NCBI GenBank assembly: GCA_001822075.1
Contig: MHPK01000005.1
Location: 1 to 33,980 of the forward strand
Direction: 5' to 3'
From: Candidatus Staskawiczbacteria bacterium RIFOXYB1_FULL_38_37
Lineage (GTDB): Bacteria > Patescibacteriota > Minisyncoccia > Minisyncoccales > Staskawiczbacteraceae
Length of the DNA stretch: 33,980 bases
Shown here: positions 1 through 33,980 of the stretch, piece by piece
Layout of the letters: the number at the start of each line of letters is the position of its first letter
How positions within the stretch are numbered: position 1 is the first letter of the stretch
Position numbers and translations under genes: made by a program
Notes under the pieces: model-generated
Seen by the model: the letters and a program-made list of their open reading frames with translations, nothing else
Told to the model about the DNA's origin: nothing
Databases searched by the model: none

Positions 1-1010
1 GCACGAGACGGCCACATAGGTAACACTTTTAATGTTTTCTCGGTAAATTGTATTGGTGTGGAATATCCGAGAGTTTGGCGCGGTCTGACAAAGTTGTATT
101 CAATTAGCCATTCGGTAAGCGTTCGGTTGAATTCAGCGCAGTCTGGTGTGAAATTCCCAAGGTCGATAAATTCCTGCTGAAGCGTCTGATTAAACTTCTC
201 GCAGACAGGATTGTCTTTTGGAGTATGCGGTCTGGAAAAGTATTGTGGGATATTTAGCTCAGCGCATATCTGGGCAAACAGTTTATGGAATTCAGATCCG
301 TTATCGTGTCCGGCGTTGAGCATTTTTCCTTCAAGCAGGTAATGCATTCTCAACAGAAAGTCTCGGGCGTTGTAAGAAGATTTGGTTGTGTACATTCTAG
401 CAAATGCTACTTTGGAAATTGAATCTATGCCTGTGAATATATATCTCTTTATCCCATTCCAGTATATCACAATGGTGTCAAAACAAATAAGGAAACCCGG
501 ATATTGTTTTTTTGAGAGTTCGGTGATGCGTTTCTTCTTTTGATTGCGTTTCCGTTTTGCCTGCATTTTCTCGTTTTTTATCGGGTGGTAATACAGCTTG
601 TATTTTTTGATTGTGTATTGGATTTTCCAGGAAGATATTTCTTCTTGGAATTCGTCCTTGTATATTTTTTGCAGTTTCATTTTGCCCCACCTAATGTGCT
701 TCTTCCTCAATCCAATTATCCTTGTTTCCTCCTCTGGTGTGATTTCTTTTTGCCTTGTGTGTTTTGGAGTTCTGTCTCCGTCTTCAAGCAATCTCAGATT
801 TTTACCGTCAAATATATTTTTCCATTTATGAAATGTTTTAGATGAAATGCCAAAATGCCTAGCAGTGAAGGAAGCATTTGATTCCGCTTTTGTTTCGTAA
901 AAAATAAACCACTCTAATCTTTGGACGGCTGCACGAGACAGCTTAAGCAGGTCTGCCTGCTTGTGCCACCGCTCATGTATGTTCAGTAGCTTAAATGGGT
1001 GGCGGGGCAC
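1..1010 (-). CDS. IS481/IS3-type DDE transposase (rve integrase core), C-terminus runs off the left edge
   Basis: Manual minus-strand translation gives one continuous ORF, absent from the ORF track because it has no ATG start and no stop in the window: VPRHPFKLLNIHERWHKQADLLKLSRAAVQRLEWFIFYE...SKKQYPGFLICFDTIVIYWNGIKRYIFTGIDSISKVAFARMYTT...GHDNGSEFHKLF...SRPHTPKDNPVCEKFNQTLQQEF...LIEYNFVRPRQTLGYSTPIQF. DDE-type motifs (FDT, DNGSEF, NPVCEKFNQT). Start codon (GTG at 1010) is uncertain. Confidence 0.9.
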   Translation of the reverse strand, partial: MPRHPFKLLNIHERWHKQADLLKLSRAAVQRLEWFIFYETKAESNASFTARHFGISSKTFHKWKNIFDGKNLRLLEDGDRTPKHTRQKEITPEEETRIIGLRKKHIRWGKMKLQKIYKDEFQEEISSWKIQYTIKKYKLYYHPIKNEKMQAKRKRNQKKKRITELSKKQYPGFLICFDTIVIYWNGIKRYIFTGIDSISKVAFARMYTTKSSYNARDFLLRMHYLLEGKMLNAGHDNGSEFHKLFAQICAELNIPQYFSRPHTPKDNPVCEKFNQTLQQEFIDLGNFTPDCAEFNRTLTEWLIEYNFVRPRQTLGYSTPIQFTEKTLKVLPMWPSR

Positions 1011-1139
1011 AAAGAAAGAGTGACCACGCCATAGGCTGGGGATATAGTATTGGTGCATATATAAGATGTTTAGGTTTTTAGCCCCATTCTACCAGTTTTT
1101 GGCAGTTTTGGGGTGTTACCTATGTATCTCATCTTGTGC
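1..1139 (-). mobile_element. Insertion sequence with imperfect terminal inverted repeats (left end truncated by the window)
   Basis: GCACGAGACGGCCACATAGGTAACAC at 1-26 matches the reverse complement of GTGTTACCTATGTATCTCATCTTGTGC at 1113-1139. These bracket the transposase. Exact outer ends cannot be seen. Confidence 0.75.
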
Positions 1140-1165
1140 AGTTTTGCAAAAAATCCATCATGCGC

Positions 1166-1205
1166 AAAAAACCAGCATGCTCTCTTTCTAACATACTGGT
1201 TTTTT
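1166..1205 (-). terminator. Intrinsic terminator downstream of yqeY-like gene
   Basis: AAAAAACCAGTATG...CATGCTGGTTTTTT hairpin on the minus strand ending in a T-run, just 3' of the 1208-1717 stop codon. Confidence 0.7.
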
Positions 1206-1207
1206 GA

Positions 1208-1717
1208 TTATTTAGATAATAATTCTTTTACAATTTTTGAAACTTCTCCTGAATCAGCTTTCCCCTTAATTTTTGGATTTAAGTCTGCCATGACCTTTCC
1301 CATATCGCGCATTTCTTTGGCTCCTGTTTTGGCAATTGACTCTTCAATTAATTTTTTTATTTCTTCTTCTGACAGCTGTTCTGGAAGATATTTTTGCAAA
1401 ACTTCAATTTCTTTTTTTTCTTTGTCAGCCAGCTCCTGCCTGCCGCCTTTTTCATACAAAACAATGGCATCTCTTCTCTTTTTGATTTCAGAAGATATCA
1501 CATCAACTATCTCTTCATCGGTCAGCTGAGATGCGTCTACCAGGCTTTCTTCGCTCGCAGAAGCTTCAGCGGAGGCTGGGTCTTTTGATAACTTAAATCT
1601 TTTCTCCTTTTCTTTTGTGACAATTGCAGCCAAAAGCATGCGTAATACGCTAAGCATTAACTGCTCGCCTGATTTTAACGCCTCGGTAGAATCTTGTTGA
1701 ATCTGTTGTTTGAGCAT
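1208..1717 (-). CDS. yqeY: GatB/YqeY domain-containing protein
   Basis: 169 aa; MLKQQIQQDSTEALKSGEQLMLSVLRMLLAAI...KKRRDAIVLYEKGGRQELADKEKKEIEVLQKYLPEQLSEEEI is typical of YqeY; adjacent to rpsU, a common pairing. Confidence 0.92.
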   Translation of the reverse strand: MLKQQIQQDSTEALKSGEQLMLSVLRMLLAAIVTKEKEKRFKLSKDPASAEASASEESLVDASQLTDEEIVDVISSEIKKRRDAIVLYEKGGRQELADKEKKEIEVLQKYLPEQLSEEEIKKLIEESIAKTGAKEMRDMGKVMADLNPKIKGKADSGEVSKIVKELLSK

Positions 1718-1745
1718 GAAAAATTTTAAATTTGTTATTTAAAAT

Positions 1746-1964
1746 TTATTTGGGTTTTGCCAACTTGTCTGCTTTTATTCTTTCTTTTCTCAATTCATCC
1801 CTTCTCAAAGCTGACCTCTTTTTTGCCAAAGCTGATTTGGCTCTTTTGTGGAATTGATTTTTCCGAATTTCAAGCAAAACTCCGGATTGGCGCACTGTTT
1901 TTGTAAAACGATGAGCCAAGCTCTGAGTAGTTTCTTTGTCTTTTCTTTTTACTTCTAATGCCAT
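1746..1964 (-). CDS. rpsU: 30S ribosomal protein bS21
   Basis: 72 aa basic protein with bS21-like pattern (MALEVKRKDKETTQSLAHRFTKTVRQSGVLLEIRKNQFHKRA). Confidence 0.85.
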   Translation of the reverse strand: MALEVKRKDKETTQSLAHRFTKTVRQSGVLLEIRKNQFHKRAKSALAKKRSALRRDELRKERIKADKLAKPK

Positions 1965-1974
1965 AAATTATTTT

Positions 1975-3258
1975 TTATTTTTTAACTTTTGTTTTCATTT
2001 CTTGCACGACCTTGTCAAGTTTTATTTCTTTTTGGACGCCTGAATCCATGTCCCTTAAAGTAATAAAATCTTCTAATGCTTCTTTCTGCCCGAAAATTAA
2101 AACCCATCTTATTCCCATTTTATCTGCTGTTCTTAACTGGGTTTTTAATGAATCTTTTGAAAAAGATTCAGCCATAGGTATTTTAGCTGCCCTGAATTCT
2201 TCAAAAAGCTTCATGCTTTTTCTTTTAGCTAATTGGCCGAGCTGGGCTAAAAATATCTGCGGCTCGTCTTTGCTTTTTTTAGTTTTTATTTCTTTATTTT
2301 TCATCAAACTCAAAATTCTTTCTATGCCTCCGGCTGATCCGCAAGAAGGGGTGTCTCTTCCGCCCAATATCTTGGCTAAATTGTCATATCTGCCTCCTCC
2401 AATTAAAGAGCCGTTGCTTTGGCCGTCTTCTGCCTGCTCAACAATTTCAAAAACTGTTTTTGTGTAATAATCCAGGCCCCTTACCAAATATGGATTTAAT
2501 GTATAGGGCAGCTCAAGCTCGTCTAAAAACTCTAACACTTGTTTAAAGTGAGTGTGGCAGTCCTCGCAAAGATGGTCAATTATCTGGGGAGCTCCAGCCT
2601 TTACCCTCTGGCATTTTTCTTCTTTGCAGTCTAAAATTCTTAATGGATTTTCTTTTAATCTCCTCTGGCAGTCAGAACATAAAGATGATTTTCTCGACCT
2701 TAAATATCCTGTAAGGATTTTTTTGAAATAAGGCCTGCACTCTGAATCTCCAATTGAATTTACTTCAATTGTTATATTTTTAATGCTAAGTTCTTTTAAT
2801 ACGTCATAGCTCATCTGGATAATCTGGCAGTCTATTGAGGGGGTTTTTTCTCCGAGAGCCTCAAAACCGAACTGATGAAACTGTCTAAATCTTCCTGCCT
2901 GGGGTTTTTCATACCTGAAAAACGGGCCTAAATACCATAATTTTACGGGCTGTGGAAGATTGTGCATTCCATGTTCTATATAGCTTCTCATAATGCCGGC
3001 TGTTCCCTCCGGCCTCAAACAAACAAAATCTGCCCCTTTTGTGCGGAATGTATACATTTCTTTTCCTATAATATCTGTGTCAGCGCCCACTCCTTTTGAA
3101 AAAAGTTCTGCCTGCTCCACTATAGGAGTTTCTATTTTTGAAAAACCATAATAGTTTGCCACGCCTTCAACCGCTTTATCAATTTTTTTGATATAAAGCT
3201 GGTCATCTGGCAAAACGTCATGCATTCCTGTTAATGTTTGGTATTTGACTTTATTCAT
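1975..3258 (-). CDS. hisS: Histidyl-tRNA synthetase
   Basis: 427 aa; class II aaRS motifs (GMHDVLPDD, RPEGTAGIMRSYIEHGM, FRYEKPQAGRFRQFHQFGFEALG, VRGLDYYTKTVFE, GGGRYDNL). Confidence 0.97.
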   Translation of the reverse strand: MNKVKYQTLTGMHDVLPDDQLYIKKIDKAVEGVANYYGFSKIETPIVEQAELFSKGVGADTDIIGKEMYTFRTKGADFVCLRPEGTAGIMRSYIEHGMHNLPQPVKLWYLGPFFRYEKPQAGRFRQFHQFGFEALGEKTPSIDCQIIQMSYDVLKELSIKNITIEVNSIGDSECRPYFKKILTGYLRSRKSSLCSDCQRRLKENPLRILDCKEEKCQRVKAGAPQIIDHLCEDCHTHFKQVLEFLDELELPYTLNPYLVRGLDYYTKTVFEIVEQAEDGQSNGSLIGGGRYDNLAKILGGRDTPSCGSAGGIERILSLMKNKEIKTKKSKDEPQIFLAQLGQLAKRKSMKLFEEFRAAKIPMAESFSKDSLKTQLRTADKMGIRWVLIFGQKEALEDFITLRDMDSGVQKEIKLDKVVQEMKTKVKK

Positions 3259-3261
3259 AAT

Positions 3262-3858
3262 TTAATACGCGGGTTGCGATATTGCAGACAAAGTAGTTAA
3301 AGGGAAAACTCTTAAAAATGCCTTGCCAATAATATTTTTTCTCGGAACAACGCCCCATGCCCTTGAATCATACGAATACTGCCTGTTATCTCCTAAAACA
3401 AAATATTCTTCACTGCTTAAGGTTGCGCTCACGTCTCCAATTGTTTTTAAGTCGTCTGGCAAATAATTTTCATCTAAAATTGTTGTTCCTTGGCTGTTAG
3501 TTATTGACACTTGGCCGCTTTCTATATCAACAGTTTCTCCTGGAAGGCCAATAATCCTTTTAATAAATCTTTGCGAGGTGTCTTTTGGATATTTAAAAAC
3601 AACCACATCTCCTCTTTGGGGCTCTGAAAGCCTGTAGCTTAATTCATCTATAATAAGATAATCTCCTGTTTCAAAATTTGGCGACATAGACTCTCCTTTT
3701 ACTATAAAAGGCTGGAACAAAAAATAACGTATAGGCAAAACTATAACCAAAGCAATAAGGCCTATTTTCAAAATATCCCACGCAAAAGCAAAGTATTTTT
3801 TAAATCCTTTTTCGTTATTTAGCATAACTTCGCTGGGCTCTTGATTTTTTTGTTCCAT
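3262..3858 (-). CDS. lepB: Signal peptidase I
   Basis: 198 aa; one N-terminal TM segment, KGESMSPNFETGDYLIIDELSYR (catalytic Ser), GDVVVFKYPKD, RFIKRIIGLPGETV (catalytic Lys), YFVLGDNRQYSYDSRAWG. Confidence 0.95.
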   Translation of the reverse strand: MEQKNQEPSEVMLNNEKGFKKYFAFAWDILKIGLIALVIVLPIRYFLFQPFIVKGESMSPNFETGDYLIIDELSYRLSEPQRGDVVVFKYPKDTSQRFIKRIIGLPGETVDIESGQVSITNSQGTTILDENYLPDDLKTIGDVSATLSSEEYFVLGDNRQYSYDSRAWGVVPRKNIIGKAFLRVFPLTTLSAISQPAY

Positions 3859-3920
3859 ATTTTTTCTAAAAAAATTTATTCAACTGACTGAATTATAGCA
3901 TATTTTTTAGGGCGATGCAA

Positions 3921-3960
3921 GCCCCGTTAGAAGTCGTTTTAAAACGACTTCTAACGGGGC
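3921..3960. repeat. Perfect 40-nt palindrome, intergenic
   Basis: GCCCCGTTAGAAGTCGTTTTAAAACGACTTCTAACGGGGC is its own reverse complement with no loop. Confidence 0.95.
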
Positions 3961-3974
3961 AAGGCCCAAAACCA

Positions 3975-4018
3975 AAAAAAATCGGGAGCTACAAAAGCTG
4001 CAGCTCCCCTGAAAAAAA
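3975..4018 (-). terminator. Intrinsic terminator of the small HTH-like gene
   Basis: Minus strand GGGAGCTGCAGCTTTTGTAGCTCCCGATTTTTTTT: hairpin plus T8 immediately 3' of ORF 4028-4270. Confidence 0.8.
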
Positions 4019-4027
4019 GGTGATCGG

Positions 4028-4270
4028 TTAGCGGGATAAAGCGCCCGTGACAGAATGGCTATTCCGCCTTTTGCACCTTGGCTTAAAGCCACGGCCGTTT
4101 CCGTTGCCACTCAAATGTCCTTGGAGCAGACGATGCACCGCGAGTTCACTGATTTCCGTACCAAACTCTTGGCAAAATAGACGAGGGATTTCTTTGGCGC
4201 TAGCGCCATTGGAAAGAATGAATTCCCTTTGAGCAGAACTCAAGTGGCGGTGCGAATTTGTCTTGGACAT
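4028..4270 (-). CDS. Small putative helix-turn-helix protein (GC-rich cassette 1)
   Basis: 80 aa, MSKTNSHRHLSSAQREFILSNGASAKEIPRLFCQEFGTEISELAVHRLLQGHL..., HTH-like spacing and a basic tail. Own promoter and terminator; RBS-like AGAAAGGAATCGTT upstream of the ATG. Confidence 0.6.
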   Translation of the reverse strand: MSKTNSHRHLSSAQREFILSNGASAKEIPRLFCQEFGTEISELAVHRLLQGHLSGNGNGRGFKPRCKRRNSHSVTGALSR

Positions 4271-4474
4271 AACGATTCCTTTCTAACGCGAGGGTTTCGT
4301 TTCAGGAACAGAAAAGCGCCTCTTCCCTGTCCGACCCCGCAGTCACCATGAGAGGGTCTCGCTCAAGTCAATCGCATTCACGTCTCCTTTTGTTAGTTCC
4401 AAGTATGGCAAAAAACAATAGATTAAGGACCACCTCCTTTCTTAATATTCAAGATAAAATGTGCTGATTTATAA

Positions 4475-4502
4475 ATTATAGTTCTAAAAAAAATCTTGTC
4501 AA
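4475..4502 (-). promoter_or_regulatory. Consensus sigma70-type promoter for cassette 1
   Basis: Minus strand TTGACA-N16-TATAAT, about 205 nt upstream of the 4270 start codon. Confidence 0.8.
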
Positions 4503-4512
4503 GTTGTTTTAC

Positions 4513-4546
4513 TAAAAAATGCCCCCAAGTTTGGGGGCGTTTTTTA
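4513..4546 (-). terminator. Bidirectional intrinsic terminator, downstream end of the large secreted protein gene
   Basis: GCCCCCAAGTTTGGGGGC hairpin flanked by AAAAAAT and TTTTTTA, giving a T-run on either strand. Confidence 0.85.
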
Positions 4547-4556
4547 GTAATTATAA

Positions 4557-7500
4557 TTACTGGCCCAATAAATGTCTTATACTCTCATATATTGAAGCCA
4601 AACTATTTGAAATAGAATCTAACTGATATTGATAAGACGTGGCACAAGGACTCGAGGTATCATTAAGTTTTTGCTGACACCATGTTTGATCTGTTTTGTG
4701 CGCATTGTAAATAGACATATCATTAGAGTTAACATGCCCATCTTTATTTATATCAGCTGCAGGGCTATATAATGTTGTTTGAGCACAGGTTGTTGAATAA
4801 TGATTACCTATTTCGGTGTACAGTTTTGAACAATATATATCAGTACACTGGCTCGGACTCGAAGTATCATTTAACCTTTCCTGACACCAGCCATCTTCTG
4901 TTGAATGATCTGAATAAAAATAACGATCAGAAAGTTTTACAAATCCATCTTTGTTTACATCAGCTACGGGGTCATATCCTGGTTCTCCGCATTGCGTGCT
5001 ATAACTGGCTGTTATTTTACTGTCTAAATGAGAGCAAAAAGTATTCGGTTCAACAATAGTAAAATAATTGTTACTGATATCAGTACCGCTAGCTCCGGCA
5101 GAAAGATCGCTTATCTTAATCTTATAAGTAGTCCCGGGTTGCAAATTGTCGGGTATATACCAATCGTTAATTACGCCCGCAGAGGCTAGTATGCCAGAAG
5201 TTATAACGGTGCCAGAATCAGCAGAATTAGCTAAAAGAGTTATAGTTACCTTATCATTAGCTCCCAAGCCAAATGAAGTCCATGTAATTTTATGATGTGT
5301 TCCTACTTCCCACGTTTCTCCGCCGTTTGGAGAAGTAACGGTAATTAATGATTGAGCTGTTGTTGCTCTGCAAACTCCGTTTTCACAACCATTTGGACAA
5401 TAGTAATGCTCGGTCCGAACAATCCCAGATGAATCGCAATAACCTTCCACTAAGTTGTAAGAAAAACCAGAAACGCAATTATCAGTAAAAGAGCCCCCTT
5501 GCGAATTACTTGTTGTGCCTCTAGTGTTGTAATTTTTCCCATTATCTGAATCGACGCAAGTTAAAGGTGCTGAAATGGCAAAATAATTATTGCTAAAATC
5601 ACTAAGACCGCCTGAAACCCCGCTGTTAATAGCCTCAACGCGCATTTTAAATATTGTTCCCGCTGAAATATACTCGGGTATCGTCCAGTTATAGTTGGTG
5701 CCACTTATAGTATTTGCCAATGTCATATAAACTAAATTGTCTTTATACAAAACTAATCGGTAAGTTGTGCCAGCTGCTACGCCAGTGACATTCCATCCTA
5801 TAGTTTGCTGAGTTCCTTGTTGCCAATTTTCCCCGCCATTGGGCGAGGTAATTGTAATTGATGATTGAGGGTTTTGCGCGCAAGAAGTTCCCATCAAAGA
5901 ATACCCGGAATTGCATATTATATTTGCGGTTTCAGCTCCCGTTGTAAATGTTCCGTTATTGCAGGTAAAAGTTACAGAATCCTGCCTGGTTCCATTTGAA
6001 ACAGAGCTTGTTGTGCTGGCTGTAAAGCTTGAGCCGCTCGCTGTTGTAGGAATAAAATATCCATTAATTGTTGTTGCAACACAAGATAAATTGGCTGGCG
6101 CGGCAATAGCAAAATAATTATTGCTTAAATCTGTGATTGAAGAATTAGTAGTGTCCCAGATTTTTACTTTATAGTCATATCCAGGGGTAATTGTTACTGG
6201 AACTATCCAAGAAAATGAACCAGAAGATGCCGGCACAGAATAAGTTAAATGCCATCCTGTATTGGGATTAGTTTTGTCCAGCTCAATCATGACATTATCA
6301 ACCCCATTTGATGTCCATGTAATGTTATGCGTTTCACCCTGTTTCCAAGTTTCCCCACCATTGGGCGAAGTAACGGTAATCGACGGCTGAGATGTCGCGC
6401 ACGGACTCTTGGTTTCAGCAAGCCTTTGCTGACACCAAGACTGGTCTGTTGTGTGAGCTGCGTAGAAAGACTGGTCGCCAGAGTCAACATCTCCATCTTT
6501 ATCTACATCAACTAAAGGATCGTATGCTATGTCTCCGCATTTTTTGTTGTAGCTGGCAGTTAGCTTGCTGTAAAACTGGGAGCAGTAATTTGTTGTGGTG
6601 CAGTTTTGTGTTGTTACCGGCTTGCCAGTATCAACTCCACAATTATTTGAGTCTGTGCAAATTTTTGTTTGTTGACCATTTGCGCACATACCCCACGCAG
6701 TACAATTCCAGTTTGGGGTACAAGTTGCTGTGCATGTCTGTGATTCTGCTGGTTTACCGGTTGTAACTCCGCAGTTGTTGGAATCTGTGCAAGTTCTGGT
6801 TTGCTGATTGTTCGCGCAAGCGCTCCAGTCATCGCACACCCAATTTGACGTACAGGTTTCCCCGCTTGTTTCACATCCATAAAGCGCGTTTAGCTTTGCT
6901 CTAGTGGAAACCCCTACATACCCCGTGCCACGCGTCAAACTATATGGAGCCAAAACATCAGATGCATACTTTTCTTGAAAAGTGACTACAGCCGACGAGG
7001 TTCCCTGACCAAAAGTATTACCTGTGTCCGGGGCGTAAGAAATGCCTTCTCTATCTAATGCAGTATGCAAATATCCGATTTCAGCTAATCCCGACTGTCC
7101 GTATCCTAAATTCTGATTAAAGGTATGACACAAATTTATTATTGGACACGGGCTTGTTGTCTCGCTCAGTTTTTGCTGGCACCATGTTTCGTCTGTTGTG
7201 TGCGCCGCGTAAAAAGACATGTCTCCAAGGTCAACTTTTTTACTTTTATCTATATCTGCTGTAGGGTCATACGCGGCATCACCACAACTTTTTAGATAAC
7301 TTGCTGTTATCTTAGAATATAGCTGAGAACAAGAAGTTGTTGTTGCTGGTTCATTTGTAATAGTAAAATCATCGCTGGTATCTTCTGCAGGACCGCTAAA
7401 TCCACTATTAAGCGTGCAATAAGATACGGTAACTTCATAATCGGTATCCTTAGTAATATCGGAGCTTAAAGTATATAAATATGTACCTGTGTCTTGCGCA

Positions 7501-9476
7501 CAACTTGCCAACGCTTTAACTATTTTGCCAGCCTTTCGTAGATATATAGACACAGATTGCACTCCAGTTGAACTCCATGTAATGTTATGCGTTGTTCCAG
7601 GCTTCCATGCCTCACCGCCATTGGGGGAAGTAATTACAATCGAGGCCTGAGGTGTCGGAGGCGCTGGGGTGATGGTAAAAGGTTCGCTAAAAGCATACAT
7701 TTTATCAAAATAATATGAAACACTTGAATAAGACCAGTATTTACCACTACCAAATGATGAAGGCGGAGCCATAACAATTATATACGAGTTGCCAAAACTA
7801 ACCGTACTTGGAATAGTCCAATTGTAGCTACCTTGTTGAATAGGAATACCGGTATAGCAACTAACACAATAATCCACCTCTCCCGTTGCTTCTGGGCCTA
7901 TTTCTGAATATATTTGATTAACAGTATCATACAATCCAAGAATCATTGTTTTTGCACCAATTTCTGGCTCCCTATTATCAATAGACCACGAAACATTAAT
8001 AGTGTCCCCCGTCATAAAAGATTGATTATGCTTAGGATTATTTATTGTAACTGACTGACGAAAAATAACTATTGCATTTCTTGTACTTAATGGAAAAAGA
8101 TTTGCTGTATATGCGTAACCGACAACAGAGGCGGAGTAATTCGCATATGCTCCGTATGTGGTGCCAAAGTCTTCCCATTTTCCATTTGTGTCCGGCGGCC
8201 TCCATTCTCCAACGAAAATGCTATATTTTGGCGTCCCTTGCCGTAAATGGCTTCTCTCAATTTCATCTGGTATATTCCAAACATAATGGCCATCCGAAGC
8301 AGACACCTCTGAGGCAATGGTAAAATAATAATGATATGTAAACGATGAACCACCAAAATTAATGCCCGTAGATTGAACGCTTTTTACAAGGTATATGTTT
8401 ACTTTATCTATTTTTTGGGAAGACCATTTAATATCAATCGTACTAGGGTCATTAAGCACTAAATTATTTTCAGGGCTAATCATGCTAATATATTTTTGCG
8501 TTTTACTTGGATCTTCTATTATAAACCGGCCGCTTCTCAATCCTCCCGAACTCAAAGTCAATTTTTCACCTTGCAAATAAGATGTTCCAATGTGAATATA
8601 ATAATTGTTACCTGGCTTAACAGTAGAAGGAATCTTCCACATATAGATTTTTAACCAATCTTGAGTAAAAATCGGGGTAATATCACTATTATCTCCATTT
8701 ATAAGAAATATATCGGAAGATCCTATACCGCTACCGTAAAAAGACGTCTCAATCTTCAACGTATCTCCTATTTTTACAACTTGGCCAGGCGTTGGGCTAA
8801 CAAAAGAATCAGACTTTTTTGTTGTAATTCTTACAGCCGATTCATCAAAAACTCCGTAAGCAGGAGAACTGGTATACATATTTATTGAATCCCAATCTCC
8901 AGTTTGGGAAGGTGGCTTGTATTCTCCAATCCAAAGTTTATACTTACAATCTCCATCTCCCATTAAATTAATAAATTCTTCTGATATTTTCCATTGATAA
9001 TATACTTGTCCTTTGGGTATGCCTGAGCCGATGACCATATATTTACCTATGGATTTTGGTCCAGGCCCTCCAGACATTATAGGATCGAAACAACGATCTT
9101 TTACTAAAATTATATTTAGCTTGTCAACAGTTAACGGCAAAGATGGGCCCGATGATTCAAATCCAGTTGACCATCTTATTTCTAATGGATTTTCTGGATC
9201 TTTGATGTCACTATCAGAATACTTCGCTGGGCTTATAAGCGATATAAATTTGGTTGAATTTGGTCCCATAGTTGAAGTTGAGGGCTGAGCTGTTGCTGTT
9301 TGCTGGCCCCTAAGCGCCTGAACTTGCGCCTGTAAACTAGCAATTTGATCCATCAACTCCTGTATTGTTACTGCTTTTGCTGTTGTTGAAAATCCAAAAA
9401 CAACTGCCAAAAAGCAAACTGATACTATAAAAAATTTAAATACCTTCATATTTTTTAATTTCTTTATTAATTTCAA
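4557..9476 (-). CDS. Secreted modular surface protein: KNH/Ser-Thr-rich-type Ig-like repeats, PG_binding_1-like domain, TSP1-like Cys-rich repeats, four dockerin-like modules
   Basis: 1639 aa. Signal peptide (MKVFKFFIVSVCFLAVVFGFSTTAKA) followed by a short coiled coil; at least four ITSPNGGE.W..G..H.ITW repeats; NLGYGQSGLAEIGYLHTALDREGI...FQEKY; CTSNWVCDDWSACANNQQTRTCTDSNNCG; four C..YSKI..SY...CG...YDP.ADI(D/N)KDG.V...D.SFY.AH.TD..WCQQ(K/R)L..T.SPC modules. Confidence 0.85.
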   Translation of the reverse strand: MKLIKKLKNMKVFKFFIVSVCFLAVVFGFSTTAKAVTIQELMDQIASLQAQVQALRGQQTATAQPSTSTMGPNSTKFISLISPAKYSDSDIKDPENPLEIRWSTGFESSGPSLPLTVDKLNIILVKDRCFDPIMSGGPGPKSIGKYMVIGSGIPKGQVYYQWKISEEFINLMGDGDCKYKLWIGEYKPPSQTGDWDSINMYTSSPAYGVFDESAVRITTKKSDSFVSPTPGQVVKIGDTLKIETSFYGSGIGSSDIFLINGDNSDITPIFTQDWLKIYMWKIPSTVKPGNNYYIHIGTSYLQGEKLTLSSGGLRSGRFIIEDPSKTQKYISMISPENNLVLNDPSTIDIKWSSQKIDKVNIYLVKSVQSTGINFGGSSFTYHYYFTIASEVSASDGHYVWNIPDEIERSHLRQGTPKYSIFVGEWRPPDTNGKWEDFGTTYGAYANYSASVVGYAYTANLFPLSTRNAIVIFRQSVTINNPKHNQSFMTGDTINVSWSIDNREPEIGAKTMILGLYDTVNQIYSEIGPEATGEVDYCVSCYTGIPIQQGSYNWTIPSTVSFGNSYIIVMAPPSSFGSGKYWSYSSVSYYFDKMYAFSEPFTITPAPPTPQASIVITSPNGGEAWKPGTTHNITWSSTGVQSVSIYLRKAGKIVKALASCAQDTGTYLYTLSSDITKDTDYEVTVSYCTLNSGFSGPAEDTSDDFTITNEPATTTSCSQLYSKITASYLKSCGDAAYDPTADIDKSKKVDLGDMSFYAAHTTDETWCQQKLSETTSPCPIINLCHTFNQNLGYGQSGLAEIGYLHTALDREGISYAPDTGNTFGQGTSSAVVTFQEKYASDVLAPYSLTRGTGYVGVSTRAKLNALYGCETSGETCTSNWVCDDWSACANNQQTRTCTDSNNCGVTTGKPAESQTCTATCTPNWNCTAWGMCANGQQTKICTDSNNCGVDTGKPVTTQNCTTTNYCSQFYSKLTASYNKKCGDIAYDPLVDVDKDGDVDSGDQSFYAAHTTDQSWCQQRLAETKSPCATSQPSITVTSPNGGETWKQGETHNITWTSNGVDNVMIELDKTNPNTGWHLTYSVPASSGSFSWIVPVTITPGYDYKVKIWDTTNSSITDLSNNYFAIAAPANLSCVATTINGYFIPTTASGSSFTASTTSSVSNGTRQDSVTFTCNNGTFTTGAETANIICNSGYSLMGTSCAQNPQSSITITSPNGGENWQQGTQQTIGWNVTGVAAGTTYRLVLYKDNLVYMTLANTISGTNYNWTIPEYISAGTIFKMRVEAINSGVSGGLSDFSNNYFAISAPLTCVDSDNGKNYNTRGTTSNSQGGSFTDNCVSGFSYNLVEGYCDSSGIVRTEHYYCPNGCENGVCRATTAQSLITVTSPNGGETWEVGTHHKITWTSFGLGANDKVTITLLANSADSGTVITSGILASAGVINDWYIPDNLQPGTTYKIKISDLSAGASGTDISNNYFTIVEPNTFCSHLDSKITASYSTQCGEPGYDPVADVNKDGFVKLSDRYFYSDHSTEDGWCQERLNDTSSPSQCTDIYCSKLYTEIGNHYSTTCAQTTLYSPAADINKDGHVNSNDMSIYNAHKTDQTWCQQKLNDTSSPCATSYQYQLDSISNSLASIYESIRHLLGQ

Positions 9477-9599
9477 ATTACTCTATTATACCCCCCCCTA
9501 TAATCCAAACAAGTGCAATAATAAAAATACTCTGTGGATAAGCCAATATCTTATTTTACTAACTATTGGAAATAAATTTAAAAATGCTAATATATATCA

Positions 9600-10184
9600 A
9601 TGAAAACAATAATTATCGGGCTGGGAAACCCCGGCAAAAAATTTGAAAACACCCGCCATAATGTCGGATTTGAAGCCGTCAATAGAATTGCCGGCAATTT
9701 TCAATTTCCAATTTTCAATTTTCAATCAAATTTCAATGCAGAAATTTCTAAAGGAGAAATTTCGGGCAACAAAGTTATTTTAGTCAAACCGCAAACTTAT
9801 ATGAATGAAAGCGGCAAGTCGGTAAAAAAAATCTTAATAAAAATTAAAGACCAAATATCAAATATAATAGTAATTCACGATGATGTGGATTTGCCTGTCG
9901 GAAAAATAAAAATTGTAAAAGACCGCGGTTCCGCCGGCCACAAAGGAGTTGAGTCAATAATAAAAGCTGTAGGAAATGAAAACTTGATCAGGGTGCGCAT
10001 CGGCATAGCTCCGCGACACACCTGTGCACTAGTGCACAGGTGTAAGGCAGAAAAGATGGTGCTTAAAAGGTTTTCAAAAGAAGAGCAAAAAATTATAAAC
10101 CAAGTAATTTATAAAACAGCGGAAGCTATTGATTCTTTATTAAAAAACGGCGCGGAAAAAACTATGAATGAATATAATTCCTAA
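9600..10184 (+). CDS. pth: Peptidyl-tRNA hydrolase
   Basis: 194 aa; IIGLGNPGKKFENTRHNVGFEAVN, KPQTYMNESGKSV, VIHDDVDLPVGKIKI, GSAGHKGVESII, RVRIGI. Confidence 0.95.
   Translation: MKTIIIGLGNPGKKFENTRHNVGFEAVNRIAGNFQFPIFNFQSNFNAEISKGEISGNKVILVKPQTYMNESGKSVKKILIKIKDQISNIIVIHDDVDLPVGKIKIVKDRGSAGHKGVESIIKAVGNENLIRVRIGIAPRHTCALVHRCKAEKMVLKRFSKEEQKIINQVIYKTAEAIDSLLKNGAEKTMNEYNS
10018..10043. repeat. Perfect 26-nt palindrome inside the pth coding region
   Basis: ACACCTGTGCACTAGTGCACAGGTGT is self-complementary and stays in frame within pth, contributing to the peptide RHTCALVHRCK. Confidence 0.9.
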
Positions 10185-10274
10185 TTTCCGATTTACAACT
10201 TAAAAATAGCTCACCATAGAACTTTTAACTTAATTTTAATCACTAAATTGATATTATGCGGGTGTGAATAACTC

Positions 10275-10304
10275 TTGACTTGACGCTAATTTTCGTGCTA
10301 TACT
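10275..10304 (+). promoter_or_regulatory. Putative sigma70-type promoter
   Basis: TTGACT-N18-TATACT followed within about 20 nt by a terminator hairpin. Confidence 0.55.
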
Positions 10305-10320
10305 AAATTTAAAGAAGAAG

Positions 10321-10356
10321 AGAGGGACTAGGGCTTTCCTGGGCCCTCTTTTTTTA
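10321..10356 (+). terminator. Intrinsic terminator
   Basis: AGAGGGACTAGGGCTTTCCTGGGCCCTCTTTTTTT: hairpin followed by a T-run on the plus strand. Confidence 0.75.
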
Positions 10357-11082
10357 TGGAAAAATTTTTAAACCGCAATTTAAAAATTCCTCGTTTTTAG
10401 TGTGAAATTTTGTTTTTATTATATCAAAAGCCCTATTCTCCCTCCTTCCATCAAGAATAAAAACACCAATAGGATAAGCTACTAAATCAGCTATTTGTTG
10501 GCCCGCAACGTTTTGAACCTTTTGATTAAAGGACATATCTGCAAATTTAGATTGAATTTCTTCTTTTTTAAACCATTCGTGATCTTTCAATTTAAAATTT
10601 TCGTAAACTTCGGCTAATTTTCTATCATTATGTGTTTCCCTTGATTCAATTCTAAAAATTATTTTTTCGTTTGATCTCCCGAGAAACATAATCGCTCTTT
10701 CAAGTATAAACATCAAACATAAATTATACGGATTGTCAGGATCTGAATAATGATTTTTAAGGTTTGACTTATTTATCGCCGCTGCAATAATTTTAAAATC
10801 CGACAATTTCATTAAATTATCTAAATCATTATAAAATAATTCTCTTTTCTTTTTATCAACCAAACAGGAAAATTCTCCTTTTTGTTTTCTGATATCATAA
10901 GACCTGAGTATAATATTAGTTTTGCCAAAGTGTTTTATTTTTAATTCATTGACGCTTGGCTCAACCACATTAGAATAATATTCAAAATCAAAAATACAAC
11001 CCGCTAAAACAAACATTGGATAAGAGGAGTCTATCTTCTCTAAGCTATGATCGCCCGATTCATCTAAAAACATTATTTTCAT
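10354..11082 (-). CDS. DUF3800 domain-containing protein
   Basis: 242 aa; N-terminal MKIMFLDESGDHS and C-terminal AGQQIADLVAYPI are the hallmarks of DUF3800. Start codon overlaps the stop of the upstream R-M gene (TAATG). Confidence 0.85.
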   Translation of the reverse strand: MKIMFLDESGDHSLEKIDSSYPMFVLAGCIFDFEYYSNVVEPSVNELKIKHFGKTNIILRSYDIRKQKGEFSCLVDKKKRELFYNDLDNLMKLSDFKIIAAAINKSNLKNHYSDPDNPYNLCLMFILERAIMFLGRSNEKIIFRIESRETHNDRKLAEVYENFKLKDHEWFKKEEIQSKFADMSFNQKVQNVAGQQIADLVAYPIGVFILDGRRENRAFDIIKTKFHTKNEEFLNCGLKIFP

Positions 11083-13868
11083 TATTGATTTTCCACAATT
11101 TTAATTTCTTCTTCTGTGAGACCGTAAAGATTGTAAACCTCTTGGTCTATTTTTTTGTCGGTTTTTTCAATTTCAGATTTTATTAAATTCCATTTATTCG
11201 AATTCTCCGTCGCTTTCTGTAAATCCTTATTTAGTTTCAGTATTTTATCAACCAAAACTATAATTTGTTTTTGCTGATTTTTATCGCCAATATAAATCGG
11301 CACTGCGACTAGTGGCTCTTTATCTAATTGATAATTATTTCCCTGCATTTTTCCCTTATTTTTTAGCCAAAAAGCAGTAATTTTTGAATTCAAAATTGCT
11401 GTTAAATATTTTTGGTTTACACGTTCTGTCTTTATGATATAAAAAGTTGCTGACACATAACTGTCAAAATCTACATAAGAAAATGCTAAATTTAAACACT
11501 TTCTCGGAGTGATTATTTTTTCTCCTTTAAAAAATTTCTCCTTTTTAGCTCTATGAAGTCCATATGGCTTATTATCTGAAGTTATAACGGCTTTAAATTT
11601 ATCTAAATGCTTTTTGATATTCGGATAAGAATCGATTTTATCAGAATCCTTAAAACTTGAATCCGTGTATATAACCCATTCTTTATTATTAGAATCTGTA
11701 TACCACCTTTTTAATTCTTTCGTAGTATAAGATGGTTTTATTATGTCTAGTTCTTTTTTGTTGAGTTTTATTTGATCTTTTTCTTTTTCACTTATAACGA
11801 AAATTCCATCACCAACTGAGAAATTATTGCCTAGAATTTCTCGGCGTTCTCTATTCACAGAATCATGATGGTGATGAATACCATTCGAAATTTCGTCGTC
11901 TAAAATTTCAAAGTTTTTCTTTTTTAATATTTTAGACAGAATTGAAGCAACTTTTGTATTCTCAAAAGTTATATTCTTTCCTATCAAACTTTCGGGCTCA
12001 ATATTAGTTTTAATTTTTGTACCAAAAATATTGACTATCAGTTTATCTTCTGTAATATTTTTATCGATAATTTTCAAATAATCAACTTTGTAATTTTTAC
12101 CTGGTTTTTTCTTTTCAAAAACAAAAATCATTGTTTGTATTCCAGCTTGCTCAAAAACCTTATAATCGCCGAAATCAATAAAAGTTTTAAGCTCTCCATC
12201 TTTCAAAACTTTATCTCTGAATATGCTTGCTCCTGCATTAGTCACCCAACTATTTGGAGCAATAAAACCTAAAAGACCGTACTCTTTAAGTAAGTCAATT
12301 GATATACACGCAAACATTGTCCAAATATCCATTTTCCCCTGATAATATGGACTATTGTGCAACTCATCAAACGCACTTTTACTTACAAACTCTTTGATAT
12401 ACGGCGGGTTGCCGATTATTACATCAAAACCACTCTGTTTAAAAACTTCCGAAAAATTTTCTTGCCAATCAAAAGTTAAAGAGTTTCCGTTTCTTATGTT
12501 TTTCAACGGTAAAAATTTCTCCCTTTGGGTTAAGGCATTTATCAGCAAATTTAATCTTGTGATTTCAACTGCCTGCGAATCCAAATCAACACCATAAATA
12601 TTTTCATCAATAATTTGTCGTTTCAACAATTCTTCTTCTCTATATCCGAAACTTTTGTATTTTTCAGCAATGACATCAACGGCTTTTATTAAAAACGAAC
12701 CCGAACCGCAAGCTGGGTCTAAAACTTTAATCTTTTTTAATTCTTGGACGCTTTTACATTTTTCCAAAATTGGCCCTAAAGCATTTTTTACAATATAATC
12801 TACAATATAATTTGGGGTATAATAAATTCCCTGTTCTTTTCTTTTGCTGGCATCTTTTGAAACCGTTGTACCCTTTTTTGATTTTGATAATCTATGGCTT
12901 AAATAATTTTCATAAACAGCGCCTAAAACATCAGAAGGCATCGCCTTAAAATCATATTCATAATAACTCTCTTTTCCATAAAGAATACCAATCACATCTT
13001 TTGTGGCTCCACTGTATTCTTCCCATTTTTCAAAAGGATGTTCAGAAAATAAATTTGAATTATAATATTTATCCAATTCCCTAAATTTTTCAATCATCAT
13101 TCCATACAAAGTTCCTTTTTGTTCTTTTCTGCTTAAATATTCTCTTACCATGGGTCGTAAAGTTGGTTGTTCCACACCCCTGTCTTCTGCAACTCTTATA
13201 AACAAAAGCCTATCTAAAATCTTTTGTACACCTTCATCCAAATCGTCTGACTTAACATCTCTGTTCCACTGACTTAAATTTTTTATCAAAATTTCTCTAC
13301 ACTTTTGCAAATCTTTATACAAAAGTGAAGTTATGGGTATTTTTTGAAACTTTTTGCCTACTCTCTCGGCTTCCTTATCGAGTAAATCATCTTTAAACGC
13401 CTCTTTAGACAAAAGCCATAACTGGTCAAATCTATTCAAATAATCTTGATATGAAATTTCAAAAAATAATTTATCTGCCAGAGACCTGCTTATATCTTGT
13501 GCGTTAAAAACTTTGATGCTTTCAAAATCAGTTAAAACCGCCCAAGTAGCACCTTTGTTCCAAGAATAACGAACTGCCTGATCGGCATATTCTATTTTAT
13601 GCAAATCAGCCCTTAGCGGTTTTGCCTCCAAATAAAATTTGATTCTATCGTTTAAGTAAAATCCATAATCAACTCTTTGAGAAGAAATCGATTCTTCCAT
13701 AGAAATTTCTTTTTTATCGGAAAAATCCCAGCCCAATGCTTCAAAAAGGGGCTCTATAAAACCTCTCTTTGTTTCTTCTTCGCTGTAAGACTTTATTTTA
13801 CCAGAGCTTTTCTCTGATTCGTATTTTTCGACAAGTTGTTTTATTTTTTCTCTTGTTTCTTTTTGCAT
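11082..13868 (-). CDS. Type IIG-like restriction-modification enzyme (Eco57I/PglX-like N6-adenine methyltransferase with N-terminal nuclease-like domain)
   Basis: 928 aa; N-terminal VDYGFYLNDRIKFYLEAKPLRADL (HsdR_N-type PD-(D/E)xK pattern); KVLDPACGSGSFLIKAVD and VIIGNPPYIKE methylase motifs; C-terminal TaqI-type specificity region. Confidence 0.88.
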   Translation of the reverse strand: MQKETREKIKQLVEKYESEKSSGKIKSYSEEETKRGFIEPLFEALGWDFSDKKEISMEESISSQRVDYGFYLNDRIKFYLEAKPLRADLHKIEYADQAVRYSWNKGATWAVLTDFESIKVFNAQDISRSLADKLFFEISYQDYLNRFDQLWLLSKEAFKDDLLDKEAERVGKKFQKIPITSLLYKDLQKCREILIKNLSQWNRDVKSDDLDEGVQKILDRLLFIRVAEDRGVEQPTLRPMVREYLSRKEQKGTLYGMMIEKFRELDKYYNSNLFSEHPFEKWEEYSGATKDVIGILYGKESYYEYDFKAMPSDVLGAVYENYLSHRLSKSKKGTTVSKDASKRKEQGIYYTPNYIVDYIVKNALGPILEKCKSVQELKKIKVLDPACGSGSFLIKAVDVIAEKYKSFGYREEELLKRQIIDENIYGVDLDSQAVEITRLNLLINALTQREKFLPLKNIRNGNSLTFDWQENFSEVFKQSGFDVIIGNPPYIKEFVSKSAFDELHNSPYYQGKMDIWTMFACISIDLLKEYGLLGFIAPNSWVTNAGASIFRDKVLKDGELKTFIDFGDYKVFEQAGIQTMIFVFEKKKPGKNYKVDYLKIIDKNITEDKLIVNIFGTKIKTNIEPESLIGKNITFENTKVASILSKILKKKNFEILDDEISNGIHHHHDSVNRERREILGNNFSVGDGIFVISEKEKDQIKLNKKELDIIKPSYTTKELKRWYTDSNNKEWVIYTDSSFKDSDKIDSYPNIKKHLDKFKAVITSDNKPYGLHRAKKEKFFKGEKIITPRKCLNLAFSYVDFDSYVSATFYIIKTERVNQKYLTAILNSKITAFWLKNKGKMQGNNYQLDKEPLVAVPIYIGDKNQQKQIIVLVDKILKLNKDLQKATENSNKWNLIKSEIEKTDKKIDQEVYNLYGLTEEEIKIVENQ

Positions 13869-14068
13869 AATTTTCTTTTATTAAACCACTGATTTGGTCT
13901 TTTTGCAAGCTGATAAAATGGGGCTTTCAGCCTGTTTTTTTAGCTTTCTAAATGGCTCAAACGTGTCTGGGCCATTTATTTTGAGTTTGAATACATTTGT
14001 GAAAACTCTTATTTTATGTTTTAATACTTCTGTGAGCAAAGAAAATTTTAATATGATAAAATTAAAAA

Positions 14069-16063
14069 ATGAATAATGAAGGGTTAAAAAATTTATTAAT
14101 TGTATCTATCACCCCCTACTTTTTGGATAAGGAGGTTTTTTGGTTTGAAAAAAATTTAAAAAAAATAATGCAGGCTTCAAAAACCCAGTCTTTTTTTGAA
14201 GACAATATTATTTTTTTAGAAAAAGGAGAAACCTATAACTTTTCACAGTTTTTAAGAAAACTTGATGAAATGGGATATGAAAGAGTTTTTAAAGTTCAGG
14301 AGCCCGGCGAATTTTCACAAAGAGGCGGAACAGTAGACGTTTTTCCTATAAATTTAATGCATGCCGTGCGTTTTGATTTTTTTGGAAACAAAGTGGAAAG
14401 CATTACTGTGTTGAGCGCAAACGAAGAAAAGGTTTATCCGCCAGAATTTTTAGAAAAAAAATTCAGGCAGACGAGAGAAATCTTAAAAAAGAGGTTAAAA
14501 TCTCATAAATTATTTTCTGATTTAAATGGCTTAAAATCTGGCGACTATCTTGTGCATTTAGACCACGGAGTAGGCAAATTTTTAGAAGTTACAGAATTTG
14601 AATTTTCGGATTCGGGCAAACAAAAATATTATGTTTTAGAATATGCGAAAGAAGACAAGCTTTATGTGCCTTTGGGATTAGAAAAAAAGCTTTCACGATA
14701 TGTGGGCTTTACAGACCCGAAGGTTTCAAGATTGGGGTCTTTAGCATGGCAGAAAATAAAAGGAAAAATAAAAGAAGAAGTTGAAAAATTTGCCAAAGAG
14801 TTATTGTCTTTATACGCCCAAAAAGAATCTGCCCAAAGGCCTTCCTATTCAGCAGACAATGAGCTGGAATTTCAGTTAAGGGCCGGCTTTGCTTACGAAG
14901 AAACTCCCGACCAGTTGCAGGCTGTTGAAGATATAGAAAAAGATTTGGCAAAAACAAAACCAATGGACAGGATTGTTTGCGGAGACGTTGGTTTTGGAAA
15001 AACAGAAATTGCAATCAGAGCCGCTCTTTTAGCTTCGGCCAACAGCAGGCAGACAGCTTTAATATGCCCCACAACAATTTTAGCAAACCAGCATTTTAAT
15101 TCTTTTAAAAAAAGGTTTGAAAAACTTCCTGTAAAAATTGCCATGCTTTCAAGATTACAGACAGAAACAGAACAAAAAAAAATAATTAAAGAAATTAAAG
15201 AGGGCAAAATAGATATTGTTATTGGCACACACAGAATTCTTTCAAAAGATATAGAATTTAAAAATTTGCAAATGCTGATTATTGACGACGAACAGAGATT
15301 TGGCGTAAAACAAAAAGAAAAATTAAGACAGGCATATCCGTCTTTAGATGTTTTAAGCTTGTCGGCTACGCCAATTCCAAGAACAATTTATTTGGCTCTT
15401 TCTTCTTTTAAAAATATAAGCTTAATACAAACTCCTCCTTCAGGCAGGCTAGCTGTAAAAACGTATGTTTTGCCATATAGTGCAAAAATAATTAAAAAAG
15501 CAATAAATTTTGAACTAAGAAGAAAAGGCCAAATTTATTATTTACATAACCGAGTGCAAACAATTGAAATGGCAAAAAAGGAAATTGAAGAACTTTGCCC
15601 TAAAGCTAAAATTGGAATTATCCACGGCAGAATGCCAGAAAAACAGCTTGTAAAAATAATGGACGACTTCCAAAAAGAGAAAACAAATGTTTTGGTGGCC
15701 ACAACCATTATTGAAAACGGATTAGATTTGCCAAAAGTAAATACCATTATAATAGAAGACGCAACGCGCCTGGGGCTTTCGCAGGCGCATCAGATACGGG
15801 GAAGGGTTGGAAGGTCTCACAGAGAAAGTTTTGCATACTTTATGTTTAAGCCAAAGTCATTAACTTCTCTTGCCAAAGAACGATTGAAAGCGTTAGAAGA
15901 CGCAAAAGAACTAGGGGCAGGATACAAAATTGCAATAAAAGATTTAGAGCTAAGGGGTGCTGGAAATATTTTAGGAAAAGAGCAATCGGGCGCCATAAAT
16001 AAAATAGGCCTGAATTTATACAGCCAAATATTATCTGAAGCAATTGAAAAAATGAAAAGTTAG
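14069..16063 (+). CDS. mfd: Mfd-like transcription-repair coupling factor, shortened at both ends
   Basis: 664 aa; EFSQRGGTVDVFPI, CarD/RID-like DYLVHLDHGVGKFLEV...YVPLG, RecG/Mfd helicase motifs (CGDVGFGKTEIAIRAA, DIVIGTHRILSKDI, DDEQRFGVKQKE, LSATPIPRT, HGRM, GRVGRS). Lacks the N-terminal UvrB-like part and the C-terminal TRCF domain. Confidence 0.88.
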   Translation: MNNEGLKNLLIVSITPYFLDKEVFWFEKNLKKIMQASKTQSFFEDNIIFLEKGETYNFSQFLRKLDEMGYERVFKVQEPGEFSQRGGTVDVFPINLMHAVRFDFFGNKVESITVLSANEEKVYPPEFLEKKFRQTREILKKRLKSHKLFSDLNGLKSGDYLVHLDHGVGKFLEVTEFEFSDSGKQKYYVLEYAKEDKLYVPLGLEKKLSRYVGFTDPKVSRLGSLAWQKIKGKIKEEVEKFAKELLSLYAQKESAQRPSYSADNELEFQLRAGFAYEETPDQLQAVEDIEKDLAKTKPMDRIVCGDVGFGKTEIAIRAALLASANSRQTALICPTTILANQHFNSFKKRFEKLPVKIAMLSRLQTETEQKKIIKEIKEGKIDIVIGTHRILSKDIEFKNLQMLIIDDEQRFGVKQKEKLRQAYPSLDVLSLSATPIPRTIYLALSSFKNISLIQTPPSGRLAVKTYVLPYSAKIIKKAINFELRRKGQIYYLHNRVQTIEMAKKEIEELCPKAKIGIIHGRMPEKQLVKIMDDFQKEKTNVLVATTIIENGLDLPKVNTIIIEDATRLGLSQAHQIRGRVGRSHRESFAYFMFKPKSLTSLAKERLKALEDAKELGAGYKIAIKDLELRGAGNILGKEQSGAINKIGLNLYSQILSEAIEKMKS

Positions 16064-16136
16064 AATTCGCTGTGTTCGTGTTTTTTTATTTTACGGGGGT
16101 TTGTGCTATAGTTAAAAAAATAATTAAAAAAAATTT

Positions 16137-18254
16137 ATGAATTTAGTAATAGTTGAAAGTCCCACAAAATCAAAGACAATAAGTCGCTTCCTCGGCAAAA
16201 ATTATAAAGTTTTAGCTTCTTTTGGGCACATAAGAGACTTGCCCAAAAGAGAACTGGGAGTTGATATTGAAAAAAACTTTGAACCAAAATATGTCATTCC
16301 TCCAAATTCAAGAAAAACTATTTCAGAATTGAAAAAAGAAGCTGCAAAAGCAGAAAATACTATTTTAGCAACTGACGAAGACCGCGAAGGAGAATCAATT
16401 GCCTGGCATTTAGCCCAAGCCCTCGGGCTTGGGAATTTCCAAATCCGAAATCCGAAACCCGAAACAATCCGCCAGCCGGCGGACAAAATTCAAAATTCAA
16501 AACCCTACCAACGGATAGTATTTCATGAAATAACTAAAGAAGCAATTCAGGAAGCATTAAAAAATCCGAGAGACATTGATATGAATTTAGTTGATGCCCA
16601 GCAGGCAAGGCGCATTTTAGACAGAATTGTGGGATACAAGCTCTCTCCATTTTTGTGGAAAAAAATTTCAAAAGGCCTGTCTGCCGGAAGAGTGCAGTCT
16701 GTAGCTGTAAGATTAGTTGTTGAAAGAGAAAGAGAAATTGAAAAATTTGTGCCAATAGAATATTGGAACGTTGAAGCTCTGCTTAAAAAAGCAGACAAAG
16801 AATTTTCAACGTCTTTATCAAAAAAAGACGGGAAATCAATAGATAAGCTTGAAGTAAAAAATAAAACAGAAGCAGATAAAATTCTGTCAGATTTAAACGG
16901 CGCAGAGTATATTGTAGAAAATATAGAGAAAAAAGAAACTAAAAAATATCCCGCTCCCCCATTTACAACCAGCACTCTTCAACAAGTCTCATGGCAGAGA
17001 TTCCGCTTTTCTGCAAAAATGACAATGTCTATTGCCCAGAAGCTTTATGAAGAAGGGCGCATCACCTACCACAGGACAGATTCTTTAAACCTATCTGAAT
17101 CTTCTTTAACTTCTGCGAAAAAAATTATTTCCGAAAAATTCGGGAACAACCATTGGGCAGGACACTTTGTAAGATATAAAACAAAATCAAAATCAGCTCA
17201 AGAAGCGCACGAGGCCATAAGGCCCACAGATGCTGACAAAACTCCCAAATCCTTAAAAAACATAGACCAAAGGCAGTTAAAGCTGTATACTTTGATATGG
17301 CAGAGGTTTATTGCCAGCCAGATGGCCCCAGCAATATTTGACTCTGTGGCAGCCGACATAAAGGCTGGCAAATATACTTTTAGGGCAAGCGGCCAGACAT
17401 TGAAATTCGATGGATTTTTAAAAGCATACCCAATAAAAATACAAGAAAAAGAATTGCCAAAGCTCGAAAGAAATGATCAGTTAGGGCTTGTAAAATTAGA
17501 CCCTTTGCAGCACTTTACAGAACCGCCGGCAAGATACAATGACGCAAGCTTAATTAAAACTTTGGAAAAATATGGCATAGGAAGGCCGTCTACTTATGCC
17601 CCCACTTTAGCTACAATACAAACCAGAAATTATGTTGAAAAAAATGAGCAAAAAAGATTTGCGCCAACAGAAATCGGAACTGTTGTTAACGATGTTTTAG
17701 TGCAGAATTTTCCAGAAATTGTTGATATTGACTTTACAGCAAAAATGGAAAAGGAATTAGATGAGGTGGCCGGCGGCAAAGACTCTTGGCAAAAAACCTG
17801 CGGCGACTTTTGGAAGCCATTTTCAAAAAATCTTGAAGAAAAATATGAAAAGGTGCAAAAGGCAGACTTAATCCAAAAAACAGACAAAATCTGCCCAAAA
17901 TGCGGGGCTCCGATAATTGAACGTTTTGGAAGGTTCGGAAAATTTTACGCCTGTTCAAAATTCCCAGAGTGCAAATACACGGAATCAATAGAAAATAAAA
18001 ACAAAAATTTGGGAATAATCTGCCCCAAATGCAAAGAGGGAGAGCTTGTGATTAGAAAAACAAAAAGGGGTAAAATTTTTTACGGGTGCAACAGGTTCCC
18101 AAAATGCAATTTTGCTTTATGGGACAAGCCCGTAAATGAATTCTGCCAGAAGTGCGAATCTATTTTAATTGAAAAAGGCAAAAAAATTGTCTGCAGCAAT
18201 AAAGAATGCGATTATGAAGAACAAAATACAAAAGCTAATAAGAAAAAGCTCTGA
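16137..18254 (+). CDS. topA: DNA topoisomerase I
   Basis: 705 aa; MNLVIVESPTKSKTISRFLGKNYKVLASFGHIRDLPK, DEDREGESIAWHLAQ, GLSAGRVQSVAVRL, EGRITYHRTDS, HEAIRPT, C-terminal zinc fingers. Confidence 0.97.
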   Translation: MNLVIVESPTKSKTISRFLGKNYKVLASFGHIRDLPKRELGVDIEKNFEPKYVIPPNSRKTISELKKEAAKAENTILATDEDREGESIAWHLAQALGLGNFQIRNPKPETIRQPADKIQNSKPYQRIVFHEITKEAIQEALKNPRDIDMNLVDAQQARRILDRIVGYKLSPFLWKKISKGLSAGRVQSVAVRLVVEREREIEKFVPIEYWNVEALLKKADKEFSTSLSKKDGKSIDKLEVKNKTEADKILSDLNGAEYIVENIEKKETKKYPAPPFTTSTLQQVSWQRFRFSAKMTMSIAQKLYEEGRITYHRTDSLNLSESSLTSAKKIISEKFGNNHWAGHFVRYKTKSKSAQEAHEAIRPTDADKTPKSLKNIDQRQLKLYTLIWQRFIASQMAPAIFDSVAADIKAGKYTFRASGQTLKFDGFLKAYPIKIQEKELPKLERNDQLGLVKLDPLQHFTEPPARYNDASLIKTLEKYGIGRPSTYAPTLATIQTRNYVEKNEQKRFAPTEIGTVVNDVLVQNFPEIVDIDFTAKMEKELDEVAGGKDSWQKTCGDFWKPFSKNLEEKYEKVQKADLIQKTDKICPKCGAPIIERFGRFGKFYACSKFPECKYTESIENKNKNLGIICPKCKEGELVIRKTKRGKIFYGCNRFPKCNFALWDKPVNEFCQKCESILIEKGKKIVCSNKECDYEEQNTKANKKKL
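16414..16482. repeat. Hairpin and simple-repeat insertion inside topA
   Basis: CCCAAGCCC-TC-GGGCTTGGG (16414-16433), AAATCCGAAATCCGAAACCCGAAAC tandem units, and TCCGCC-AGCC-GGCGGA (about 16468-16483), all in frame. Confidence 0.8.
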
Positions 18255-19947
18255 CCCAGAGTTAATCGGAGGGGCTTTTGATTTTGCCAGAGAGGCTTAC
18301 AAAAATAAAAAAATGCCAAATGGCGAAAATTATCTTTTTCATTCAGCAAGAGTGGCCGACAGGTTAGATAAAATGGGCCTCGACCCTATAACAATTGCTT
18401 TTGGCATATTGCACGATGCGGCTGACAACAAAAGTGACAATATAAGGGAGGCTGAAATAAAGGCAATTGAAAAAAAATTCGGCAAAGAAATAGGCCAGCT
18501 AATAGAAAAAATTTCGAGCCTTAGAAAAATCCGATATTCTTTGGAAATCGACATAAAAAGCAAAAAAAGATTTACAAAAGAAAAAACAGAAAACATAATA
18601 AGAATGTTTTTGGCTATTGCAGGAGACTTAAGGGTGGTGCTTGTAGAACTTATTTCAAGACTGGACGGATTAAATTTTTTAGAATATGTTCCAGAAGAAG
18701 AAAAAAAGCTACGTTGCACTGAAACTTTGCAAATTTTTGTTCCTCTTTCGCACAGGCTGGGGTTAAATGAAATAAGGAGGCAGCTTGAAGACATTTCGTT
18801 TTCTTATTTATTTCCCAAAAGATACGGCTGGCTGAAAAAAAACATAAAAGAAGAATATGAAGAACGAGAAAGATATTTAAAAAAGTTTATTTTGCAACTG
18901 AAAAAAATATTTAAAAAGGAAAAAATCAGTCCTGTAGAAATAAGTTATAGGGCAAAATCTTACTGGAGCACATATAAAAAACTGCATGCCCATGATATGG
19001 ATTTTGACAAAATACATGACTTGCTGGCTTTAAGAATAATTACAAGAAATATAGAATCCTGCTATAAGATTTTAGGAATAATACACAAATATTTTAAACC
19101 CATATCTGAAGAAATAAATGACTATATAGCAAAGCCGAAACCAAATGGATATAGGTCTTTGCATACGACTATTTTTTCAAAAGAAGGAAAAATCACCGAA
19201 GTCCAGATAAAAACAGAACAGATGCACAAAGAAGCAGAATACGGCATCTGCGCGCACTGGGCATACAAAGAAAAAATTGACCTTGAAAAAGAAGGCGAAA
19301 ATTTCAAGTGGATGAAAGACATGTCTGAATTCTGGAAAAATTTCAAAATTGATTTTTTTCCAGACAAAATTTTCGCTTTCACGCCAAAAGGAGACGTGAT
19401 GGCTTTGCCCAAAGGCTCTACTGTGGTTGATTTTGCGTATGCTGTGCATTCAGAAATAGGAAACCATTGCGAACTGGCAAAAATTAAAGGAAAAATCGTG
19501 CCTTTAAGCCATGCTTTAGAAAACGGAGACGTTGTGGAAATCGCCACCAACAAAAATAAAAATCCGTCAAAAGACTGGTTGAGGTTTGTAAAAAGCAGCT
19601 TAGCCAAGTCCCATATTAAAAAGCTTACCGGCCAAACAGATTCCGGATTTAAATTCCCCATTCCGGGATTTATAAAAAGGAGCATTGCTGAAATCACAGA
19701 AAAGGTAAAAAAGAATAAAGAAGAAAAAGAACTAATTAAAAAACAAAAACCGCCCCAGATTTTTTTGGCAGGCCAGAAAGGCATGCTAATTCACGTTGCA
19801 AAGTGCTGCAATCCTCAGCCAGGAGACAAGGTAAAGGCATATTTGTCGCAAAAAAGGGCAGCTGTTTTGCACCGAGTTTCTTGTGAAAACTTCAAGAAAA
19901 TACAGGAAAAATTCCCAGATAAGATAATCGACGCCTCCTGGAAATAA
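18214..19947 (+). CDS. rel: RelA/SpoT homologue ((p)ppGpp synthetase; HD hydrolase domain probably degenerate)
   Basis: The track ORF begins at 18169, but the likely start is MKNKIQKL at 18214, overlapping topA. Synthetase motifs (KPNGYRSLHTTIF, EVQIKTEQMHKEAEYGICAHW), TGS domain (DKIFAFTPKGDVMALPKGSTVVDFAYAVHSEIG) and a short C-terminal Cys motif (KCCNPQPGD). Confidence 0.9.
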   Translation: MKNKIQKLIRKSSDPELIGGAFDFAREAYKNKKMPNGENYLFHSARVADRLDKMGLDPITIAFGILHDAADNKSDNIREAEIKAIEKKFGKEIGQLIEKISSLRKIRYSLEIDIKSKKRFTKEKTENIIRMFLAIAGDLRVVLVELISRLDGLNFLEYVPEEEKKLRCTETLQIFVPLSHRLGLNEIRRQLEDISFSYLFPKRYGWLKKNIKEEYEERERYLKKFILQLKKIFKKEKISPVEISYRAKSYWSTYKKLHAHDMDFDKIHDLLALRIITRNIESCYKILGIIHKYFKPISEEINDYIAKPKPNGYRSLHTTIFSKEGKITEVQIKTEQMHKEAEYGICAHWAYKEKIDLEKEGENFKWMKDMSEFWKNFKIDFFPDKIFAFTPKGDVMALPKGSTVVDFAYAVHSEIGNHCELAKIKGKIVPLSHALENGDVVEIATNKNKNPSKDWLRFVKSSLAKSHIKKLTGQTDSGFKFPIPGFIKRSIAEITEKVKKNKEEKELIKKQKPPQIFLAGQKGMLIHVAKCCNPQPGDKVKAYLSQKRAAVLHRVSCENFKKIQEKFPDKIIDASWK

Positions 19948-19950
19948 TAA

Positions 19951-19972
19951 CCGCTCACACACGTGTGAACGG
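19951..19972. repeat. Near-palindrome directly after the rel stop codon
   Basis: CCGCTCACAC-AC-GTGTGAACGG: 10-nt arms with one mismatch. Confidence 0.7.
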
Positions 19973-20011
19973 TTGAAAGTTAGGAGAAAATATGGTAATT
20001 TGAACAAAAAT

Positions 20012-20099
20012 GCCGCGGTGGCGGAACTAGGCAGACGCGATGGATTCAAAATCCATTGTTCGCAAGGACGTGTGGGTTCGATTCCCACCCGCGGCACCA
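20012..20099 (+). tRNA. tRNA-Leu (anticodon CAA), CCA encoded
   Basis: GCCGCGG acceptor pairs with CCGCGGC; anticodon arm ATGGA-TTCAAAA-TCCAT; long variable arm; GTGGGTTCGATTCCCAC T-arm; ACCA 3' end. Confidence 0.96.
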
Positions 20100-20251
20100 C
20101 GTAGGAAATTGCAAGCAAGTGGGGTTCGCCTCGCTTCGCTCGGCGACTAATTTGTATTGGATTTTCGGGGCAAAAACGAATTGGCGGTTTCGCATTTTGG
20201 GGGAAGAAAATTTTTTAATCATAGAGTCGAAAATTATTAACTAATAAAGAT

Positions 20252-20857
20252 ATGAATATGAACCAAAAAGGATTTGCAAACATTGCGTTGATTGTTTTGG
20301 TTGTTATTTTAGCTGGAGTAGCCGGATATTTTGCTTTGAATAATCGTTCGGCAACACCTCCTATTACTAATGAGCAACCTACGCCTACCCCGTCGCAACC
20401 AACAAAAAATAACGAACCTATACCAACCAAGCCAACACAGAATAATAATCCGCCAGTTACCAACGGAACGCCAACAAACTGGCAATTTGTTGATGCAAAT
20501 TCCTTTACACTTTCTTTGCCACCAAGTTGGAAATTTAATAAATTACAAGGCATAGATTCTTATGTTGGTGAATTTGTTGGTGATGGTGCGAAACTCGGTT
20601 TTGATTATGGTTGGTATTCGAACTCGCTTGCAGAGGACAACGATCCGAAGCATATCGTTACCTACGAAACTATTGGTGGTTATAGAGCCAAAATAGTTGT
20701 TCCAAAAGTTGCAGGGAATGGAACAACGGGAGTTTATTTTGGCGATCTGGGAGGCGGGGTGCAAAAGACTAGATTTGAAATATCCGGTTACAATCTTACT
20801 GCTTCTCAACAGGAAACTGCCGTGAAGATATTTCGCACTCTTAAATTTAAGAAGTAG
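20252..20857 (+). CDS. Membrane-anchored hypothetical protein with Pro/Thr/Asn-rich linker
   Basis: 201 aa; N-terminal QKGFANIALIVLVVILAGVAGYFAL TM segment, P/T/N-rich linker, C-terminal globular domain. Confidence 0.75.
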   Translation: MNMNQKGFANIALIVLVVILAGVAGYFALNNRSATPPITNEQPTPTPSQPTKNNEPIPTKPTQNNNPPVTNGTPTNWQFVDANSFTLSLPPSWKFNKLQGIDSYVGEFVGDGAKLGFDYGWYSNSLAEDNDPKHIVTYETIGGYRAKIVVPKVAGNGTTGVYFGDLGGGVQKTRFEISGYNLTASQQETAVKIFRTLKFKK

Positions 20858-20996
20858 GGATTTCATATATCTTTAATGCCGCCAAAGAAAAACTTGAAAT
20901 TGTCAGCGGTGCGGCTCCGCCGCCTTTCCGAATTTTCGCGGGGGGATTTTTTCGGAAAAATGCGTTCGGACTATCTTTAGAATACTGCACAAAAAA

Positions 20997-21028
20997 AATC
21001 CGCGATTTTGTCTTTGTCGCGGATTTTT
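20997..21028. terminator. Bidirectional intrinsic terminator between convergent genes
   Basis: AATCCGCGA...TCGCGGATTTTT, with an A-run on the other side. Confidence 0.85.
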
Positions 21029-21044
21029 ATTTATGAGATGTGTT

Positions 21045-21857
21045 TTATAAAAGTCTTGTTTGAAAACTCAGTAATTCTATGCCTATTCGTTCTTTTGCTG
21101 ATTGGAAATATTTTGTATTTTTTTCAAACCCTATGAATTTTCGTTCGTTTTTTATAGCAGCAATCGCAGTTGTTCCCGATCCCATACAGGGATCAAGAAT
21201 CGTGTCTCCTTTATTTGTATAAGTTTTAACCAACCATTCAAATAATTCTATAGGCTTTTGCGTTGGGTGATATTTTCCTTCACCCTCTGCAGTTTTAAAA
21301 TATTGAACTGAGCGCGGATATCGCATACCAGTTTCACTCTTTACATGAATAGCCTTTGTTTGAATACCATATGCTTCTGTATCGCGTATCGCCTTGCCTT
21401 TATCATACGGCTCACCATTCCTCATTTGAGGATTATAAAGACATTGGCCAGAATAAAAAACCACTATATCTTCATGCGCGCGCATTGGCTGTTTTTTTGC
21501 ATTTAGGTAACCCGTTGCCTTTGATTTTTCCCAAACAAGCGTGTATTTAAAATCTTTATAATTTGTAGAAACCAAAACAGCGGTAAACGGCATTTGCGCC
21601 GTTGATATTGTAGGTACGTGGCCAATACCAATTCTTTTTGCCTGTCTCCAAAATTCTTCATAATCTATGACTTTATCCCATATATTTCTTTTATTTAATG
21701 TTCCATAAGGAAAATCAGTTATTATAGCATTTATGGTTTTATTTCCAATATTTCCTAAACCTAATTCGCCGAACATATCAGTGTTCACGATGATCACACT
21801 AGGTTTTTCTACGGGAAGGATAATAACGTTATTTAATTTTTGCAAAATCTCTATCAT
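21045..21857 (-). CDS. N6/N4 DNA methyltransferase of a type II R-M system
   Basis: 270 aa; AIITDFPYGTLNKRNIWD (DPPY-like motif), HPTQKPIELFEWLVKTYTNKGDTILDPCMGSGTTAIAAIKNERKFIGFEKN. Confidence 0.88.
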   Translation of the reverse strand: MIEILQKLNNVIILPVEKPSVIIVNTDMFGELGLGNIGNKTINAIITDFPYGTLNKRNIWDKVIDYEEFWRQAKRIGIGHVPTISTAQMPFTAVLVSTNYKDFKYTLVWEKSKATGYLNAKKQPMRAHEDIVVFYSGQCLYNPQMRNGEPYDKGKAIRDTEAYGIQTKAIHVKSETGMRYPRSVQYFKTAEGEGKYHPTQKPIELFEWLVKTYTNKGDTILDPCMGSGTTAIAAIKNERKFIGFEKNTKYFQSAKERIGIELLSFQTRLL

Positions 21858-21898
21858 AAACTAATTATAACAAATAATTTACGATAAAAACAGAGATG

Positions 21899-22588
21899 TC
21901 AAAACTGATGATACCCAACAAGAAAAGACTTTAATTCGTCACGAAATCGCATAAGTTCTGACTTTTTAGGATTGTTATTTACATCTTTTCGCTTCCCGTC
22001 ACGAGCAATAAAAACTTTGTCAATTCTATATTTCAAATCAGAGTTATTAAATAGATAAGCCCAATTATCAGTCAATTCTAGTACTTCGGCAAAAATCCAA
22101 AACTTTATATTTGGAAATTTAAGAATTGAATTACTAACTATATCTTTAATTACTCGAGACTCGCCTATTAATTCTTTCATCCTAATCATATCTATATATT
22201 CTTTACATTCAATAATTAAGATGGGCTCATTGGTTTTTTTATCAAAAATAACACAATCTCCGCCTATTGTTAAATCTATCATTTTTCCAGCGACACTTAT
22301 ACTTCTAGATTTTATTCCCGTGTGATTATTCGCAGTTATCTTTTGACAATAAAAATTCTGTTTCAAATTATTTTCGCTGATAATATAATTTATAATCGTT
22401 TCAACAAAATACTCGTCTTTAAACCCGATAACTGATGCTTTTTGTCTTTCAGTAAGTCGCCTCATCGGAGGTAAATTATAAAAATAAGAATTACTTGTTT
22501 TAGAGAAAATATTTATTGTTTCATCTGAATTTTTCCCTTTTATTAGCGGGGCAATTTTTTTATCAAAAATATTTTTTGCATTCTTCAT
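21899..22588 (-). CDS. Putative type II restriction endonuclease (PD-(D/E)xK-like)
   Basis: 229 aa; GKMIDLTIGGDCVIFDKKTNEPILIIECKEYIDMIRMKELIGESRVIKDIV fits D...ExK. Adjacent to and co-oriented with the methyltransferase (41-nt gap). Confidence 0.7.
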   Translation of the reverse strand: MKNAKNIFDKKIAPLIKGKNSDETINIFSKTSNSYFYNLPPMRRLTERQKASVIGFKDEYFVETIINYIISENNLKQNFYCQKITANNHTGIKSRSISVAGKMIDLTIGGDCVIFDKKTNEPILIIECKEYIDMIRMKELIGESRVIKDIVSNSILKFPNIKFWIFAEVLELTDNWAYLFNNSDLKYRIDKVFIARDGKRKDVNNNPKKSELMRFRDELKSFLVGYHQF

Positions 22589-22612
22589 AAAATTTTTATT
22601 AAAAATTAAAAT

Positions 22613-23368
22613 TTACAAACTATATTCATCTAGGGAGTCTGGTATTATTATCTTTAACTTATTGCTTTTAATTTTATCTCTAATTTTAGGCAAATCATTT
22701 TTTCTGAAATCTCTGTTGATATGAGTTAAAGCCAAGCACTTTACATTATTATTTTCGGCAAATTTAATGGCAGAGACAATCGAAGAATGGCCTATAATTT
22801 CTCTGTCATATAGATATGTTTCTGAAATCAGCAAATCAGCATTCTTATAAAAATCAGTGTCAGGCAAGGGCGAACCATCTCCTGTATATATTAAAATATT
22901 TTTACCGTCGCTTATTTTTACAGCCAAATTTTCTCCGGAATGCACGGTCTTTTCAAATGATAATTTCAAATCTTGAAATTCAATATCTTTGCCCTCCTCA
23001 ACTTCAATTATTTTTACTTCAAATTTAAACTTTTCTTTAAAACCCAAATAAGCCAAATCCATTAATTTTTCAAATTGCTCCTTAAAACCATTTCTCGAGA
23101 TAACCGTAAAAGGCCTTGTTCTGCCTTTATCCTCGCCTGCCCACATCTTAAGCAAAAGCCCTGGCAATCCAAAATAATGGTCTGCGTGCTGGTGGCTTAT
23201 ATAAACTGCGTCCAAAAAATTAGGGTCATTATTAAATTTCCATAATTGCCATGGAACAGTAAAACCGCAGTCTAACAGCAGGTTTGTTTTTTCAGATATG
23301 ACTAAACTTGAATTATTGGGCAAATTTTCATCAAATGCCTCGCCCACCCCTAAAAATATTATTTTCAT
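22613..23368 (-). CDS. MBL-fold metallohydrolase, RNase Z-like
   Basis: MKIIFLGVGEAFDENLPNNSSLVI...DAVYISHQHADHYFGLPGLL, TVHSGENLAVKI, YTGDGSP, LALTHI. The track start at 23434 adds a non-homologous-looking extension; Met at 23368 is preferred. Confidence 0.85.
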   Translation of the reverse strand: MKIIFLGVGEAFDENLPNNSSLVISEKTNLLLDCGFTVPWQLWKFNNDPNFLDAVYISHQHADHYFGLPGLLLKMWAGEDKGRTRPFTVISRNGFKEQFEKLMDLAYLGFKEKFKFEVKIIEVEEGKDIEFQDLKLSFEKTVHSGENLAVKISDGKNILIYTGDGSPLPDTDFYKNADLLISETYLYDREIIGHSSIVSAIKFAENNNVKCLALTHINRDFRKNDLPKIRDKIKSNKLKIIIPDSLDEYSL

Positions 23369-23394
23369 TTTTTTGGAAATAAGTATTTGAATAC

Positions 23395-24168
23395 TTACAT
23401 AAAAATTAAGACTAAAACTCCTAATATAAAACAATATGGAGCAAAATAATGGAGCTTGCCTCTAATTAAAACCTTCTCAATAATTTTTAAAGATAAAAAC
23501 CCAAAAACAGCTGAAAATAAAAATCCCGTTAAATTGGTGAGCACGCCTCCGTTAAAAAGATTAAAATTCTGTTCTGTAAATTGCAAAAGAAAAGCGCCGA
23601 AGATTACTGGTATAGACATTAAAAAAGAAAATTTAAAAGCATCATCCCTTTTTAAACTTCTAAAAATGCTGGCTGATATTGTGCTCCCTGACCTTGATAT
23701 TCCAGGCAGAATTGCAAATGCTTGGAACACTCCAATAAACAAAGAGTCAAACCAGCTGATATTTTTTATGTCTTTTTTTTCGTTTTTAAAAAACTTTGTG
23801 GCAAAAAGTATAAGAGAGGTAATAACAAATGATATTCCTATAAGATAAACAGAAGAAAATATGCCCTCCATTTTATCTTTTAATAATAATCCTGCTATTA
23901 CTGCCGGCAAACTTGCGATTATTATTAATAATATAAGTTTTAAAGTTTGCTTTTCTTTTAAGGTTTTAAAAATATAAATAATTTCTTTTCTTAAATAAAA
24001 AACAACTGCCAAAAGCGTGCCTAAGTGCGCTATTGTGTCAAAAAATATGGGCGGGGTTTGAAAAGAAAAAAAATGCTGGAATAATGCTAAGTGCCCAGAA
24101 CTTGAAACCGGCAAAAATTCTGTTAATCCCTGAACAGCTCCCAAGAAAACAGATTGGATTAAAGTCAT
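23395..24168 (-). CDS. uppP: Undecaprenyl-diphosphatase (BacA/UppP)
   Basis: 257 aa; AVQGLTEFLPVSSSGHLAL and PGISRSGSTISASIFRSLKRDDAFKFSFLMSIPVI. Confidence 0.95.
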   Translation of the reverse strand: MTLIQSVFLGAVQGLTEFLPVSSSGHLALFQHFFSFQTPPIFFDTIAHLGTLLAVVFYLRKEIIYIFKTLKEKQTLKLILLIIIASLPAVIAGLLLKDKMEGIFSSVYLIGISFVITSLILFATKFFKNEKKDIKNISWFDSLFIGVFQAFAILPGISRSGSTISASIFRSLKRDDAFKFSFLMSIPVIFGAFLLQFTEQNFNLFNGGVLTNLTGFLFSAVFGFLSLKIIEKVLIRGKLHYFAPYCFILGVLVLIFM

Positions 24169-24172
24169 AATT

Positions 24173-24667
24173 TTAAATTAAAAAATACATTAAGATTGAA
24201 GAGAGGCCTCCAACAACGGCTCCAGCTAAAATATCGCTGGGCCAATGCGCTCCGCAAAATATTCTTGCAAGACCGTTTAAAACAAAAATCGCAATAAATA
24301 TCCATGCTAAAATCGGATTAAAAAACAGCAAAGCAAAGGACATGCCAAAAAAGAACGATGCATGTCCCGAAGGAAAAGAGGGATGTTTTGGAACGGGTAT
24401 AATAACTTTAGCCTCCTCTAAACAAACCGGCCTTTTTCTTTTATAAAAAAAATAAATCGGCTCGTTAACAATAAATCTGGAAAACAATCCAATGGTCAGG
24501 GGATAAAAAATAATTTCTAAGTTCTGGCTTAAAAAGGAAAAACCAGCCAAAAAAATAATTAAAAAATAAGGAATAAATCTTGCAAAAAAAATCCCGGCTA
24601 TATCCAGCCATTTATATTTTCTTGCAAAACCATTTATTAAATTAAATAAATATAAATCTATATTCAT
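24173..24667 (-). CDS. PAP2-family membrane phosphatase
   Basis: 164 aa; KRKRP...PSFPSGHASFFFGM...ARIFCGAHWPSDILAGAVVG. Confidence 0.92.
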   Translation of the reverse strand: MNIDLYLFNLINGFARKYKWLDIAGIFFARFIPYFLIIFLAGFSFLSQNLEIIFYPLTIGLFSRFIVNEPIYFFYKRKRPVCLEEAKVIIPVPKHPSFPSGHASFFFGMSFALLFFNPILAWIFIAIFVLNGLARIFCGAHWPSDILAGAVVGGLSSILMYFLI

Positions 24668-25915
24668 TTATTTTGGCAGAGGGAATTTTTTACAAAATTT
24701 CTTTATTTCTTCTCTAACTTTTTTTACTGATTTGGGATTGCTTATAACTTCATTTATCCAGCCGGCTATTTTTTTCATTTCTTTTTCTTTCATTCCTCTT
24801 GTAGTAATTGCCGGAGTTCCCATTCTGATTCCCGATGGCTTAAACGGCGGAGCGGGATCGTAGGGAATGCTGTTTTTATTTATTGTAATGCCGGCTGCCT
24901 CCAGCAAATCCTGCGCTTCAGGCCCTGCGATATTTTTATTTCTCAAATCAATTAAAATCAAATGGTTGTCTGTGCCTCCTGAAACCAAATTAAATCCATA
25001 CTTTTTTAATTCTTCTGCCAAAGCTTTGGCATTTTTTACAACCTGATGGGCATATTTTTTAAAAGCAGGAGTTGAAGCCTCTTTTAAGCAAACAGCAATT
25101 CCGGCTATCTGATGCATATGAGGGCCCCCTTGAAACCCTGGAAAAATCGCCTTGTCAATTTTTTTAGCTAAATCCGGGTCTTTGTTTAAACCTTTCTGGG
25201 TTACCATTATCATTCCTCCCCTTGGACCTCGCAAGGTTTTATGGGTTGTTGTTGAAATAATATGCACATAAGGCACAGGGCTTGGATGTGCCCCACCTGC
25301 AACTAAACCTGCAATATGGGCAATATCAGCTACAAGATAAGCGCCCGCAGAGTCTGCAATCTCTCCTAATTTTTTCCAGTCAAAAATTCTTGGGTAAGCT
25401 GTAGCTCCCACAAAAATTAATTTTGGCTTATTTTCTTTTGCCAGTTTTTCTATTTCTTCATAATTTAAAAGACCTGTTTTTTCATAAACCCCGTATTGCA
25501 CTGAATTAAAAAATTTGGCAGAAAAATTAACTTTCCAGCCATGAGTAAGGTGGCCCCCCATTGGCAAAGCCATTCCCATTATCGTGTCTTTCGGTTCGCA
25601 AACAGCCATATAAACAGCTGCATTAGCCGGCGAACCAGAATATGGCTGAACATTGGCATGCGGAACTTTAAATAATTTTTTTGCCCTGTCCCGGCATAAG
25701 TCCTCCAAAATATCATAATATTTTAATCCTGCGTAATACCTTTTTCCAGGATACCCTTCTGCATATTTGTCAGTTAAAATTGAACCCAACGCCTCACGGA
25801 CAGCAACAGAAGAATGGTTTTCAGAAGGAATCATTTCCAAAGATGTTTTTTGCCTCTCTGTTTCCAATTCAATTAACTTTGCGATCTGCGCATCTTGCTT
25901 TTTGAGTTTTGGCAT
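24668..25915 (-). CDS. glyA: Serine hydroxymethyltransferase
   Basis: 415 aa; MIPSENHSS, YAEGYPGKRYYAG, VQPYSGSPANAAVY, STTTHKTLRGPRGGMI, GVYPGFQGGPH-like motif (AIFPGFQGGPHMH). Confidence 0.98.
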   Translation of the reverse strand: MPKLKKQDAQIAKLIELETERQKTSLEMIPSENHSSVAVREALGSILTDKYAEGYPGKRYYAGLKYYDILEDLCRDRAKKLFKVPHANVQPYSGSPANAAVYMAVCEPKDTIMGMALPMGGHLTHGWKVNFSAKFFNSVQYGVYEKTGLLNYEEIEKLAKENKPKLIFVGATAYPRIFDWKKLGEIADSAGAYLVADIAHIAGLVAGGAHPSPVPYVHIISTTTHKTLRGPRGGMIMVTQKGLNKDPDLAKKIDKAIFPGFQGGPHMHQIAGIAVCLKEASTPAFKKYAHQVVKNAKALAEELKKYGFNLVSGGTDNHLILIDLRNKNIAGPEAQDLLEAAGITINKNSIPYDPAPPFKPSGIRMGTPAITTRGMKEKEMKKIAGWINEVISNPKSVKKVREEIKKFCKKFPLPK

Positions 25916-25916
25916 A

Positions 25917-26462
25917 TTATTTTCTTAAAAGTATAATTTTGTTCTTTGTTAAATCTATTATGGACGAAGGCTTTCTTTTTGGCAAATTACCTGCATCAAT
26001 TATTAAATCAACTTTATCGCCAAACTGATTTATAATTTCTTTTATATTATTCAAAGCCGGCTGACCTGAAATATTAACTGATGTCTGGGTCAACGGCTTA
26101 TTTATTTTTTTTAACAAATCATTCAAAAATTTATATTTTGGGATTCTCAAAGCAATTGTGCCTTTGTTTTTCTTTTTCAGAACAAAGGTTGTCTTTCCCG
26201 GCCAATGCTTTTCCAGTATCTTTTCTTGTTTATTATCTATAAAAGCAATGTTTTTTGCCATTTCTATATCCTTAACAAAAACAGGCAAAGGTTTTGACCT
26301 TGGCCGTTTTTTTATTTTGTATATTTTTGCAACAGCTTTTTTGTTTTGAGTGTCTGCTAAAAATCCGTAAACCGTGTCTGTGGGGCAAATAATAACCCCG
26401 CCGTTTTTCAAAATATCCGCTACTTCATTTAATGTTTTCTTCGACGGCTTTATTAATTTCAT
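25917..26462 (-). CDS. tsaC: L-threonylcarbamoyladenylate synthase (Sua5/YciO/YrdC family)
   Basis: 181 aa; GGVIICPTDTVYGFLAD, KIKKRPRSKPLPVFV, WPGKTTFVL, ALRIPKYKFLNDLL, TSVNISGQPA. Confidence 0.93.
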   Translation of the reverse strand: MKLIKPSKKTLNEVADILKNGGVIICPTDTVYGFLADTQNKKAVAKIYKIKKRPRSKPLPVFVKDIEMAKNIAFIDNKQEKILEKHWPGKTTFVLKKKNKGTIALRIPKYKFLNDLLKKINKPLTQTSVNISGQPALNNIKEIINQFGDKVDLIIDAGNLPKRKPSSIIDLTKNKIILLRK

Positions 26463-27213
26463 TTTCTAAAAATTTAGATAATTTTTCTATATCTTCCGGC
26501 CTGCCAAAATCCATCCAAAAATCATTCAATTTTTTTACTTTTACTTTTTTCTCTTTTGCCAGCAAAGAAATAGCATCTGTGATTTCATACTCCCCTCGGG
26601 ACGATTTTTCAATTTGAAAAATTTTATCAAAAATTTCCGGCGTAAATTTATACAAGCTGGTATTAATTAAATTTCCTACAAACTCTTTTGGTTTTTCAAC
26701 AATTTTATCCAAAAAATCTTCTCCGTCTTCTATCAAAACTCCAAATTTTTCCGGATGCCCATTTGCAATGCCCGCAACATAATTAAAATTATCATCAATA
26801 TTCATTAATTTTAAGTCCTCCATTGTATAAAAATTATCTCCGCATAAGGAAATAAAATTTTCATTTTTAATTAAATTTTTTACGCATTTTATGGGACAGG
26901 CAGTGCCGTATTCTTTTTCTTTAGAACCCAAAATGTCAAACTGATTTACAATTTTAATATCAAAATCCAAATCGTCAAACCTATGATTTTCTAGCGTAGC
27001 GATATATTTTTTCAAAAACTCCTTAATCATATCTTCACGATATCCTGCAACCAAAATTATTTCTGCATATCCGGCTCTCAATATATTATCTAAAAGATAT
27101 GCCAAAAAAGGCCGTTTTTCGACCTCTATTAAATGTTTAGATTTGTCTTTTGACAAATCTAACATTCTTGTTCCCTGCCCTGCGGCGGAAATTACAACTT
27201 TAGTTATCCCCAT
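26425..27213 (-). CDS. Sugar-phosphate nucleotidyltransferase family protein
   Basis: 262 aa; VVISAAGQGTRMLDLSKDKSKHLIEVEKRPFLAYLLDNILRAG, LCGDNFYTMEDL, VEKPKEF. Confidence 0.88.
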   Translation of the reverse strand: MGITKVVISAAGQGTRMLDLSKDKSKHLIEVEKRPFLAYLLDNILRAGYAEIILVAGYREDMIKEFLKKYIATLENHRFDDLDFDIKIVNQFDILGSKEKEYGTACPIKCVKNLIKNENFISLCGDNFYTMEDLKLMNIDDNFNYVAGIANGHPEKFGVLIEDGEDFLDKIVEKPKEFVGNLINTSLYKFTPEIFDKIFQIEKSSRGEYEITDAISLLAKEKKVKVKKLNDFWMDFGRPEDIEKLSKFLENEINKAVEENIK

Positions 27214-27778
27214 AAGCTAAATTAAATGCTTTAATATTCAACTCGCGATATTTTTCAGGAACTATATTTTCTATTGCTTTTAAAATTGATTCTTTTTTTA
27301 TCGGGATTAAATTTTTACCAACAGCATATCCTAAAAGATAAATCGCGCCTACAACTTCATTTTGCAATTTTGCTTTGCAGATATCAGAGGCTTCAATAAT
27401 GTGCATTTTTTTTGTAAAAGATTCATTAAGTTTTTTTACAATCTCTTTCTGCGGCAACCCTCCTAAAACTGGAAAAATGTATTTATTCACCAAAACAGCC
27501 GTATCTTTATTTGCAAAATTTAACACCCTTAAACCTTCCAACAATTCTAAACCAATTATTAAATCCGCCCGGCCATCTTGAACCAGCGGCGAATAAACTT
27601 TTTTGCCTAATCTTACATGCGCTAAAACGCTTCCGCCTCTTTGCGAAAGTCCGTGCAATTCAGATGACTTTACATCATAGCCATCAATAAAGACGGCCTC
27701 ATCTATTAAAGAAAGCATCGTAATAACGCCCTGTCCGCCAACGCCTGAAATGATAATGTTAAAAGTTTTATCTTGCAT
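27200..27778 (-). CDS. iorB: Indolepyruvate oxidoreductase subunit beta
   Basis: 192 aa; NIIISGVGGQGVITMLSLIDEA...SSELHGLSQRGGSVLAHVRLG. Confidence 0.9.
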   Translation of the reverse strand: MQDKTFNIIISGVGGQGVITMLSLIDEAVFIDGYDVKSSELHGLSQRGGSVLAHVRLGKKVYSPLVQDGRADLIIGLELLEGLRVLNFANKDTAVLVNKYIFPVLGGLPQKEIVKKLNESFTKKMHIIEASDICKAKLQNEVVGAIYLLGYAVGKNLIPIKKESILKAIENIVPEKYRELNIKAFNLAYGDN

Positions 27779-27783
27779 ATTAT

Positions 27784-29457
27784 TTAATCGGGTGAAATTA
27801 TTTGACTGGGTGAATTTTGTCTTTTTTCTAATAATTTACAAATTCTTTTGCATATAATTAATGAAACCTCGTCTTTATCCAAAAATTCTTTTATCGTATC
27901 TTCAAATTCTTTAGTATTTACAGGGTCTAAAACTTTTATATGCTTTACTCCGCAAGCTTTAGCTATTTCCTCTATTTTTAATTCCTCTGTGTTTTCATCC
28001 ATACCAGTTTTTCCCATGCCGGGATTTTGCTGATGGCCGGTCATTGCGGTAATTCTGTTGTCTAAAATAACAACCAACGGATTTGATTTATTATAAACAG
28101 CATTGATTAAAGCAGGTATGCCTGCGTGAAAAAATGTTCCGTCTCCCATTAAAGAAATCACTTTGGGGCCATCAGGACTGACTGACTTTTTGACTCCGTG
28201 CGATATGCCCAAGGAAGCTCCCATAGAAAACAAATAATCGTGCATACTGTGGGGAGCAAGTCCGGCTATCATATTGCATCCTATGTCTCCGCCAAAAATT
28301 GCGCCTTCCGGAGCAATTCTTTTTATAACGGGAAATATATGCCAATAAGGGCATCCTTCGCATAGCCGCGCGGTTCGGCGCGGAATTTTTAATTCCTGCC
28401 TTGAGGCAGGCAGGTTAAATTTTGAATTTTCAATTTTTAATTTTAAAATTTCTGACAGAGCCAAAATAACTTCTTCTGTGTTTAATTCGCCTGTTTTCGG
28501 CAATAAATCTTTGCCGAATATCTGTAAATTTAAACCGTTGTCTTTGGCAATAATTTTTATTTCTTTTTCCAAATAACCTTCCAGTTCTTCAACAACCAAA
28601 ACTTTTTTTAATTTTTTAATAAAGCTTGCAATGGTCTTATCCGCCAAAGGATAAAACAAATTAATTTTTAAAATTGGAATATCTAAATCTAATTCTTTTA
28701 AAGCCTCCAAAGTATGTAAATAAGCCACCCCGGAAGCCGCAATCCCGAATTTTTCAGAGCCCGGGTTTTTGCTGATTTTGTTAATTTTTGATATTTGGGC
28801 ATATGCCTTTATCTTTTCCAATTTTTCTAAAAGCTCTTTTTTCATTTCTAAAACCCTCGGCGGCATTGTTGAAAACTGATGGGGATTTTTGATGAATTCT
28901 CCTATTTTCTGCGGTTTGCTGTTAGTTTTATTAAACTCAACCGGCATTTTCTGGTGGGAAACACGGGTGGTTGTCATTAAAATAACAGGTATATTAAATT
29001 TCTCTGAAATTTCAAATCCTAATTTTGTAAAATCCCTGCATTCTTGCGGGTCTGAGGGCTCCAAAACCGGAATATGCGACAGATAAGCATAGCCCCTTGA
29101 ATCCTGTTCTGATTGCGCTGAACTCCAGCACGAGGGGTCGTCAGCCACAACAATAACCATTGGGGCTTTAGTTCCTGTATAAGCTAAGGGCAACAATGAA
29201 TCCGAACAAACATTTATGCCAAAACTTTTCATATTCACTAATGATTTTAATCCTGAAAAACTGGCGCCTATTGCGGCTTCCAAAGCAACTTTTTCATTCG
29301 TTGACCACTCGGCATAAACCCCGTTCTCTTTGGCGATTTTTAAGAATTCATCTCCAATTTCAGCTGAGGGGCATCCGGGATAACCGGACACAAAATCCAC
29401 GCCTGCCTCCAAAGCTCCTTGTACAATTGCTTCATTTCCTAATAAAATCTTTTTCAT
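27784..29457 (-). CDS. iorA: Indolepyruvate ferredoxin oxidoreductase subunit alpha
   Basis: 557 aa; LGNEAIVQGALEAGVDFVSGYPGCPSAEIGDEF, VADDPSCWSSAQSEQDSRGYA, CEGCPYWHIF, GGDIGCNMIAGLAPH, LMGDGTFFHAGIPALINAVYN. Confidence 0.93.
   Translation of the reverse strand: MKKILLGNEAIVQGALEAGVDFVSGYPGCPSAEIGDEFLKIAKENGVYAEWSTNEKVALEAAIGASFSGLKSLVNMKSFGINVCSDSLLPLAYTGTKAPMVIVVADDPSCWSSAQSEQDSRGYAYLSHIPVLEPSDPQECRDFTKLGFEISEKFNIPVILMTTTRVSHQKMPVEFNKTNSKPQKIGEFIKNPHQFSTMPPRVLEMKKELLEKLEKIKAYAQISKINKISKNPGSEKFGIAASGVAYLHTLEALKELDLDIPILKINLFYPLADKTIASFIKKLKKVLVVEELEGYLEKEIKIIAKDNGLNLQIFGKDLLPKTGELNTEEVILALSEILKLKIENSKFNLPASRQELKIPRRTARLCEGCPYWHIFPVIKRIAPEGAIFGGDIGCNMIAGLAPHSMHDYLFSMGASLGISHGVKKSVSPDGPKVISLMGDGTFFHAGIPALINAVYNKSNPLVVILDNRITAMTGHQQNPGMGKTGMDENTEELKIEEIAKACGVKHIKVLDPVNTKEFEDTIKEFLDKDEVSLIICKRICKLLEKRQNSPSQIISPD
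28366..28410. repeat. Two adjacent hairpin-forming segments inside iorA
   Basis: CCGCGC-GGTTCG-GCGCGG (28366-28383) and CCTGCC-TTGA-GGCAGG (28395-28410), followed by AT-rich AAATTTTGAATTTTCAATTT repeats; in frame as SKFNLPASRQELKIPRRTARLCEGC. Confidence 0.8.
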
Positions 29458-29540
29458 AAATTTATTCTTATAATACCTTATTTTGATAATTATTTAAAGG
29501 GGTAATCACCCAAAATTTTATTTTTTATTCTACAACAATT

Positions 29541-29594
29541 TTTTATGCAAAACAAAAGCCCTTTGCAAATCGTTGAAACGAAATACAAAGGGCT
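29541..29594 (-). terminator. Intrinsic terminator of GC-rich cassette 2
   Basis: Minus strand AGCCCTTTG...CAAAGGGCTTTTGTTTT. Confidence 0.75.
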
Positions 29595-29677
29595 GAAAGT
29601 CCGAGGGCAAGAGCAAAAGCTCAAAGTCCAAAGGACTAATTGACACTTACGAGGGCGACTGACGAGCCGTCGGAACC

Positions 29678-30310
29678 TCAGAGATCGCCGAGCCAGTCGT
29701 AGCTCCAGTCCCACCCCATACCACGGAAAGAGAGGTACAACACGCACCGGCCGCCGACCGGGCTCCGCAACGTCAGACCAAAAAAGTAGATGACGTTGCC
29801 GATTTTCTTGGCGCGACGTAACTTTTCGAGGATGCTCTCCTCGGGCTTGCCGTCGGCCTTGCATTTCTGCCAGTCCTTCCACAAGGATAGAAAGGCACGG
29901 CCCCCAAGCTGCTGATTCTTGCCAACTCTGGCGAGATGCATTTTCTCCTCGCCGTGGATACTGGTTTTGCCTTGCTGTAGGTGCGTCTCAAGGACGATTT
30001 GCTCAAAGTCCATCACATCAGGTTCGGGAACGCAATCCTCGTCGCCTTTCAAGCCGTTGCCGTCAGCAGGGCCCTTCCAGACCGTCCAACCCGCACCGAT
30101 GAACAACTCGGTAGGGTTGAAGACCTTGGGCAATGCCAATTTGAGGCAATGCCGAACAATGGTGGCCAATCCCTTGCTCACCAAGAGAACCTGCTCGGCG
30201 AGGTTGCCTTCAGACAGTTTCTTGATGTCGGCGTTGGTCCAACCCGCACGCCGAAAGGCCATCTTGAGTTCGTTTGCTTGTCCGACATCGAGCATCAGCT
30301 CATTGTCCAT
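29678..30310 (-). CDS. GC-rich cassette 2 protein of unknown function (C-terminal W/Y-rich motif)
   Basis: 210 aa from MDNELMLDVGQANELKMAFRRAGWTNADIKKLSEG (RBS AAGGAG before the ATG at 30310; the track start at 30382 extends into the leader). Ends IYFFGLTLRSPVGGRCVLYLSFRGMGWDWSYDWLGDL, then UGA. Confidence 0.75.
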   Translation of the reverse strand: MDNELMLDVGQANELKMAFRRAGWTNADIKKLSEGNLAEQVLLVSKGLATIVRHCLKLALPKVFNPTELFIGAGWTVWKGPADGNGLKGDEDCVPEPDVMDFEQIVLETHLQQGKTSIHGEEKMHLARVGKNQQLGGRAFLSLWKDWQKCKADGKPEESILEKLRRAKKIGNVIYFFGLTLRSPVGGRCVLYLSFRGMGWDWSYDWLGDL

Positions 30311-30383
30311 GATAAATCTCCTTGTCTTTGCGACTTTGTTTTTTTCAAACAGCGTCGCTGGGTTTAGATCGACTGCCAACATA

Positions 30384-30435
30384 GCAGTTATAGCCAGAAA
30401 ACACCGAAATATCAGTATCTTTTGGCTACAACTGC
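30384..30435 (-). promoter_or_regulatory. Conserved leader hairpin, copy A
   Basis: Minus strand GCAGTTGTAGCCA-N26-TGGCTATAACTGC: 13-bp stem with one G.U pair; near-identical to 33755-33806. Confidence 0.8.
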
Positions 30436-30484
30436 CGTTCGTAAGTAAATTTCAATATAAATGTGCTAATTTGACTATATATTA

Positions 30485-30513
30485 AGTATAGCATATTTAA
30501 ACGACCTTGTCAA
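30485..30513 (-). promoter_or_regulatory. Sigma70-type promoter of cassette 2, embedded in the 3' end of leuS
   Basis: Minus strand TTGACA-N17-TATACT; the -35 lies in the last leuS codons and the -10 just past the stop. Confidence 0.8.
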
Positions 30514-33016
30514 TAGCTACAAAATTTACCAGCTTATTCGGCACAAAAATTATTTTTTGGACTTCTTTGCCTTTCAATAATTGTTTTATTTTTTCTGATT
30601 TTAAAACTATCTTTTCTGCTTCTTTCTGCGATATATTGGCATCAACTTCTATTTTATCTCTTACTTTACCATTTATTTGCGCTATAAGTAAAACTTTTTC
30701 TTCTTTAATTAATTTTGCATTATATTCAGGCCATTTCTGCTGGCAGCATAATCCTTTAAATCCGGCATCTGCCCATAATTCTTCTGATAAATGCGGGGCA
30801 AAAGGCGACAAAATTTTTAAAAAGTCTGCCAGATCCTGAATTTCTATGCCGTCTTTTGACAACTGTCCCGACTTTGTCGAGGATCCACGACCCCGATTTA
30901 TCGTGGGTCGGGACCACGCATTTACAAATTCCATCAATGAGCTCACGGCTGTATTAAATTTCATCAGCTCTATGTCTTCTGAAACTTTTTTTATTGTTTT
31001 ATGAAGATTTTTTTTCAGCTGTTCGTCAGTTTTTTCAGACAATCCCTTTTTTACAAATAAATTATAAATTTTTTCTAAAAATCTTCTGCTGCCTATAACT
31101 CCTTTTGTGTCCCAGGGAATCATCTGGTCAAACGGCCCCATAAACATTTCATAAATTCTCAAAGTGTCAGCTCCATATTGTTTTACAACTGAATCCGGAT
31201 TTATAACATTTCCCTTTGACTTTGACATTTTAATACTGCCCTCTCCTAATACCATTCCATGAGAAGTTCTTTTTTTATAGGGCTCTGGCCCAATTTGCTG
31301 GGGAACTGCTTTAATATCCCATAAAAATTTAAAAATAAATCTAGAATATAATAAATGTAAAGTCGTGTGCTCCATTCCGCCGTTATACCAGTCAACAGGC
31401 ATCCAGCGCTTTAATAGTTTGTCGTCTGCAAGTTTTTTATTATTTTTTGGGTCGCAATACCTCAAATAATACCAATTAGACCCTGCCCAGTTTGGCATTG
31501 TGTCGGTTTCTCTTTTTGCCGGGCCTTTGCATTTGGGGCATTTTACATTCACCCAGTTTTTAACAGAAGCCAAAGGCGACTCTCCTGTTTTTGTTGGCTT
31601 ATATTTTTTTATTTTTGGCAGTTCTACAGGCAACTTTTTTTCTGAAACCGCCTGCCAGCCATGCCCGCCGGGCAGGCTGGCGCATTTTTCGCAATATATC
31701 AAGGGTATGGGCTCTCCCCAATAATGCTGCCTTGAAAAAACCCAGTCGCGAAGCTTGTAATTTATATTAGGAGAAGCTGAACCTTTTCCATTCAACCAGG
31801 CTGTAATTAACGGTCTTGCAGTTGTAGAAGTCATGCCATCAAACTGCATTGAATTATATAATATGCCCTCGCCCTCATAGCACTCTTCTAAATTTTTAAT
31901 TTTTTGCGCTATTGATTTGTCATTCGGCTCAATGGATGTGCGCAAAGGTATTCCATATTTTTTAGCCATTTTAAAATCTCTTTTATCATGGGCATCGGCA
32001 AAAACAGCTCCTGCGCCGTAATGCTCTAAAACAAAATCAGCTGTCCAAATAGGCATCTCTTCTCCTGTGGCAGGATTTTTGGCTATAATTCCTTTCAGCT
32101 GAACACCAGTAACATCTCTTTCTTCGTTTGCGCGGTCAGCTTCTGAAATATTTTTTGATTTTTGCCTATATTCTAAAACTTCTTCTATGTTTTCAATTTT
32201 ATTTTTATGCTTGTCTATAAAACTGTGCCCCGGAGACAATATCAAAAAAGTGCCGGAAAATATTGTATCAATTCTTGTTGTAAAAACATCGATTGTGTCT
32301 TCAACTCCTTCTATTTTGAAATTAATCTGGACTCCATGGCTTTCGCCTATCCAATCTTTTTGCTGAGTTTTTATTCTCTCCAAAAAATTAACATCATCTA
32401 AATCTTTAATTAATCTGTCTGCATATTTTGTAATTTTTATCATCCATTGCTCTTTTTCCTTTTTTTCAACTTTAGCCCCGCATCTCTCGCACTTGCCGTT
32501 TACAACTTCTTCGTTAGCTAAACCAATTTTGCAGGAAGGACACCAGTTTATATCAATCTTTGCCTTGTATGCCAATCCTTTTTTAAAAAGCTGGATAAAT
32601 ATCCATTGAGTCCACTTATAATATTTGGGGTCTGTTGTGTTTACTTCTCTTGCCCAGTCAAAAGACAGCCCCAAACTCTTCATTTGGCGCCTGAAGTTAT
32701 CTGTATTCTTTTTGGTAACAATAGAAGGATGAACCCCTTTTTTTATTGCATAATTTTCTGTAGGCAAACCAAAAGCATCCCACCCAATGGGAAACAAAAC
32801 ATTGTAATCTTGCATTCTTTTCTTTCTGGCTATTGTATCTAACGCGACATAGGGCCTGCAATGTCCCACATGAAGCCCGTCGCCCGAAGGATATGGAAAT
32901 TCAAGCAAAAGGTAAAACTTTTTCTTTTTAGAGCGGTTTTTGGCTGAAAACGCATCAGAATCATACCACTTCTTCTGCCACTTACTTTCTATTTTCTTTG
33001 GATTATACTTTGCCAT
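30497..33016 (-). CDS. leuS: Leucyl-tRNA synthetase
   Basis: 839 aa from MAKYNPKKIESKWQKKWYDSDAF; EFPYPSGDGLHVGHCRPYVALD (HIGH-like), GWDAFGLPTENYAI, KMSKSKGNVINPD (KMSKS). The track ORF 30497-33724 is an artificial fusion with the upstream cassette. Confidence 0.97.
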   Translation of the reverse strand: MAKYNPKKIESKWQKKWYDSDAFSAKNRSKKKKFYLLLEFPYPSGDGLHVGHCRPYVALDTIARKKRMQDYNVLFPIGWDAFGLPTENYAIKKGVHPSIVTKKNTDNFRRQMKSLGLSFDWAREVNTTDPKYYKWTQWIFIQLFKKGLAYKAKIDINWCPSCKIGLANEEVVNGKCERCGAKVEKKEKEQWMIKITKYADRLIKDLDDVNFLERIKTQQKDWIGESHGVQINFKIEGVEDTIDVFTTRIDTIFSGTFLILSPGHSFIDKHKNKIENIEEVLEYRQKSKNISEADRANEERDVTGVQLKGIIAKNPATGEEMPIWTADFVLEHYGAGAVFADAHDKRDFKMAKKYGIPLRTSIEPNDKSIAQKIKNLEECYEGEGILYNSMQFDGMTSTTARPLITAWLNGKGSASPNINYKLRDWVFSRQHYWGEPIPLIYCEKCASLPGGHGWQAVSEKKLPVELPKIKKYKPTKTGESPLASVKNWVNVKCPKCKGPAKRETDTMPNWAGSNWYYLRYCDPKNNKKLADDKLLKRWMPVDWYNGGMEHTTLHLLYSRFIFKFLWDIKAVPQQIGPEPYKKRTSHGMVLGEGSIKMSKSKGNVINPDSVVKQYGADTLRIYEMFMGPFDQMIPWDTKGVIGSRRFLEKIYNLFVKKGLSEKTDEQLKKNLHKTIKKVSEDIELMKFNTAVSSLMEFVNAWSRPTINRGRGSSTKSGQLSKDGIEIQDLADFLKILSPFAPHLSEELWADAGFKGLCCQQKWPEYNAKLIKEEKVLLIAQINGKVRDKIEVDANISQKEAEKIVLKSEKIKQLLKGKEVQKIIFVPNKLVNFVAIDKVV
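30865..30914. repeat. Nested inverted repeat inside leuS
   Basis: GTCCCGAC (30865-30872) / GTCGGGAC (30907-30914), inner CCACGA/TCGTGG. Encodes SRPTINRGRGSSTKSGQLSK in frame. Confidence 0.85.
31654..31681. repeat. Second hairpin insertion inside leuS
   Basis: GCCAGCC-A-TGCCC-GCC-GGGCA-GGCTGGC; encodes SLPGGHGWQA in frame between CEKC and SEKKLPVELP. Confidence 0.85.
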
Positions 33017-33042
33017 AATTATTCTTATAATATCATAAAAAT

Positions 33043-33084
33043 GTAAAAAAAGAAGCCCTGTTTTGCAATTGCAAAACAGGGCTT
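33043..33084 (-). terminator. Intrinsic terminator of cassette 3 (perfect palindrome plus T-run)
   Basis: AAGCCCTGTTTTGCAATTGCAAAACAGGGCTT (33053-33084, perfect palindrome) followed on the minus strand by CTTTTTTTACA, just upstream of leuS. Confidence 0.85.
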
Positions 33085-33151
33085 TACGCCAAGGGTTCAA
33101 GGAGCCAAGATTCAACGAAGAACCAAGTTTCCAAGTGTCCAAGGAACGAAG

Positions 33152-33694
33152 ATTACTTGCGAGAACCCACGAGCCGAACGTTGGAGCTGAAACCGCCGCC
33201 AAGCCAGCCGTAGCGCAGACACCAACGCTTACCAACCCAGTCGAGGCAAAACACACAGCGGCGCCCCGCCAGACTTCGGAAAACACTAAATAGTGTTTCC
33301 GCCATTCTATAGGAATCCTTTCCTGATTCCGAAGCATTGCCTCGGCATGGCGCAAACCAGTAAGAGCGTCTTGCTCCTTGGCGCGCCTGACCATTTCTTC
33401 GCCGTTAACGAAGTTCTCACCTTCTCGTAGAAACTCGTGCAAGGTCGGTTTAAACTCTTCTTCGGCTTCCACCAGCTCCACACAAGTCCAGCCGGTCATA
33501 TCGCGGTCAATTTTGGCTACCAGCCGGAACACGAGGTCGGTCACGACCTTTGCGACCCCAGTCAGAACCAGCATTAGCTGGTCCAGCGCTCCATTGGAGT
33601 TTTGACCAAGGGCAGTGACGTGGGCGGACGTATAGCCGGCCATTTCAAGAGATTCCATCAACTGATGCGTCTGACCCTCTGAATAGGAAGACAT
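33152..33694 (-). pseudogene. GC-rich cassette 3 protein, frameshifted (paralogue-like to cassette 2)
   Basis: Begins MSSYSEGQTHQLMESLEMAGYTSAHVTALGQ (RBS GGAAGGAAG). Frame is open to ...RIPIEWRKHYLVF; the family-like C-terminus is in another frame: SVFRSLAGRRCVFCLDWVGKRWCLRYGWLGGGFSSNVRLVGSRK-stop (TAA at 33152-33154). Confidence 0.7.
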
Positions 33695-33754
33695 GTCTTC
33701 CTTCCTTTCTGGCACATGTGCCAATCAAGATTAACTGTGCTTACTGCCTACGTA

Positions 33755-33806
33755 GCAGTTATAGCCAGAAAACACCGAAATATCAGTATCTTTTGGCTAT
33801 AACTGC
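33755..33806 (-). promoter_or_regulatory. Conserved leader hairpin, copy B
   Basis: Minus strand GCAGTTATAGCCA-AAAGATACTGATATTTCGGTGTTTTC-TGGCTATAACTGC: perfect 13-bp stem. Confidence 0.85.
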
Positions 33807-33869
33807 CTCCGGCCAGCTGACGGATCGCAAGTAAATTTCAATATAAATGTGCTAACTCTCTATATTTTA

Positions 33870-33898
33870 AGTATAGCATATTTAAGCAACCTTGTCAA
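33870..33898 (-). promoter_or_regulatory. Sigma70-type promoter of cassette 3
   Basis: Minus strand TTGACA-N17-TATACT; surrounding sequence nearly identical to 30485-30513. Confidence 0.8.
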
Positions 33899-33980
33899 CT
33901 ACCTCGTAATGGTTCAATAGCTTGGACGCAGTCTATGGTATATATTATGTATATGTCATACACTAAGAATCCTTCTCTGC

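Follow-up and report, generated by a model that had tools for sequence, protein, structure and literature searches.

What reads a Shine-Dalgarno (SD) sequence if the 16S rRNA of the cell is unable to pair with it? A GC-rich cassette directly upstream of the signal peptidase gene lepB makes this question testable. The cassette lies in the window, i.e., the whole stretch of 33,980 nucleotides that was analysed, which is contig C5 of a 762-kb Patescibacteria MAG (7 contigs, 98.8% complete, 37% GC). A promoter, a leader, an SD-led gene for 80 amino acids and a terminator follow one another on the minus strand, and lepB comes next (Table 1).

We read this arrangement as an autonomous transcription unit for a small, very basic HTH protein, most likely a DNA-binding regulator, and as a resident pth/lepB cassette of one family that belongs to a wider class of GC-rich, SD-led cassettes. 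Going by sequence and structure prediction, we consider this reading probable by a small measure. The promoter, the leader, the SD-led gene, the terminator, the recurring site, the conserved leader block, the HTH fold prediction and the common start motif on which it draws are all observed.

Table 1. Features of the lepB cassette and its downstream neighbour (positions in the window)
Feature	Position	Strand	Basis
lepB (signal peptidase I), conserved downstream neighbour, no SD	3262..3858	-	ORF, family comparison, SD pairing
Intrinsic terminator GGGAGCTGCAGC...GTAGCTCCC with T-run	3974..4008	-	read from sequence
CDS, 80-aa basic protein with predicted HTH	4028..4270	-	ORF, alignment, AF2 prediction
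Shine-Dalgarno sequence AGAAAGGA of the CDS	4277..4284	-	sequence, SD pairing
Conserved leader element GTCGGACAGGGAAGAGGC, hairpin GGACAGGGAA-GAGGCGC-TTTTCTGTTCC	4305..4335	-	pattern search, folding
Mini-ORF MRLT-stop (ATG CGA TTG ACT TGA) behind AAAGGAG	4363..4377	-	sequence; not conserved
SD-like leader block AGAAAGGAGGTGGTCC	4427..4442	-	near-complement of the canonical 16S 3' end
Start-region motif AGCACATTT (orthologues: AGCACMTTT / AGTACCTTTT)	4457..4465	-	motif comparison, promoter-plus-motif counts
Sigma70-type promoter TTGACA-N16-TATAAT	4475..4502	-	sequence; similar promoters at other family lepB cassettes

The 80-aa gene and the pth/lepB site

The consensus promoter described in a first-pass annotation of this DNA is present on the minus strand at 4502-4475 (-35 TTGACA at 4502-4497, spacer of 16 nt, -10 TATAAT at 4480-4475). 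That it would be very strong for a gene of 80 amino acids is right as a statement about its sequence. The CDS has about 50% GC at each codon position, against 43/35/29% in the adjoining lepB.

Two clear orthologues of the encoded protein were found (in G006 and G002), with 43-46% identity over most of the protein, and both are located directly upstream of lepB. GTDB contigs contained the same two orthologues only. The two named relatives are one Ca. Staskawiczbacteria MAG and one other Patescibacteria MAG. A sample of 384 genomes of the class yielded no genuine further homologue, and the profile matches L008 and L009 were discarded, since they lie antisense to topA and dprA-like genes. IMG/VR, phages and plasmids contained no homologue either, and a phage, plasmid or viral origin was rejected on this basis. 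Comparison of the cassette with a defence-system library gave nothing convincing.

Within the family, position, start signal and one common HTH core served to align a set of 15 proteins. Their identity to the 80-aa protein is 17-39%, and all are basic, with a net positive charge. Conservation of the ORF in relatives, on which the first-pass annotation had made its reading depend, is thus borne out by two orthologues at the sequence level and by 15 proteins aligned on the HTH core.

With the 15 sequences as input, AF2 predicted three helices (residues 12-20, 28-36 and 42-55), with pLDDT values of 89-94 over residues 11-50. The earlier description of the product as HTH-like agrees with this predicted three-helix core and with weak profile similarity to HTH domains. 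The similarity, to HTH_32/HTH_33, IS630-type and Abp1 HTH domains, is sub-threshold, and all matches of sequence and fold, most of them to HTH domains, are weak (Foldseek E-values of at least 0.2, PDB profile E-value 0.0076). Pfam, NCBIfam and PHROGs gave no match above the curated cut-off, only weak ones. The protein therefore resembles the homeodomain-like/winged HTH domains (HTH_32/HTH_33; IS630-type transposase, CENP-B/Abp1) in its predicted three-helix core, its basic character and its weak profile similarity. It differs from them in that it is below every curated cut-off, and in that it is a protein on its own, which has a basic tail but lacks a catalytic domain. The product is most likely a DNA-binding regulator. 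The locus defines a new family of HTH proteins that are small and basic and whose genes have a conserved element in the leader.

We located lepB in 33 of the 35 family genomes and read its upstream region in 30. At most of these 30 loci, pth and lepB have a few hundred GC-rich bases between them, which as a rule include a promoter, an SD-led, GC-rich ORF for about 60-107 amino acids and a terminator. Loci without a cassette are L107, L111 and L120. The distance matrices for the HTH proteins and for LepB are uncorrelated (r 0.14, p 0.16); strict vertical inheritance is therefore not demonstrated, and exchange within the family is possible.

Some details of the site vary. Two or more cassettes in tandem are found between pth and lepB at L105, L110, L121, L123 and L124. 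At L121 (in G034), near-identical terminators are present on both sides of the cassette. In the window, a near-perfect palindrome (GCCCCGTTAGAAGTCGTTTTAAAACGACTTCTAACGGGGC, about 3920-3960) is located between the cassette terminator and lepB, and L116 has similar arms upstream of its lepB.

The leader RNA

Transcription from a start near 4468 would give a leader of 198 nt. The long leader of the first-pass annotation stands, with its length of about 205 nt adjusted accordingly. The ribosome-binding-site-preceded mini-ORF MRLT, also noted there, is present in the sequence, but it is not a conserved leader peptide. MRLT is not kept in relatives: L098, L100 and L104 are without such a mini-ORF, and others have unrelated ones. 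As a conserved feature, a leader peptide, and with it a leader-peptide attenuator, was rejected for this reason.

The leader block CAGRGAAGAGGC, usually inside a hairpin, is more conserved than the encoded protein. The pattern GTCGGRCAGRGAAGAGGC, with at most one mismatch, occurs in exactly 3 of 247 genomes of the order, and these are the three with close homologues. About 14 loci of the family have the shorter core CAGAGAAGAGGCA, or a variant close to it, roughly 50-85 nt upstream of the start codon. Eight loci agree at every position of a 13-nt leader core, whereas protein identity to the 80-aa protein is 17-39%. The extended leader pattern had no match in 379 genomes of the class outside the family. 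Among the order and class genomes searched, the leader block is confined to this family.

At most loci the leader core is in a hairpin, with GAGGC in the loop. RNAalifold found no consensus pairs in an ungapped leader alignment, and we therefore compared hairpins folded per sequence with shuffled sequences. The summed hairpin energy is -116 kcal/mol, and none of 500 joint shuffles went below -101 kcal/mol; in this per-sequence folding the hairpin is missing at about five loci. An Rfam search of the leader gave no family match, and no known riboswitch or RNA element.

These features suggest how the cassette may work. The strong promoter would produce a leader RNA of about 200 nt, and the conserved hairpin, which lies some 50-60 nt upstream of the start codon, could set translation of the HTH protein. 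The HTH protein might itself feed back on its own translation. It would be expected to bind DNA, its target being perhaps its own promoter or its own leader.

Canonical SD sequences without an anti-SD

The 3' end of the 16S rRNA in this genome reads GUGGAUCAUUUUUUU/GGATCATTTTTTT, without CCUCC. We rejected a hidden anti-SD after reading the gene past two introns to the tail GUGGAUCAUUUUUUU. The same kind of tail is present in the other family genomes with a readable 16S 3' end. The tails of about a dozen other families in the order have different sequences and are also without CCUCC. The single case of a canonical 16S rRNA, in G001, was traced to a contaminant contig (65% identity). As a separate observation, the 16S gene (L007, L016; G000:C6, about 38000-43000) has at least two introns with LAGLIDADG-like, endonuclease-like ORFs.

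SD-like motifs before the ORFs of this genome are at background (7.6% versus 9.9% in the control), in keeping with a 16S rRNA that has no anti-SD. Mean SD pairing energies with the canonical tail are -7.2 kcal/mol for the lepB-adjoining cassettes, versus -0.6 for lepB and -0.2 for pth, a contrast that is inflated because cassette starts were partly chosen by their SD. The unbiased comparison is a GC-binned count at the leftmost ATG: SD-like motifs were found for about 7% of ORFs with GC below 0.40, versus 8 of 18 at GC 0.44-0.52. Side by side in one genome, two gene classes obey opposite start rules, and the class with SD recurs across genera. The SD blocks of the leaders pair at -15.5 kcal/mol with the canonical tail, versus -5.6 kcal/mol with the family's own, and SDs tuned to the poly-U tail of the family were rejected on this basis. 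Because canonical SDs are kept while the cell's own 16S rRNA is without an anti-SD, a second initiation mode would have to operate in this cell, or else the cassette messages would have to be put to a special use.

Anti-SD loss is already known in scattered bacteria, the SDs of their genes being generally gone too. Among the 128 exceptional organisms reported, those without a perfect anti-SD are in general also without a recognisable SD (PMC6107228), and organisms have been classified by CCUCC and SD use (PMC10783764). The genome studied here is like these bacteria in its 16S tail without CCUCC and in its genes without SD, but differs from them in that strong canonical SDs persist in one distinct gene class. 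The main texts of both papers contain neither "candidate" nor "CPR", and the second is also without "Patescibacteria". Our literature search, which had most subscription papers outside its reach, returned no report of anti-SD loss in an order of Patescibacteria or of such a mixed genome, and we do not claim novelty for anti-SD loss itself in this order. According to a review, Era, which binds GAUCACCUCC, has been lost from most CPR (PMC10582724); this is consistent with anti-SD loss, which the review does not report.

The cassettes could be written for ordinary bacterial machinery and expressed on canonical ribosomes elsewhere, after DNA or RNA has passed from the presumed episymbiont to its host. 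Such host-directed expression would, if true, be of great interest. It agrees with the consensus sigma70 promoter, the strong SD, the higher-GC codons and the intrinsic terminator, with SDs that fit the canonical 16S tail and not the cell's own, and with the absence of SDs from the adjacent lepB and pth. It also agrees with the persistence of SD-led cassettes in a sampled order in which the anti-SD is missing. In the G006 leader the match to the canonical 16S end even extends past the SD (AGAAGGGAGGTGATCCAGC), but this is a single case. The transfer route, the host and a secretion signal are conjectural, however, and the contrast in SD strength is inflated by the choice of starts; we consider host-directed messages quite unlikely. 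It is also unlikely that the order, its anti-SD lost, keeps a separate gene class with canonical promoters and SDs because these messages are destined for canonical ribosomes, be it those of a host after nucleic-acid transfer or a so far unrecognised second initiation system in the same cell.

The SDs, GC content and promoters might instead be donor leftovers without present use, if SD-using bacteria had donated cassettes horizontally, again and again, to a hot spot between pth and lepB. GC-rich cassettes in a genome of 37% GC, their tandem copies at the site, the fast divergence of the proteins and the uncorrelated HTH and LepB distances would all fit. Against this, the leader block and the HTH family are restricted to one family that is itself without an anti-SD, GTDB contigs, IMG/VR, phages and plasmids contained no donor, and many genera have undamaged ORFs and SDs at this very site. 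Given that site, leader and intact ORF recur and that these searches gave no outside donor, we regard imported relics as improbable. Still another reading makes the transcript itself functional, for example as a decoy or sensor that binds ribosomes or other RNA by its SD-like block and GAGGC hairpin, with the protein secondary. The leader core is indeed more conserved than the protein, and the SD-like leader block lies a long way from the CDS, with no ORF behind it at several loci. Yet the ORF of the listed loci is intact, has its own SD and keeps the HTH core and the basic tail, and the leader matches no Rfam family, which makes an RNA product very unlikely. The preferred reading is an autonomous unit for a basic HTH protein, resident at pth/lepB.

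The start motif and other cassettes

AGCACMTTT has five sites in a 370-kb sample of this genome (the window included). Three of the five are 4-18 nt downstream of promoter-like sites, of which there are only 99 in the 370 kb. All three are on contig C5, and two of the three are paralogous. Across 246 genomes of the order, a promoter followed by AGCACMTTT was found at 39 places or so, versus 3 for the reversed control. Enrichment of AGCACATTT at other cassettes, which the first-pass annotation had set beforehand as a condition, is therefore present. Most of the fetched promoter-plus-motif places begin a GC-rich ORF with a strong SD, and the proposed cassette class with one layout exists in this sense. 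Other GC-rich, SD-led genes of the genome have similar promoters without the start motif, and the motif therefore marks only a subset of the class. Promoter and start motif provide a handle for finding cassettes of the same class in other genomes.

The suggested kinship with the cassettes that flank leuS (29500-30510 and 33040-33900, both on the minus strand) holds in part. Like the lepB cassette, they have a promoter, a AGCACATTT start, a leader, an SD, a GC-rich CDS and a terminator; unlike it, they have a leader body of the GCAGTYGTAGCCAAAAG type, and their products are unrelated. Because the leader body differs, only the promoter/start block is common.

Several further observations were made on other cassettes. 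Cassettes of several genomes (L083, L084, L088 and L089) have leaders of a second type, with TAGCCAAAAG close to the 5' end, and so do the leuS-flanking cassettes at about 30380-30440 and 33750-33830. The ORF of the cassette before leuS runs in frame through the terminator into leuS (30497-33724, minus strand, 1075 amino acids in total). Part of this same cassette resembles the end of the sister cassette's protein in another frame, a possible frameshift or decay. Two GC-rich cassettes elsewhere in the genome (L048:9962-10920 and L055:17415-18207) have a common leader end, GGTCCAWAAGACAAGGAGAGTTGAGATGAAAGGNATG, and protein starts that resemble signal peptides. Finally, the minus strand of the window has a 928-aa ORF with the look, by eye, of a type IIG restriction-modification protein, immediately followed by a DUF3800-like ORF of 242 amino acids (10354-13868).
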